This document shows, piece after piece, positions 1 through 64,000 of a stretch of 64,000 nucleotides of DNA (position 1 is the stretch's first letter; every line of letters begins with the position of its first letter). The stretch lies in contig NZ_JAELTQ010000012.1 in NCBI RefSeq assembly GCF_016428905.1, positions 1 to 64,000 on the forward strand, in the 5' to 3' direction. A program made the translations under genes and the position numbers. The notes under the pieces were generated by a model, which saw only the letters and a list, made by a program, of their open reading frames with translations, had not been told where the DNA came from and searched no databases. Source of the stretch: Dyella sp. ASV24. GTDB taxonomy: Bacteria; Pseudomonadota; Gammaproteobacteria; Xanthomonadales; Rhodanobacteraceae.

Positions 1-764
1 GTCGGGTTCCGGGCTTTTCGACGGGGCTCCTGCCCCGACGAAAAGGAATCGGCATCCCTGCCGATTCCCCTGCGGGCCTTTTCTCCACCCGCCCGCCGCC
101 TCATACGGGGCCCGGAAGATCAAAAGCACAAAGCAGACGGCTCGTGCAGCGTTGCTGCACATCGCATCGCGGCGAGTCGCGTTGCTCCTGCTCTGGAGCA
201 GAAAGCCAAGACAGAAGAGAAAAGCGATGCCGTTAGGTGTCGAGTTCTCCCCACCGGTCGGGAAGTGTAGCGTTCTCTTTGCTTTGCCCCAGGGGTGGGA
301 AAGCGTAGCGCTCCCTTTATCTCGCCTCGGCGGTAGGAAAGCGTAGCGTCCTCTCTCCCTAGCCTCAGCGATGGGGAAGCGTAGCGCGGCCTGCTTTAAG
401 TCCTCTCCGCCATGGCGCGTTGCGAAGCGCTCCAGCGTACCCGCTGTGTAGAGGCGAAGGTGGCCAAGCCACACGATTCCTCAAGCGTTCGGGCTTATCC
501 CAAGGTCATGCTGCGGGCGTTGGCCTTACGGCCATTTTCTTTGGGTTACTTTTCTTTTGGGCCAGCAAAAGAAAAGTGACTCGAGCGTCGGCAGACGATC
601 GAAACGCCCGCTGCGTAAGCGGCCAGGTCGCGATAGAGCACGAGGCGAAAACCGACCACTGACGACACTGGATCCCGGCCTACGCCGGGATGACGGCAAA
701 GTTGAAACCGAGAGGCGAGCACCCGCCCCTCACCCCAACCCTCTCCCCAAAGGGGAGAGGGAGC
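1..764. repeat. Long intergenic repeat, copy R1 (left arm)
   Basis: No credible gene is present. The stretch is near-identical, in opposite orientation, to 8204-8885, so the two copies form an inverted repeat of roughly 700 bp around the gene block 824-8174. The matching begins within the first bases of the window, so the element may continue to the left. Inside it are a REP-like hairpin with the core ATCCCGGC..GCCGGGAT (about 670-692) and the outer end module CCCCAACCCTCTCCCC-GGGGAGAGGG (about 733-762). Short open frames across it have no family features and are not called. Confidence 0.85.
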
Positions 765-823
765 AGGGCGCTCGTTGTCGGCGAGACCACCCCAAAAGCA
801 CCCCGCGACAGCGAAAGACCCAC

Positions 824-1576
824 CTACGCCATGCGCTTACGCACCGCCTCCCACGCGTAATGACACATATGCGACGACGACGACAACCAACCAAGCCGCG
901 CAAAATCCCGATAAATGCGCCATTGCCAACACGCCGCCCGCCACTTGTCCGCCGACACCGAATCCTCGCGTACGCGGTAATAAGCCAGCGGCTGATCACC
1001 GGGCACGCAAGTGGCGTGGCCAGCACGGCGGACCATCTCCAACCAGAACACATAATCCTCGTGCCCTACGGCAGGAAAGGAAGCGTCGCCCAGCGCGCGG
1101 TCATAGAGGCCGGTAAGGTTGCCGATGCGGTTGCTTCGCAGCATCTGCGCGTAATCCACGGACGCAGGCGGGCGCACGCGCGAGAGCAGGTGGCCGTCTT
1201 CGGTGATGCGGTCGTAGGCGGTGTAGCAGACGCGAGAGCGCGTTTCCTCCATGTGTTCCATCTGCCATTCAAGCTTGCGCGGGTGCCAGCCGTCGTCACT
1301 ATCAAGGAAGGCGATATGGCTGCCACGCGCAGCGTTGATGGCCGCATTGCGGGCGGCGGCGACGCCACCGTTCTGGCGGGCATGGATGACGCGGATGCGT
1401 TCGTCGGCATCGGCCAGGGCATCAAGCAGGTGGGGAGTCTCGTCAGTGGAGCAGTCATCCACGATCACCAATTCCCACGACGGGTAGGTTTGCGACAGCA
1501 CTGACACCACCGCCCCACGGATGTACTTGGCGGCGTTGTACGCAGGCATGACCACGCTGACCAATGCGTTGCTCAT
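824..1576 (-). CDS. Family 2 glycosyltransferase
   Basis: A 250-residue GT-A fold glycosyltransferase, predicted to move a sugar from a nucleotide donor onto a growing glycan at the cytoplasmic face of the membrane. The start of the family is clear: SVVMPAYN near residue 10, then VDDCSTDET, and the metal/donor site FLDSDDGWHP in the middle of the protein. I chose the ATG at 1576 because it overlaps the stop of the upstream methyltransferase as ATGA. An in-frame upstream start at 1630 would lie inside that gene and adds non-family residues. It is the last gene of a minus-strand set with the methyltransferase and the two genes above it. The sugar specificity cannot be read from the sequence. 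Confidence 0.9.
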   Translation of the reverse strand: MSNALVSVVMPAYNAAKYIRGAVVSVLSQTYPSWELVIVDDCSTDETPHLLDALADADERIRVIHARQNGGVAAARNAAINAARGSHIAFLDSDDGWHPRKLEWQMEHMEETRSRVCYTAYDRITEDGHLLSRVRPPASVDYAQMLRSNRIGNLTGLYDRALGDASFPAVGHEDYVFWLEMVRRAGHATCVPGDQPLAYYRVREDSVSADKWRAACWQWRIYRDFARLGWLSSSSHMCHYAWEAVRKRMA

Positions 1577-2517
1577 GGCGTTGCTTCCTGTAGCCGCTTG
1601 CGGCCGATGAAGTCGATGGAGGTAACGCACAGGCGTTCTGGCGGGATGTGTGCGAACTGCGGGTGTACGTGCATCGCGGCGAGTTCGGCCATGCGCTTCT
1701 CACGGGCACATTCCGTGTTCAGGACGATGTCGAAGCCAGCAGCCTGGGCGCGGTCGACGAATTCGTAGGCGCGCATGCGGTTCTGGTAGAGGAACGCGTT
1801 GTCCCAGCGTCGCCATTGGCGATCGGAATACTTCAGATAATGAAGTTGGTTGATCTTGCGATCGACGTAGGCGTAGTGGTCGCCGCAGTTGACGGAATGG
1901 AACATCACGCCACCCGGTGCAAGGATGCGCATGGCTTCGCGGAAGATGCCATCCACCGCCGCTGGCAGCACGTGTTCGAGCACGCTATTGGAGAAAACGC
2001 AGTCGAGTTCGTGCGCAGGAAGGGTGGTGCTCGATGCGTCGGCGGGTGCCTGGTACAGCACGACGCCTTCAGTAGCGGTACTGATGTCGGCGCCCTGTCG
2101 CAGGCTATTGGCCAAATGTTGCTGGCGTCGCCGTACGTCGGCTTCCGGGATGCCGCAGGTCTCGGCGATCAATGCGGTGTGGCGGGCGAGGTTGTCGGCG
2201 CAGTCGAGTACCAGGTCGAACTTGATGTGGCGATTCAGATCCACGGTGATGATCCGCTTCGCCCCACCGAGATAGCAGGCGAATGGGAATGTTGGATACC
2301 AGCCGCTGCCGATCTCGAACAGGCGCGCGCCGGCGATGGGCAGGCCGACCTCGCGCAGGTGGCCTGCCATGAGCCGCCAGTCGTCCATTTTGATATCGAA
2401 TTCGCGGGTGAAGCCGCGCAGGCCGCCGAAGCGGCGCTGAAGCACGTAGTGCGCATGCTCTCCGCCGGGCATGTGCCCCAGCAGCTTCTGCAGTACGCCC
2501 TTGGCTCGCCAGTGCAT
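1573..2517 (-). CDS. SAM-dependent class I methyltransferase
   Basis: A 314-residue protein with a Rossmann-type methyltransferase core. The SAM-binding loop reads LFEIGSGWYP near residue 65, and FSNSVLEHV with the following LAPGGVMFHS matches motifs of the Methyltransf_11/25 type. The N-terminal 60 residues are an extension of unknown role. It sits between a membrane-anchored protein (6 bp upstream) and a GT2 that overlaps its stop by 4 bp, so co-expression is very likely. Within a polysaccharide locus it probably O-methylates a sugar or a precursor, but the acceptor is unknown. Confidence 0.85.
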   Translation of the reverse strand: MHWRAKGVLQKLLGHMPGGEHAHYVLQRRFGGLRGFTREFDIKMDDWRLMAGHLREVGLPIAGARLFEIGSGWYPTFPFACYLGGAKRIITVDLNRHIKFDLVLDCADNLARHTALIAETCGIPEADVRRRQQHLANSLRQGADISTATEGVVLYQAPADASSTTLPAHELDCVFSNSVLEHVLPAAVDGIFREAMRILAPGGVMFHSVNCGDHYAYVDRKINQLHYLKYSDRQWRRWDNAFLYQNRMRAYEFVDRAQAAGFDIVLNTECAREKRMAELAAMHVHPQFAHIPPERLCVTSIDFIGRKRLQEATP

Positions 2518-2523
2518 GGTGGA

Positions 2524-3768
2524 TCACTCCATACCAGGAACGTCGGCCACCGCCTCGGCCGCCGCTTCGTACATCGCGGATGCTTGCGCCGTCCATTTTG
2601 TGACGCCGGGCGGTGGGGATAGTTCGAAATCGCGATAGCGGGCGGGATTGCCTTCCATGCCGGCTTCAGCCGCCTTGATGATGTTGTACGTCTCGCGTGC
2701 AGTGACGTAGTGCAGCACGTAACGCCGACCGTCGTTGTAGTGCTTCTCAAGATGGTCGTGCATGGCATGCATGGGGTCGCCGAGCAGCGTGTCCATATCG
2801 CGCTCCTGTGTGCCATGGGTATGGATCTTGATGAAGATCCAGTCGGGACGACCCTCGACGTGGATGCCGGTGCGCACCCATGCGTCCACACGCTCCGGCG
2901 TGGGTGGGCAGCTGTGGCGTATATCGGCGTTCTCAATGCGCGGCATGATCAGCTTGCGCCGGCGCTTCCAATCCAGGCCGAGCGGGCCCTGCACAATCAT
3001 CAGGTCGCCGATGGGCGTGCCGTCCACTCGTACAGGCGTGCCCGTGTTGTGCGACTTGGGGTGGCAAGGATCGTCGGTCGCGTAGTAGATGGCGTTGATG
3101 GTGCGCGTTTGCGTTTCGCTGGGCGCGGAGGGCAGGGTGAAGTCGGCGTAGCAGCCGAGCTCGCGCAGCAGGATCAGTTCGTTGTTGATCCCGCACCAGC
3201 GGCCGTCGGCGCGCGAGTTGTCCAACGACCAGTTGCCGTGGATGAAGCCGAAGCGCAGTTGGCCCGTATGCCGGTCGCGCGACAGCGCGCCATGGCGGGC
3301 GTGCAGCAATTCGTTGAAACGGGAAATGGTGGTGCAAAAATTCGCGGGTGTGTCGTTGTCGTGATGCAGGTGGATTTCGATCTCACCGTAACCGTCCGCG
3401 CAAAGCCCGGCGATCTTGTCCAGGTGCTCCGGCAGGTATTCCTCTTCGGGATAGAAGAAGCTGTGCTGCGGCGGGCGGCCGTCGGCATCGCGATGGCGGG
3501 ATGCCATGGCGGGGTAATCCTTGTACCAGCGGTCAACGCGGCGGCGCTGGGTTTCCAGGTCCACGCGGCCCCATGCCGGTTCGTAATGGTCCACGAAGCA
3601 GAACATGATGTGAGTGGGGCCATCGACGGCGGGGCGTGGGCGCTGCCGCAGGTAGCTGCCTAGCCACACTTGCATGTTGCGCGAGCGGATGGCCATCCAC
3701 GCTACCGCGCAGAAAGCGGCCAGAAGTGTCGCCAGTACAAGCAGCACGATGACCAAGGTCTGGCTCAT
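2524..3768 (-). CDS. Membrane-anchored protein, possibly deacetylase-like, of the polysaccharide locus
   Basis: About 414 residues. The start at 3768 is supported by a good ribosome site (AGGGG before the ATG); an in-frame start at 3801 lacks one. Residues about 4-25 form one transmembrane segment, so the rest is expected in the periplasm or cytoplasm as a tethered domain. Conserved-looking His/Asp/Glu patches such as CFVDHYEP, FFYPEEEY, EIEIHLHHDND and FIHGNWSLDNS suggest a metal-dependent carbohydrate-active enzyme, with some likeness to NodB-type (beta/alpha) barrels. That family assignment is my inference; I do not recognise the protein firmly. It is followed 6 bp later by the methyltransferase. 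Confidence 0.75.
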   Translation of the reverse strand: MSQTLVIVLLVLATLLAAFCAVAWMAIRSRNMQVWLGSYLRQRPRPAVDGPTHIMFCFVDHYEPAWGRVDLETQRRRVDRWYKDYPAMASRHRDADGRPPQHSFFYPEEEYLPEHLDKIAGLCADGYGEIEIHLHHDNDTPANFCTTISRFNELLHARHGALSRDRHTGQLRFGFIHGNWSLDNSRADGRWCGINNELILLRELGCYADFTLPSAPSETQTRTINAIYYATDDPCHPKSHNTGTPVRVDGTPIGDLMIVQGPLGLDWKRRRKLIMPRIENADIRHSCPPTPERVDAWVRTGIHVEGRPDWIFIKIHTHGTQERDMDTLLGDPMHAMHDHLEKHYNDGRRYVLHYVTARETYNIIKAAEAGMEGNPARYRDFELSPPPGVTKWTAQASAMYEAAAEAVADVPGME

Positions 3769-3834
3769 CACATATCCCCTGTCAGTGCTTGCGTCGCCCA
3801 TGCAGAACGAATCGCAAGCAGCGCTCCGCCGGGT

Positions 3835-4467
3835 TTATGCCGGCAGCGCACGAAAAGTGAAACCGTGCTGCTTCCATTCCGGCAGCAGCATTTCGAGCAT
3901 CCGTAGCGAGGTGTCGCTGTCGTCATGCATCAGCATCACGTCGCCAGCGCGAGGCGGTTGCGCGCGCAGGCGATTGGCCAGTTCATCGGGCTCCCGGCCC
4001 TGGTAGTCCAGCGTGTCGTATGACCAGTAGGCGAGCTTGCGACGGTTGAGCGCGAAGCGCAGCGTCAGCAGCAGGGAGAACACACCGCGCGGCGGGCGAA
4101 AGCCGTGATGGCTGCGACCGTCGAAGCTGGAGAGCACCTCATCGGTGCGTTCAACCTCCACCCACTGCTCGGTGTGCGTGAGTGCATCGAACATGGGGTG
4201 GCTATAGGAGTGATTACCTAGCACGTGTCCCTCTTCGACGATGCGCTCCACCAATTGCGGATAGCGTTCCGCCTCGCGGCCGATCAGGAAGAAGGTCGCC
4301 TTCGCGCCATGTTGACCGAGCAGCTCAAGCAGGGCCGGTGTGTGATCGGGATGCGGGCCGTCATCAAACGTCAGGTACAGCGCCTTTTCTTCTTTTGGCG
4401 CGCACGTCGATACCACCCCGCGTGGCAAGTACTGCAGCAACTGCATCTTTTTCGGTCGGAGTGTCAT
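3835..4467 (-). CDS. NodB-type polysaccharide deacetylase
   Basis: About 210 residues from the ATG at 4467. The open frame runs back to 4581, but the extra N-terminal residues are Arg/Ser-rich and unlike the family, and a start at 4446 is also possible. Metal and catalytic motifs of carbohydrate esterase family 4 are all visible: TFDDGPHPDHT, HSYSHPMFD and RPPRG, ending with DVMLMHDD. It would remove N- or O-acetyl groups from glycan or lipid-linked sugar. There is no signal peptide, so a cytoplasmic or membrane-face site is likely. It heads the minus-strand group and is divergent from the glycosyltransferase at 4882. Confidence 0.88.
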   Translation of the reverse strand: MTLRPKKMQLLQYLPRGVVSTCAPKEEKALYLTFDDGPHPDHTPALLELLGQHGAKATFFLIGREAERYPQLVERIVEEGHVLGNHSYSHPMFDALTHTEQWVEVERTDEVLSSFDGRSHHGFRPPRGVFSLLLTLRFALNRRKLAYWSYDTLDYQGREPDELANRLRAQPPRAGDVMLMHDDSDTSLRMLEMLLPEWKQHGFTFRALPA

Positions 4468-4881
4468 GACGACTACACGCACGGAAAGGATGGAAACGAG
4501 GGGTGGGCGTAGCGACGCGTGAGCGCCACTCCGTTGGTTCCCACTGTGTCGCCAAGCGGGCCTGAGTTCCATTGAGCACATAGTCAGTACCGCATGCGAC
4601 CGACAGGCTATGACGAACGGCCGATGGCCCTTGCCCGCCAGGCGCGTGCCTGCGCCAGACAGCGGAAAAAAGCCGTTATTTCCAGGGTTGCCTTGGCAAT
4701 TCGACGGATGTGAGCGCCGTCATCGTTGCGCTAGGCTCATCACGTCGATACAGGCCGGACCCGGTGTCCGGGCAGACAGGGCGATGCGACCGCAGTCGCA
4801 TGCGGTCTTCGCCCTTCGTGATCAACCTGGACAGGGGACAGCCATGGTGGTTTCACACCCGGCCCTCGCTACGGAGCGGGC
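4468..4881. other. Divergent intergenic region
   Basis: This stretch of about 410 bp separates the minus-strand deacetylase group from the plus-strand glycosyltransferase and must hold promoters for both. I found no convincing gene, operator or strong hairpin. A TTGCCTTGGCAA palindrome lies at about 4688-4699 and could be a binding site, but this is only a pattern. Confidence 0.4.
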
Positions 4882-6072
4882 ATGCTAGAGCGCTATGGCG
4901 TCGTTTACTTCGGCAACGATTGGTTTGCCGAAAACCGCACGAGCAGCCATCACGTGGCCCAGCGGTTGGCAGCGCACATGCCCGTGCTTTATGTGGATTC
5001 ACCCGGTATGCGCGCACCGCAGGCGAGCGGACGTGATCTGCGCCGCGGGCTACGCAAGTTGCGTGAGGCGTTGCGCGCGCCGCAGCGTTTGGGCGAGGGG
5101 CTGTGGCGTTGCACGGTTCCGCAGCTACCGTTTCGCCGCGTGCCGGGCGTACCTCTGTTCAATCGCTTGTTCAGTCAGTGGGCGCTTAGGCGTGCCATGC
5201 GGGTGCTTGGCGGACGTCAGCGCATCTCGTGGTTTGTCACGCCGCACCCTGGGTTTCTCGCACGCCGGCTTGGCGAAAGCCTCTGCGTTTATTACTGCAT
5301 TGACGATTACGCGGCGCACCCTGGCGTCGATGCGGAAGTGATTGCCGCCAGTGACCTGGCGTTGACGAAAGCCGCCGATCTTGTCTTTGTGGCGCCTCCA
5401 GCGTTGGTAGCCATCAAGCAGGCGCAGAACCCGCAGACGCGTTTCTCGCCGCATGGTGTAGACGCCAGGTTATTCGCCAAAGCCTCCGACCCAGCCACCG
5501 AGCTGCCTCCCGCTGCGCGTGGTTTCGCGGGCCCGGTAGTGGGTTATTTCGGTTCGATCCACGAATGGATCGACGTGGAGTTGATCGCGTGGTTAGCGAA
5601 GCAGCGTCCGCAGTGGACCTTCCTGCTGGTGGGCTATGCAGCGATCAAGGTGCCCGAGCTGGAGGCGCTGCCAAATGTGGTGTTGGCCGGCGCACAGCCC
5701 TACGCCAGTCTGCCGGCATGGGCCAAGGCGTTCGACGTCGCCATCATTCCGTATCGGCGCAATCGGCAGGTGGAGAACGCCAATCCGCTCAAATTGCGTG
5801 AGTACCTTGCTACGGGAAAGCCCGTCGTTGCCGTCGGCAATCCGGAGATCGCGCGTTTTGCGTCGTTGGTGCGTATTGCCGACGGTAAGGAAGATTTTCT
5901 CGCCGGGCTCGATCAGGCCATCGCGGATGGACCGGAGCACGGGGCTGGCGAGCGCATGGCGTCGGTGGCGGACCAGACCTGGGACCGGCGGGTGGAGGAT
6001 GTACTGCGCGAAGTCACCACGTCGCTGGCCGCAGCGGATATGGCGCTTGCCGATCGCGGGGTGACAGGATGA
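4882..6072 (+). CDS. Glycosyltransferase (GT-B fold, family 1/4 type)
   Basis: A 396-residue GT-B type glycosyltransferase. The N-terminal half starts GVVYFGNDWFAENRTSSHH and contains CVYYCIDDYAAHPG. The C-terminal donor half has VVGYFGSIHEWIDVELI and then NPLKLREYLATGKPVVA, the usual nucleotide-sugar binding region with its conserved Glu. It shares its TGA with the ATG of the next gene (ATGA at 6069-6072), so the two form one translation-coupled unit. In this locus it probably adds one sugar of the repeat unit. Neither donor nor linkage can be predicted. Confidence 0.88.
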   Translation: MLERYGVVYFGNDWFAENRTSSHHVAQRLAAHMPVLYVDSPGMRAPQASGRDLRRGLRKLREALRAPQRLGEGLWRCTVPQLPFRRVPGVPLFNRLFSQWALRRAMRVLGGRQRISWFVTPHPGFLARRLGESLCVYYCIDDYAAHPGVDAEVIAASDLALTKAADLVFVAPPALVAIKQAQNPQTRFSPHGVDARLFAKASDPATELPPAARGFAGPVVGYFGSIHEWIDVELIAWLAKQRPQWTFLLVGYAAIKVPELEALPNVVLAGAQPYASLPAWAKAFDVAIIPYRRNRQVENANPLKLREYLATGKPVVAVGNPEIARFASLVRIADGKEDFLAGLDQAIADGPEHGAGERMASVADQTWDRRVEDVLREVTTSLAAADMALADRGVTG

Positions 6073-8174
6073 GCCTTCTCGTCGACAAGCGCTTGCGTAT
6101 CGGCATCGTGGGTGCTGGCTATGTCGCGCGTTATCACATCGAGGCGCTGAAGCGGCTCGATGAGGTCGAGATTGTGGGTGTCTGCGATCTGGATCTCGAT
6201 GCGGCCAACAATCTCGCACAGACCTATGACATTGGCTGGGCCACGTCGGATCTGGCCGAACTGGGCAAGCGGCGTCCGCATGCCATCTTCATCCTGACAC
6301 CGCCGTCCAGTCATTGCGCCTTGACCTTGCGTGCGCTCGACATGGGGTGTCATGTATTCGTCGAGAAGCCCATGGCCGATTCGGTGGCCGAATGTGATGC
6401 GATGATTGCCAAGGCGCGCGAGAAAGGCCTTGTGCTGTCGGTCGATCATTCCGACCTGTTCGACCCCATGATCATGCGCGCGAAAGAGCTGGTTGCTGCC
6501 GGTGTCTGTGGCGACCTCATCTCGGTGGACGTGTGGCGCAGTTCGGACTATCCACCCTACGGTGGCGGCCCATTGCCGGGAATGGTGGCGCAGGGCTCGT
6601 ATCCATTCCGAGACCTGGGCGTGCATGGCCTCTATACGATGGAAGCCTTCCTGGGCGAGATCGCCCGGGTGGATATTCGCTACCGTTCCACCGGTCGATC
6701 GACCACATTGAAGTTTGATGAGTGGCAGGCGTTCGCCGAATGCGAGCAAGGCACGGGCCGCGTGATGCTGTCGTGGAATGTGCGGCCGATGCTCAATCGC
6801 ATTGTGGTGCAGGGCACGCGTGGCGTCATCGAAGTCGATCGCTTCCTGCAGGTGTGCCATGTGCGTCGCGTACTGCCAGGGCCCAAGTTCATCGGCATCG
6901 TCATGGGCGCATTCTTTGGCGCGGTGCGCGACGTGTTCCGGATTCCCTGGAACGTGTTGCGCTTCGCCACGGGGAGCTTGCGGCCGTCACCCGGTATCCA
7001 GTCCGGAGCCGAGGCATTTGCACGCGCACTGCTCGACAGCAAAGCGCCGCCAGTCAGTGCGGAGGATGGACGCCGCCCGATTGCCCTGATGGAAGCCGCT
7101 TGCCGTCAAGCCGACGAGGAACGCCGGCTAGAGCTGGAAGCGCGCATCGAGACATTGGAACCCGTGGATGCCCTGGTGACCGGTGCCTCGGGTTTCCTCG
7201 GTCGCACGTTGGTCAACGCTTTACGACGCAAAGGGCAGCGCGTTCGCGTGCTGGTACGTCGCGCCGATGCCCGGCTTGCCGCCATGGCGCAGCAGGTCGT
7301 GGTGGGTGATCTGGGTGATCCGCGTATTGTCGATCATGCGGTGCAGGGCGCACGCGTGGTTTATCACGTGGGCGCCGCGATGGGTGGTGGCCCGCGGGAG
7401 TTCGAGGCCGGCACGGTGTGGGGCACGCGAAACGTTGTCGATGCCTGCCTGCGTCACGGTACAGAAAACCTGGTTTACGTCAGCTCGATGAGCGTGCTTG
7501 ACCATGCCGGACGTAATCCGGCGGTGGCCATTGACGAGACATCAACGCTGGAGCCGCATCCGGATTGGCGCGGCAGCTACACACAGACCAAGTTGGCGGC
7601 GGAGACTTACGTGCGTGACGCCATTCGCGATCACGGCCTGCCGGCGGTCGTCATTCGGCCCGGCCAGATCATTGGGCCCGGTTCGGAAAAGGTCACGCCC
7701 AACGGCACATTGGGCATTGCTGGCCGATGGATCGCGGTGGGATCACCGTCGCAGACGTTGCCCTTGGTGTACGTGGATGACGTGGTGGACGCGTTGTTGC
7801 TGGCGGCGCAAACGCCTGGCGCCAAAGGGCAGGTGGTGCATGTGGTGGATCCCGCCATAGTCACGCAAGGCGAGTACCTGGACCGCGTGCGCCGCAAACG
7901 CAGAAAGGACTTGAAGTTGATGCGCTGGCCGACATGGTGGCTGCTCACCTTGGCGGTCGGCGTGGAGGGATTGGGGAAGGTGTTGCGCAGGAATGTGCCG
8001 TTGACGCGTTATCGGGTGCGTTCGTTGCGGCCGTTGGCGAATTTTGATCAGCGGGTGGCGAGGGATGTGTTGGGGTGGGAGCCGAGGGTGGGGTTGAGGC
8101 GGGGGATGGATGTGATGTTTGGGGGTGAGGTGGGGGTGTCGTCTGGGGTGGGGGCGACGGTGTCGGATAAGTAG
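6069..8174 (+). CDS. Gfo/Idh/MocA oxidoreductase fused to an NAD-dependent epimerase/dehydratase
   Basis: A 701-residue fusion of two sugar-nucleotide enzymes. Residues 1 to about 350 are a Gfo/Idh/MocA oxidoreductase, with GIVGAGYVARYH near residue 13 and the catalytic-loop motif FVEKPMA near residue 100. Residues about 365-680 are an extended SDR, with VTGASGFLGRTL near 369, YVSSMSV and the YTQTK catalytic Tyr/Lys pair near 503-507. These two functions usually sit on separate proteins, so the fusion suggests that an oxidised sugar intermediate passes between sites. The last 130 bp are unusually G-rich on this strand. The gene is coupled to the preceding glycosyltransferase and ends 30 bp before repeat R2. 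The substrate is unknown. Confidence 0.85.
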   Translation: MSLLVDKRLRIGIVGAGYVARYHIEALKRLDEVEIVGVCDLDLDAANNLAQTYDIGWATSDLAELGKRRPHAIFILTPPSSHCALTLRALDMGCHVFVEKPMADSVAECDAMIAKAREKGLVLSVDHSDLFDPMIMRAKELVAAGVCGDLISVDVWRSSDYPPYGGGPLPGMVAQGSYPFRDLGVHGLYTMEAFLGEIARVDIRYRSTGRSTTLKFDEWQAFAECEQGTGRVMLSWNVRPMLNRIVVQGTRGVIEVDRFLQVCHVRRVLPGPKFIGIVMGAFFGAVRDVFRIPWNVLRFATGSLRPSPGIQSGAEAFARALLDSKAPPVSAEDGRRPIALMEAACRQADEERRLELEARIETLEPVDALVTGASGFLGRTLVNALRRKGQRVRVLVRRADARLAAMAQQVVVGDLGDPRIVDHAVQGARVVYHVGAAMGGGPREFEAGTVWGTRNVVDACLRHGTENLVYVSSMSVLDHAGRNPAVAIDETSTLEPHPDWRGSYTQTKLAAETYVRDAIRDHGLPAVVIRPGQIIGPGSEKVTPNGTLGIAGRWIAVGSPSQTLPLVYVDDVVDALLLAAQTPGAKGQVVHVVDPAIVTQGEYLDRVRRKRRKDLKLMRWPTWWLLTLAVGVEGLGKVLRRNVPLTRYRVRSLRPLANFDQRVARDVLGWEPRVGLRRGMDVMFGGEVGVSSGVGATVSDK

Positions 8175-8203
8175 TGGGTGGTGCGCTTGGCGCGGTGGCT
8201 TTT

Positions 8204-9152
8204 GCTCCCTCTCCCCTTTGGGGAGAGGGTTGGGGTGAGGGGCGGGTGCTCGCCTTATCGTTTCATCTTTGCCCGTCATCCCTGCGTAGGCAGGGATCCA
8301 GTAGCGGTATCGCTCGGTTGTCGCGTTATGGCGGTCTGGCCGCTTACGCAGCGGGCGTTTCGACCTCCTGCCGGAGGCCGAGTCACTTTTCTTTTGCTGG
8401 CCCAAAAGAAAAGTAACCCAAAGAAAATGGCCATAGAGCCAACGCCTGCAGCATGACGATGGGATAAGCCCGAACGGGTGAGGAATCGTGTGGCTTGGCA
8501 ACCTCCACCTCTACACAGCGGGTACTCCGGAGCGCTTCGCAACGCGCCATGGCGCAGAGGACTTAAAGCAGGCTTCGCTACGCTTCCCTACCCCTGAGGC
8601 TAGGTAAAGCTAACGCTACGCTTCCCGACCGCTATGGAGAACTCGTCACCTAGCGGCATCGTCTTTCTCTTCTGCCCTGGCTTTAAGCACTTAGAGCAAG
8701 AGCAACGCGACCCGCCGCGATGCGATGTGCAGCGCAGCTGCACGAGCCGTCTGCTTTGTGCTTTTGATCTTCCGGGCCCCGTATGAGGCGGCGGGCGGGT
8801 GAAGATAAGGCCCGCAGGGGAATCGGCAGGGATGCCGATTCCTTTTCGTCGGGGCAGGAGCCCCGTCGAAAAGCCCGGAACCCGCGCGCGTACCTGGAGG
8901 GCGAAGCCCGGAAGGCGCCGATTCCGGGGGGCCCTTTCTTTGGGTTACTTTTCTTTGGGCAAGCAAAGAAAAGTGACTCGGCCTCCGGCAGGAGGTCGAA
9001 ACGCCCGCTGCGTAAGCGGCCAGGTCGCCCTAACGCGACAATCAAACACCGAGGCTCTGGACCCCAGCCTGCGCCGGGGTGACGGCTAAAGATGAAACGG
9101 TGGGGCTAGATTGACCCCTCACCCCAACCCTCTCCCCGAAGGGGAGAGGGAG
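8204..9152. repeat. Long intergenic repeat, copy R2, with its own inverted ends
   Basis: A gene-free element of about 950 bp. Its left part (8204-8885) is the reverse complement of R1. Its two ends, about 8204-8412 and 8935-9152, are inverted copies of each other, each carrying the ACTTTTCTTT / AAAGAAAAGT pair, a REP-like hairpin and the outermost GGGGAGAGGG module. This gives the architecture of a mobile, non-autonomous element with about 210 bp terminal inverted repeats. There is no transposase frame inside. Short in-frame stretches are not believed to be genes. Confidence 0.8.
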
Positions 9153-9170
9153 GAAAAAGCCCCGCGCCAC

Positions 9171-10346
9171 TCATGGCGCCGAATACTTCACCTGCCCCGT
9201 GCGACTCATCGCCGCCGCCTCCAGAATCCCACCCAACCGCTGGATATTTTCATCCCACCGAAACCGACTCGCATGCGTCGCAATCAGCGCGCCATCCCAC
9301 GACCTGCCCAGCGCATCAACCAACGCACCTTCCAACCCGATGCGATCATGCGCATTCACCAACACGCCCGCGTGCTCCGGCAACACTTCGGGAATGCCGC
9401 CGACGCGCGTGGCAACCACGGGTGTGCCGCAGGCCATCGCTTCGAGTACGACGTTCGGCACGCCTTCGTTGTGGCTGGGCAGGCACAGCAGGTCGGCAGC
9501 GCGGAACCAGTCGCCTAGCGCGAAGTGTTCGATGGCGCCAACCAGTCGTACGCGGTTCTGGCAGCCGAGGGCGGCGGCGCGCTGCAGTAGTGCTTCGCGG
9601 CAGGGGCCTGCGCCGATGAACAGCAGGTTGGCGTCGGGGTGGGTGAGTAGTACGCGAGGGAAAGCTTCGAGCAGGTCGAGGCAGCCTTTGGTGTCTTTCA
9701 GGTTGCCTACGTAGAGGATGATGCGTTCATCCTGCGGCAGTGACAGTTTTGTGCGGGCTTCGCTCAGCGAGCCGGGGTGGAACAGGTTGGGTTCGACGCC
9801 GTTGTAGATGACGTGCACACGCGAGGGATCGACGCCTAGTTCCACCACCTTGTCAGCCAATGCCTGGCTCACCGCTACGACGCCCTGGGCACCGCGCAGT
9901 GCGTGGCGGATCTGCGGTCGCAGAAGCGCCTGGGTCGCTTTGACGTTCAAATCAGTGCCGTGCACTTTGACCACATAGGGGATACCCAGGTGGCGCGCGA
10001 CCCAGCCAGCTGCGGCAGCGTCGGGGTAGGCCCAGCTCAGCAGCATGCAGTCGTACTGCGCGCGTCGCAGGCGGCGCAGTTTTTGAGTCAGCAGCGAGAT
10101 CAGCCAGAAGGCGGCGTGCATCGAGCGGCCGATCACCGGTGGATAGAAAAATACGAAGTGGTCGGTGTTGACGTTGTTGGTGCGGAATGGCGCCTGCTTA
10201 CGCCCAAAGCGCTCGCGGAAATCCACGGCGGTGAGCACATCTACCTCGTGCTCCCTGCCGAGTCGTTCGAACTGTTGGCGATTGAACGGGCTGCGCAGTG
10301 GGTCCCACGGCGAGGGAAACAGGTTGGTGAGTACCAGTACCTTCAT
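9171..10346 (-). CDS. Family 4 glycosyltransferase
   Basis: About 391 residues with the GT-B/GT4 pattern. The N-terminus is MKVLVLTNLFPSPWDPLRS, the middle has VVKVHGTDLN and VIYNGVEPNLFHPG, and the donor half has ILYVGNLKDTKG and HNEGVPNVVLEAMACGTPV with the conserved Glu. I chose the ATG at 10346, which overlaps the stop of the upstream gene as ATGA; starts at 10352 or 10361 are also in frame. It is the last gene of the long minus-strand run that begins with the assembly line. It probably adds one sugar to the lipid-linked repeat unit. Confidence 0.9.
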   Translation of the reverse strand: MKVLVLTNLFPSPWDPLRSPFNRQQFERLGREHEVDVLTAVDFRERFGRKQAPFRTNNVNTDHFVFFYPPVIGRSMHAAFWLISLLTQKLRRLRRAQYDCMLLSWAYPDAAAAGWVARHLGIPYVVKVHGTDLNVKATQALLRPQIRHALRGAQGVVAVSQALADKVVELGVDPSRVHVIYNGVEPNLFHPGSLSEARTKLSLPQDERIILYVGNLKDTKGCLDLLEAFPRVLLTHPDANLLFIGAGPCREALLQRAAALGCQNRVRLVGAIEHFALGDWFRAADLLCLPSHNEGVPNVVLEAMACGTPVVATRVGGIPEVLPEHAGVLVNAHDRIGLEGALVDALGRSWDGALIATHASRFRWDENIQRLGGILEAAAMSRTGQVKYSAP

Positions 10347-11464
10347 GCGCATGTTTCGCACTCCATGTCCAGGTACAGGCGTTCATAGCGCGCTGCCATG
10401 GCTTCCAGGGAACCGTGTTTCTCCACCCATGCGCGCGCCGCGTGTCCGTAGGTCGATGCGCGGTGTGGGTTGTCCAGTAGCGATAGCATGGCTTCGGCCA
10501 GGGCATCCGGATCGCCCGGCGGCACCAACTGGCCGGTGCGACCACTGTAGATGATCTCGCCATTGCCGCCGACGTCGGTGGCGACGATGGGCAGGGCGAC
10601 GGCGCAGGCTTCCAGCAGAGCCATGGAATAGCCCTCGCTGGCAGAAGACAGTACGAAGAGGTCCAGCCCTTGCAGCAGGTCGCGGACGTCGTTGCGATCG
10701 CCGAGGAAATGCACGGCATGACGCACACCTTCCTCTGTCGCGCATTGCTCCAGGTCGGCGCGCAGTTCGCCGTCACCGATCAGTAGAAGCGTGGCAGAGG
10801 GATGCTGAGCGTGAATCAGTCGAAACGCGCGGATCAGTCCGGCCTGGTCCTTGGTCCAGTTGAGGCGGCCCACGTTGCCGATGAGGAAGGCGTCGTCCGG
10901 AAGTCCAAGCATCTCCAGCAACTGTTGGCGCATAGGGCCGGACGCCGGCCGGAAACGCTCGACTGCGATGCCGTTGGGTACGACGCGCGTCATATCCTGG
11001 GGCAGCATGCCGCGTGAGATTCCGTTGCGGCGCGCTGCCTCGCAGACCGTCACGACGATGTCCGTACGCGCCAGCGAACGACGGTACAGCCACTCCTTGC
11101 GACCTGTGCGCTGTCCGGCACCCATGCCGTGACGTGTGTTGAGGGTGCGCAGCATGCGAAGGCCGCACGAAGCCAGCACGGCTTGGTAGTGCGCCACGGC
11201 GTTGTGCGTATGCAGGACATCGGTGGCATGGCGATCGATGGCCCAGCGCGCACGCGCCAAGGCGCGCAGGTCGACGCCGCGCCCTTTATTACAGGCGATC
11301 ACAGGAATGCCGGCGGCATCCAGTTCGTGCGCAAGCGAGCCGGTTTCGTAAAGGCAGACGACTTGGCACTGATGCCCTTGTTGCTGCTGCCGCTGCACCA
11401 GGTCGAGCACCATGCGCTCGAGGCCGCCACGGTTGAGGTTTTCGACCACGTGGGTGATGTTCAC
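10343..11464 (-). CDS. Family 4 glycosyltransferase
   Basis: A 373-residue GT4 enzyme. Visible features are HVVENLNRGGLERMVLDLV at the N-terminus, TLNTRHGMG and VVPNGIAVERFRP in the middle, and IGNVGRLNWTKDQ followed by LSSASEGYSMALLEACAVALPIVATDVGG in the donor domain. This pattern is common among exopolysaccharide and lipopolysaccharide sugar transferases. Its stop overlaps the start of the next glycosyltransferase. It starts 106 bp downstream of the CapK-like gene, a gap in which no feature was seen. Confidence 0.9.
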   Translation of the reverse strand: MNITHVVENLNRGGLERMVLDLVQRQQQQGHQCQVVCLYETGSLAHELDAAGIPVIACNKGRGVDLRALARARWAIDRHATDVLHTHNAVAHYQAVLASCGLRMLRTLNTRHGMGAGQRTGRKEWLYRRSLARTDIVVTVCEAARRNGISRGMLPQDMTRVVPNGIAVERFRPASGPMRQQLLEMLGLPDDAFLIGNVGRLNWTKDQAGLIRAFRLIHAQHPSATLLLIGDGELRADLEQCATEEGVRHAVHFLGDRNDVRDLLQGLDLFVLSSASEGYSMALLEACAVALPIVATDVGGNGEIIYSGRTGQLVPPGDPDALAEAMLSLLDNPHRASTYGHAARAWVEKHGSLEAMAARYERLYLDMECETCA

Positions 11465-11570
11465 GGGGAGTCGTACCTCTTTGCGCGGCGAGGTTGGGGC
11501 ATGGGCGTTCCCGCTTTCCCAAAGGGTGTTGGTAGCCGGTGATCGATCAGATGGATATGGACCATGGCGA

Positions 11571-12935
11571 TCAGGCTCCCGTCAGTTCCGACCGTGTGAC
11601 ACGGTGCTTGCCGCTTTGCGTGAGCGGGATGTCGTCTACGAAGCGATGGTCCAATGCCACCTCGTTGCCGAGTACCTTGGCGGTCTCGCGCTGGATGTAG
11701 GCGATGGAAGCGTCGTCGAAGCCGTCGCCGCGCACGATGGACAGCTCCAGTCGATGCAGCTCCCGCTGCACCAATTGGAAGCGCGTGAGCCCCGGCACAT
11801 CCTTGAGCATGTGCGGGAAGAACTCGCCCGGCAGGATGCGACCATCCGGCGTGCGGATGGCGTCGAGCACGCGGCCTTCCACCCGCTCCAGCAGCGGCAG
11901 GCCGCGCCCGCAGGGGCAGCTATAGGCCGTGGATGCGGTGGCGAGATCGCCGTTGAGGTAGCGGATGAACGGCATGCCGTAATTGGACAAGTCGGTGATC
12001 GCCACTTCGCCGGGGCCACTGGCGACGCGGCTGCGATCGGTGTCCAGCAGTTCGAGTGCCAGATGGTCGGCGTTGATGTGCAGGCCGTGGTGGTGTGCGC
12101 ATTCGGAAGCGATCAGCATGACCTCGCGGCAGCCGTAGGTGTTGTAGACCGGGCAGCCGAATGCGTTGGCGATGACGTCGCGTTGGTGGGGGTGAAGTGC
12201 CTCTGCAGCACCGATCACGGCGTCGGGACGATGCATCTTGCGTCCGGTCTCCACAATCCACTTGGCCAGCTGCGTGAGCGGGTTGACGTAGCCGACGATG
12301 ATGGCGGGGCGATAGCGATCGATGGCATCTGCATAAGTGGACAGGTTCGATTCCGTCATCTCGAAGCTGTTGAGCATGCGGCGGGCGAACAGTGCGTTGT
12401 AGACGCCATCCTTGAACTGATGCATCCGGCCCGGCGTGCCTACCGCGCCCGCCCATAGGTAGAGCGTGCGACGTCCGAGGCGTGAACCGGCCCAGCCGTA
12501 GCCGCGCCACATCACGGCCATGCGGCGCTCGTAGCTTTCATGTGTGTAGCCCAGCTTCAGCGGCTCGCCCGTCGAGCCGCCGGTGCGCTTGAAAAGCAGG
12601 CGGCCGCGCCAGGAGCTCGCCTGCAGGTCGTCGAAGTTCTCGCGGATGTCGGCCTTGGTCAGCACGGGCAGGCGCGCATAGTCGTCCATGCTGCGGATGT
12701 CTTCCGGAAGAATCCCCAGCTCGCGCCAGCGGCGGCGGTAGTAGGGCACTTCGCGATAGCAGTGGTCGATCAGTGTCTTGAGGCGCTGGAACTGCAGCGC
12801 GGCGAGCGCCTCCGGGGAGTACCACTGGTCGCGCTCGTAGGCATCAAGCCAGGATAGCGTGCTGCGGCGACGCAGGCCGCTTTCATAAGCCGGATAGAGC
12901 GCGCGGCGGAAAACCTGTTCGTACCAGTCACTCAT
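11571..12935 (-). CDS. CapK-like acyl/AMP ligase (phenylacetate-CoA ligase family)
   Basis: A 454-residue protein of the CapK/phenylacetate-CoA ligase branch of adenylate-forming enzymes. The phosphate-binding loop reads FKRTGGSTGEPLKLG around residues 112-126. Later motifs are YNTYGCREVM, PFIRYLNGDLA and a C-terminal IPLTQSGKHR that resembles the catalytic-lysine loop. A Cys-containing CPCGRG patch sits before the C-terminal subdomain. Relatives are common in capsule loci and lack a clear acceptor. Here it is 6 bp downstream of the Wzy-like gene and in the same run as the NRPS genes, so it may activate a carboxylic acid or the assembly-line product for transfer to sugar; that is inference. 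Confidence 0.85.
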   Translation of the reverse strand: MSDWYEQVFRRALYPAYESGLRRRSTLSWLDAYERDQWYSPEALAALQFQRLKTLIDHCYREVPYYRRRWRELGILPEDIRSMDDYARLPVLTKADIRENFDDLQASSWRGRLLFKRTGGSTGEPLKLGYTHESYERRMAVMWRGYGWAGSRLGRRTLYLWAGAVGTPGRMHQFKDGVYNALFARRMLNSFEMTESNLSTYADAIDRYRPAIIVGYVNPLTQLAKWIVETGRKMHRPDAVIGAAEALHPHQRDVIANAFGCPVYNTYGCREVMLIASECAHHHGLHINADHLALELLDTDRSRVASGPGEVAITDLSNYGMPFIRYLNGDLATASTAYSCPCGRGLPLLERVEGRVLDAIRTPDGRILPGEFFPHMLKDVPGLTRFQLVQRELHRLELSIVRGDGFDDASIAYIQRETAKVLGNEVALDHRFVDDIPLTQSGKHRVTRSELTGA

Positions 12936-12941
12936 GGCGAA

Positions 12942-14207
12942 TCATCCTTCCGTCCTCAGCAGGATGCTGACCAGCACGAACAGCCCGGCAATGCTGCCGA
13001 TGGCGGCGGGAACCCAGCGCATGCCGCTTTCGCTCATGCTGAAGGAGGGCATGTCGCCGATGCGTTCGCGCGCGCCCAGGTAGAAGCCCGTGACGATGGC
13101 CAGCACCACGTACAACACGATCATGTAGCTGCGACTGAGGAAGAACGCGCAGGTGAACATGCCGCACAACGACAGCAGCAGCGTCAGCGCCATGGGCCGC
13201 TCGATGCTCCAGGCGGCGTGGCGCTCGGGGTCGGTGATGGGATCGGGCTTAAGGCGCAATACGGTCGCCACCATCCAGAACGTGTAGCCGATCAGCATCA
13301 GCCACAATACGTAGCCGACGAAGCCGGTTTCCGCCAGCACCAGCACGAACGAGTTGTGTGCGGTGAGCGGGTTGTAATCGGTGAAGTTGCCGGGGCCCAC
13401 GCCAAAAAGGGGGTGGGATTTGAACATCTGCAAGCCTTCGTACCAGGCGTCCACGCGGCCACTGGCCGATTCCTCGCCGGCATCGAGCTCCTGCATGCGT
13501 GAGGAAAGCAATTTCATCACCGCAAGGCCCGCGGCACCCAGTACGCCAGCGACGATGACGCCGCGGCGATACCAGATGTAACCGCCGGCGACGACCAGTA
13601 CACCGAGCATCGCACCGCGCGAATTGGTGAGGCGTACGCCGTAGAGCAGAGTCAGGATGCAGGCCAGCCAGAACAGCTTGCCGAAGAAGCCTGCGCGCTT
13701 CAGCAACAGGCAGGCCATGGGAAATACCGAGACGAACAACATGCCCAGGTCATTGGGGTCGTTGAAGATGCCCACGTACTGGATGCGCCCATCATCGCCA
13801 AGCGGAATGCCGGTCCAGCCGACGCCGGTGTTTGCCTGGCCGATGCCATGCACGGCCAATACGGTGGCGCACATCACCATCACCGCCATCAGCACCAGGA
13901 TGCGCCGCTGGGTATTGCACGCTGCCGCGATCATGAAAAAGGTGAGCACGACAGGGCCGAACTTGCCGAGCTGATCCTTCACGCCACCGACCCAGCCATT
14001 GGCGACCTCTGAGAACATCAGTACGGCGAAGAAGGCCAGCAGGATGATGAACTGCGGCGCACGCGGCCGGCGCGCGCCGGAGGCGAGCCACGCGGCGAAG
14101 GCTAATGCCAGCACGATCGGCAGCACGGGCACGCCAAGCAGCGCCGGTATGTACTCCTGCGGCCTGACGATGGTCAGGACGACGTAGCAGAGGATCAGTG
14201 GGAACAT
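12942..14207 (-). CDS. Wzy/O-antigen ligase-like membrane protein
   Basis: A 421-residue polytopic membrane protein with about ten or more hydrophobic segments. A Wzy_C-type region is present: the stretch around residues 255-300 contains GRVDAWYEGLQMFKSHPLFG, then VGPGNF and AHNSFVLVLAETG, with the conserved His and Gly residues of O-antigen ligases and polymerases. The N-terminus with IVRPQEY resembles ligases found in exosortase-associated polysaccharide loci. It would polymerise or ligate lipid-linked repeat units at the periplasmic face. It is separated from the deacetylase by an unusual palindromic spacer and lies 6 bp before the CapK-like gene. Confidence 0.85.
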   Translation of the reverse strand: MFPLILCYVVLTIVRPQEYIPALLGVPVLPIVLALAFAAWLASGARRPRAPQFIILLAFFAVLMFSEVANGWVGGVKDQLGKFGPVVLTFFMIAAACNTQRRILVLMAVMVMCATVLAVHGIGQANTGVGWTGIPLGDDGRIQYVGIFNDPNDLGMLFVSVFPMACLLLKRAGFFGKLFWLACILTLLYGVRLTNSRGAMLGVLVVAGGYIWYRRGVIVAGVLGAAGLAVMKLLSSRMQELDAGEESASGRVDAWYEGLQMFKSHPLFGVGPGNFTDYNPLTAHNSFVLVLAETGFVGYVLWLMLIGYTFWMVATVLRLKPDPITDPERHAAWSIERPMALTLLLSLCGMFTCAFFLSRSYMIVLYVVLAIVTGFYLGARERIGDMPSFSMSESGMRWVPAAIGSIAGLFVLVSILLRTEG

Positions 14208-14211
14208 GGCT

Positions 14212-14477
14212 GAGCCTGTTTATGACCTTCGCGCAGCCCGCGCCGGGAGCTGTTTGCTTGCAGGCCAAGGAAGAGGGAAGGAGTGTATGTCGATACACGA
14301 CTGAGCGATGACGCTGGCCTGTGGGCAAACAGACCCGGCCCGGAGGGTTGTCCTTGAGTGGCCGCCATGCGGCAGCGCGCGGCTTGACCTGACAGCCAGT
14401 CAGGCGCTGCGCCACGCACTACCACCTGGCGGCCACTCAAGGACAACGCGGGCTGCGCGAAGGTCATAAACAGGCTC
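14212..14477. repeat. Nested palindromic intergenic element
   Basis: A perfect 31 bp inverted repeat pairs 14212-14242 with 14447-14477. A second perfect 21 bp pair joins 14347-14367 to 14427-14447. The right arms are contiguous, while the left arms are split by 104 bp. That insert has its own imperfect 18 bp arms (CTGTTTGC..CAGGCCA) and a small GTGTAT-GTCG-ATACAC hairpin. The innermost part holds a CCTGAC-AGCCA-GTCAGG hairpin. The right arm covers the last codons of the upstream deacetylase gene. Confidence 0.9.
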
Positions 14478-15558
14478 TCTCATCCGTTGTAGCCAAGTGG
14501 GCGGGCGTCGGATAGCCGACCACGCCGGGCATGGCCAGCAATGCGGCGAACCAGGCTTTGCCGTAATAGCGCTCGACGGCGATGCGATACAGCGAGTAGC
14601 GATTGTCGGCCGGTCGCGGATTGGTGCCACTGATGTAGCTGCAGGCCAGATCGAACCCTGCATCGCGCGTTACCTCGATGACCTGTCGGTCGAACGCGCG
14701 ATTGCTGCCGACCGGATAGGACATCAGCAGCGGCATTGGCCCGAGTTCGCGAAGCAAGGCGTTGCGGGAGTCGAGAACCTCGCGCTCCAGTTCCTCGCGC
14801 GGCAGCTTGGAGAGCATCCAGTGATTGACGCCGTGCGAGCCGATCTCCAGGCCGGCGGCGCGCATTTCGCGCAGCTGGTCCCAGTTCATCGGGCGGCAGT
14901 CCGCAGGCCGCGCATGTTCGGAGGGCATCTGCCACTCATCTTCCAGGCGGCGGATCATGGCTGCCTGTGTCAGCGCGCTGATCTCTTTCATGTTGTCGAG
15001 TACTTGGCCTGCCAAGGCGCGGCGTTCGTCGCGCGTCGCTGGCATCGGCACATCCATGCCGAGCTCGGGAAGTTCCAGTCGTGATGCATCGCTGAGCAGG
15101 ATCATGTGCACCAGCCAGTCGTACGCGTACGGGCGACCGCTGTCGATGTGGCCAGTGGAGATGAAGAAGGTGGCCGGGACGCCGAGTTCCTTCAGAATGG
15201 GATAGGCAATGCGGTAGTTGTCGTCGTAACCATCGTCGAAAGTGATGACTACCGCATCGGGCGGCAACGGGTGGCCCGCGTTGATGGCGGCAGCCACGTC
15301 GCTGAGGCGCATGGGCCGATAGCGTTCGCGCACCAGCGTCATCTGTTCGCGGAACTCTTCCGGCGTGGTGCTGACCAGTTCCATGTCGAACTCGTACTGC
15401 TCCGGGTCGGGTACCGGCATGACGCGGTGGTAGGCAAGGATGCGCAGGTCTTTCTGCCACCACGCGCGCATCTTCTGCAGCGGGTTGAGCAGGCCGGCGC
15501 TGTAGCACAGTTCGCCCAGTCGTTCACGGATGCCAGTGTGCGGCGTCTGGCTCACCAT
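14464..15558 (-). CDS. NodB-type polysaccharide deacetylase, membrane/periplasmic type
   Basis: About 364 residues from the ATG at 15558. A much longer open frame exists upstream but is the shadow of the glycosyltransferase gene, whose stop overlaps this start by 7 bp. The CE4 motifs are ILAYHRVMPVP, VITFDDGYDDNY, ATFFISTGHID and the His-containing EIGSHGVNHWMLSKL, with a late MSYPVGSNRAFD. This is the PgaB/IcaB-like arrangement with a long insert between motifs. It probably deacetylates an amino sugar of the glycan. Its last codons fall in the right arm of the palindrome at 14447-14477, so the end of the protein may vary among relatives. Confidence 0.88.
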   Translation of the reverse strand: MVSQTPHTGIRERLGELCYSAGLLNPLQKMRAWWQKDLRILAYHRVMPVPDPEQYEFDMELVSTTPEEFREQMTLVRERYRPMRLSDVAAAINAGHPLPPDAVVITFDDGYDDNYRIAYPILKELGVPATFFISTGHIDSGRPYAYDWLVHMILLSDASRLELPELGMDVPMPATRDERRALAGQVLDNMKEISALTQAAMIRRLEDEWQMPSEHARPADCRPMNWDQLREMRAAGLEIGSHGVNHWMLSKLPREELEREVLDSRNALLRELGPMPLLMSYPVGSNRAFDRQVIEVTRDAGFDLACSYISGTNPRPADNRYSLYRIAVERYYGKAWFAALLAMPGVVGYPTPAHLATTDERACL

Positions 15559-16682
15559 AATTGTTCCCCTCGGCTGCGCGCGTAGGCGATCGACGCCTGC
15601 GCCGCGTAAAGATTGAGATAGAAGAACGCCACCATCAGGCGTACCGGCAGCCAGCGCCCCGCATTGGGTCGCGCGCGTTCGATGGCGACCAGCCCGATGC
15701 CGCCCAGCAGGACGGCAAGCACGGCGCCATACGCGAGTTGGTGACGGGCCAGGTAGGCGGAGGACAGCAGCAGCGACAGCAGCAACCAGGGCGCCATCAG
15801 GCGTAGCATCTTGTGGCTCATGAACTGGAACCACAGCGGGTTGCGGGAAGGTGAGAGCAGCCACGGCGCCACATCCATCAGCTGGAAGCAACCGACCATG
15901 GCGCGCATGCGGCGGGCCTGTTCGTCCAGCGGGGCCTGTGCGGTTTCGCCCCAGGCGACGGCACGCGGCTCGAACACCACGCGCCGGCCGCGGGCGGCGA
16001 CGCTCATGGGTACGAGCACGTCGTCGAGCAAGGTGTCGGGTGGTAGTGGCTTGTAGTATTCGGCGCGCACGGCATACAGCGCGGCGCACACGCCTACCGA
16101 TGAGCCGCAGAGACTTTCCTGTCGGCGGATGAACTTCTCGTAGTGCCAATAGGCGTTCACGCCGTGGGCGAATGTGCTGCTCACGTTCTCCAGTTCAAGG
16201 CTGCCGCTGACCGCGCCAACGTGCGGGTCGCCCAGATTGCCCACCACTTCACGCAGCGCCAGTGGCGACAGTTTGTGCTGCACGTCAGTCATCAACAGGA
16301 TCTCGCCACGCGCCGTCGCCACGGCGTCGTTGAGGCATAGCGCCTTGCCGCGTGAGACAGGGAACTCGAGCACGCGGACGCGCGCATCGTGCGAATGGCG
16401 CACAAGAGCAGCGGTGCGGTCCTTGCAGCCGTCGCAGGCGACGATGATCTCGATGTACTCGGCCGGATAATCCAGTGCGCGCAGGTTCTTCAGCTTGGCG
16501 CGGATATGCCTTACGCCATCACGCACCACGATGATGATGGATACGGTGGGCAGCACCGGCTGCTTGCGTACCGGGCGATGCATCAGCTTGCCGCACAGCC
16601 AGGCGATCAGCGGGTAGCCGACGAAGATGTAGAGCAGCATCCAGAAGCTGCCCCTGCACACCCATGTCGCTATCGTTGTCAT
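15552..16682 (-). CDS. Membrane-bound family 2 glycosyltransferase
   Basis: About 376 residues from the ATG at 16682, which has a GGGGGCGGGA ribosome site; the open frame extends to a GTG at 16712 overlapping the NRPS end. The N-terminal segment is hydrophobic, the catalytic part shows TVSIIIVVRDG, IIVACDGCKD and LLMTDVQHK, followed by LLDDVLVPM and the Q(R/Q)xRW-like QARRMRAMVG. Three to four C-terminal membrane segments complete the processive GT2 layout seen in hyaluronan/PgaC-type synthases. It starts 26 bp after the second NRPS gene, so it probably belongs to the same transcript. Confidence 0.88.
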   Translation of the reverse strand: MTTIATWVCRGSFWMLLYIFVGYPLIAWLCGKLMHRPVRKQPVLPTVSIIIVVRDGVRHIRAKLKNLRALDYPAEYIEIIVACDGCKDRTAALVRHSHDARVRVLEFPVSRGKALCLNDAVATARGEILLMTDVQHKLSPLALREVVGNLGDPHVGAVSGSLELENVSSTFAHGVNAYWHYEKFIRRQESLCGSSVGVCAALYAVRAEYYKPLPPDTLLDDVLVPMSVAARGRRVVFEPRAVAWGETAQAPLDEQARRMRAMVGCFQLMDVAPWLLSPSRNPLWFQFMSHKMLRLMAPWLLLSLLLSSAYLARHQLAYGAVLAVLLGGIGLVAIERARPNAGRWLPVRLMVAFFYLNLYAAQASIAYARSRGEQLW

Positions 16683-16708
16683 GTCCCGCCCCCTGTGGCC
16701 ACGCCCGT

Positions 16709-19700
16709 TCACCGCCGGCCGAACAGTTGCCGCAAGCGGCCACCCAGCGAGGCGGTCTTGTGCGGCTCCGTCAGGTCACCCTCCGGCAGGGCCGCGGCCA
16801 GTGAAGCCAGCGGACTTGTCGCAACGTCGAGCAGGTTGAGCTTCACCCCGGTTTCCTTGCGTACCTGCGTGACCATCTCGATGGCCAGCAGCGAATGGCC
16901 GCCGATATCGAAAAAGTTGTCGCTGGCCCGCACGTCATCCGCACCCACTAGCCGGCACCAGACCTGGCCGAGATAGCGTTCGCGCGGATCATCGCTGGCG
17001 CTGACGCCCGGTTCCGCATCCTCGGTAACCAGCGTGGCGTTGAGGACAGGTGGCGGTAGCGCTTTACGATCGGTCTTGCCGTTGGGTGTGCGGGGCAACG
17101 CGGACAGGCGCACCAGGTGCTGCGGCTGCATGTACGCGGGCAGGCGGGCGGCAAGCTGTGCGCGCAGCTTCGGCCAGAGCAGTTCTTCGTCCTCTGCGCA
17201 CACGGCGTAGAGCACGAGGCGTTCGTCGTTGGGCGCGACCTCGCGGACGACCACGACGCAATCGAGCACGCCGGGTTCCATGCGCGCCACGGCTTCGATC
17301 TCGCCGGGTTCGATGCGATAACCACGCAGCTTCACCTGGAAGTCGAGGCGGCCCAGGTGTTCCAGCGTGCCGTTTGCCAGCCAGCGTGCGCGGTCGCCGG
17401 TGCGATAGAAGCGTGCGCCGGGTGAGAACGGATCAGCTGGGAAGCGTTCCGCAGTCAATTCCTCGCGATGCAGATAGCCAAGTGCTACGCCGTCGCCGCC
17501 GATACACAGTTCGCCGGGTACGCCGATGGGGCAATGCTGGCCGTGTTCGTCGAGGATGTGGATGGTGGTGTTGGCGATGGGTGTGCCGATGGAGATGCCG
17601 TGCTCGGGCTGTTCCACGCGCCAGCAGGTGGACCACACCGTGGTCTCGGTGGGGCCATACATGTTCCACAACCCGGCACCGCGTGCGAGCAGTTGTTGCG
17701 CCAGATCGGCCGACAACGGCTCGCCACCGCACAGCGCACGGAAACCAGACCCCGGCTGCCAGGGCGTTTGCAGCAACAAGCGCCAGGTGACCGGCGTGGC
17801 CTGCATCATGGTGGCGGCGTGCACGTCCAGCAGTTGGCACAGGGCATCGCCATCCATGGATTCCTCGCGCGTGGCGAGCAGCACTTCGCCACCGACGCTG
17901 AGGGGGCCAAACAGTTCCAGCACGGCAATGTCGAAGGACAGCGTGGTGACGGCGAGCAGGCGTTCGTCCGCATGCAGGCCAGGTCGCTGTGCCATGCCCG
18001 CCAGGAAGTTCACCACCGCGCGATGCGGAATGGCGACACCCTTGGGGCGGCCGGTGGAGCCTGAGGTGTAGATCACGTACGCGACGGACTCGCCGTTGAG
18101 TGCGGCATCCGTCGGCAGGCGTGTATCCGGCTGGGCTGCGATGTCGGCGGCGGCCTCGTCCAGAAGCAGCCGTGAACCACCGTGGTCATCGATGCGAGCA
18201 GCGATGGCCGACTCGGTGACGAGCACGGCAAGCTGGGCGTCCTGCGCCATATAGGACAAGCGATCGGCGGGGAACTCCGGGTCCAGCGGGACATAACCCG
18301 CGCCGGTCTTCAGTACCGCCAGTACGGTTGCCAACATGTCGATGCCGCGTGTAAGCGATACGCCGACCAGTGCGCCATGCACCGCGCCGCGTTCGCGCAG
18401 GGCATGCGCAATGCGGTTGGCGCGCGCATCCAGCTCGAGGTAGCTCAGCGTGACGTCACGGCAACGAATGGCATGGCGCTCCGGAGCCTTGTCGCATTGC
18501 TGCTCGAACAGTTGATGCAGGCGGGCGTCGGGAACACTCAGCGCGGTTTGATTCCACTCAGCGAGCAGGGCGCTTTCGGGTTCCGGCAATAGTTGGAGGC
18601 GCGCAACCGTTTGACCGGGATCGGCCAGGGCTGAGGCCAGCAGGCTCTCGTAGCAATCACGGAAGCGCGCCGCCGTCGCCGGATCGAAGATGTCGGCGTT
18701 ATACGTGATACCGCCCAGCAGGCCTTGTTCCTGCTCGAGGAACCACAGGCCGATATCGTCGGCGGCTCCGCGCTGGAAAACGGGCAGATGCTCGTGCGAC
18801 AGCTCGCCCCAGGACACGATGCGGCGGCGTGCATCCTGAAAGGAGAACATGGCCTGGGAGATCGGCGGCCGGCTTTCGTCGCGCGCCAATCCCAACGAAA
18901 ACACCAATTGCTCGAACGGTACGTCGGGATGCGCAAATGCATCGAGCACGACCTGTCGTACCTGTCGCAGCACGTCACGGAAAGGCGCCTCGGGATCGAC
19001 CGCCACACGCAGCGGTAGCGCGTTGACGAACAGGCCCATGATGCTCTCGGTCTCCATGCGATCGCGACCGCGGACCGGCGTGCCGACGATCAGATCGCGC
19101 TGGCCGCTCAGGCGATGCAGGAGCACGTAGTACGTCGCCAGCAGCACCATGAACGAGGTGGCTTCTTCGCGTTGCGCCAGAGCGTGCACGGCGGCAGCGC
19201 GTTCAGCGGGAATGCGAACCCACTCGGTAGCGCCAGCGCCCGACATGCGCGCGGGGCGCTGGCGGTCGGCGGGGAGTTCCAGCGGTTCCAGCGCGCCGTC
19301 CAGCGTCTTGAGCCAGTGCGCCAGTTGCTTCTGCACGGTGTCGCTGCGCATCCAGTCGCGATGCCATGCCGAAAAGTCGGCGTACTCCACGGCGAGCGGC
19401 GGCAAACCTGTATCGCTGCCCGCGCAACGGGATACGTAGGCACGCGACAGGTCTTCGTACAACAGATCGAACGACCAGCCATCCCACACGATGTGGTGGG
19501 CCATAAAGAAGAACACGTGGTCGTTGTCGTCCAGCCGGAACAGGCGGGCGCGGTACAGCGGTGGCTGGGCGAGGTCGAACGGCTGGGCGATGTCCGCATC
19601 CAGTGTCTGCTTCAGCACGTCCAGGCGCGTCTCCGCAGGCAGTGCGGTGAGATCTTCCAATGGCAGCTCGGGCAGGAGTCCGGCATGAATGCGCTGGAGC

Positions 19701-22700
19701 CCGCCGTTCTCGCCCGTTTCGATGGAGGTGCGCAGGGCTGGCTGGCGTTGCACCACATCGCGTAAGGCCTGGCGGAAGGCTGCTACGTTCATGGGGCCGC
19801 GCAGACGGTGCGCGGACGGCGTGTTGTAAACCACGCGGCCGGGGTGCAGTTGTTCCAGATACCACAGGCGCTGCTGCATCGAGGACAGCGGTGCGACCTC
19901 GCGATTCGGGAGGCGCGGGATGTCCGCCGATGGTGTGGCGGTGTCCGGGGCGCGATAGCCATCGATGGTCTGGGCGAGGCCCTCGATGGTCGGCGCATCG
20001 AACAGTGTGCGGAAAGAGAGCGTAATGCCGAATTCCCGGTTCAGGCGCGCAGTCAATTGCGCCGCGAGCAAGGAGTGGCCGCCCAGTGCAAAGAAGTTGT
20101 CGCGTACGTCCAGCTCCGGTAGAGCGAGCACGGCTTCCATCGCGGTAGCCACGCGGCGCTCGGTGTCGGTACGGGGCATAAGGCGGTCGCGGCGCGCTTC
20201 AGCGGCGGGTTGCGCGGGCGCGGGAAGCGACTTGCGGTCGATCTTGCCGTTAGGCAGCAGCGGAATGGCCGCCATCGCCACGAAGTGCTGCGGCACCATG
20301 TAATCAGGCAGGCGCTGGCGCAGGGGCGGGCACAGGTCGACGGTTTCCAGATCCGCGCCTTCGGCAGCAACCACGTAGGCGACGAGACGCACGTCGCCGG
20401 GGCGATCCTCGCGCGCCATCACCACGGCACGGGCGACTTCCGGCAGATCGGTCAGCGCGGTTTCGATTTCGCCCAGCTCGATGCGGTAGCCGCGGATCTT
20501 TACCTGGAAATCGAGACGGCCGAGATGTTCCAGCTCGCCCTTGGCCAGCCAGCGACCACGATCGCCCGTGCGATACATGCGCGCATCGGCCTCGCCGGAG
20601 AACGGATCCGGCAGGAAGCGTTCTGCGTTGAGCTCCGGACGGTCGAGATAACCCAGCGTGACGCCATCACCGCCAATGTAGATTTCACCCGGCATGCCCA
20701 GCGGACAAGGTGCGCCGTGCTCGTCGAGTACGTGGACGGTGGTGTTGGCGATGGGCCTTCCGATGGTGATGCCGGTACGCGGGTCGTGTGCGCGCCACAG
20801 CGTGGACCACACGGTGGTTTCGGTGGGGCCGTAGGCGTTCCACAGTTCACCGCAACGCGCCAGCAGTGCTTCGGCCAGATCCAGCGGAAGCGGTTCGCCA
20901 CCGGCAATCGCCTTGAAGCCGGCGTGACCTTCCCAGCCGGATTCCAGCAATACGCGCCAACCGGCCGGCGTTGCCTGCATGATCGTCGCGCCGCTACGCT
21001 CCACCAGATCGCGCAGCGCACTGCCGTCGCGTACGTGGTCGTGATCGGCCAGCACGAGGGCTGCGCCCACGCTGAGCGGCAACATCAGTTCAAGGAAGGC
21101 GATGTCGAAGGACAGTGTGGTCACGGCAACCAGACGATCGTCCTCGCGGATGCCGGGTTCCCTTTGCATGCTGCTGATGAAGTTGGATGTCGCCCGGTGC
21201 GGCACGCGCACGCCCTTGGGCTTGCCGGTCGAGCCGGAGGTGTAGATCACGTAGGCGACGGATTCGGGCGTGGCCGAGCCTTCGTCGCGCGGCGGGCGCT
21301 CGGCGCTCGCTGCATTGATGACTGCAGCGTCTCGCTTGAGCGAGAGCACGTTTGCTGCCGGAAAATCGAAGATGGCCGACGCTTCGTCATCGACGATAAG
21401 CGCGGCGAGCGAGGCGTCCTGTGCCATAAAGGCTAGGCGCTCCGCCGGGAAGCTTGGATCGAGCGGCACGTAACCCGCGCCGGATTTCAGCACGGCCAGC
21501 AGCGCGGCGATCATGTCCGGACTGCGGCTGAGCGACAGGCCCACGAGGTGGCCTCGGCTCACGCCATGGTCGCGCAGTACGCGGGCGATGCGATTGGCGC
21601 GGGCGTCCAGTTCGGCGTAGCTCAGCGGTGCATCACCTGCGATAGCGGTGCGGGTGGGGACGCGATCGGCCTGCTGTTCCACATATTCGTGCGCCAATCG
21701 GTCCGCGGGATATGCCGTACGTGCGGGCTGCAGCGTCGTCAGGGCTGCCTGCATGGAGGGCGAGACCAGCGCCAGCGCATTGCTGGCCGCCTGGGGCGTG
21801 GCTACGGCATGCCGCAGCAAGGTCGCGTAGGCGTCCAGCCACGCCTGGATGGTGGCGGGTTCGAACAAGTCGCTGTTGTACTGGCATTCCAGGCGGATGC
21901 CGTTAGGCAACTGCACGGCGTTGACGAACAACTCGAAGTTTTCGAACGCGCGCGGGTTGCCGGCGAATTCGAAGGACAGGCCGGGGAAGCTGACAGTGCG
22001 CTCGTCCAGCGCCTGATCCAGATTGAACAGCACGCCGGCCAGTGGCAGGCGGCCCGGATCGCGCGGCAGGGCGAGGCGCGCGAGCAGGCTGCCCAGCGTG
22101 TACTGCTGATGATCGAAGGCATCGAGCAGATCGCCGCGCACCTGCTTGAGGCAGTCCTCGAAGGGCGCGGTTGTATCGAGCATCACGCGCAACGGCAGCA
22201 CGTTGACGCAGTGGCCTACCAGATCCTGATGGCCGCCCGCGGCCTGTCCAGCCGATGGAATGCCGATGACCACATCGTCCTGACCGCTGAGCCGTTGCAG
22301 CAACAGGCCGAAGCCGGCGAGCAGGGTCGCGTACAGGCTCGCGCCGCGCTGAGCACCCATGCGCTTGATGTCGGCGACGAGCGATGCGTCCAGCGACAGA
22401 TCTTCGCGGCGCGAGTGAAAGCTGCGCTGGCGAGGGCGCGGGTGATCGGTGGGCAGGTCCAGCGAAGGCGTGGCGTTGTGAAAGCGGGCGAGCCAGTAGG
22501 CTTCGTCATCCTTGCCGGAGGCGCTCTGCGCACGCGCCGCCTCGGCGAGTGCGTAATCGGCAAACAGGTCGGCGGGCGGTAATTCCTCGCCCTTGCCGAT
22601 CTGTTGCGCATAGAGCGCTGCCAGATCGCGCACGATCACACCGAACGACCAGCCATCGCACACGATGTGATGCGCAGTGAATACCAGCAGGTGTTCCTGC

Positions 22701-23155
22701 GATGACAGGCGCAACAACTCGGCACGCACCAACGGGCCGGTATCCAGGTTGAACGGTTCACTGACCACGCGGGCGAGCGTGGCCTCGATCTCCGCCTGTT
22801 GTTCGTCCGGCCCCAGCCATGAGAGCTCGCGCAGCGGACAAGGCAGGTCGAGATCCGCCGCAATGCATAGCTCGCCGCCGTCGTTAGCGAAGGTGGCGCG
22901 CAGAGCCTCATGGCGTTCGGGCAGTTGGCGCAGCGCGGTTTGCAGGGCCGTTACGTCGAGATCACCGTGCAGCCGCAGCGATACGGATTCGTTGTAGGCC
23001 AGTGAGGCTTCGGGTTCCAGTGTGGAAGCGAGCCACACTTCGCGCTGCGGCGCCGTGGCCGGCACCACGCGCGCCAGCGTTGCACCGGCAAACGGGTCGT
23101 AGTCGACAGCGATCGGGCTGGCGTCGGTTGCCTGCACGGACTCATGCGGGTTCAT
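16709..23155 (-). CDS. Non-ribosomal peptide synthetase, C-A-PCP-C-A-PCP
   Basis: A 2148-residue two-module synthetase. Condensation domain 1 has HHIVCDG near residue 163. Adenylation domain 1 has [11 protein letters not shown] near 640 and the carrier LGGHSLLA near 1026. Condensation domain 2 has HHIVWDG near 1221, adenylation domain 2 [11 protein letters not shown] near 1698, and the final carrier IGGHSLLA near 2088. No epimerase, thioesterase or reductase follows; the protein ends about 60 residues after the last carrier serine. Reading the binding-pocket positions by eye gives DILQIGAVWK and DILQLGMVWK, which resemble the published glycine code. The start at 23155 overlaps the upstream stop as ATGA, so chain transfer from the hybrid protein is expected. 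Confidence 0.95.
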
Positions 23156-26100
23156 GCATTCACCCTCATGTACTTGCCCGGCATGTCGGGGTTGGGCACA
23201 AACCAGGCCGGGTTGCCTTCCTGGTCCTTGCCCAGCCGTGCGCCGACCACGGGCGGGCGATTGGCGTCGATGGCCAGTGCTTCCACTTTCTTGTTGCGCG
23301 GCAGGAATTCGGCTTCCTGCATTTCGAGTACGGATTCCTTGTAGGCCTTGGCAATGGCCTGGAAATCCTGCTCGCTGTGCGCCGTGGTGAAGAAGCATGG
23401 GAAGTTGTCGAGCAGGTGAATGCCACGGCTGCGGATCATGGCGAAGAGCAGATCCTGCAGCGGGTGGTCTTCCGTGAAGTTGGTCTTCCACACCGACGCG
23501 AAGTGCACCAGTTGGATCGGTGCGCCGACGCTGGCGCAGAAGGCGTTGAGTTCATCCATGAGCAGGCTGGTGCGCGCGTTCAGGCGTTCCTGCAACGCGG
23601 GGCCGTTCTGCTTGAGGTGGTTGAGCACGGCATGCGCGGCAGCCAGCGCCAGCGGGTGGCGCACGAACGTACCGGCGAAATAAGTGACGCCAACGGTCGG
23701 GATGGACGCATCGCCGTACTGCCAGCCGCCACCATCCAATGCATCCATGTAGCGGCGCTTGCCGGCGATCACGCCGATGGGGAAGCCGCCGCCGACCACC
23801 TTGCCGTAGGAGGCCAGGTCGGCGTCGATGCCCAGCACCTGTTGCGCGCCGCGTGGATGCGAGCGGAAGCCGGTGACCACTTCGTCGAAGATCAGCAGAG
23901 CGCCGGCATCGGTGGTGATGGCGCGCAGCTCTTTGAGGAAGTCGCGCGGCTGGAAATCCGGGCGACGGCTCTGCACCGGCTCGACCAGTACGGCAGCGAT
24001 GCTGGATGCGCGCTCGCGGATGATCTGCAGTGTTTCGGGTGTGCCGTAATCGAGCACCAGTACGTTATCTGACGTATTGCGCAGGATGCCCGGCGCGGCG
24101 GGCACCGAACGCAGCTTCTTGGTGCCGCGCACGATCACTTCGTCGAAGATGCCGTGATACGAGCCGGTGAAGATCACCAATGTGTCGCGACCGGTGACAG
24201 TGCGGGCAATGCGGATGGTGCCCATGACGGCTTCCGAACCGGTATTGCACAGCGCAGCGCGGTCGAAGCCGGTAAGCTCGCACACCTGTTCGGCGACTTC
24301 ACCAGCGAGTGGATGCTGCGGGCCGATTTCATAGCCGGCATCGAGCTGGCGACGCACGGCGTCGAGTACGAAATCCGGTTGCCAGCCGAACAGGTTCATG
24401 CCGAAGCCGTTGAGAGCATCGACGTATTCGTTGCCGTCCAGGTCCCATACTTTGGAGCCTTTCGAGCGGTTCACCACGATCTGATAGATCATTTCCTTGA
24501 GCAGCGGGCGGAAGCCATTCACCACGCGCGGATCCGCCAGATGATCGCGGTGGCGCTGCGTGTATTCCTTGGATGCCCGCGTGCGGTCGATGTAGCGGCG
24601 CATGAAGGCATCCAGGCGCGCATGCTGGCGATCGGTCAAGTCCGTCTGGGTGGAGTGGATGCGGGCAATGGCGCCGAAGGCCTTCTTCACGTCATAGGTG
24701 GTGTGGGCGAGCGTGGCTTCTTCGTCCTGCGCGGGCGGCTGGGTCGTTGCGGCAGCGACTGGCGCGGCCGGAGCGGACGCAGGCGCTGCAGCAGTGGCTT
24801 GCACGGGCGCGGCGGGTGCAACAGGTGCTACCGCCAGGCTTGCGCCGGCAAGCAAGGCCAGCTGCTGCTGCATGATCAGCATCTGTTGCTGGATAAGATC
24901 CTGCACGACGTTGCCGCTGGCAGCGATCTGCATGACCGGCGCGGCGATGGCGGCGGGAGCCATCGCCGCGCCGGATGCGGCGGGAACAACCGGGTTGGCC
25001 GGGGCAGGCGTGGCGGCATCCGGCGGCAGCATCTGATCGATATGCATGGCGAGGCGCTCGAATGAGGAAAACGACTCCATCAGTTCGCGGAAGGTGATCT
25101 TCAGCGCGAAGGTTTTCTGCAACTGCAGTGCGACTTGCGTGAGCGAGAGCGAATCCAGCCCCAGTTCGACGAAACCGGCGGTGGGCTCGACGCCTTGCAG
25201 CTCGGCACCGGAAACGTCCTCGAACAGCTCGGTGAGCTGGGCGAGCAGGCGGGCGTGACGGGGCGAGCCGGCATGGGCGCCGGAGACGTTGACATCCATG
25301 GGAGGCTCCACAACAAGGGCAGCTGAAGGGGCGAACAACGGCACGACGTTGTCGACCAAAGGAATGGGCGTGGCGGCGATGGGCATGGTGGCGACCGGCG
25401 CGGCGGCTTCCACCCAGTAGCGTTTGCGCTCGAACGGATAGGTGGGCAGGCGCACGCGTCGGCGATTCGCGCGGCGATCCAGCGAGCACACGGCCACAGG
25501 CAGGCCTGCGCACCACAGTTCACCCATGGCGGCGACCCAGGCGGCGCGTTCGGCTGGCTCCGCATCCGCAATGCTGGACACGACGTGGTGCTTGCGGCTT
25601 TGCGCGTGCTGGCGGGCCAGCGTGGTCAGCGCGTTGCGCGGGCCGACTTCGAGGAACACACGCGGTTGTTCACCCATCTGCGCGAGCAGTGCGGGCGAGA
25701 AACGCACGGTGCCGCGCAGGTGGCGCGTCCAGTAGTCGGGCGAGGTGGCATCGGCGGCGTCGAGCAGTTCGCCGCTCAGCGTGGAAATGATGGGCAGCGT
25801 CGGTGCCGAAAGCGCAACACGCGCCACCTCGGCGCGGAACGGTTCGAGCACTGGATCCATCATGGCGGAGTGGAACGCATGCGAGGTCTGCAGCAGTCGG
25901 CAGGCCACGCCTTCCGCTTCCAGTTGCAGGCGGAAGGCTTCGACGTCGGTGGTTTCACCGCTGACCACGCTGGCGTTGGGGCTGTTCTCCGCGGCTAGCT
26001 GAAGCGACGCCGGAAGACGTGCACGCAGCGCATCGGCGCCAAGTCGCACGGAGAGCATGGAGCCCGCGGGCATCGATTGCATCAGGCGACCGCGACGGGC

Positions 26101-29100
26101 GATGAGGCGTGCGCCGTCCGCCAAGCTCATGACGCCGGCCAGGACGGCGGCGACGAACTCGCCGACGCTGTGGCCGATCATCGCGACAGGCGTGATATCC
26201 ATGGAAAGCCACAGCTTTGCCAGCGCGTACTCGATGGCGAAGGTGGCCGGCTGGGTCAGCGAGGTTTCGCGCAGGGCGGCGGCGTCGCTGTCGAACAGGC
26301 GTTCGCGCAGATCGAAGCCCAGCTCGCCGCGCAGTGCTTCCGCACAATCATCGATGGCGGCGCGGAAAGTAGGCTCGGTGGCATACAGGGCTTTGCCCAT
26401 GCCGGCGTACTGCGAACCTTGGCCGGGGAACAGGAACACGACCTCAGGCGCTGGCTTGGTGGCTTCGCGCACGTTGGAGGCAGACAGATCATTCAGGCGG
26501 GCCACGGCCTCATCCACCGTCGCGGCGACCACGCACGCGCGATGCGCAAAAGCTTTGCGGCCGTGCAGCAGCGTGCTGCCCACGTCGGCGAGATTGGCAT
26601 CGGGGTGGGCTGCCAGATGGCTGGCGAGACGCGCGGCGGATGCGGTAACAGCCGATGACGTGCGGCCGGACAGGAACAGCAATTGCGGACCCTGGGTCGC
26701 GTCCGATGGTGTCGCCGCAGGAGCTGCTTCCATGATCACGTGCGCATTGGTGCCACCCACACCGAACGAGCTGACGCCTGCACGCAGCGGCTGCTCGCTT
26801 GTGGGCCATGCGCGCAACGTGTCGTTGACCACGAACGGCGAGTTGGCGAAATCGATCTTGGGATTGGTGGCCTGTACATGCAGCGATGGGGGCAGCAGCC
26901 GTTCGTGCAGTGACAATGCCGTCTTGATCACGCCGGTGGCGCCCGCTGCGATGACGGTGTGCCCGACGTTGCTCTTGACCGAGCCGATGGCGCAGTAGCC
27001 GCAGTCGTTCGTGTGCTGCCGGAACGCGGTGGTCAAGCCTTCGATCTCGATGGGGTCGCCCAGTGGTGTCGCGGTGCCATGGGCTTCGACGTAGGAAATG
27101 GAGCGTGCATCCACGCTAGCATCGGCCAGGGCCATGGCGATGACTGCTGCCTGGCCTTCGCTGCTGGGTGCGGTAAAGCTGGCCTTGCCGCCACCATCGT
27201 TGTTCACGGCCACGCCGCGGATCAGGGCGAGCACGTCGTCGCCATCGCGTTGCGCATCCGACCAGCGCTTGAGCAGAACGACAGCAGCGCCATCACTGAA
27301 TACCGTGCCCTGGGCCTGCGCATCGAAGGTGCGCGTATGGCCATCCGGCGACAGCATCGAGCCTTCCTGCGCGATATAGCCACTGCGCGGCGGGCAGGTG
27401 ATGGATACGCCGCCGGCGATGGCCATCTCGCATTGCCCAGCGCGCAGCGCGGCCACCGCCTGACAGATGGCGACCAGCGAGGTGGAGCAGGCGGTGCTGA
27501 CGTTGACCGCCGGACCCGTGAGGTTGAGCTTGTGCGCCACGCGTGTGGCGAAGAAATCCTTTTCGTTGGCCAGTGACACCTGGAAGGCGCCGAGCTTGTC
27601 GATCAGGTCCGGGCGATGCGTGAGGTGATGCTGGAAGTAGGTGGCGTGGTACATGCCGCCGAACACACCCACTGGCACGTCGTTGCGGTCGGGCGTATAG
27701 CCGCCGCGCTCCAGGCATTCCCAGCACAGTTCAAGAAAGATGCGCTGTTGCGGATCCATCAACTCCGCTTCGCGCGGCGAGATGCCGAAGAACGCGGCAT
27801 CGAAATCTTCCACGCCATCGACGATGCCGCGGGCGGCCACGTAAGCGGGATCGTTGCGCAGGGCGGCGGGAATGGAGGCGTCGAGTTCTTCGGCGCTGAA
27901 GTGGGTGATGGATTCACGCCCTTCGCACAGATGCGACCAGAAGGTTTCCACATCGGCCGCGCCAGGGAAGCGCCCCGCTGCTGCGACGATGGCGATGGGT
28001 TCGTTCGCGTCCCCCTGGCGTCCGCGCGACAGGCGCGACGCAAGGGCGGAGCGTGCACCGCGCCCTTCGATCAGCGCGGCCAGCGCCGCCGGTGTCGGGT
28101 CGGCAAAGAAGGCGGGGATGGTCGGCGTGGCCGACATGTCGCCATGCACGCGCTCCATCAGGCGCACGGCCAGCAGCGAGTTGCCGCCGAGGTCGAAGAA
28201 GTGATCGAGGCGGCCGACCTGATCGATCTCCAGTACGTCGGAGAACAACGCGCACAGCCGTTGTTCCAGTTCGCTGGACGGCGGCACGTAGCGGTCGGCA
28301 AGTTCCGGGCGGCCACGGCCCGGTGCGGGCAGGGCACGGCGGTCCAGCTTGCCATTGGTGGTGACCGGCATGCTGTGCATGCGCACATACGAGACGGGCA
28401 CCATGTACTCGGGCAGCGTCTTCGCCAGCTCCGCGCGCAGGGTTCGTGCGGTGACGGCAGCATCTTCGGCGACGAAATACGCCACCAGGCGCTTCTGGCC
28501 GGGCTGGTCTTCGCGCGCAAGCACGGCGCTGGCGCGCACGCCGGGGAGATTTTGCAGCGAGGCTTCGATCTCGCCGATTTCGATGCGATAGCCGCGGATC
28601 TTCACCTGGCCGTCGATGCGGCCGATGAAATCGATAACGCCGTCCGATAGCCAGCGCACCAGGTCGCCGGTGCGATACAGCTTGCCGCTTGCGGCGAACG
28701 GATCGGCGACGAAGCGGGTGGCGGTGAGTTCCTCGCGCGCCATGTAGCCGCGCGCGACGCCTTCACCACCGATGTAGAGCTCGCCGATCACGCCTGGCGG
28801 CACCAGCTGGCCGCGAGCGTTGACCACGTGCAGCGTGGTGTCGGCGATCGGGCGACCGATGGGGATGGAGCGTGCTGTTCCGTCCAGGCTGGCCGGTATG
28901 CGGTAGGTCGTGGCGAACGTGGTGCACTCGGTAGGACCGTAGCCGTTGATCAGCGTGGTGCTCGGCAGCAATGACTGTGCCTTGCGGACATGCGGGACGG
29001 ACAGGGCTTCGCCACCGGTGAGCAACTGTTCCAGTCCGCGCAGGTGGGTGCCGTCTTCATCGACGATGGCATTGAACAGAGCAGCGGTGAGCCAGGCGAT

Positions 29101-30417
29101 GCGCGCGTCGTGCTGGCGAATGGTGCTGGCCAGACCCGCGCCGCTGGGCACGCGTTCGGGGTGAACGATGCAGGTGCCGTTGTTGAGCAAGGGGCCCCAG
29201 ATTTCGAGCGTCGCGGCGTCGAAACCCAGCGGCGCGGCGTGCAGCACGCGAGGGGCGTCGCCAAAATCGACGTAGTGGATGTCGCGCACCAATCGAATGA
29301 TCGAGCGGTGGCGAATCTCGACGCCTTTGGGCGTGCCGGTGGAGCCGGAGGTGTACATCACGTAGGCGAGTGCGTTGCCGTCGAGCGCGGGCAGCGCGGC
29401 AGTGCCGGTCGTCTCGATCAGCGAGGTGATATCCCGCATGGGGGCGGCAACGCCGGGTAGCGGCTCCATGTCGATGGGGGCTATCAGCAGTGCGGCTTGC
29501 GCATCCCCGAGAACGAAGGCCAGGCGCTCCGGTGGATTCGCACGATCCAGCGGCAGATAGGCAGCGCCTGCCTTGAGGATGCCGAGAATGGCGACGATGG
29601 CTTCGGGCGAGCGATCCAGCAGCAGCCCGACGGTGGAGCCCGGCGTGACGCCCGCCAGGATGAGTCCCGTGGCTACGCGTTCGCTGCGCTTGTCCAGCTC
29701 GCTATAGCTCAGCTTGCCGAGCGGGCCGTCGAGCGCCGTGGCGTCGCCCAGGCGGGCTGCCGCGTTGTCGAAAAGGCCATGCACGGTGTCCGCGATGTTG
29801 CGCGGCACCGCCGTATCGTTCCAGGTGGACAGCAGGCGTTCGACCGTTTCGTCGTCCAGCGCCGATACGTATTCGATGGCGTCGTCAAGCGCCAGCGAAC
29901 GGAGCACATTCGACAGTGCATGGGCGAGCGTGAGCACCATGGCTTCATCGAACACGCCGGTGTCGTAGTCGATCTGCACATGGTCGCCACCCGGAAGGAG
30001 GGACCACAGCATCGGAAGCGACGCGGTCGGCTGAACATCGTCGCTCCACGCGCCGATGGCGCTTAAGCTGCGTTCGTCGGCGGATGCGGGCAGGGTATGC
30101 GTGAGCAGCCACGCGTCGACGCCGCCTTCCAAGGGAATGGTGTGGGAGACGTTTCCAGACAACGTGGCGAGCACGATCTCCGTCTGTCCCGTCAGGCGCG
30201 AATCCACCAGGGCAAGCGCGGCACGGCGAAGCAGTACTGGAGAAACGCTCAGGCGCGTTGCCCGTGTCTCGATACTGCTGATCACGGCCGGGTCGATGGC
30301 GACAACCTGCTGCGCGCGAAAACCTTCAGCCGGTGCCGACGCCTGCCGGGTCAACACGTCGAGCAGGGACAGCTCCGTGCTGGCGGCTGACGTGGATGAA
30401 ATGTTGGGATGATTCAT
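23152..30417 (-). CDS. Hybrid NRPS-PKS-aminotransferase, A-PCP-KS-AT-ACP-AMT
   Basis: A 2421-residue hybrid enzyme. Residues 1 to about 200 look like a degenerate condensation-domain remnant, usual for loading modules. Then come an adenylation domain (about 215-715, [11 protein letters not shown] near 355), a carrier (LGGNSLLA, Ser near 746), a ketosynthase (about 800-1230, TACSTS Cys near 976, VEAHGTA His near 1111), and an acyltransferase (about 1328-1640, GHSVGEF near 1417, AFHS typical of malonyl choice). A second carrier follows (LGLDSLSL near 1754), then an Ala/Pro-rich linker, and a class III PLP aminotransferase (about 1905-2375, SYGKVVGGG Lys near 2204). No ketoreductase exists, so the beta-keto group should be aminated, as in iturin/mycosubtilin and microcystin-type systems. 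The eye-read A code is DALWLGGTFK, close to aliphatic-residue codes. No clear ribosome site precedes the ATG at 30417. Confidence 0.95.
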
Positions 30418-30452
30418 GGGCGTTCACCATGCGCGGCGCGTTGCGCGATCGT

Positions 30453-30602
30453 TCAACGGACCACGGCGCAGGCCGGGCCGGGTTCCCGCTGCGCGGATGC
30501 GCGCTGCAACGGGCCTGCGACTGGTCGCCACATCGCCTGTCGTGGGCGAGGATCGAAAGCGTCGCTATCCACCTTCATCAGCCGGCCGGTATCGGCGTTC
30601 AT
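30453..30602 (-). CDS. Candidate small protein upstream of the assembly line
   Basis: A 49-codon frame beginning MNADTGRLMKVDSDAFDPR and ending 35 bp before the hybrid synthetase start. Its ATG at 30602 is preceded by a strong ribosome site (GGGGGAAGAAG), while the synthetase itself has none evident. It has no recognised domain and is not an MbtH-like protein, lacking that family's motifs. It could be a leader peptide, a small partner protein, or chance. The larger in-frame extension to 30773 has no comparable signal. Confidence 0.3.
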   Translation of the reverse strand: MNADTGRLMKVDSDAFDPRPRQAMWRPVAGPLQRASAQREPGPACAVVR

Positions 30603-31158
30603 GGCTTCTTCCCCCTGCACAAGCGTGGTTCGCATCACAGCGACATCGCATTCATCCCGTGGCGACCGTCGCTGTTTCCGCGGCGCGGGCCGATAGCGAC
30701 CCGATTGCACGTCGGCGGCGCCGTCCCCCGGAGCTGCATTCCGACGGGCGTTTCTGCTAACCCGGTGATACATCGGAACAGGGCTAGTCTCCGTCTCGCG
30801 TGCATGGGTGTGAATACGCCCAAAGCTGCAGACGTGTGCGAGGAATCAGATGCGACAGCGCCGACGGAATAGGCTGTTAGGGATAGCGTTGGCGTGATGT
30901 CGCGGCAGCTGTTGCCGCGACGCAGGAAGGCTCGACAGTGGGTTGGTCGAAAAGTGATACAGGGATGTAACAGGTGCAGCGTTGCCGCCCATACGCACGC
31001 GCTTTTTTTCTCCCTCTCCCCTCCGGGGAGAGGGCTGGGGTGAGGGGCCAATCTCGCCCCATTGTTTCATCTTTCCCGTCTTTCCGACCTTCGCCCCTTT
31101 TACTGGGTGTACCTGAATGAAGGTGAGGAGAGCACTTCTTCAAGTAAGCCAATAAAAC
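30603..31158. other. Gene-free region upstream of the assembly line, with one solo repeat end
   Basis: This stretch should hold the promoter of the synthetase transcript, but I could not identify a convincing -35/-10 pair or an operator. At 31010-31083 lies a solo copy of the R1/R2 end module: GGGGAGAGGG palindrome, then GTTTCATCTTT and a CCCGTC end. Just beyond it, about 31087-31118, is a second short motif (CCTTTTACTGGGTG..) that resembles one at about 34767-34790. Confidence 0.5.
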
Positions 31159-32004
31159 CTACGGCGCCTGAAAGGCAAACAACCAAAGAATCGCCCCCTG
31201 TGCCGGCGTACCACGCCAAGTGACGGAATAGGTGCCAGCGGCGTCAACCTGCCGAACAGCGACCGCCCCCTGCACGCCACTGTTGGGTGGCAGATGCAGG
31301 TAACTGTCGATGACTTTGAAGCCCTCACTGGGAACAGCCGTCATCGAGTAGATGTATGCATCGCCCAGCCATACGGCGACCAGCGTGGCTGGGCCGGTCG
31401 TTGTTACCGTGCCGCTGGTCAGCAAGCTGTTGGTGGTGTCCGGGCTGCCCACCATGCCTTGCCAGGCGCGCGCCAGCTTGTTGGCCGCGCGGGCGGGTAC
31501 GCTGGGTGTCGGGTAGTTCTGGGCGACGTCCTGCAATTTGCCGGCGTGCAGGATCTCGATGAACGGCATGGTGATTTCGCCATTGGGCGAACCGGCTTTC
31601 ACAACCTCCACCGTGTGGTGTTTGCCGCCGTGCGCGCCGATGGCAAGGTAGGCACGGGCGTTGAAGCGGCCGTCGTAGCCGTCATACGTTACCGGGTCGC
31701 CGATGCGCTTCCAGGTGTTGGCGTAGCTGTCGGTGGGGTCGGCGTCGTTGTCGGCATGACCTGCCACCAGTACGAGGAACGAGCTGCCTTCCTCCTGCGT
31801 GTGTATCGCCGCGGTGACGGCGGGCGAGCTGCCGTCGCTTTCGGACTGGGTGAGCATGGTGTGCGCACCGAGCATTGGCGCTATCTGCATGACCGGCACG
31901 GCGTTATCGGCGACTGCGGGGAGGGCAAAGGCGAGGAGCAGCATGAGTACGGCGGCCCGGTGCCTGGGAGGGCAGGCATGAAACGAGGAGAAACCGGCTT
32001 GCAT
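31159..32004 (-). CDS. Hypothetical secreted protein
   Basis: About 281 residues from the ATG at 32004, chosen because AGGAGAA lies at ideal distance before it and a signal peptide follows; the frame continues to 32091. Residues about 15-33 are hydrophobic and end ALPAVADNAV, a plausible Sec cleavage site, so export is expected. The mature part is rich in Gly, Thr, Ala and Val with no Cys, and has beta-strand-like segments such as SSFLVLVAGHADND and ATLVAVWLGDAYI. I recognise no family. It lies between the assembly line and a divergent J-domain gene, and may be a cell-surface or extracellular factor. Confidence 0.7.
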   Translation of the reverse strand: MQAGFSSFHACPPRHRAAVLMLLLAFALPAVADNAVPVMQIAPMLGAHTMLTQSESDGSSPAVTAAIHTQEEGSSFLVLVAGHADNDADPTDSYANTWKRIGDPVTYDGYDGRFNARAYLAIGAHGGKHHTVEVVKAGSPNGEITMPFIEILHAGKLQDVAQNYPTPSVPARAANKLARAWQGMVGSPDTTNSLLTSGTVTTTGPATLVAVWLGDAYIYSMTAVPSEGFKVIDSYLHLPPNSGVQGAVAVRQVDAAGTYSVTWRGTPAQGAILWLFAFQAP

Positions 32005-32137
32005 GGGCGCATTCTCCTGTCGTATTGGAACGATATTGTGATTCGGTTTATGTCGTGTCAAGCTCGCAAAGTGCTTCGAATAGACGGCCAAACGATGTAG
32101 AAATACTGGCGAATGTTCGACGGAAGATCCTTGTGGG

Positions 32138-32896
32138 ATGACGGTTCGACGCCATGGTTGGGGGACGGTGGTGACGCACGAAACCGACTTTCTCGATCTC
32201 TATCGCCGCCTGGGCATTGACCCTGGCTGTGACCTGGCCGAGCTGAAACAGGCTTATCGCAGGCATGTTGCCGCCTTGCATCCCGATCGACATCAGGGGC
32301 GCCCGGTTGATCCTCGCGCCGCGGCACGGCTGCAGCGGCTCACGGCACAGTACGGTGCGGCGATGGAGTTTCATCGCCGACACGGCCGATTGCCGGGAGC
32401 GCCGCATACGGCGTCCGCTGGTGGAGCGGTCGGGTCTGTTGGTCGGCCTGGCGCAACCCATGGGGTTGATGATCCCTTTGTTGCCCGGCGCAACCCTGGT
32501 TCTCAAACTCATGTGCCGCATGAGGCGTCGTCTCCCCCAAGGTCGCGTTCACGCGGGAAGCTTGTCGCTTTGCTGGTCATCGGTGCGCTGGTCGTGCTGG
32601 GCTGGACCGCGCATGAAGCCTCGTTGACAAACACTTCTGATAGTTCCGACGAAGATGTTTCCACCCCAGTGGACTCTGCGGGTGTTTCGCACGAAACGGC
32701 AGCGACAGAAGCCGTACTGCATGTCGGCATGTCCACGGATGATGTGCGCGCGCTGGAAGGCGAACCAGTCGCCATGCATGGCGACCTATGGGAGTACGGG
32801 CCGTCGTGGGTCCGTTTCGACCATGACGAAGTGGTCGAGTGGCACAGCTCACCCTTGCGGCCACTGCGAACGGATACGGGCGTGACTACGCATTGA
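32138..32896 (+). CDS. J-domain protein with one membrane segment
   Basis: Up to 252 residues. A J-domain occupies about residues 16-80, with LDLYRRLGIDPG and the essential HPD tripeptide in ALHPDRH, so it should stimulate an Hsp70 ATPase. A low-complexity stretch follows, then one transmembrane helix (KLVALLVIGALVVLGW, about 140-156). The C-terminal 80 residues contain VGMSTDDVRALEGEPV and LWEYGPSWVRF, like SmpA/OmlA or DUF2845-type beta modules. A GTG at 32171 with a GGGGGA ribosome site may be the real start and would remove 11 residues. It is divergent from the secreted protein and converges on the sugar transferase. Confidence 0.8.
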   Translation: MTVRRHGWGTVVTHETDFLDLYRRLGIDPGCDLAELKQAYRRHVAALHPDRHQGRPVDPRAAARLQRLTAQYGAAMEFHRRHGRLPGAPHTASAGGAVGSVGRPGATHGVDDPFVARRNPGSQTHVPHEASSPPRSRSRGKLVALLVIGALVVLGWTAHEASLTNTSDSSDEDVSTPVDSAGVSHETAATEAVLHVGMSTDDVRALEGEPVAMHGDLWEYGPSWVRFDHDEVVEWHSSPLRPLRTDTGVTTH

Positions 32897-32997
32897 TGGC
32901 TGACTGCACGGGTCGCCAGGCGGCTGCTACGGGAGATCTGCGGTAGGTCAGATCGCATCGTGAGCTTCCACCACCCGGCGGCCGGTGCAGTCAGTAC

Positions 32998-34398
32998 TCA
33001 GCGTGCTCCGCGGCCGAACAGCACCACTTCCACGGTCTGGATCAAGATGAGCATGTCCAGCAGAAGGTTGTGGTTCTTCACGTAGAACAGGTCGTACTTA
33101 AGCTTTTCTGCGGCCTCTTCCACGGTCGCACCGTAGGGATAGCTGAGCTGCGCCCAGCCGGCGAGGCCGGGCTTCAGGCAATGGCGTAGGCTGTAATAGC
33201 GGATCTGAGTGGCGAGATCGGCAACGAACTGGGGCCGCTCCGGGCGAGGGCCGACGATGCTCATATCGCCTTTCAGCACGTTCCACAGTTGCGGCAGTTC
33301 ATCAATGCGCAGCTTGCGGCTGATCCGGCCGACGCGGGTGACGCGGTCATCGTTCTTGGCGGCCCAGCGGGCCACGCCGTCGCGCTCTGCATCCGTGCGC
33401 ATGCTGCGGAACTTCATCAGAAGGAAGGTGCGCCCGTGTGCGCCGACGCGCTCCTGGCGATAGAGGATGGGCTGGCCAGCGCCGGACTCGATGCGGATGG
33501 CTAGCACCTCCAGCAGCATCAACGGCCAGCAGAGCAGCAGGAGCAGGGTAGCTGCGCCGAGATCGAAGCAGCGCTTGCTCAACTGGCGCAGCGGCGTGGC
33601 GTTGAAACCGCCGGAGAACACCAGCCACGACGGGTCGAGAATGGTCAGTTGCAGGCGACCGGATTCACGCTCAAAGAACGATGTGAGATCGGTGATGGTG
33701 ATGCCCAGCTGGCGGCATTCGAGCAAGTCGTCCATCGGCAGGTGGCCGCGACGGTCGTCCACACCCACTACGACCTCGTCGATCTGCTCGCGCTGCACGA
33801 AGACATGCAAGGGCATGTGGGTACGGATGAGGTGATCTTCTGGCACGGCGACCGTCTCGTTGGCGCGGGGCATGTAGCCCACCACGCAGAAACCACGGCG
33901 ATCGGTGCGTCGGCGCATCTGGTTGTGGATCTGCGCTGCGCGGCTGCCGGCGCCAAGAATCAGCACGCGGCGCTTCAACGCCTCCACCTCCACCAGGTGC
34001 AGGAACAGCATGCGTAGACCAAGCACCAAGATAAAACCCAGCGCCAGTGCGATCGCCAGTACGCCACGGCCGACGTAGGCCTGGGGAACGATGTAGTAGC
34101 CGACGACCAGCAGGATACCGCCCAGCACGAAGGCAACGAACTGGCGCGCCACGAGCCCGAAGCGCGTCATGCGGATGTGCGCCTGGTACTGACCCAGAGC
34201 CATCATGCCCATCAGGATGATGACGGCGAACACCAGCGAGCGCTGTGACAGATGCACGGTGAACTCAGCGAGTTCATCGGGGTTGTAGGCATAGCGGAGA
34301 TACGTGGCAAGCGTCAGCGACAGGGCCAGGAGCACCAGCTCGCAGAAGCCGAGTAGCACTAGCCAACGCATGGATTGACGGCGTAGAAAACGAAGCAT
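32998..34398 (-). CDS. Initiating undecaprenyl-phosphate sugar phosphotransferase
   Basis: A 466-residue polyprenyl-phosphate hexose-1-phosphate transferase that starts glycan repeat units by putting the first sugar phosphate on the lipid carrier. The N-terminus has about four to five membrane helices, the middle has a Rossmann-like VLILGAGSRAAQI, and the C-terminal catalytic domain has the hallmarks LMKFRSMRTDAE, LRIDELPQLWNVLKGDMS and VGPRPERP, then KPGLAGWAQ. The pattern is of the EpsB/XrtA-associated type (TIGR03013-like), and also of WcaJ/GumD. It is separated by about 430 bp from the phosphopantetheinyl transferase upstream. Its presence shows that the locus makes a lipid-linked polysaccharide. 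Confidence 0.93.
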   Translation of the reverse strand: MLRFLRRQSMRWLVLLGFCELVLLALSLTLATYLRYAYNPDELAEFTVHLSQRSLVFAVIILMGMMALGQYQAHIRMTRFGLVARQFVAFVLGGILLVVGYYIVPQAYVGRGVLAIALALGFILVLGLRMLFLHLVEVEALKRRVLILGAGSRAAQIHNQMRRRTDRRGFCVVGYMPRANETVAVPEDHLIRTHMPLHVFVQREQIDEVVVGVDDRRGHLPMDDLLECRQLGITITDLTSFFERESGRLQLTILDPSWLVFSGGFNATPLRQLSKRCFDLGAATLLLLLCWPLMLLEVLAIRIESGAGQPILYRQERVGAHGRTFLLMKFRSMRTDAERDGVARWAAKNDDRVTRVGRISRKLRIDELPQLWNVLKGDMSIVGPRPERPQFVADLATQIRYYSLRHCLKPGLAGWAQLSYPYGATVEEAAEKLKYDLFYVKNHNLLLDMLILIQTVEVVLFGRGAR

Positions 34399-34829
34399 CC
34401 GATTCCCCCCACTTCCCCTTTGTAGCCACGTCCGATGGCTGAAACGAGGCTAACGCGCCGCCTTCATGCGTGTCGATGCAACTAACGGTTTACCGATGGC
34501 ACAGCCTGTTCGGCTGTCTCAGGGGTGTTACATGCGGAAGCTTGGCTGACGTGCGCGGCCGCATGATTCAGAGCCTGTCGCCGATCTGGCTTGAGCGTCT
34601 TTCATTCCTCACCGTCATTCCGGCGAAGGCCGGAATCCAGCAGCCGCTACGCCAGGTTTTCGCGAAGTAATTCGAGGAATGCCACTGACTATCGAGCACG
34701 ATCAACGAAGTCGCTACTGGATGAGCGGCCATTCGGCTGTTGAAAAGCGCTTCCGGCCCTTGCCCCTTTTTTGGGTGCGCCGGAATGACAGTAAGGGCGA
34801 AGAGCTAAGCGGGAATCGTGGAAAAGCGC
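34399..34829. other. Intergenic region with REP-like hairpin
   Basis: No gene is seen. A short hairpin at 34617-34636, ATTCCGGC-GAAG-GCCGGAAT, with flanking CGTC and CCAG, is the REP-like core also found inside R1 and R2. A second partial motif (GCGCCGGAATGACAG) is at about 34779-34793. These hairpins could act as transcript ends between the two gene sets. Confidence 0.6.
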
Positions 34830-35585
34830 TCAGAGGTGATGCAGCGAGTAATGCTCGATGTCGCCGCTTACGGCGAGAGATCCCAGCCAGCCAACCGGCA
34901 TCGATAGCGAGAGCAGACGGCAGGGCGATGCATCCCTTGCCTCGTCGGGTGGGGCGATCAAGCCGTCGAGGTGTGCCTCGATGGAGGATGGCGGGGCGCG
35001 AAGGCCTACGCCGAAGGCCTTCAACAGGGCTTCCTTGCGTGTCCACAGGTCGAGCAGCGCGCGGCTGCGCGCTTCACCGTCGAGTTCCGACATCGCTGCG
35101 GCTTCCTGCGGTGTGCACAGCGTGCCGGCGATGTCGTGCAGCGGGGTGCGGGAAGGGAAGCCTTCGATGTCCACGCCAATGGCAGTGCCGTGGGCGATGG
35201 CTATGGCCACCATGGTGCCGCTGTGGCTGAGGCTCGTGCAGAGGCCGCTACCCGGCAACAGGGGTTGGCCGTGTGCTGAGCGCACCAGCTCCACCTCCGC
35301 TGGATCGACTTTCAGTGCCGCGCCCAATGCCACCCGCCAGAAGGCGTGGGCGATGGTGTAGGTGTCGTGGTCGAGCGCATGGCGGAAGCGCGCCGCACGA
35401 CTGGCCTCATAGGGCGAGAGCAGGTTTGCCGCATCGTCGCGCAAGGGCCACCACGGTGCACTGTCGAAGACGATGACGCGCGCTTCGCCCCCGGCGGGTG
35501 GAGCGAAACGGCAGGCGCGCAGCGCAGCAGCCACGCGGTGCGTGAAACGGGAGAACGTCATCTTCGGGAGGGTCACAGCGTGCAT
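34830..35585 (-). CDS. Sfp-type 4'-phosphopantetheinyl transferase
   Basis: A 251-residue enzyme expected to convert apo carrier domains into their holo form by moving phosphopantetheine from CoA to the carrier serine. Diagnostic motifs are LCTSLSHSGTMVAIAIA, IGVDIEGF with the metal-binding Asp and Glu, and WTRKEALLKAFGVGL. The length and motif spacing fit the Sfp/EntD family rather than AcpS. It follows the GMC oxidoreductase by 14 bp and lies in the nucleotide-sugar gene set, which ties the sugar and peptide halves of the locus together. It would service the four carrier domains of the two large synthetases. Confidence 0.93.
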   Translation of the reverse strand: MHAVTLPKMTFSRFTHRVAAALRACRFAPPAGGEARVIVFDSAPWWPLRDDAANLLSPYEASRAARFRHALDHDTYTIAHAFWRVALGAALKVDPAEVELVRSAHGQPLLPGSGLCTSLSHSGTMVAIAIAHGTAIGVDIEGFPSRTPLHDIAGTLCTPQEAAAMSELDGEARSRALLDLWTRKEALLKAFGVGLRAPPSSIEAHLDGLIAPPDEARDASPCRLLSLSMPVGWLGSLAVSGDIEHYSLHHL

Positions 35586-35599
35586 TCCATTGCCTCGTA

Positions 35600-37261
35600 C
35601 TACAAAAAGCCAGTCATCAACAGGACGCGCAGTTCATCGGCGAGGCGCAGGCTGAGGGCGACGATGGTGAAAGTGGGAAACGCCCAGCCGCCCGTAGGAA
35701 AGACCGAGCTGCCGGCAATGTGCAGGTTGTCCATGCCGTGCACTTTGCAGTCGCGATCCACCACGCCTTGTCCGGGGTCGTCGGACATGCGCGTTGTACC
35801 GATGTGGTGCGCCGTGCCGTGGATGTCGGGCTCCGCGCAACCTTCTTCGGCGAGCCAGGGGGCGAGGGCGAAATGTCCGTTGCACGAACGGGCGAGTTCG
35901 TTGCCAAACAGCGTGGCGGAACGGCGATAGGTGTGGTGGTCCAGTGACGTGAGGCGCCAGTCCACGCAAACTTTGCGCTGTCCGAGCACGTCGGTATCGT
36001 TGCTCAGTGTGATACGACTTTCGGGATTCGGCGCCTGCTCAAAATAGCCGACCAGCTCGACGTGACTGTTGCTTACCGCCGGTCGGTCCGTGAGCTTGTG
36101 GATGAAGGCCTTGGCGATGTCGCCGACACCCAGGCCGAGCTTCAGCGCGGTGAGTCCGAGGCTGGTTGGTGCGGTGATGGCCTCTCCGGCGGGCGCGTTG
36201 CGCAGCGCCTCGGACAGGCGCGCCTCCAACAGCGCGTTCTCATCCTGTACCGTTTTGCGCATGGCGGTGCGCAGTTCGCGCAGTGCGCGTATGCCGCGTG
36301 GAAGCGGACCCTCGACGCCAAAGGGATGTACACGGCCGTTGAGTACGCGCTGTGAGCGCTGGTAGGTCGGAGAGAGTGCGATCTCCGGGAACGACGAGGG
36401 AGCGTTTTTGCCACGCAGGCGTTCATAGGGGCGTGTGACGCGGTGTGGCTCGTCGGCCGTCAGTGTACCCAGCGTGCCGCTGGGATGATCCATGAAATAT
36501 CGGCCGACCACGTCCCGCTGGTTGCCAAGCCCCTCCTGCACAACGGAGTTGGACAGCAACAGCAGTCGCGCATTTTCGATGCCGCCGGAGGCCAACACGT
36601 AGTGCCGAGCCTGGACGCGTCCGCGATGACCGTTCAGCGAACCGATGATGGCTTCCCGCACGTGCACGCCATCGGCCGAAGGCATCAGTTCGAGCAGGTT
36701 GGCGTGCAGCAGCACCTTGATGTTGGGTGCGCGATCGAGTGTGTCGCGATACGCATCGCCAAACAGGATGCTGCAGCGCGCGAACAGCGGGTTGATGAGC
36801 TTGTCGTCATCGAACGGCAGTACCGTGCGCGCGGTAGGCGCGGTGAAGGTGCCCTCGGTGAAGGCGATATCGCCCAACTGGCAGAAGGTACGTGCGCGAG
36901 CGTAGTAAGGCTCCAGCTCGGCATAGCTGATGGGCCAGCCGCTGTGCGGAACCCAGTCGCGCGGTTTGAGGTCGTCGCTGCTCAGCGGAATGCAGCCGCC
37001 ACCCCACAGGTTGCAACTGCCGCCGAACACGCGCATGCGTGACGTGCCCGGGTCGAACTCCACATGGCCGGACGAGCTGCCTTCGCAGAGCGCCTGGCTG
37101 CGGTCCTCGCCGCCGAGTCCCCCGCTTTCGAGCAGGCACACTTGCACCGATGTGCCGATGAAACTGTGTGCAATGGCAATGCCGGCAGCGCCTGCGCCCA
37201 CGATGCACAGGTCGGCCTCCACATCCTTCGGATGCGCACTATCCAAGTAGTCGATGATCAC
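35600..37261 (-). CDS. GMC-family FAD-dependent oxidoreductase
   Basis: A 553-residue flavoprotein of the glucose-methanol-choline family. The FAD-binding start DLCIVGAGAAGIAIA is near residue 17-31. Further motifs are FGGSCNLWGGGC, VLASGGIENARLLL and the C-terminal HHIGTTRMSDDP, DNLHIAGSSVFPTGG. It would oxidise an alcohol to an aldehyde or ketone on a sugar, or on the polyketide-peptide. No signal peptide is visible. It lies 102 bp after the UDP-uronate epimerase and 14 bp before the phosphopantetheinyl transferase. A GATCCACG/CGTGGATC inverted pair (37276-37311) lies just upstream of its start. Confidence 0.88.
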   Translation of the reverse strand: MIIDYLDSAHPKDVEADLCIVGAGAAGIAIAHSFIGTSVQVCLLESGGLGGEDRSQALCEGSSSGHVEFDPGTSRMRVFGGSCNLWGGGCIPLSSDDLKPRDWVPHSGWPISYAELEPYYARARTFCQLGDIAFTEGTFTAPTARTVLPFDDDKLINPLFARCSILFGDAYRDTLDRAPNIKVLLHANLLELMPSADGVHVREAIIGSLNGHRGRVQARHYVLASGGIENARLLLLSNSVVQEGLGNQRDVVGRYFMDHPSGTLGTLTADEPHRVTRPYERLRGKNAPSSFPEIALSPTYQRSQRVLNGRVHPFGVEGPLPRGIRALRELRTAMRKTVQDENALLEARLSEALRNAPAGEAITAPTSLGLTALKLGLGVGDIAKAFIHKLTDRPAVSNSHVELVGYFEQAPNPESRITLSNDTDVLGQRKVCVDWRLTSLDHHTYRRSATLFGNELARSCNGHFALAPWLAEEGCAEPDIHGTAHHIGTTRMSDDPGQGVVDRDCKVHGMDNLHIAGSSVFPTGGWAFPTFTIVALSLRLADELRVLLMTGFL

Positions 37262-37363
37262 ACCAACCCCCTACGGATCCACGTCGTTTACTGCCGTGTT
37301 GATCGTGGATCAGGTCCTTGGCGTTTGGCTCAGTCGGTTTGGACTGGAGGTCGCCTTAGTCGA

Positions 37364-38374
37364 TCACACGCGGTAGTAGTCCTTGTACCAGCGTACAAAG
37401 TTGGCGACGCCAGTTTCTACCGACACCTGCGGCCTATAGCCAACGGCCTGTATCAGGTCCGTTACATCGGCTTCGGTGTCCGGCACGTCGCCGGGTTGCA
37501 GCGGAAGCATCTCCATGATGGCCTTTCGGCCGAGGCATGCTTCGAGTACTTCGATGTACTTCAGCAGCTCCACGGGGCGCTCGTTGCCGATGTTGAACAG
37601 GCGATACGGGGCAACGCCGCTGCTGGCGGGATCCGGCTGATTGCTGTCCCAGCGCTCGTCGATGGGAGGCACCTTGTCCAGCGTACGAATCACGCCTTCG
37701 ACGATGTCGTCGACGTAGGTGAAGCTGCGCTTGTGCTTGCCATGGTTGAAGACGCGAATCGGTTCGCCTGCAAGGATGGCGCGAGTGAACAGGAACAGCG
37801 CCATATCCGGGCGACCCCACGGGCCGTACACGGTGAAGAAGCGAAGGCCCGTGCATGGAATGCCGTACAGATGCGCGTAGCTGTGCGCCATCTGCTCGTT
37901 CGCTTTCTTGGTGGCAGCGTAGAGCGTGAGCGGATGCTCGGCGGACTTGTGCTCGGAGAAGGGCATGGCGGTGTTGGCGCCGTACACCGAGCTGGTGGAG
38001 GCGAACACGAGATGCTCGACACCGTGATGGCGACAGCCTTCCAGGATGTGCAGAAAACCGGTGACGTTGCTGCTGGTGTAGACGTGCGGATTCTGTGCGG
38101 CGTAGCGCACACCCGCCTGGGCCGCCAGATGGACGACACGCTGCGGGCGGTGCTCGGCAAACGCCCGCTCCATGGCGGCACGATCGGCCAGGTCGGCCTG
38201 GATATGCGTGTAGCCGGGATTGTCTGCAAAGCGCGCCAGTCGCGCCTTCTTCAAGGTGACGTCGTAGTAATCGTTGAGGTTGTCCAGGCCTACCACTTCG
38301 TCGCCGCGCTCAAGCAGACGCAGCGCAACGTGCGAACCGATGAAGCCTGCCGTACCGGTAACCAACACTTTCAT
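37364..38374 (-). CDS. UDP-uronate 4-epimerase (extended SDR)
   Basis: A 336-residue extended short-chain dehydrogenase, the length and pattern of UDP-glucuronate 4-epimerases. Features are the NAD-binding [13 protein letters not shown], the LDNLNDYYD loop, STSSVYG and the catalytic YAATK. Sequence before the end ([15 protein letters not shown]) is typical of this subgroup. It would turn UDP-glucuronate or UDP-N-acetylglucosaminuronate into the galacto form. It lies 11 bp after the UDP-sugar dehydrogenase, whose product is its likely substrate. Confidence 0.9.
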
Positions 38375-38385
38375 GACGCAGTTCC

Positions 38386-39663
38386 TCAGAGCCGACCGTC
38401 GACCGCTTCGCGCGGCAGTACATATTTCACGTCATACACCACAGACGATCCTTTGCCGAACGCACGGATGCCTTCGGCTCCCCATGCCGTGAACTGGCGA
38501 TGGCCTACGGCGATGATCACGGCGTCGTAGTCGCCATGGTTGGGGGTTTCGATGGGAGTGAGCGCGTATTCGTGCTCGGCTTCGGCGGCATTGACCCAAG
38601 GGTCGTGCACGTCCACCTGAGCGTTGTAGCCGCGCAATGCCTGCACGATGTCGACCACGCGGGTGTTGCGCAGGTCGGGGCAGTTTTCCTTGAAGGCCAG
38701 GCCCAGGATCAGCACGCGCGCCCGCACGGGGTTGATGCCTTTGCGCACCATCAGGCGAATCACTTCACTGGCTACGTAAGGGCCCATGCCGTCGTTGGTG
38801 CGACGGCCAGCCAGGATGACATCGGGATGGTGGCCGACCTCCTGCGCCTTATGGGTGAGGTAGTACGGGTCCACGCTGATGCAGTGGCCGCCCACCAGGC
38901 CCGGCCGAAAGGGCAGGAAGTTCCATTTCGTGCCGGCAGCCTGCAATACCTCAAGCGTATCGATGCCGAGCTTGTTGAACAGGATGGAGAGGTCGTTGAC
39001 CAGGGCGATGTTGAGATCGCGCTGGGTGTTCTCGATCACTTTGGCGGCCTCGGCTACTTTCAGCGAGCTGGCCTTGTGCGTGCCGGCGGTGATGATGGAG
39101 CCGTAGAGGCGGTCCACAAAGTCAGCCGCCTCCGGTGTGGAGCCCGAGGTCACTTTAAGGATGCTGGTGACGCGATGCAGCTTGTCGCCTGGGTTGATGC
39201 GCTCCGGGCTGTAGCCGGCGAAGAAGTCGCGGTTGAACACCAGGCCCGAGCCTTTCTCGAGCAGGGGGACGCACACTTCTTCCGTGCAGCCGGGATACAC
39301 CGTGGACTCGTAAACCACGATGTCGCCGCGCTTGAGCACCTTCGCCAGGGTTTCGCTGGCGCGGATCAGCGGGGTCAGGTCGGGGCGCTTGGCCGAGTCA
39401 ATGGGCGTGGGCACGGTGACGATGTAGACGTTGCGGTCGGCCAGTGCCGACAGCTGCGAGGCGAAGCGCAGTTGTTTGGCTTCGGCCAGTTCGTCGTTGG
39501 TGACTTCGAGCGTGTGATCCACGCCGCTGCTGAGTTCGTCAATGCGCCGCTGATTGATGTCGAAACCGACGGTGTCGTAGTGCTTGCCGAACTCGACGGC
39601 CAGCGGCAGGCCAACGTAGCCGAGTCCAATGATGGCGAGCTTGGTGTCTTCCAGGTTCTGCAT
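38386..39663 (-). CDS. tviB: UDP-N-acetylglucosamine/UDP-glucose 6-dehydrogenase, TviB-like
   Basis: A 425-residue member of the UDP-glucose/GDP-mannose dehydrogenase family, which oxidises C6 of a UDP-hexose twice to give a UDP-uronic acid. The NAD site reads [18 protein letters not shown] and the catalytic Cys lies in [15 protein letters not shown]. Length and the first 20 residues closely match TviB/VipA of the Vi antigen pathway, which act on UDP-GlcNAc; choice of GlcNAc over glucose is inference. I chose the ATG at 39663 with GGAAGAA upstream; the open frame runs to 39765. It is the first gene of the set down to 34830. Confidence 0.88.
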
Positions 39664-40142
39664 GCCGTTCTTCCGCTGTCGTGTGGGAGGCGTGAGTTCG
39701 AGCCGCAGGGTATCCGATGGATCGCCCAACGCCGTACGACCGTACATGCCCCCCGATGAATGCAAGCGTGCGGACCGGTGAATGGTTCGCGCGCTCGTGC
39801 AGGCGGCGCAAGGCTAGCAGGGTCGCATCGGTTTTCCGCTAGGCCAGAGGATGCTTGCCGGATGGCGTATGCGTAGATGTGAGGTGGTGCGCCAACAGGA
39901 TCCTGGAAGGGTGCCGTTGGGCCTGCATGACGGGGTTTCCGTCGGACCGGGGAGAGGGTGAGGGCGCAGGGTTGGGGTGCTAGCAACGGAAGATATTGCG
40001 AATCATTCTCAATATTGTTACCGTAATTTCATGCGAAGCATGTAGGGCATTGCCCTCGCGCCTCCCACTTTCCCCTCAACCCGACGGTGAACGGCTGCCC
40101 TGTGCCCGGGCGGCCGGTGTTCGCCTGCGCGAAGGACCACGC
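39664..40142. promoter_or_regulatory. Divergent promoter region with Fur box
   Basis: About 480 bp between the TviB-like gene and the TonB receptor. At 39992-40016 is GATATTGCGAATCATTCTCAAT, an excellent match to Gammaproteobacterial Fur-box half sites (its reverse complement contains TGAGAATGATTCGCAAT). It lies about 130 bp before the receptor start, suggesting iron-controlled expression of the receptor unit. A degenerate R-type end (GGGGAGAGGGTGAGGG) is at about 39950. Promoter elements for the sugar genes were not identified. Confidence 0.7.
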
Positions 40143-42437
40143 ATGACCTCCAAGACGTTTGTCTCCTCCACGGCCAACCCGCCGATCCGCCTGATGGCCA
40201 GTGCCCTGGGCTTGGCGCTGGTATCGACCTCGGCCATGGCGGCCGGCGACGCCCCGGCCGAATCGATGGCCGATCCTCAGGACGCGCAGAACCTGGACGG
40301 CGTCAAGGTGCGTTCTACGGTAGTGAATGCCACGTCGCCCAAGCTCACGGCGCCGTTGCTGGATACGCCGCGCTCGGTCACGGTGGTGCCGCAACAGATC
40401 ATCCAGCAGACGGCGGCAACCTCGCTGCTCGACGTGCTGCGCCAGGTGCCCGGCATTACGTTCGGCGCGGGCGAGGGCGGCAACCCGAATGGTGACCGCC
40501 CGATCATCCGCGGCTTCGACTCCGAAAGCTCGGTGTTCATCGATGGCGTGCGCAGCTCGGGCTCCCAGTCGCGGGAGATCTTCGACATCGAGCAGGTCGA
40601 GGTGATGAAGGGCCCGAGTTCGGCCTATACCGGACGCGGTGGCGTCGGTGGCAGCATCAACCTGGTCACCAAGGCGCCCAAGGCCGAGAACTTTGTGCGC
40701 GCCACGGCGGGCGTCGGTACCGATAGCTACTATCGCGGCACGGTCGACTGGAATCAGCTGGTGGGCGCGGACTCGGCCATTCGCCTCAACGTGATGGGAC
40801 ACAGCAACGATGTGGCGGGCCGCAATGGGCCGGACATGTCGCGCTGGGGTATCGCCCCGTCGGTGACGTTTGGCCTGCATGCGCCAACCAACGTCACGCT
40901 GAGCTACTACCACCTGCAGAGCGATGACACGCCGGATAGCGGCATTCCCTACAACAATCCCTTTGCCGCCACGAGCCCTTACGCTCGCCTCAATGGCGAC
41001 GGTCGCCCGTACTCGGTGCCGCGCGGCACGTACTACGGCTGGCTGGATCGCGATTACCAGAAGCAGTCCAACGACATCGGCACCATCCTGGTCAGGCACG
41101 ATTTCGGCGATGGCTGGCTGCTGCGCAACACCACGGTCTATGCGCGCTCCACCAACGATTACATCTGGACCCAGCCGGACGACAGCCAGGGCAACTTCCT
41201 GGTGAACGGTGGCGTGTGGCGCCGCAACAACAATCGCGACAGCAACACGACCAACATCACCAACCAGACGGACCTGACGGGCGAGTTCGAAACGGGTTCG
41301 CTCAAGCACAGCCTTGCCGCGGGTATTGAGCTGAGCAGCGAGAAGACGCATCGCACGAGCTATCTGGTGGATCCGGCGAAGAACGCCAGTGATACCCACA
41401 ACACCGGATCCATCGTCAACGGCGCTTGCAGCAGCAAGTACGGCATCGGTGCGCGGTCGAATTACTGGTGCACCAGCGCGCAGGATCCGACCCCGCACGA
41501 TCCGTTCAACGGCGCGATCGTCGGCGGACAGAACCCTACGCGCATCGTTACGGATACGCGTTCGGCCTGGGCCTTCGATACGGTGACGTTCAACCCGCAG
41601 TGGTCAGTCAATGGCGGCGTACGCTTCGATAGTTTCAGCACGCGCTCCACCACAACGACCACGACGACGGGCGCGGTGAGCCGGGTCAGCAACGACTCCA
41701 ACTTCTGGAACTATCAGTTGGGTGTGGTCTACAAGCCAGCGGCCAATGGCAGCGTTTACGTGTCGTGGGGTACCTCGTCCAATCCGCCGGGCGTGGATGC
41801 GGGCGATGGCGCGGACGGCATCGCGCTGACCAATCAGGACCTCAAGCCGGAAAGCAGCCGCAATATTGAACTAGGCACCAAGTGGGACGTGCTGGGCCAG
41901 CGCCTGTCGCTGACGGCAGCCGTGTTCCGTAGCGAAAAGACCAATGCCCGCGTGGCCTTGGGTGGTCGTGGCAGTCCGCAGATCAATGCAGGCGAGCAGC
42001 GCGTGGATGGCGTCGAGCTGGGCTTCAGTGGCCAGCTGACCGACCGCTGGAATGTCTATGGCGGCTATACCTACCTCGACAGCGAACTGGTGAAGACCGG
42101 ACCGGGCGATGCGGCCAGCCAGGGAAATGTGTTCCCCAATACGCCGAAGAATAGTTTCACCCTGTGGACCACCTACGCCATTACCTCGCAGTGGACAGTG
42201 GGCGGCGGCGCGTACTACCAGGACAAGGTGTTCGGCAACACGGCCAACACCAAATGGGTGCCGTCGTATACGCGTTTCGACGCCATGGTGTCCTATGTCG
42301 TGAACTCGCATTTGTCCTTGCAGCTCAACGTGCAGAACCTTGCGAATCGCTACTACTTCGACAAGGCCTACGCGTCCCACTATGCGTCGGTCGCCCCGGG
42401 ACGGGCGGGCATACTCACGGCCAACATCAGTTTCTGA
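40143..42437 (+). CDS. TonB-dependent siderophore receptor
   Basis: About 764 residues from the ATG at 40143, with GAAGGAC upstream; the open frame begins at 39996, inside the Fur box, and is not used. The signal peptide ends near STSAMA|AGDAP. A plug domain follows (DTPRSVTVVPQQIIQQTAA.., PIIRGFDSESSVFIDGVR, and VMKGPSSAYTGRGGVGG), then a beta barrel ending in Phe, as outer-membrane proteins do. The layout matches catecholate siderophore receptors such as Fiu or PiuA. It imports ferric siderophore with energy from TonB-ExbBD. It is followed by a piuC-like gene, the usual partner. Confidence 0.93.
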   Translation: MTSKTFVSSTANPPIRLMASALGLALVSTSAMAAGDAPAESMADPQDAQNLDGVKVRSTVVNATSPKLTAPLLDTPRSVTVVPQQIIQQTAATSLLDVLRQVPGITFGAGEGGNPNGDRPIIRGFDSESSVFIDGVRSSGSQSREIFDIEQVEVMKGPSSAYTGRGGVGGSINLVTKAPKAENFVRATAGVGTDSYYRGTVDWNQLVGADSAIRLNVMGHSNDVAGRNGPDMSRWGIAPSVTFGLHAPTNVTLSYYHLQSDDTPDSGIPYNNPFAATSPYARLNGDGRPYSVPRGTYYGWLDRDYQKQSNDIGTILVRHDFGDGWLLRNTTVYARSTNDYIWTQPDDSQGNFLVNGGVWRRNNNRDSNTTNITNQTDLTGEFETGSLKHSLAAGIELSSEKTHRTSYLVDPAKNASDTHNTGSIVNGACSSKYGIGARSNYWCTSAQDPTPHDPFNGAIVGGQNPTRIVTDTRSAWAFDTVTFNPQWSVNGGVRFDSFSTRSTTTTTTTGAVSRVSNDSNFWNYQLGVVYKPAANGSVYVSWGTSSNPPGVDAGDGADGIALTNQDLKPESSRNIELGTKWDVLGQRLSLTAAVFRSEKTNARVALGGRGSPQINAGEQRVDGVELGFSGQLTDRWNVYGGYTYLDSELVKTGPGDAASQGNVFPNTPKNSFTLWTTYAITSQWTVGGGAYYQDKVFGNTANTKWVPSYTRFDAMVSYVVNSHLSLQLNVQNLANRYYFDKAYASHYASVAPGRAGILTANISF

Positions 42438-42502
42438 TACGGTCGTGGGCCTCGGCCGTGCCCCATAAGAAGGGCACGGCCGACACGTATTGAGGAAACA
42501 CG

Positions 42503-43189
42503 ATGCTGCTCCACGTCCCTGAGGTACTGAACGCCGACGAGCTCGCCCAATGCCGGCGACGCCTCGCACAGGCGCCATGGGGCGATGGCCGAGTCACGGC
42601 GGGGCCTCAGTCGGCGCTGGCCAAGCACAATCTGCAGCTGCCGGAAGGTTGCGCAGAGGCTGTGGAATTGGGTGCGTTGGTGGAGGCCGCGTTAGCGCGC
42701 AACACCACCTTTTTCGCAGGGGCGCTGCCGCGCCATATCTTTCCGCCGCTGTTCAACTGCTATCGCGGCGGACAGTCGTTCGGTATGCACATTGATAACG
42801 CGATTCGCTATGACCGTCGCGGCGACACCAGCGTACCTGTGCGTACGGATCTGTCGGCCACGCTGTTTCTCAACGACCCGGAGGAGTACGACGGCGGCGA
42901 CCTGGTGATCGACGACACCTACGGCTCGCACACCGTCAAGCTCGCCGCGGGCGACGTGATTCTCTATCCCGCCAGCAGCCTGCATCGCGTGGAACCGGTA
43001 ACGCGTGGTGAGCGCGTGGCGGCGTTCTTCTGGATCCAGAGCCTTGTGCGCGATGAGGCCCAGCGCCGCCTGCTGCTTGAGCTCGACATCTCCATCCAGA
43101 GCCTTGGGCAGGCGAATGCGCCACAGGCCGACGTGCTGCGCCTTACCGGCGTGTATCACAATCTGTTGCGCGCGTGGTCTGAGACATGA
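42503..43189 (+). CDS. piuC: PKHD-type Fe(II)/2-oxoglutarate dioxygenase, PiuC/YbiX
   Basis: A 228-residue dioxygenase with the double-stranded beta-helix metal site: His96 and Asp98 in [11 protein letters not shown], the second His about residue 161 in [15 protein letters not shown], and a following Arg for 2-oxoglutarate. It is a cytoplasmic iron-regulated enzyme always found beside TonB siderophore receptors; its substrate is not firmly known. It lies 65 bp after the receptor gene and its TGA overlaps the ATG of the next gene, so all three are likely one Fur-controlled unit. Confidence 0.92.
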
Positions 43190-43902
43190 CGGCCGCGCAC
43201 GGTGCCCGCGATGACTTTCCGCAGCTGCTGAGGTCCGACCCTCCTAGCGCGCTCCATATGCTGCGTGTGCAGGCGCTGGCCGGCGATGGCCCCTCACAAC
43301 TCGCACTGGGCCAGATGTACCTGGAAGGCATTGGCTGCGAACGCAATGGTGCAGAAGCGCGTTACTGGTTTCAGCATGCCGCACACCATGGCGAGGCCAT
43401 GGCGATGAACATGCTGGGGCGTTGCCTGGAGAACGGTTGGGGTGGCGCCGTCGATGTCGAGCTGGCTGCAGTGTGGTATCGCGAAGCGGCGGAGCATGGT
43501 TCCGACTGGGGCATGTACAACTACGCGCATGTGCTGGCGCAAGGCCGCGGCGTGAAAGCGGATCGTGCGGCTGCGTTTCAGTGGTTCAGTCGTGCGGCGG
43601 AACGTGGACACGGTCGCGCCATGCACTTCCTTGGTCAGTATTACGAATTTGGCTGGGAAACGGAGGCGGATCCCGAGCGTGCGCGCGAGCTCTATCGCCT
43701 CTCGGCGGAAAAGGGCGACTATCGGGGGCAGTGCAGTTGGGCATCCGTGCTGACGGAGCAGGGGCGTATCGATGAGGCCTGCATTCTGCTGCGTCGTGTC
43801 ATGGCTGCGGCGCCCACCTATTTTGTGGATGCGTTGCGCGAGGATCTCCGCCGGTCACGGCACCCTCAATTACGAGCACTGGCTGGCACCGACGCCTCAT
43901 AA
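43186..43902 (+). CDS. Sel1-repeat (SLR) protein
   Basis: A 238-residue protein made mostly of Sel1-like helical repeats, for example [39 protein letters not shown] and [16 protein letters not shown], each about 36 residues. Such repeats bind other proteins. No signal peptide is seen. It is coupled by ATGA overlap to piuC, a neighbour arrangement typical of piuC operons, where its exact job is not established. Confidence 0.88.
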
Positions 43903-43904
43903 GT

Positions 43905-43931
43905 AAAACGCCTCCCCTACATGGGGAGGCG
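43905..43931 (-). terminator. Terminator for the DUF2076-type gene
   Basis: A 9 bp perfect stem, CGCCTCCCC at 43909-43917 and GGGGAGGCG at 43923-43931, with a TACAT loop. Read on the minus strand it is followed by TTTT, so it ends the minus-strand gene. It also lies just past the Sel1 gene on the plus strand. Confidence 0.7.
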
Positions 43932-43957
43932 CTCAAGCGCCGACATGGGCGAGCGCG

Positions 43958-44626
43958 TTACGCCCAGTTGTTGTCGTCAGATCCGCTATCGTCGAAGTCG
44001 TCAGACGAACTGAAATCGTCGTTCGAAGCGAAATCGTCGCGGTTGCGATCGTTGTCGAGGCGATCGTTGTTGTTGTCGTCGTAGTAGGTGTTGTTCTCGG
44101 TGATGTTCTCGACCACGTTCGGTTGCCCGCCGCCGAAGAAGCCACCGCCATGGTGGCCGCCCATCAGGCTTTCGATACCGTCGAACAGGAACATGCCGCC
44201 TGCCACGCCCGCAGCGGTGGTGGCCGCCTGTGACAGGAAGCTGGGCGCCGCCGCCGGAGCGGCTTGCGCGGGAGCGCCACCGAACAAGCGTTCGCGCCAA
44301 CCGGGTGCAGCCTGCTGGGGCATGGGCTGTTGCGGCACGGGCGGAGGCACGGTGCCCCAGGCCGAAGACGCGGGCTGGCCGCCAAGGAAACTGCCGCCAC
44401 CCTGCTGTGATGCGAGTTGGGATTGGAGCTGGGCGATCTGGGTCTTGGCAGCATCAAGTGCCTGTTGCTGCAACAGGCTGCGCTGTACGAGCAGGTATAG
44501 CGCATCGGGTTGTGCGGCCAGGCGCTGGCGGATCAAGGCGTCGGCTTGCGGGTCCTTGGCCACGCTGCCGGCGGCGACGAGGCGCTGGAGGAAATCATCG
44601 AGTAGTTGTTGTTCCTGCGGGGTCAT
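43958..44626 (-). CDS. DUF2076-type protein
   Basis: About 222 residues from the ATG at 44626; the frame runs to 44725. It starts MTPQEQQLLDDFLQRLV and has PDALYLLVQRSLLQQQALDAA, hallmarks of the DUF2076 family. A coiled-coil-like Gln-rich helix spans about residues 45-75, then a Gln/Pro/Ala/Gly-rich linker, a hydrophobic Gly-rich stretch (AATTAAGVAGGMFLFDGIESLM) and a C-terminal Asn/Asp/Ser-rich acidic tail of about 55 residues. Its function is unknown. It lies downstream of lanM with about 165 bp between, on the same strand, which may be a chance neighbourhood. Confidence 0.88.
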   Translation of the reverse strand: MTPQEQQLLDDFLQRLVAAGSVAKDPQADALIRQRLAAQPDALYLLVQRSLLQQQALDAAKTQIAQLQSQLASQQGGGSFLGGQPASSAWGTVPPPVPQQPMPQQAAPGWRERLFGGAPAQAAPAAAPSFLSQAATTAAGVAGGMFLFDGIESLMGGHHGGGFFGGGQPNVVENITENNTYYDDNNNDRLDNDRNRDDFASNDDFSSSDDFDDSGSDDNNWA

Positions 44627-44791
44627 GACAAACAAATCTCCGTGGGACGGCAAGTGACAATCACTGTGGCGGCCGTTTTTTCCGGCGTGCAGTGCCGGAA
44701 GTGTGCCCTCCACACGTGACATCAAGGGGCAAGCCGCTGTCGTTTTCCTTGCAGTCAGCCAATCCGCAGGATGTTTCGATGGTGCGCCTCG

Positions 44792-47629
44792 TTAGTTGCG
44801 TCCCTTCATCCGTTCCAGCAAGAGGGGCGAGGGCAGTCGGCATTCGGGGTGCATGCGATTGAAGCTGTGCACCGCGCCGGCCAGCCCGGTCATGAGCCCC
44901 GGCGTGAAGGCGGCGCGCGTCATGCCACCGATGACACCGCCGTGCTCCTCAATGGCGGAGACCACCTGGGACGTGGTTTCGTCCACGTCGCTGACGCAAC
45001 CTTCGGGGTCGGCACTCGCTGCGCGCACGAACAATTCCCAAAGTGAGAAATCGCCGTGGCAAAGAGTGTGGTTGGCGCCCCAGCGGTTGCGGGAGGCCGC
45101 GACAGCGCGACGCAGGGTGACTTGATAGCGCGGGTCCCCGGTGCGGGCAAATAGATCCGCTGCGGCCAGGCCGATACCGACGCTGCCGTTGCACCAGGTA
45201 TGGAAGCTTTTTACGCGGGTCAGTTGGCGCGCATCGAGCCAGTTTCCCAGCTCCTCATCGAATAATGAGTCCTGGAATGCGAACGCCTGTTGAGCGAGCG
45301 TCTGCCAGCGACGACGATCATCCGGTGTGCCCGTTTCCGTCAACGCCAGTCGCGCCAACGCCCAGCCGATGCCTGTGGCACCGTGCGCGAATCCGCCGAT
45401 AGGGTCGTTGAAAACCAGCGTATGCCAGCGTGCACCGCGCTCGTCCACCATGGCTTGCGCCTCAATATGGCTGGCAGCCTTTGCCGCGAGCGCGTGCCAG
45501 CGCGGATCGCCGGTAGCATCGGCCAGGTGGCAAAGAGGAATGATGCTGCCGCTGGTGCCGTCGAGATAGTCGAGCAGGCGATCTTCATCGAACCCTTTGG
45601 CGTCGAGCATGCCGGCGCAATGTTCGGCTCGCTGAAGCCATTCGGGGTGGCCCGTCAGGTCGTGGAGCGCCAGCCAGGTCCATATGCGGCCGCCGAAGCC
45701 GCTGAGTCCGCCGAAGGTGCCCGGTGGTTCCGCCTGGTCGAGCGCCTGCATCACGCGCAGGCTGCCGTCGACGATACGGTCGAGTCCATCCACGGCGTTT
45801 GCGCGCCCGCGCGTGACTTCGTGCTGGTAGCCCACCAGCGCAAACAGCACACCGCCCAACCCGAAGTAGCTGTCCGCCTGCAGGGGCTGGACCGTCCACC
45901 CTGCATTGGTGGTTTCCGGCGTGATCCAGGTGACCGAGTCATCGTCGCCACGCACGGACAGTTTGATCAGCCGCTCCACTGCGGAGGCCGCGAGGGTTCG
46001 GCGGCGTGCGTCGAGGTCACGGGTATGGGGATGCCTGGCGAAATACAGGATGTCACCCTGTTTTTCGGATTCGTCCGCGCCAACATTGAGTTCGGTGACG
46101 ACGAGTGCGCTGCGTATGGTCATTTCCTCCAGCTCGACGCGCATGGATCGCCAGTCCGCCAGCGCGGCATCGATGCGATCCCGGCCTAATGGCGAAACGA
46201 ACACGGGGATATCACCGAAGCGCAGGTCGTGAATCTCCCGCATGATTTCTTCATGGGATGACGGCGCAATGGGCACGACCAGGGCGTTGCGCGCGAACAG
46301 ATCGCGGGCGCGTTCGATGGCTTTGGCTTCGTCATGCAGGGATGCCGGGTGCCACAGCATGCGCCCGAGCTCACTGTAGGCCTGGGTGGGACGGCGAATG
46401 TCGCGAATCAGGCAGCCTTGGAACGCATCGATGAGCGGCGTTAGCTCGCCACGGCTGTCCATGTCCCTGAAAGTTGCGCTGGCTTCGAGAAAGCCCTCAC
46501 TGATGTGGTTCCAGTACAGCGCAACTTGCGGATTAGCGCTTGGGTGATTTTGCGCGACGTTGATGTCGACACTGACGATTTCCACGTGCGCATCGGTCGT
46601 GCCTTCATTGGCGATGATGGGTGCGCTGACTTGTGGCTGCTGGTTGGGCAGGGCGCCGGCGGCTGACATGTCTACGCCATCGAAACCAAGCGCTGGCGCG
46701 CGGTAAGGCACCATGCCCGTGCGCAGGACCGAGCTGCGCACAATCGATTCGGCCAGGTCGTGGGCCTTCCCGTAACCCGACGGTGCAGCCTCGGGTAATG
46801 GGGAGAACAGACTTTCCACATCGATGACCAACGGCGTTGGGCCGTGCGCAATCAAGTTTTCGAGGTGGATGTCGGTGCCGCCCAGCAGGCGCATCACGGC
46901 CAGCCAATGGCCCAGTCGGAGGTAGAACAGGCGAAGCTCGTCGTCACCCTCGCAGTAGCGGTGCTCGATGAATTCGGTCCAGCCGTAATCATCTCGCTCA
47001 ACGACGCGAGGCACACGAATGCGCGCGTCGGATGTGAAGGTGGCGGCCAGCAATCGATCGAGTACGGCGTCCACGCGCAGCGAGCGAGGTTTGTACATGG
47101 CAATGCCATGCTCAAAGGTCAGTCGGGCGACGGCTTGCCCGCCGGCATGCAGGTCGCCATGGCCAAGGCCCAAAGCGACGAGTCGTCCTGGTGGACGCCC
47201 GATGAGCGAGGCAATGGCGGCGCGATCGTGCACCAGTCGTTGGACGATCGCTTCGATCGCTTTTTCCTGCTGATGGAGCGAAGTTTCCAGTCGCTCCAGT
47301 AAGGGTGGATAGCGACGATCCAGATGCGCGGCGAACTCGGGGCGGCGACTCCGCTCGACGAAATCATCGAATCCATCGTCATCACCGCTTGCCGTCAACT
47401 CGCCAGCCAATTTGGCAGCATGTAATTCGAGGAGAAGCACTCGGTTGAGCTTCAGCCTTGCCGCATCATTCAAGGCTTGCGAGGCCGTGGAGAGAACCAG
47501 TGCGGATTCGCCCTCCCGCAGCTGAGCGGCCATCCCTGCGAGAAATGTTTCCAGGCGGGTTCGCGAGGGCGAGGTGAAGTGTTCGATGATTGCGGCAAAG
47601 GATTTGGTGGATGCGGTATCAGCCATCAT
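44792..47629 (-). CDS. lanM: Class II lanthipeptide synthetase LanM
   Basis: A 945-residue bifunctional synthetase. The N-terminal kinase-like dehydratase (about 90-480) phosphorylates Ser/Thr in the precursor and eliminates phosphate; visible pieces are HGDLHAGGQAVARLTFEHG, YKPRSL, FIEHRYC and DIHLENLIAHGPTPLVIDVE. The C-terminal cyclase (about 590-940) has the zinc ligands Cys near 812 (SFHTWCNGSVG) and Cys-His near 857 (NHTLCHGD), with GGFAHGATGIGWAL repeats. Length is usual for LanM. Its precursor gene ends 86 bp upstream. No transporter or protease gene (LanT) is beside it, which is unusual. LanM enzymes are uncommon in this bacterial order. Confidence 0.95.
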   Translation of the reverse strand: MMADTASTKSFAAIIEHFTSPSRTRLETFLAGMAAQLREGESALVLSTASQALNDAARLKLNRVLLLELHAAKLAGELTASGDDDGFDDFVERSRRPEFAAHLDRRYPPLLERLETSLHQQEKAIEAIVQRLVHDRAAIASLIGRPPGRLVALGLGHGDLHAGGQAVARLTFEHGIAMYKPRSLRVDAVLDRLLAATFTSDARIRVPRVVERDDYGWTEFIEHRYCEGDDELRLFYLRLGHWLAVMRLLGGTDIHLENLIAHGPTPLVIDVESLFSPLPEAAPSGYGKAHDLAESIVRSSVLRTGMVPYRAPALGFDGVDMSAAGALPNQQPQVSAPIIANEGTTDAHVEIVSVDINVAQNHPSANPQVALYWNHISEGFLEASATFRDMDSRGELTPLIDAFQGCLIRDIRRPTQAYSELGRMLWHPASLHDEAKAIERARDLFARNALVVPIAPSSHEEIMREIHDLRFGDIPVFVSPLGRDRIDAALADWRSMRVELEEMTIRSALVVTELNVGADESEKQGDILYFARHPHTRDLDARRRTLAASAVERLIKLSVRGDDDSVTWITPETTNAGWTVQPLQADSYFGLGGVLFALVGYQHEVTRGRANAVDGLDRIVDGSLRVMQALDQAEPPGTFGGLSGFGGRIWTWLALHDLTGHPEWLQRAEHCAGMLDAKGFDEDRLLDYLDGTSGSIIPLCHLADATGDPRWHALAAKAASHIEAQAMVDERGARWHTLVFNDPIGGFAHGATGIGWALARLALTETGTPDDRRRWQTLAQQAFAFQDSLFDEELGNWLDARQLTRVKSFHTWCNGSVGIGLAAADLFARTGDPRYQVTLRRAVAASRNRWGANHTLCHGDFSLWELFVRAASADPEGCVSDVDETTSQVVSAIEEHGGVIGGMTRAAFTPGLMTGLAGAVHSFNRMHPECRLPSPLLLERMKGRN

Positions 47630-47715
47630 TCGCTCGACGCCGGTGCATATAGTGAAAGTTCATGGAGAAATCGGCGTGCAACCGATCGGCGGTTGCACGC
47701 CGACTCAGTCACGCA

Positions 47716-47928
47716 TCAACAGCAGGCGCAACCACCGCCCGTGTGGATCGAGCAGGTCGAGCACGTCGTTCCGACCGAGGTGATCAAACTCTTGACGGTC
47801 TTGTCGCTCGTCAACGCGGCCTCGGTAGCTCCAGCTCCCTGGATGTAGAGCGGACCGGCTGGATTGGCGTGACCGCCAAAGCTGTCTTCACCATTCAGCC
47901 AGCTGGAAACGATGTCATCGAATTGCAT
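47716..47928 (-). CDS. lanA: Class II lanthipeptide precursor peptide
   Basis: A 70-residue peptide with a GGAGTT ribosome site before the ATG at 47928. The leader has acidic and hydrophobic residues (MQFDDIVSSWLNGEDSFGGH..), and the C-terminus, TTCSTCSIHTGGGCACC, has five Cys and six Ser/Thr in 17 residues, exactly the material for (methyl)lanthionine rings. A preceding TVKSLITSVG may be the cleavage region; GG occurs earlier, in FGGH. In the same frame an upstream extension to 48102 also exists but has a GTG and no ribosome site. The gene lies directly before lanM on the same strand. Ring pattern and cleavage site are not derivable from sequence. Confidence 0.85.
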   Translation of the reverse strand: MQFDDIVSSWLNGEDSFGGHANPAGPLYIQGAGATEAALTSDKTVKSLITSVGTTCSTCSIHTGGGCACC

Positions 47929-48504
47929 AGCAGAACTCCATGTTGGTTGGACAAGTTGATTTCGGGCCCCATCCCCTGGAGATGAGTGCCCGCTCCCACA
48001 TGCACACTTGCAGCACGGTACGGGGCTGCCACAACAAGCCAATGGATAGCTAACGACATTGCCCCCAGGTGCGGTGTGCGCGACGAGAGTGGCTCGCGCC
48101 ACTCAAGTTCCTCGTGCGCCGGCGTGCTTTCCATGGTGGCCGGCGCATGGCACGCCGGCCTATATCGAGGAGAGGGCGTGACGATGACGTGAGCTGATCG
48201 AGCGTGCGGCTTGGGTTCCGCGATCCTCGCCATGATGTGACGCACTGCCTGATGTCTGGCGGAAAATGCTGCAATGGTGAACGGCTTTGAGCGTTGAGCC
48301 GGGAAGACCTTCCTGCGGGGTGATCTCTTCACCTCATGAAGCGCTCGCAGCGAAAGTCGCTGGCCTTGAGGCGCTTGAGGCTGAGGCGAGGGGCATCACT
48401 GCTGCCGGCATCTGTCAGCAATGTGGCGAGTGCGCTCCCGAGGCAGTGGGTTTCGCAAGGGTGTGCAGGCATCATGTGGTCATTGCCTCGTTGCGGCCTT
48501 CCCC
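47929..48504. other. Intergenic region with hairpins
   Basis: No credible gene; it holds promoters for the lanthipeptide unit (minus) and the exporter (plus). Two dyads are clear: GAGTGG-CTCGCG-CCACTC at 48086-48103 and a 10 bp pair GCCGGCGTGC (48118-48127) with GCACGCCGGC (48150-48159). Their role, attenuation or regulation, is unknown. No promoter could be assigned with confidence. Confidence 0.5.
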
Positions 48505-49389
48505 ATGTCCCCACGCACCACCCTTGGCCCGGTCGCGCTTGCGATCGGCGCGTTGTTGATCAGCATGGTTTCGTATCAGTGCGGCGCTTCCTTGGCCAAA
48601 CACTTGTTTCCGGCCGTGGGTGCGCAGGGCGCAACGGCGTATCGCCTGGGGCTTAGTGCGTTGATCCTGCTGCTTTGGCGGCGGCCGTGGCGGCGCTTGG
48701 GTGGAGTCAGCTGGCGTTCGCTGTGGGCTTATGGGCTCGCCATGGGTGCGATGAACCTTGTGTTCTATATGTCGCTGCGGACCATTCCGCTGGGCATTGC
48801 TGTGGCGTTGGAATTCACCGGGCCGCTGGCGCTGGCGGTGTTCAGTTCGCGTCGCCTGGTCGACTTCGTGTGGATCGCTTTGGTGGTCGCGGGCCTGCTC
48901 CTGTTGTTGCCGTTGCGTGGCGAGGTGCAGACCCTGGATCCAGTGGGCGTGGGCTATGCACTCGCGGCGGGTCTTGGTTGGGCGTTGTATATCGTGTTTG
49001 GCAAGAAGGCTGGCGAGGCGCATGGCGGCGATGCGGTTACCTGGGGTACGTCGATCGGTGCACTGGTGGCGATTCCCTTTGGTGTAGCCCACGCGGGTGG
49101 CGCATTGCTGTCGCCTTCGCTGTTGCCTTATGCGCTCGGCGTGGCAGTGCTCAGCTCCGCGCTGCCTTATTCACTGGAGATGGTGGCGTTGACGCGGTTG
49201 CCGGCACGCACGTTCAGCACCTTGTTGAGCCTCGAGCCGGCCGTCGCGGCACTGGCGGGCGCCGTGCTGTTGAGCGAGCGCCTGAGTCTGCTGCAGTGTC
49301 TGGCGATCGTCGCCATCATCGTGGCCGCTGCCGGAACAGCCTTGAGCGTGCGTCGCCCGGCCGTGAGCGAGCCGCCGCTGGTGAACTGA
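48505..49389 (+). CDS. rhtA: EamA-family exporter, RhtA-like
   Basis: A 294-residue membrane protein with ten predicted helices in two EamA halves. The start MSPRTTLGPVALAIGALLISM fits RhtA-type threonine/homoserine exporters; later motifs are IPLGIAVALEFTGPLALA and SLEPAVAALAGAVLLSERLS. The frame extends upstream to 48421 but adds a Cys/Arg-rich non-membrane piece. It probably exports small amino acids or related metabolites across the inner membrane. Name by similarity; substrate is inference. Confidence 0.85.
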   Translation: MSPRTTLGPVALAIGALLISMVSYQCGASLAKHLFPAVGAQGATAYRLGLSALILLLWRRPWRRLGGVSWRSLWAYGLAMGAMNLVFYMSLRTIPLGIAVALEFTGPLALAVFSSRRLVDFVWIALVVAGLLLLLPLRGEVQTLDPVGVGYALAAGLGWALYIVFGKKAGEAHGGDAVTWGTSIGALVAIPFGVAHAGGALLSPSLLPYALGVAVLSSALPYSLEMVALTRLPARTFSTLLSLEPAVAALAGAVLLSERLSLLQCLAIVAIIVAAAGTALSVRRPAVSEPPLVN

Positions 49390-49455
49390 CGATGCGCGTA
49401 TTTTCTGCGGGATGATCCGTCCTTGCGTGGATCGATCAGCAGCATGCGGTCGCTC

Positions 49456-49505
49456 AAAACAAAACAGCGCGTTATACCGAAGGCATAACGCGCTGTTTTG
49501 TTTTT
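49456..49505. terminator. Bidirectional terminator
   Basis: A perfect 20 bp stem: AAAACAAAACAGCGCGTTAT (49456-49475) pairs with 49485-49504, with the loop ACCGAAGGC. T-runs exist on both strands. It ends the plus-strand rhtA-like transcript and the minus-strand tRNA-Ala transcript. Confidence 0.93.
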
Positions 49506-49511
49506 AAGAAG

Positions 49512-49587
<76 letters not shown>

Positions 49588-49600
49588 ACACGAGCCAACG

Positions 49601-49630
49601 ATATTACCAGCGACCTTTGGCGTTCGCCAA
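49601..49630 (-). promoter_or_regulatory. Probable sigma-70 promoter of tRNA-Ala
   Basis: On the minus strand TTGGCG (49625-49630) and TAATAT (49601-49606) are separated by 18 bp, 13 bp before the tRNA. Good spacing and -10 match make a promoter likely. Confidence 0.5.
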
Positions 49631-49644
49631 GCCCCTGTAGCCGC

Positions 49645-50763
49645 TCACGGGAGCAGGCTGCTCAATGGCTGGAACAGGGCTTCGCGGCGCCAACCTTCCA
49701 GGAAATCTGGCCATTTGGCCGTGACGACGTATTCCTCCAGCACCTTGCGCGGGCACAGCAGTCCGGGGGGGAGATCCAGTTCGGTGGCGCGCTTGTCCAC
49801 GCAATCCTTCATGGTAGCAAGGGCGCGCTTTGCTTCGCCCTGCGGCGACTCGGGAATGGTGTCTGTGGCGGCAATCTCGTCGGCATCGACCGCCCGTTGA
49901 AGCACCTCGAACAGTTCGACGCGCTGTGGCGAGCGCAGCGCGCGCTGACCGCGGGTGCGTGTGTCGAGCTCGTTGGCCGAACGCGGCGGTTGCTGCACCA
50001 GGCTCATCGCGGCGGCGTCCTCAAGCAGCCAGGGGCGGGGGCGATCGAGCGTGCGTGCGGACTGGTCGCGCCACAGCAGCACGCGGCGCAGCAGGGCGCG
50101 TTGTTCCGGACGCCAGTCGGACGCGCTACGGAAGCCGCGCTGAGGTTGCGGATCACCCTCGCGATAGCAGGCGCGTTGCTTGAGGCGTTCGCAATCTTCA
50201 GCGTGCCATGCCGTGCGGTCCCGTTGCGCGAGTCGTTCGGCCAATTGCTCGTGCACCGTCTTGAGATAGACCACGTCCAGCGTGGCGTACGCGCGCTGCG
50301 AGTCGGTGAGCGGGCGCTGCAGCCAGTCCGAGCGCGTTTCGCCCTTGTCCAGTTCTGCGCCGGCCAATTCGGCGACCAGTGCGCGATAACTGATGCCTAG
50401 CCCCATGCCGACGAAGGCGGCGGCGATCTGCGTGTCGAACAGCTGGCGTGGCCCATGCGGTAGAAAGGGGGACAGCGCTTCGAGGTCTTCGCTTGCGCTG
50501 TGCATCACGGTGACCGCGTTGCCGTCTCCGATCAGCGGACGCAAGGCATCGCCGATGTCGAAAGCCAGCGGATCGACCAGTGCGTAATGCCCGTTCCAAC
50601 CCATCTGAAGCAATGCCAGCTGCGGGTAGAAGGTGTTCCGGCGCATGAATTCAGTGTCGAAGCCCAGCGCGGCATCGCGCGGCAACGCCGTTAGCCAAGC
50701 CTGCAGGTCATCGCGCCGCTGGATCCAGGTGGCGTCGGGCGCGAGGGAGGTTTCTTCTTGCAT
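49645..50763 (-). CDS. rnd: Ribonuclease D
   Basis: A 372-residue 3'-5' exoribonuclease that trims tRNA precursors and other stable RNAs. The DEDDy catalytic core is visible: LGFDTEFMR, HSASEDLEAL, LFDTQIAAAF and YATLDVVYL with its Tyr/Asp. Two HRDC-like helical domains follow (about 205-370). I chose the ATG at 50763, preceded by AGGAAGA, rather than the in-frame start at 50811. Confidence 0.92.
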   Translation of the reverse strand: MQEETSLAPDATWIQRRDDLQAWLTALPRDAALGFDTEFMRRNTFYPQLALLQMGWNGHYALVDPLAFDIGDALRPLIGDGNAVTVMHSASEDLEALSPFLPHGPRQLFDTQIAAAFVGMGLGISYRALVAELAGAELDKGETRSDWLQRPLTDSQRAYATLDVVYLKTVHEQLAERLAQRDRTAWHAEDCERLKQRACYREGDPQPQRGFRSASDWRPEQRALLRRVLLWRDQSARTLDRPRPWLLEDAAAMSLVQQPPRSANELDTRTRGQRALRSPQRVELFEVLQRAVDADEIAATDTIPESPQGEAKRALATMKDCVDKRATELDLPPGLLCPRKVLEEYVVTAKWPDFLEGWRREALFQPLSSLLP

Positions 50764-50868
50764 GCGTCTTCCTGGCGACGCAGGACGTGCACGTGTGCAT
50801 TGTCCTGACATCGGTTTGTGCCTATGGTTTAGACCGCCACCATAGCAGGCCGCTTAAGGACGCCCAAC

Positions 50869-52812
50869 ATGCCGAGCAAGGAAACCGTACGACGACAGAG
50901 ATCCTTCGGCGGTGCCGTGGGTGTCGCCGTGCTGGCGCTCGCACTCGTCTATCACTTTTTCCCGCGCGTCTTCCATGTCGAGCCATCAGCCACGGCCACG
51001 CATCGCGCGATGAATCTTGGCCCGATGACGTCGGTGGCGCCGACATCGTCGTCGCGCCTGCCGGAGCCGTCCGAGGTGGATGCGGGGCCGCCGCTGACTC
51101 TAGCGCCCACGGACGTTGTGGTGGCGCGCCTGAGCAAGAAGAACAACGATCTTCCCGAGCAGCTGAGTGCCGATACGCCCGAGGTCGAGGCGTTGATCGC
51201 TCGTGCCGACAAGGCGTTGAAGGCTGGGCAGTTGGCGGGCGACCCGAATAGTGCGGCGGCGTTGTTCGCGCAGGCGCTCAAAGACAAGCCCGACAGTCGC
51301 CGGGCCGCGCAGGGTTTGTTCGAAGTGCGCGCGCGCCTGGTGGCGGAGATCAACCAGGACGTCGCCGTGGGTGATGCGGACTCGGCCAGCGATCTGCTCG
51401 ATACGCTCAAGCTCATTCCTGATTCCACGGACGACGTGAACCAGCTTCAAGGCAAGCTGAAGGTGCTGACCCAGGTCCGTCCGTTGCTCGCCAAGGCGGC
51501 TGCCTTGTTGCAGCAGGGCAATGCCGATCAACCGGCGGGGAACAATGCGCTGGAACTCTATCGCCAGGTCCAGCAGCTGGATCCGGACAATGCCGTGGCT
51601 GCGCAGGGCACCCTGCAGGTGCAACGCGCCATTCTGGATCGCGCACTGGCCGCCGTAGCCCAGAACGATTTCAAGGCCGCCGATCAGGCGCTGGCCGAGG
51701 CGGCGCAGATGGCCCCCGATTCCCAGGCGCTGCGCGATGTGCACGGTCGCGTCGACAGCATGCGGCAGGGGCGGGCGAGTGGCTTGCTTGCGCAGGCGCG
51801 CTCGGCACTCGATGCGGGCAACCTCACGCTGGCTCAGCAATTGGCCGATCAGGCCAAGGGCATCAGCCCGGATATGGCGGGGCTGAGCGAGTTCGCCGAG
51901 CGGCTTACCAATGCCCGTCTTTATGCGAGCTACAAGCCGGGGCAGGTCTTTACCGACCGTTTTGCCGATATCCCGGGACAGACGCCGTCGATGGTGGTCG
52001 TCCCCACCGGCAGTTTTCAGATGGGCGCGCCCGACAACGAATCCGGACGCGAGGATGCCGAGACGCCGCAGCACGAGGTCACCATTGGCAAGGGTTTCGC
52101 GCTGTCGCGCACATCCATCACCGTGGGGCAGTTCCGCGAATTCGTCCGCGCCAGCGGCTATCAGCCCGACTCGGTGAAGCTGGGCGGTGCCAGCGTATAC
52201 GACGAAGGGACGGGCGCCATGCGTGACGATTCCAGCGCCACCTGGCAGGACGACTACGCAGGCAAGAACGCGGATAGCCGGCTCCCCGTGGTCAACGTGT
52301 CCTGGAACGACGCCAAAGCCTATGTGGACTGGTTAAGCCAGCGAACAGGCAAGGTCTACCGCTTGCCCAGCGAAGCCGAGTTTGAATACGCCCTGCGCGG
52401 GGGCACCACGACACGTTATTGGTGGGGCGATGGGGCGCCCACCGGCAAGGTGGAGAATCTCACTGGCTCGGGAGACCGATCACCCAGCGGTCGACGTTGG
52501 AGCAATGCCTTCCAGGGGTATCGCGACGGCTACTGGGGGCCGGCACCTGCCATGAGCTTTGCCGCCAACGCTTTCGGCTTGTACGACATCGACGGCAATG
52601 TTTCCGAATGGGTGCAGGACTGCTGGCATGACAGCTACCTGCGCGCGCCTCGTGATGGCAGTGCCTGGGTCAATCCGGGATGCGGCGTTCGCGTTGTACG
52701 CGGCGGTTCCTGGGGAAGCTCGCCAGATCAAGTGCGCTCAGCCTATCGGCAGGGTGCGGACGCGAGCGTGCGTAGCGGGCGGGTGGGTTTCCGTGTGTTG
52801 CGCGAGCTGTGA
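50869..52812 (+). CDS. Membrane-anchored TPR-like protein with SUMF1/FGE-fold domain
   Basis: A 647-residue protein. Residues about 13-32 form one membrane segment, then a Pro/Ser-rich linker, a helical TPR-like region (about 105-345) with repeats such as ALAAVAQNDFKAADQALAEA, and a C-terminal SUMF1 domain (about 375-647) with MVVVPTGSFQMGA, VVNVSWNDAKAYVDWLS, PSEAEFEYALRGG, DIDGNVSEWVQDCW and RVVRGGSWGSS. The two catalytic Cys of genuine formylglycine-generating enzyme are missing after the RGGSW motif, so it is unlikely to make formylglycine. The SUMF1 domain may bind proteins or ligands in the periplasm. It is divergent from rnd. Confidence 0.85.
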   Translation: MPSKETVRRQRSFGGAVGVAVLALALVYHFFPRVFHVEPSATATHRAMNLGPMTSVAPTSSSRLPEPSEVDAGPPLTLAPTDVVVARLSKKNNDLPEQLSADTPEVEALIARADKALKAGQLAGDPNSAAALFAQALKDKPDSRRAAQGLFEVRARLVAEINQDVAVGDADSASDLLDTLKLIPDSTDDVNQLQGKLKVLTQVRPLLAKAAALLQQGNADQPAGNNALELYRQVQQLDPDNAVAAQGTLQVQRAILDRALAAVAQNDFKAADQALAEAAQMAPDSQALRDVHGRVDSMRQGRASGLLAQARSALDAGNLTLAQQLADQAKGISPDMAGLSEFAERLTNARLYASYKPGQVFTDRFADIPGQTPSMVVVPTGSFQMGAPDNESGREDAETPQHEVTIGKGFALSRTSITVGQFREFVRASGYQPDSVKLGGASVYDEGTGAMRDDSSATWQDDYAGKNADSRLPVVNVSWNDAKAYVDWLSQRTGKVYRLPSEAEFEYALRGGTTTRYWWGDGAPTGKVENLTGSGDRSPSGRRWSNAFQGYRDGYWGPAPAMSFAANAFGLYDIDGNVSEWVQDCWHDSYLRAPRDGSAWVNPGCGVRVVRGGSWGSSPDQVRSAYRQGADASVRSGRVGFRVLREL

Positions 52813-53056
52813 GGCATTGGCGAATGGCTGGGGAGGCAAGCGGTCGCACTACGGTCGAGATCGTCCGCGAAACAGTTCTTGCCCCGCTTGTGCTGTCGCC
52901 CACGCGAACCGTAAAATGACCCGCTTTCGTGTAAGGGAATCATCGACTTAGGGGCGGAGTGCCCGGAAGCGCACGGGGCAGGGTTCGAGGGTTTTTGACT
53001 CGTTTATTCCCTTGGAAATCCGATGCTTACGGACATTTCCTCTTTGTTGTTCTGAT

Positions 53057-53141
53057 GCGAAAGTGGCGGAATTGGTAGACGCACTGGATTTAGGTTCCAG
53101 CGGTTCACACCGTGAGGGTTCGAGTCCCTCCTTTCGCACCA
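53057..53141 (+). tRNA. tRNA-Leu(TAG)
   Basis: An 85 nt tRNA with long variable arm, encoded CCA, acceptor stem GCGAAAG/CTTTCGC, and anticodon loop TTTAGGT giving TAG. It decodes CTA. It precedes tig, as in related genomes. Confidence 0.97.
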
Positions 53142-53226
53142 TCCCTTGGATTTTCTTTATTTGCAGGCGGCCCAGGGCCGCCAGGCGCCTTTGACGGGCG
53201 CCCTTACCGGTACACCAGGAGACGTC

Positions 53227-54519
53227 ATGCAGGTTTCGGTTGAAAACGTCGGCAAGCTCGAGCGCAAGCTCACGGTGAAGTTCCCCGCGGACCGTTTCGA
53301 GTCCCAGGTGAGCGCCCGCATCGCCGAGATGGGTCGCACGGTGCGCCTCAAGGGTTTCCGCCCGGGCAAGGTGCCGACCGCGGTGATCCAGCAGCGTTTC
53401 GGTGACCAGGTGCGTGGCGAAGTGCTTTCCGACCTGATCGGCAGCACGCTGCGTGAAGCCGTCAACCAGGAAAATCTGCGCCCGATCGCCAACCCGGCCA
53501 TCGATACCACGGGTCGCCCGGAGAACGGCGAAATCGCCTATACGGCCACCTTTGAAGTGATGCCGGAGTTCCCGGAAATCGACATCGCCAAGCTCGAGAT
53601 CAGCCGCCCGGTGGCCGAAGTCACCGACGCCGACATCGAAAAGATGATCGAAACCCTGCGCCTGCAGCGCCGCAGCTTCGATCCGGTCGAGCGCGCCTCG
53701 GCCGAGGGCGATTTCGTGATGTTCGAATACTCGGCACAGGCTGGCGACTACCGCTTCCCGACGGAAGGTCTGGAGCGTGCTGGCAGCGTGCTGGGCTCGG
53801 GCAACCTGTTCAAGGCGCTGGATGACGTCCTCACCGGCCGCAAGGCTGACGAGGAGTTCGATGCTGACGTCGAGTTCCCGGCCGATTTCCGCAACGAAAG
53901 CCTGGCCGGCAAGACGGCCCAGTGCCACTTCCAGATCATCAAGGTGCAGGAGCCGAAGCTGCCGGAAGTCGACGGCGACTTCGCCCAGCTGTTCGGCATC
54001 ACTGATGGCGACCTGGAGAAGTTCCGCAAAGAAGTTCGCGCCAACCTCGAGCGCGAGCTCAAGGCCACCCTGATGGCTCGCCTGAAGTCCGAAGTGGCGG
54101 AGAAGCTGGCCAACGCCCATCCGGATCTGGATGTGCCGAACGTGATGGTGCAGTCCGAGGCCCATGCGCTGGCGCAGGGCAGCATTCCGCGTGGTCAGCA
54201 GGTGCCGCCGCAGCTGCTCGAAGCCGCCGCCCCGGTCGCCCGCAAGCGTGTCATCGCCGGCCTGCTGATGGGCGAAATTGCCCGCAAGCAGTCGCTGGTC
54301 ATCGACCGTAGCCGCATCGCCGAGCAGCTGGCCGCCATTGCCTCGACCTACGAGGAGCCGGAGAAGGTTGTTGAACTTTACAACCGTGACCCCCAGTTGA
54401 TGTCCGGGCTGCAGAATCGCGTCATGGAAGATCAGGTGGCGGAATGGGTGGCTGATCACGCCACGACCACCGTTCAGAACCTGGGCTTCGACGAGGTGAT
54501 GCGCCCGGTCAGTGCCTGA
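53227..54519 (+). CDS. tig: Trigger factor
   Basis: A 430-residue ribosome-bound chaperone with prolyl isomerase activity that receives nascent chains. The N-terminal ribosome-binding signature is GFRPGKVP; the FKBP-like middle and helical C-terminal part follow. The start at 53227 has AGGAG upstream; the frame begins at 53146, just after the tRNA. It is followed by clpP with 37 bp between. Confidence 0.96.
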
Positions 54520-54556
54520 GGCATCCTTAGGCCCATCAACCGGAGAGCGACAAAGC

Positions 54557-55186
54557 ATGGCCATGGACCCGATCCAGAACCTTAACCTGGTACCGATCGT
54601 CGTCGAGCAGACCGCCCGCGGCGAACGTTCGTACGACATCTATTCGCGCCTCCTGAAGGAGCGTGTGATCTTCCTCGTGGGCGAGGTGAACGATCAGGTC
54701 GCCAACCTGCTGGTCGCGCAGATGCTGTTCCTTGAGTCGGAGAACCCGGACAAGGACATCCATCTGTACATCAACAGCCCGGGCGGTGCCGTCACCGCCG
54801 GGCTGGCGATCTACGACACCATGCAGTTCATCAAGCCCGATGTAAGCACCATGTGCATCGGTCAGGCCTGCAGTGCGGCTTCGCTGCTGCTGATGGCCGG
54901 CGCCAAGGGCAAGCGTTATTCGTTGCCCAACTCGCGCGTGATGATCCACCAGCCGTCGGGCGGTGCCCGTGGCCAGGCGACCGACATTGAGATCCAGGCC
55001 CAGGAAATCCTGTACCTGCGCCGCCGCCTGAACGACATTTACGTTCAGCATACCGGTCAGCCCCTGGACAAGATCGAGCGGGACATGGAGCGCGACCGCT
55101 TCATGAGCGCCGAGGCGGCCAAGGAGTACGGCCTGATCGACCAGGTCCTCGACCGTCGTGCGGTCGAATCGGTGAAATCGGCCTGA
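54557..55186 (+). CDS. clpP: ClpP protease subunit
   Basis: A 209-residue serine protease that forms the double heptamer degradation chamber with ClpX or ClpA. The catalytic Ser is near residue 107 in [15 protein letters not shown], His near 130 in MIHQPSGG and Asp in the C-terminal third. Length is standard. The start follows CGGAGAG; an in-frame start at 54512 would overlap tig. Confidence 0.97.
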
Positions 55187-55216
55187 TTTCAGGCATTTGG
55201 TCCCGGGTTTGCAAGT

Positions 55217-55246
55217 CGTTCCGCGTCTGGCTGCAGACGCGGAACG
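55217..55246. other. Strong hairpin between clpP and clpX
   Basis: A 13 bp perfect stem, CGTTCCGCGTCTG (55217-55229) with its complement at 55234-55246, and a GCTG loop. No T-run follows, so it may be an RNA processing or attenuation structure rather than a full terminator. Confidence 0.7.
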
Positions 55247-55292
55247 CTGTGCTATTCTCAAACCGCAATCGATTTACTAGCAGGATCCAGGC

Positions 55293-56588
<1,296 letters not shown>

Positions 56589-56614
56589 GTAGTTCAAGCG
56601 CGACAAGTGACTTG

Positions 56615-56646
56615 AATGGCCCTGGCAGAAATGCCGGGGCCATTTT
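56615..56646 (+). terminator. Terminator of the tig-clpP-clpX group
   Basis: AATGGCCCTGGCA-GAAA-TGCCGGGGCCATTTT: a 13 bp stem with one G:T pair, ending in TTTTG, 26 bp after clpX. Confidence 0.75.
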
Positions 56647-56761
56647 GTTTGCGTGGTGGTTCATGCACTTGAGTGCACGCCCCCGAGCCACCACTTGACG
56701 TACAGATGCACCCGGCGCAGTGTCGGTGCAAAGACGATTTCATCACGAGAGATTCTCTTCG

Positions 56762-59278
56762 ATGGCAAAGACCGCCCCCAATCCTCAAGCCACCGGAGCC
56801 GCACTGGATGCCCTGCCAGTGCTGCCGCTGCGTGACGTGGTGGTGTACCCCCACATGGTCATTCCGCTCTTCGTTGGTCGCGACAAGTCCATGCGTGCAC
56901 TGGAGCGCGCGATGGAGGGCGAGCGCCAGATTCTGCTGGTCGCGCAAAAGAGCCCGGACATCGACGATCCCAAGATCAGCGATCTGCACGAAATCGGCAC
57001 GCTGGCGGGTGTGCTTCAGCTGCTGAAGTTGCCCGATGGCACTGTAAAGGTGCTGGTCGAAGGCCAGTCGCGCGTGGCGATCGAGAACTACGACGAAGAC
57101 GGCGGCATGCTGACCGCGACGTCGCGCGTTATTGAGCCTGTCTACAACGCGAAGGAGCGCGAGCTCGATGTAGTGTCGCGCACACTGATTTCGTTGTTCG
57201 AGCAGTTGGTAAAGCAGAGCCGCAAACTTCCGCCGGAAGTGTTGGCGACGCTGTCCGGCATTGATGATCCGTCGCGCGTGGCCGACTCCATTGCGGCGCA
57301 TCTGTCTGTGCGCATGGCCGACAAGCAGAAGGTGCTGGAAACGGCTGAGGTGGGTGAGCGTCTCGAATTGCTGATCGGCCTGGTCGATGGCGAGATGGAC
57401 CTGCAACAGGTGGAAAAGCGTATCCGCGGCCGAGTGAAGTCGCAGATGGAGAAAAGCCAGCGCGAGTACTACCTCAACGAGCAGATGAAGGCCATCCAGA
57501 AGGAGCTCGGCGAGAGCGAGGACGGCCCGAACGAAATCGAGGATCTACAGAAGAAGATCGAAGCGGCTGGCATGCCCAAGCCGGTGCTTGCGAAGGCTCG
57601 CCAGGAGTTTGGCAAGCTGCGTCAGATGTCGCCCATGTCCGCCGAGGCCACGGTAGTGCGTAACTACCTCGATTGGCTGGTGGGTGTGCCGTGGAAGAAG
57701 AAGAGCAAAGTCCGCAAGGATCTTCAGCTCGCGCAGGAAGTGTTGGATGCCGACCACTTTGGTCTGGAGAAGGTCAAGGAGCGCATCCTTGAGTACTTGG
57801 CTGTGCAGCAGCGCGTGAACACCATGCGTGGCCCTATCCTGTGTCTGGTCGGTCCGCCGGGTGTAGGCAAGACCTCGCTCGGGCAGTCGATCGCCAAGGC
57901 GACCAATCGCAAATTCGTTCGCATGAGCCTGGGTGGCGTGCGCGATGAGGCGGAGATTCGCGGTCATCGCCGGACCTATATCGGCTCCATGCCGGGCCGT
58001 ATCGTCCAGAATCTGAATAAGGTAGCCTCGAAGAACCCGCTCTTCGTGCTGGACGAGATCGACAAGATGTCGATGGACTTCCGCGGCGATCCGTCGTCGG
58101 CACTCCTTGAAGTGCTCGATCCCGAGCAGAACCACGCATTCAACGATCACTACCTGGAAGTTGACCTGGATCTTTCCGAGGTCATGTGGGTCGCCACGGC
58201 GAATTCGTTGAACATTCCCGGTCCGCTGCTGGATCGCATGGAAGTCATTCGCATCCCGGGTTACACCGAGGATGAGAAGCTCAATATCGCTCAGAAGTAT
58301 CTGCTGCCCAAACAGCTGAAGGCCAATGGCTTGAAGCCGGAAGAGCTGAGCGTGGACGAAAGTGCTGTACGCGACATCGTGCGTTACTACACGCGTGAAT
58401 CGGGCGTGCGCAACCTCGAGCGCGAAATTTCCAAGATCTGCCGCAAGGTGGTGAAGGAGTTGACGCTGGGGCAGGTCAAGAAGGCGGCTTCGAAGGATGC
58501 TGTCAAGAAGTCGGTGGCGGCCGTAAAGACGGCCAAATCCAAGGCTAAGGTGCCTGGTCGCGTGGTGGTGGATTCGGAGAATCTCGAACACTATCTGGGC
58601 GTGCGTCGCTTTGACTTCGGTCGCAAGGAATTGCAGAACGAAGTGGGTCTGGTCACAGGCTTGGCCTGGACTCAGGTGGGTGGCGATCTGCTCAGCATCG
58701 AAGCGTCGGTGGTTCCCGGCAAGGGTCGTTTGGTGCACACGGGCCAGCTCGGCGACGTTATGAAGGAGTCGATCCAGGCGGCGCTGTCGGTGGTTCGTGC
58801 GCGTGCCGAGCGTCTGGGTATCGAAGCGGATTTCCACGAGAAGTACGACATTCACATCCATGTGCCGGAGGGTGCTACGCCCAAGGATGGCCCGAGCGCA
58901 GGTATCGCGATGTGTACGGCGCTGGTATCGGCCTTGACCAAGGTGCCGGTGCGTTCCGAGGTTGCCATGACGGGCGAGATCACACTGCGTGGCCGTGTGT
59001 TGCCGATCGGTGGTCTCAAGGAGAAGCTGCTGGCGGCTCACCGCGGTGGTATCACGACGGTGATCATTCCTGACGAAAACAAGAAGGATCTGGCTGACAT
59101 CCCGGAAAACATCACGGCCTCGCTGGATATCCACCCGGTGCGCTGGATCGACGAGGTGCTGGATATCGTGCTGGAGCGTCCGCTGCAGCCGCGTCAGGCG
59201 GCTGAGGGCGATAAGCCGAAGGTCGATGCGCCTAGAGAGGAGTCGCAGGACCAGGAGTCCTACACGCGGCCTCACTAA
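56762..59278 (+). CDS. lon: ATP-dependent protease Lon
   Basis: An 838-residue cytoplasmic AAA+ serine protease. The N-terminal LAN domain begins with [16 protein letters not shown]; Walker A is [13 protein letters not shown]; the Ser-Lys dyad is in [10 protein letters not shown] and [13 protein letters not shown]. About residues 575-600 carry a Lys/Ala-rich insert and the last 25 residues an acidic tail, which make it longer than the E. coli protein (784 residues). I chose the ATG at 56762; the frame starts at 56720. Confidence 0.97.
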
Positions 59279-59297
59279 GTTGTGATGGAAGTCAGCG

Positions 59298-59324
59298 AAA
59301 ACGGGCGGGTGACCGCCCGTTTTT
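59298..59324 (+). terminator. Terminator of lon
   Basis: AAAACGGGCGG-GTGA-CCGCCCGTTTTT, an 11 bp stem with T-run, 20 bp after the lon stop. Confidence 0.93.
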
Positions 59325-59432
59325 GTATCTGGATCACATGAGCGAACGTGGTTGTCGCTTAGCGTTTAAGCACGTACTTTGCAAGCATTCGAAATGATGC
59401 TGAACCGTGCGAACCCTTGGTATTCCTTGTCA

Positions 59433-59461
59433 TTGCGGACCCTAGGGGCCGCTGGTATAAA
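59433..59461 (+). promoter_or_regulatory. Probable sigma-70 promoter of hupB
   Basis: TTGCGG (59433-59438) and TATAAA (59456-59461) are separated by exactly 17 bp, about 140 bp before the hupB start, in the otherwise empty stretch 59325-59603. Confidence 0.6.
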
Positions 59462-59603
59462 GGCGGCACCGCAGCCTGACGCCAAGCAAGGTGCGCAGTG
59501 ATGCGGGATTGCTTGGTGATGTCCCGGTGCCTAGTCTCGAGGCGACGTTGCCTGGTCCCAGAATGACCACGCGGGCTGCATAACCGTTTAAGGGAGTGTC
59601 TCA

Positions 59604-59876
59604 ATGAATAAAACCGATCTGATCAATGCCATCGCCGAGAAGGCTGAACTCACCAAGGCTGACGCCGGCCGTGCTCTCGAAGCGTTCTTCGAGACCGTGC
59701 AGAAGGCGCTGAAGAAGGGTGAGGACGTGTCGGTGGTCGGCTTTGGCACCTTCACTGTGCGCAAGCGCGCTGCCCGCACCGGCCGCAATCCGCGCACCAA
59801 CGAGACGATCAAGATCAAGGCCTCGAAGGTTCCGGCATTCAAGGCTGGCAAGACTCTGAAGGATGCCCTAAACTAA
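59604..59876 (+). CDS. hupB: DNA-binding protein HU-beta
   Basis: A 90-residue nucleoid protein of the HU/IHF family. It begins [20 protein letters not shown], has the [18 protein letters not shown] arm and the [19 protein letters not shown] end of HU. It binds and bends DNA without strong sequence choice. A good AAGGGAG ribosome site precedes it. Confidence 0.97.
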
Positions 59877-59896
59877 GCGGCTACTTGCTTAGTTTC

Positions 59897-59971
59897 GGGT
59901 GCTTAGCTCAGCGGTAGAGCGTCGCCCTTACAAGGCGAGGGTCGTAGGTTCGATCCCTACAGCACCCACCA
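59897..59971 (+). tRNA. tRNA-Val(TAC)
   Basis: A 75 nt tRNA with acceptor stem GGGTGCT/AGCACCC, anticodon loop CTTACAA giving TAC, T-loop TTCGATC and encoded CCA. It is 20 bp after hupB. Confidence 0.97.
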
Positions 59972-59980
59972 GTAACATGC

Positions 59981-60057
59981 GGAGCGGTAGTTCAGTCGGT
60001 TAGAATGCTGGCCTGTCACGCCGGAGGTCGCGGGTTCGAGTCCCGTCCGCTCCGCCA
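59981..60057 (+). tRNA. tRNA-Asp(GTC)
   Basis: A 77 nt tRNA with acceptor stem GGAGCGG/CCGCTCC, anticodon loop CTGTCAC giving GTC, and encoded CCA. It lies 9 bp after tRNA-Val, so both are probably one transcript with hupB or ppiD. Confidence 0.97.
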
Positions 60058-60146
60058 CAGTTCGCAAGGGCGCCCGTGTGGCGCCCTTGCCATTTTGGTA
60101 CCCCGCACTTTGGTGCACCGAACAACGAAAGCCCGGGAACATTTCC

Positions 60147-62051
60147 ATGCTGCAGGCATTGCGTAACAAGCTTCACGGATGGCCTTCCATTGTCATTCTG
60201 GGCATTTGCGTTTTCGCTATCTCGTTCTTCGGCATCGAGTCGTACTTTGCCTCGCATACCGACACCTACGTGGCGATGGTCGGCAAGCACGAGATCAGCC
60301 AGCGCGACTTCCAGGAACGCATGAACGACGCTCGTCGCGACGCCATGGCGCGGATGGGCGACCAGTTCGATGCTGCTCAGTTCGAGAATCCGGAAACCAA
60401 GCGCCAGATCCTGGACCAGCTGATCAACGAACAACTGCTCCGCCAGGCCAATGACGATCTCGGCATGAGGGTGTCCGCTGACGAGCTGCGCGATCGCATC
60501 TCTGGCCAGCAGGCGTTCCAGGTCAACGGTCAGTTCGATCCCGCTACGTACCGCGCCATCCTGGCCGCGCAGAACATGACGCCGGCGATGTTTGAGAACA
60601 GTCAGCGTACGTCGCTTGAGCCGGGCCTGCTGCCGCGCGCGATCATCGCCAGCACGATCATCACCGACGCCGACATGGATCGCTATCTCGGCCTGCTTTA
60701 CCAGCGCCGTGACCTGCGTTGGTTTGCCGTGCCGCGCCCGACGCTGACGGACATCGACGTCACGGATGCTCAGCTTGATGCTTATTACAAAGAGCATCAG
60801 GGCGACTTCATGAACCCTGAGCAGGTCTCGCTGAAGTACATCGAGGTCAATGGCGCTGATCTGAAGATCGACGCGCAGCCGAGCGAGGACGAGCTGAAGA
60901 AGCGCTACGAAGACGAAAAGCAGCGTTTTGTGCAACCGGAGCAGCGACTGGTGTCGCATATCCTCGTCAATGTTCCGAAGAACGCGACGCCGGATCAGCA
61001 GAAGGCTGCGCTCGCCAAGGCTGAGAAGATTGCTGGCGAGGCGACGCCGGAGAATTTCGCCAAGCTCGCAGCAGAGGACTCGGAGGATCTGGGTTCCAAG
61101 CGTTCGGGTGGTGACCTGGGCTGGCTGGAGAAGGGCGTCACGAATGCGGCGTTCGACTCCGCGCTGTTCTCGCTGCAGAAGGGGCAGATTTCCAAGCCGG
61201 TGTTGTCCGACGAGGGCTATCACGTGTTGTGGCTGCGCGACGTGCGTAGCGGCGATGCAAAGCCGTTTGCCGAAGTGCGTGACCAGATCGCCAAGGATTA
61301 CCTGTCGACTGAGCGTGATCGCCAATACAACGAACTTGCCGGTAAGTTGACCGATCAGACTTATCAGAACCCGTCGACGCTCGATCCTGCTGCTCAGGAG
61401 CTGAAGCTGCCGATCAAGACGACCGATCTGTTCTCCCGCAAGGGTGGTGAGGGCATCCTCGCGAACCCGAAGCTGATCCAGGCGGCGTTCTCTGATGACG
61501 TGCTCACGCAGGGCAACAATTCGGGGCTGATTGACCTGGGTCAGGATCACGCTCTGGTTGTACGCGTCGACAAGCATGTGCCATCCGCTGCGCGTCCGTT
61601 GGCTGAAGTAAAGGACGAGGTGCGCAAGAAGATCCTGGACGAGCGCACGGCTGCCGAAGAGCAGAAGCACGCTGATGCGCTGCTGGCGCGTCTGCAAAAG
61701 GGCGATGACATGCAGGCCGTCGCATCCTCTGTCGGCGCATCCGCGCAGACGGTGGCTGATGCTGTGCGCATGCAACAGAGGGTGGCGCCAGAGGTGCTTG
61801 GTCAGGCGTTCTTGTTGCCGCATCCCGCAGCCGGTAAGGCACAGTTCGCACGAGTGGCCATGCACGACGGCAACTACGCCCTGGTAGCCGTGGACAAGGT
61901 GCAGGAGGGTGACCTCAGCAAGATCACTCCGGATCAGCGCAGCACGCTGCGCGACCAGATGTCTCAGGCTTATGGCATCCTCGCCACGCAGGGTTTTATC
62001 GATGCCCTGAAGGCCAAGACGGAAATCAAGATTGCGGCGGATCGCATGTAA
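60147..62051 (+). CDS. ppiD: Peptidyl-prolyl isomerase/periplasmic chaperone PpiD
   Basis: A 634-residue inner-membrane-anchored chaperone that helps proteins leave the Sec translocon. One N-terminal membrane segment (SIVILGICVFAISFFGI) is followed by a SurA-like N domain and a parvulin domain near 270-370 (EQRLVSHILVNVP, SGGDLGWLEKG, SKPVLSDEGYHVLWL). The start at 60147 is preceded by the frame from 60078, which has no membrane-protein pattern. Confidence 0.94.
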   Translation: MLQALRNKLHGWPSIVILGICVFAISFFGIESYFASHTDTYVAMVGKHEISQRDFQERMNDARRDAMARMGDQFDAAQFENPETKRQILDQLINEQLLRQANDDLGMRVSADELRDRISGQQAFQVNGQFDPATYRAILAAQNMTPAMFENSQRTSLEPGLLPRAIIASTIITDADMDRYLGLLYQRRDLRWFAVPRPTLTDIDVTDAQLDAYYKEHQGDFMNPEQVSLKYIEVNGADLKIDAQPSEDELKKRYEDEKQRFVQPEQRLVSHILVNVPKNATPDQQKAALAKAEKIAGEATPENFAKLAAEDSEDLGSKRSGGDLGWLEKGVTNAAFDSALFSLQKGQISKPVLSDEGYHVLWLRDVRSGDAKPFAEVRDQIAKDYLSTERDRQYNELAGKLTDQTYQNPSTLDPAAQELKLPIKTTDLFSRKGGEGILANPKLIQAAFSDDVLTQGNNSGLIDLGQDHALVVRVDKHVPSAARPLAEVKDEVRKKILDERTAAEEQKHADALLARLQKGDDMQAVASSVGASAQTVADAVRMQQRVAPEVLGQAFLLPHPAAGKAQFARVAMHDGNYALVAVDKVQEGDLSKITPDQRSTLRDQMSQAYGILATQGFIDALKAKTEIKIAADRM

Positions 62052-62071
62052 TCGCAGCTATCAATGATCTG

Positions 62072-62107
62072 AAAAAGAAGGGCGACCACATGGTCGCCCT
62101 TCTTTTT
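62072..62107. terminator. Bidirectional terminator between ppiD and mltD
   Basis: A perfect 17 bp stem AAAAAGAAGGGCGACCA (62072-62088) with its complement at 62091-62107 and A- and T-runs at the ends, lying between converging genes. Confidence 0.93.
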
Positions 62108-62144
62108 GGATGTCTGTAAGTACGGGACCGCTCCGGCGATACGA

Positions 62145-63380
62145 TCAGCCTGGAGCGCTCACCTTGAGGACTTGCCCTGGTTTGACACCGGGTCCTTGCA
62201 AGTGATTCCAGAGTTCCAGCTGCTTGATGTCCACGGAATACCTGCGGGCGATGGACCACAAACTTTCACCGGACTTCACCGTGTGGGTGCGCTTGCTCGA
62301 TACGTCGGCGTCGTCGTTATCGGCCGCGCTTAGAGCTGCCCCGAGTGGTGGGAGTGTCGCAGTGCCGGGCACACTTTGCGTGGCGTTGCTGCCTTCTGCC
62401 AACAGCGAGCTGCGGAATTGCTGGACCTTGTTGCTGGGGAGCAGCAGGTAAGGGGACGCTTTGGTATCCACCACGCCGTTGCGGAAGGCGGCGTTCATGT
62501 CTTTCAGCTCGTCCGTCGACATGCCCGCATGGCTGGCGGCCCGGGCAATCGGCATGGAGTTGTCGACGCTCACGGTTACCAGGCGTTGCTCGGAGGGCAG
62601 GGTGGGCAGACTTACGTTGAACCGTCCGGGGTCCCGAATGACGCAGGCGATGGCCAACAGCTTGACCAGGTGCTCACGTGTCACCGGCTTGACCGGCATC
62701 TTGGGAATCACCGGCTCGTCAGGGGGTGAGCCATGCTGGCTGACGACGCGCTTGATGCCAAACTCGCCTGCGTTGAAGGCGTAGTCAACGAGTCGCCAGT
62801 CACCCAGATCGTCGTGGTAGCGACTGAGTAGCGCCATGATAGCGTCGGTGGCTGCAGGGACGTCCATACGGCCATCGAAATTCTTGTCGACACGGATGCC
62901 CATGGCATTCGCGGTCTGCGGCATGATTTGCCACATCCCGGCCGGCATGCCCTTGCTGCCTGCGATAGGGCGGTATTGGCTTTCGACCCAGGGAATCAGT
63001 GCAAACTCACCTGCCACATGGTGGCGTGCGGCTACTTGCTGGACGTAGGCGATTCGCGGTGCGGCAGCAGCAATCTGGGTTTCGAAGCGATCTGGATTGC
63101 TGGTGTAGCGCCGCGCCCAAGTCGTGATGTTCGGGTCGGCATCGCAATCAGCCATAGCGAAACTGCTGCGCAGGTTCTGCCAGATATTGCCATCGTCTGC
63201 CGCATTGGCGAGAGAGGTCGCGGGTTCGGCGTGCGATGTCGTTGGGCGTGATGCGTCTTGCTGTGGCGCCGGCAACGGTGTCGGCGGCTGCGCCGGCTTC
63301 TGTGCCGGGCCAGAGGCGCACGCAGCCAGGAAGATGGACGTCGCCAGTGGAAGAGGGCGTAAGCGTCGTGTGGTTTTCAT
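62145..63380 (-). CDS. mltD: Membrane-bound lytic murein transglycosylase D
   Basis: A 411-residue lipoprotein: the signal peptide ends with the lipobox FLAACASG. The lytic transglycosylase domain (about 75-250) has the catalytic Glu near residue 130 in LIPWVESQYRP, then GMWQIMPQTANAMG. One LysM domain lies at about 362-408 (HTVKSGESLWSIARRYSVD); E. coli MltD has two. It cleaves peptidoglycan glycan strands. Its start overlaps the stop of gloB as ATGA, so the two are coupled. Confidence 0.94.
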   Translation of the reverse strand: MKTTRRLRPLPLATSIFLAACASGPAQKPAQPPTPLPAPQQDASRPTTSHAEPATSLANAADDGNIWQNLRSSFAMADCDADPNITTWARRYTSNPDRFETQIAAAAPRIAYVQQVAARHHVAGEFALIPWVESQYRPIAGSKGMPAGMWQIMPQTANAMGIRVDKNFDGRMDVPAATDAIMALLSRYHDDLGDWRLVDYAFNAGEFGIKRVVSQHGSPPDEPVIPKMPVKPVTREHLVKLLAIACVIRDPGRFNVSLPTLPSEQRLVTVSVDNSMPIARAASHAGMSTDELKDMNAAFRNGVVDTKASPYLLLPSNKVQQFRSSLLAEGSNATQSVPGTATLPPLGAALSAADNDDADVSSKRTHTVKSGESLWSIARRYSVDIKQLELWNHLQGPGVKPGQVLKVSAPG

Positions 63381-64000
63381 CCGGTAAATGCGTCCTTGCT
63401 AGCTCGCAATGCGGCGAAACGCGCGACGCGATCGCCATCTACGCCTTGCTGCCGGCTCCAGGCAATCACCGCTTCGCTATCCGTGCGGAGAAACGGGTTG
63501 GTAGCCTGCTCCATGAAAAGCGCCACCGGCACGCTGGGCTTGTTGGCCGCGCGTAAAGCGGAAACATCCTGTTGACGAGTGACCAGTGCGGGGTTTGTTG
63601 GTTCGATGGTCTGCGCGAAGCGACCATTAGCGGCGGTGTATTCGTGCGCACAACAAACCAGGGTGTTTCCTGGCAACGACGCCAGGCGATCCAGTGATGC
63701 CAGCATCTGCGCGGGCGTGCCCTCGAACAACCGCCCGCAGCCCATGCTGAAAAGCGTGTCGCCACAAAGCAGGACGCCCTCACCGGTATAGGCGATATGC
63801 GTGGTGGTGTGCCCGGGCACTGCAATGACATGAAAGCTCGCGGCGGGTGTCGCCAGCTGGACTACGTTACCGTCGTCCACGCGATGCGTCGCCCTGGTGA
63901 TGCGCTCGTCGCGAGGAGCGTAGACAGGCACGTCGTGGCGGGACAACAGTTCGTCCACGCCACCGATATGGTCATGATGATGATGCGTCAGCAGGATGGC
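63377..64000 (-). CDS. gloB: Hydroxyacylglutathione hydrolase (glyoxalase II), 5' end outside window
   Basis: About 207 visible residues; the N-terminus lies beyond the window edge. The metallo-beta-lactamase metal site THHHHDHIGG is at the visible start, followed by HVIAVPGHTTTHIAY, LLCGDTLFSMGCGRLFEGTP and the substrate-site CAHEYT. It hydrolyses S-lactoylglutathione in methylglyoxal detoxification. It is the upstream gene of mltD with a 4 bp overlap. Confidence 0.95.
   Translation of the reverse strand, partial: AILLTHHHHDHIGGVDELLSRHDVPVYAPRDERITRATHRVDDGNVVQLATPAASFHVIAVPGHTTTHIAYTGEGVLLCGDTLFSMGCGRLFEGTPAQMLASLDRLASLPGNTLVCCAHEYTAANGRFAQTIEPTNPALVTRQQDVSALRAANKPSVPVALFMEQATNPFLRTDSEAVIAWSRQQGVDGDRVARFAALRASKDAFTG

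What the first reader, a model, noticed from the sequence alone, without database searches (positions are those of the whole stretch)
44792..47928. Class II lanthipeptide locus in a gammaproteobacterium lacking LanT
Seen: LanM with zinc ligands and an adjacent precursor with five Cys and six Ser/Thr in a 17-residue end. Not seen: an ABC transporter with C39 protease, immunity genes or a regulator; neighbours on both sides are unrelated. Either leader removal and export use distant genes, or the product acts inside the cell. LanM systems are rare in this order.
Basis: partly seen in the sequence, partly recalled or inferred. Interest (0 to 1): 0.75.

Follow-up and report, generated by a model that had tools for sequence, protein, structure and literature searches.

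The report
Two-gene lanthipeptide cassette without exporter
A soil bacterium carries a compact pair of genes, one for a small peptide and one for the enzyme predicted to staple it into rings; the pair belongs to an already described antibiotic-like peptide family, in which the genes expected for trimming and exporting the peptide are usually missing next door.

Summary
LanM (44792-47629, -) and its precursor (47719-47928, -; five Cys and six Ser/Thr in the last 17 residues) are intact and adjacent, and no C39 domain was found on the contig. But the kind is known: the precursor is Pfam DUF6229. A Dyella member was made in E. coli with its LanM, solved by NMR and named rhodanocin (PMC9576775). 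The core here does not fit that ring pattern. LanM is not rare: 44 of 197 sampled family genomes. My additions: the locus is a ~3.6 kb insertion holding only lanA, a hairpin and lanM, absent at the same site in five congeners. In 98 DUF6229-LanM loci with at least 3 kb on both sides (gammaproteobacteria, actinobacteria, myxobacteria), no C39 domain was found within 5 kb; 13 have an adjacent SyrD/PvdE-type ABC exporter, 4 another ABC ATPase. Ten of 38 DUF6229-bearing family genomes show no C39 domain in a transporter-sized frame. Best reading: a solitary class II lanthipeptide module whose leader removal and export rely on unlinked host genes. Modification and export of this peptide are inferred, not shown. 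New member of a known kind.

The parts
47719..47928 (-). lanA, 70-aa DUF6229 precursor (stop codon 47716-47718)
   Evidence: Pfam DUF6229 63.4 bits; GGAG 7 nt before the ATG; 96% identical in G124
47809..47928 (-). putative leader, residues 1-40, with the family motif W..G.....G..NPAGPLY..G....EAAL
   Evidence: W10 in 99%, P-A-G in 100% and L27 in 98% of 109 unique precursors; exact leader end unknown
47719..47769 (-). C-terminal 17 residues of the predicted core, TTCSTCSIHTGGGCACC (5 Cys, 6 Ser/Thr)
   Evidence: sequence; resembles TTCSxxxGCACC ends in L079, L080, L145, L148, L150; core boundary inferred
47671..47703 (-). RNA hairpin between lanA and lanM, two 14-nt perfectly complementary arms, likely attenuator or lanA mRNA stabiliser
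   Evidence: fold z -3.4, 1 of 200 shuffles as good; z below -2 at the same place in 48 of 58 gammaproteobacterial, 20 of 29 actinobacterial and 2 of 4 myxobacterial loci folded; function inferred
44792..47629 (-). lanM, class II lanthionine synthetase, 945 aa
   Evidence: TIGR03897 513.6 bits; solved relatives LicM2 6st5 and CylM 5dzt
46196..47311 (-). LanM dehydratase domain (DUF4135, residues 107-478)
   Evidence: 294.7 bits; invariant K180, D253, H255, N258, D270, E272 in 16 LanMs
44846..45886 (-). LanM cyclase domain (LANC_like, residues 582-928), predicted zinc ligands C813, C857, H858
44780..48384 (.). acquired cassette (about 3.6 kb) holding only lanA, hairpin and lanM plus about 450 bp upstream
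   Evidence: empty site in G113, G187, G134, G090, G064; boundaries from G113 (L124), where 15 bp separate the two matching flanks; against the other four the left edge shifts by up to about 20 bp and the right edge by up to about 65 bp
48505..49389 (+). right flank: RhtA/EamA-type exporter gene, core genome, not part of the cassette
   Evidence: NCBIfam RhtA 344.9 bits, just under its cut-off of 354; matched in 19 of 20 genus genomes
43958..44629 (-). left flank: DUF2076 gene, not part of the cassette
   Evidence: Pfam DUF2076 180 bits; next to RhtA in 5 congeners without the cassette

Best explanation
This is a class II lanthipeptide module of the DUF6229 (rhodanocin-related) family, gained as a two-gene cassette. 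LanM binds the conserved NPAGPL leader of LanA, phosphorylates and dehydrates Ser/Thr in the C-terminal part, and its LanC domain adds Cys thiols to give up to five (methyl)lanthionine rings. A strong hairpin after lanA probably keeps lanA transcript in excess over lanM. Leader removal and release are done by host genes outside the locus: an unlinked housekeeping or secreted protease and an unlinked exporter. The product is probably an antibacterial or signalling peptide acting outside the cell. Shown: family membership, intact and conserved LanM, purifying selection on LanM, cassette boundaries, no linked C39 found, hairpin. Inferred: modification of this peptide, ring number, hairpin role, protease, exporter, activity.
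For: DUF6229 and LanM scores. A Dyella DUF6229 precursor produced with its LanM in E. coli has four dehydrations and three rings, with an NMR ring map; the C39 protease LahT150 did not cut it and AspN was used (PMC9576775, sections 9 and 15 read, other passages). DUF6229 LanMs form one clade, 110 of 115 rows, support 99 (FastTree); 106 of those rows have a DUF6229 precursor beside them and the other four start at a contig edge. dN/dS of LanM 0.061. Empty site in five congeners. Two further close pairs share little but lanA-lanM: L076/L081 a single block, L066/L067 one long block plus short scattered ones. No C39 domain within 5 kb in 98 loci, nor in any other fetched DUF6229 stretch searched; the method finds the known case L115. 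13 of 13 loci of one clade have a SyrD/PvdE-type exporter beside LanM, which suggests that such products leave the cell. Proteases outside the cluster are documented for class III/IV lanthipeptides (AplP, SflL) and for klebsazolicin and a microcin C analogue (TldD/E) (PMC10885120, passages); two TldD/E-type genes are present here.
Against: No transcript, mass-spectrum or activity data for this peptide. LanA's own dN/dS (0.093) rests on 2 nonsynonymous and 6 synonymous changes. No homologue of the SyrD/PvdE-type exporter was found in this genome at E<=1e-20 (a search without a positive control), so the exporter is unidentified. No neighbour points to the protease. TldD/E also matched in 10 of 14 control genomes, so its presence says little. 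In 38 of 109 precursors the motif does end in GG, and the Dyella one has a possible double-Gly too, so a C39 route is not excluded. The exporter-bearing clade has another core type than the window's. The window's place inside its LanM clade is weakly supported.
Confidence: 0.77

Rival explanations
1. Export and leader removal are done in trans by one of the genome's own C39-ABC exporters (C110 with HlyD partner, or C11 in a radical-SAM peptide cluster).
For: Two full-length C39-ABC exporters exist in this genome; 28 of 38 DUF6229 genomes of the family have a C39 match in an open frame of at least 600 aa. 38 of 109 precursors have GG after PAGPL.
Against: Ten of 38 DUF6229 genomes have no such frame, among them G021, a one-contig genome rated 100% complete with two DUF6229 precursors and no adjacent ABC match. 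The C11 exporter sits beside its own radical-SAM maturase. The window leader has QG, not GG, after PAGPLY; the C39 protease LahT150 failed on the Dyella relative.
Confidence: 0.12
2. The modified peptide is not exported; it acts inside the producer or is released on lysis.
For: No exporter, immunity or regulator gene in this cassette, and no ABC match within 1.5 kb in 81 of 98 loci.
Against: One clade has an exporter beside lanA-lanM in 13 of 13 loci. The AspN-trimmed product of the Dyella relative inhibits Klebsiella pneumoniae, though weakly (126 uM). Absence of linkage is not absence of export.
Confidence: 0.1
3. A decaying relic of a larger lanthipeptide cluster that has lost its transporter.
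For: Transporter absent; the cassette is patchy, 3 of 18 genomes of the genus in the sample.
Against: LanM dN/dS 0.061, near that of three neighbours (0.025-0.053); conserved residues kept; lanA-lanM without a transporter is the common state over 98 loci, and the inserted segment itself holds only these two genes.
Confidence: 0.01

Closest known systems
Rhodanocin (LanII of Dyella sp. 333MFSha, WP_043693394.1; DUF6229) (PMC9576775)
   Same: DUF6229 precursor modified by a LanM in Rhodanobacteraceae; leader removed in the laboratory with a commercial protease
   Different: Rhodanocin's rings are Thr6-Cys11, Cys8-Ser14 and Thr12-Cys23 with Dhb at 18; the window core has 5 Cys and lacks the Ser/Thr expected two residues after the one that follows CxxC (own comparison). 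L106-type precursors do meet the rhodanocin spacing. The Dyella precursor sequence itself was not seen.
Lysobacter DUF6229 lanthipeptides (PMC11451712)
   Same: same precursor family; 21 of 27 unique class II precursors there are DUF6229
   Different: the precursors there fall into six network families; the figures were not seen, so which is closest is unknown
LanM-LanT class II lantibiotics such as cytolysin and lichenicidin (CylM, LicM2 structures)
   Same: same synthetase family
   Different: no linked C39 LanT found, no double-Gly leader end, no LanP or immunity gene among the neighbours scanned
Class III/IV lanthipeptides and TldD/E-matured RiPPs with unlinked proteases (PMC10885120, passages)
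   Same: leader removed by a host protease not encoded in the cluster (the feature proposed here)
   Different: other synthetases and leaders; only an analogy

Membership tests
Class II lanthipeptide system | LanM with fused dehydratase (DUF4135) and LanC cyclase domains | tested here: met
Class II lanthipeptide system | zinc ligands of the cyclase and catalytic residues of the dehydratase | tested here: met
   C813, C857, H858, K180, D253, N258, D270, E272 invariant in 16 LanMs; which residues matter is recalled from CylM; alignment to LicM2
Class II lanthipeptide system | adjacent precursor with leader and Ser/Thr/Cys-rich core | tested here: met
Class II lanthipeptide system | dehydration and thioether rings in the product | not testable with these tools
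   shown in print for a Dyella relative only
Class II lanthipeptide system with LanT | linked C39-ABC exporter and double-Gly leader | tested here: not met
   no C39 match on the contig; leader reads ...PAGPLYIQG... (sequence)
DUF6229 precursor family (PF19740) | profile score above Pfam's cut-off | tested here: met
   63.4 against 25 bits
Rhodanocins sensu stricto | ring-forming residue spacing TxCxxCTxSxxxTxxxxC | tested here: not met
   window core compared by eye with the positions given in PMC9576775
Two-gene DUF6229-LanM cassette (described here) | lanA-lanM alone between host flanks, empty site in relatives | tested here: met
   two further pairs

The most novel reading that the evidence does not exclude
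DUF6229-LanM pairs are self-sufficient, context-free modules that move between soil bacteria of three phyla as just a precursor, a hairpin and a synthetase, and whose product needs no dedicated exporter, leader peptidase or immunity gene at all: it either acts inside the producer or is released at lysis or predation, with export added secondarily in one Luteibacter/Dyella clade.
Probability: 0.12. Interest if true: 0.6.

Novelty: new member of a known kind. Interest (0 to 1): 0.33.

Why it matters
The core predicts a ring pattern unlike the solved rhodanocin, in a family with one reported anti-Klebsiella peptide. More generally, the usual lack of linked LanT, protease and immunity genes over three phyla makes a clear question testable: which host genes finish and release a class II lanthipeptide when the cluster does not encode them. 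At least one published survey used transport machinery in classifying class II clusters (PMC12715929, passage), so such solitary pairs may be undercounted.

Tried and rejected
Rejected: chance ORF pairing; relic; a linked but missed C39 transporter; the RhtA/EamA neighbour as dedicated exporter: it is present in cassette-free congeners and disrupted in cassette-bearing G124. A Cys-rich in-frame extension upstream of lanA (47929-48102): 6 differences to G124 fall 4/0/2 on codon positions 1/2/3, so no sign of coding.

Led nowhere: the paper search (0 papers); the listings showed no title or abstract start on LanT-less DUF6229 clusters (PMC11165876 on Luteibacter, which mentions lanthipeptides, was not opened); no terminal repeats at the cassette edges stand out. 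Conserved-neighbour searches: in 29 actinobacterial loci the only shared gene clusters were LanM, ORFs overlapping it or lanA, and one scattered cluster in 5 loci; in 25 loci of the named Xanthomonadales set, the same plus synteny, mostly of five Stenotrophomonas-type loci; eight myxobacterial loci share neighbours, being close relatives. 'rhodanocin' occurs in 1 held paper and 'DUF6229' in 2; the library is open-licence PMC only.

Rows left out: for the tree, rows under 800 aa (among them the split LanM of L091) and duplicates, 115 kept; of 107 unique DUF6229-LanM loci, 98 with at least 3 kb on both sides were counted for transporters, 94 of the 107 having at least 5 kb; 16 of the 107 were left out of the hairpin count by a sequence pattern marking LanM coding close behind lanA. 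LanM loci of G092, G095 and G032:C12 and a sub-cut-off DUF6229 match in G028 were not fetched. Of 409 confirmed relatives the genome scan returned the best 80.
Full report
What is there. The window is G000:C33 of a 5.6 Mb, 635-contig genome. On the minus strand a 70-aa precursor (47719-47928) precedes a 945-aa LanM (44792-47629), 89 nt apart. LanM scores 513.6 bits to TIGR03897 and carries DUF4135 and LANC_like domains. The precursor scores 63.4 bits to Pfam DUF6229 (cut-off 25) and nothing in NCBIfam. A GGAG lies 7 nt before its ATG. Between the genes is a 17-bp hairpin, z -3.4 against 200 shuffles, one of which folds as well.

It is a known kind. A DUF6229 precursor of Dyella sp. 333MFSha was produced with its LanM in E. 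coli, gave four dehydrations and three rings, had its rings mapped by NMR, inhibited Klebsiella pneumoniae at 126 uM after AspN trimming and was named rhodanocin; the authors think DUF6229 covers at least two groups with different ring patterns (PMC9576775; sections 9 and 15 read, Discussion passage). In Lysobacter, 21 of 27 unique class II precursors are DUF6229 (PMC11451712, passages). The window's core does not fit the rhodanocin spacing, while L106-type precursors do (my comparison by eye). The most similar ends are TTCSxxxGCACC types in other Rhodanobacteraceae, Luteimonas and Lysobacter; the window and its sister G124 are about five residues longer in between. Against this likeness, the LanM tree does not group the window with those loci: it lies beside L100, L096/L101 and L103 at weak support, and its nearest LanMs apart from G124 (93%) are 66% identical or less among the 15 aligned.

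Distribution. In a sample of 197 family genomes, 38 have DUF6229 and 44 have LanM (41 over the cut-off); all 38 have both. In the order, 44 of 398 have DUF6229. In the class sample of 369, two pass the cut-off, both of this order (the window's own and G219), and one from another family matches below it. In the genus, 3 of 18 sampled genomes have it. A scan of named genomes with the LanM alignment returned 80 of 409 confirmed relatives, from Dyella, Luteibacter, Lysobacter, Luteimonas, Stenotrophomonas, Tahibacter, Rhodanobacter, Corallococcus, Streptomyces, Kitasatospora, Streptacidiphilus, Amycolatopsis and a few more. Five precursors checked (three actinobacterial, one Corallococcus, L106) all pass Pfam's DUF6229 cut-off (5 of 5), so Pfam's model already reaches beyond gammaproteobacteria.

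A two-gene cassette. In five congeners (G187, G113, G134, G090, G064) RhtA and DUF2076 sit 284-288 bp apart without lanA or lanM. In the other congeners matched DUF2076 was not found within the 1.5 kb fetched beside RhtA, so they do not inform on the site. Alignment to G113 puts the insert at about 44780-48384, in place of 15 bp; its left edge is 12 bp beyond the LanM stop. Two further close LanM pairs behave alike: between L076 and L081 the only homologous block in 20 kb is lanA-lanM with about 40 and 170 bp of margin, and between L066 and L067 the one long block is lanA-lanM, with short scattered matches elsewhere. Other pairs of the 17 compared share long synteny, as expected for vertical inheritance.

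No linked exporter or protease, as the usual state. Of 107 unique DUF6229-LanM loci, 98 have at least 3 kb on both sides: 68 gammaproteobacterial (one mislabelled Bacillus), 27 actinobacterial, 3 myxobacterial. None has a C39 domain match within 5 kb (94 of the 107 hold at least 5 kb on both sides); the same search found the C39-ABC of L115, a locus without DUF6229. Thirteen have an ABC exporter of cyclic-peptide type beside the pair (for L068: PRK10522 365.6 bits and TIGR01194 283.3 bits, both below their cut-offs; the names SyrD, PvdE and YojI are recalled), all in one clade with CSSCTASRP or CSGCTASRP cores. Four more have another ABC ATPase near (L082, L084, L088, L159), without C39 in Pfam; L159 has two ATPase stretches and may be cytosolic. 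Detection rests on phmmer at 1e-15 with three query transporters, and of C39 on two query domains, so remote relatives can be missed. No other neighbour is widely shared.

C39 in trans. The genome has two C39-ABC genes (C110 beside an HlyD homologue; C11 beside a radical-SAM maturase nearest to cyclophane-forming ones) and one FapD-like C39 without ABC domain. Of the 38 DUF6229 genomes, 28 have a C39 match in a frame of at least 600 aa and 10 do not (G012, G021, G028, G049, G053, G081, G101, G112, G136, G168); frame length is my stand-in for an ABC fusion. Of those ten, G012, G021, G028, G081 and G168 also lack an adjacent ABC match; G021 is a single 5.5 Mb contig rated 100% complete, whereas G168 is only 86% complete. 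So a C39 exporter is not a general requirement, though it may serve in some strains.

Constraint. Against G124, LanM has dN/dS 0.061; three neighbours have 0.025-0.053. LanA has 2 nonsynonymous and 6 synonymous differences in 70 codons, too few for a firm ratio. In 100-bp bins, DNA identity is 95-99% from 47701 to 48100 against 81-93% over lanM; one bin outside the cassette (44601-44700) reaches 100%, so high identity alone is not special to lanA. Among 109 unique precursors P-A-G is invariant, W10 is 99% conserved, and 17 have five Cys in the last 22 residues, as here.

Mechanism. Dehydration and cyclisation by LanM follow from the family and the Dyella precedent. A hairpin at the same place, mostly of different sequence, has z below -2 in 48 of 58 gammaproteobacterial, 20 of 29 actinobacterial and 2 of 4 myxobacterial loci (60 mononucleotide shuffles each; 16 short-gap loci not folded); an attenuator or stabiliser role is inferred. 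For the protease I favour an unlinked host enzyme, as reviewed for AplP, SflL and TldD/E (PMC10885120, passages); two TldD/E-type genes exist here, but also in 10 of 14 control genomes. Export is inferred from the exporter-bearing clade and from the antibacterial activity of the relative.

In print. One survey saw likely long-range transfer between Actinobacteria and Proteobacteria in its subfamily E (PMC11251773, passages); whether that is DUF6229 I could not tell. A class II survey classified clusters by core peptide, transport machinery and LanM (PMC12715929, passage). The listings showed no paper describing the LanT-less state of DUF6229 pairs across phyla, but subscription journals and supplements are not held, and listings were read only as titles and abstract starts.

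Verdict. Observation confirmed; interpretation partly right. New member of a known kind, with a family-level regularity (solitary lanA-lanM cassettes) worth a note.

Noticed in passing
L113 (G000:C11), 9164-15340: Separate RiPP-like cluster in the same genome: radical-SAM/SPASM maturase nearest to cyclophane-forming YhhB/XyeB (below cut-off) followed by a C39-ABC exporter.
   Followed up: partly
L112 (G000:C110), 7881-11335: HlyD-type adaptor with a C39-ABC exporter; its substrate was not sought.
   Followed up: no
L197: Contig titled Bacillus subtilis SK7B5 carries a DUF6229-LanM locus grouped with Stenotrophomonas in the LanM tree: probably a contaminated assembly.
   Followed up: no
G124, beside its copy of the cassette (L140, L141): RhtA appears disrupted (two overlapping partial matches, one reported with a stop) in this cassette-bearing sister genome.
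   Followed up: no
window 47701-48100: Promoter-lanA stretch is 95-99% identical to G124, against 81-93% over lanM; cause unknown (regulatory constraint or recombination).
   Followed up: partly
L091 (G084:C2:220583-223359): LanM is split into two neighbouring frames of 489 and 514 aa; frameshift or true split enzyme not resolved.
   Followed up: no
L093, L109: Long-branched DUF6229 LanMs whose precursors end in CFG rather than CC.
   Followed up: no
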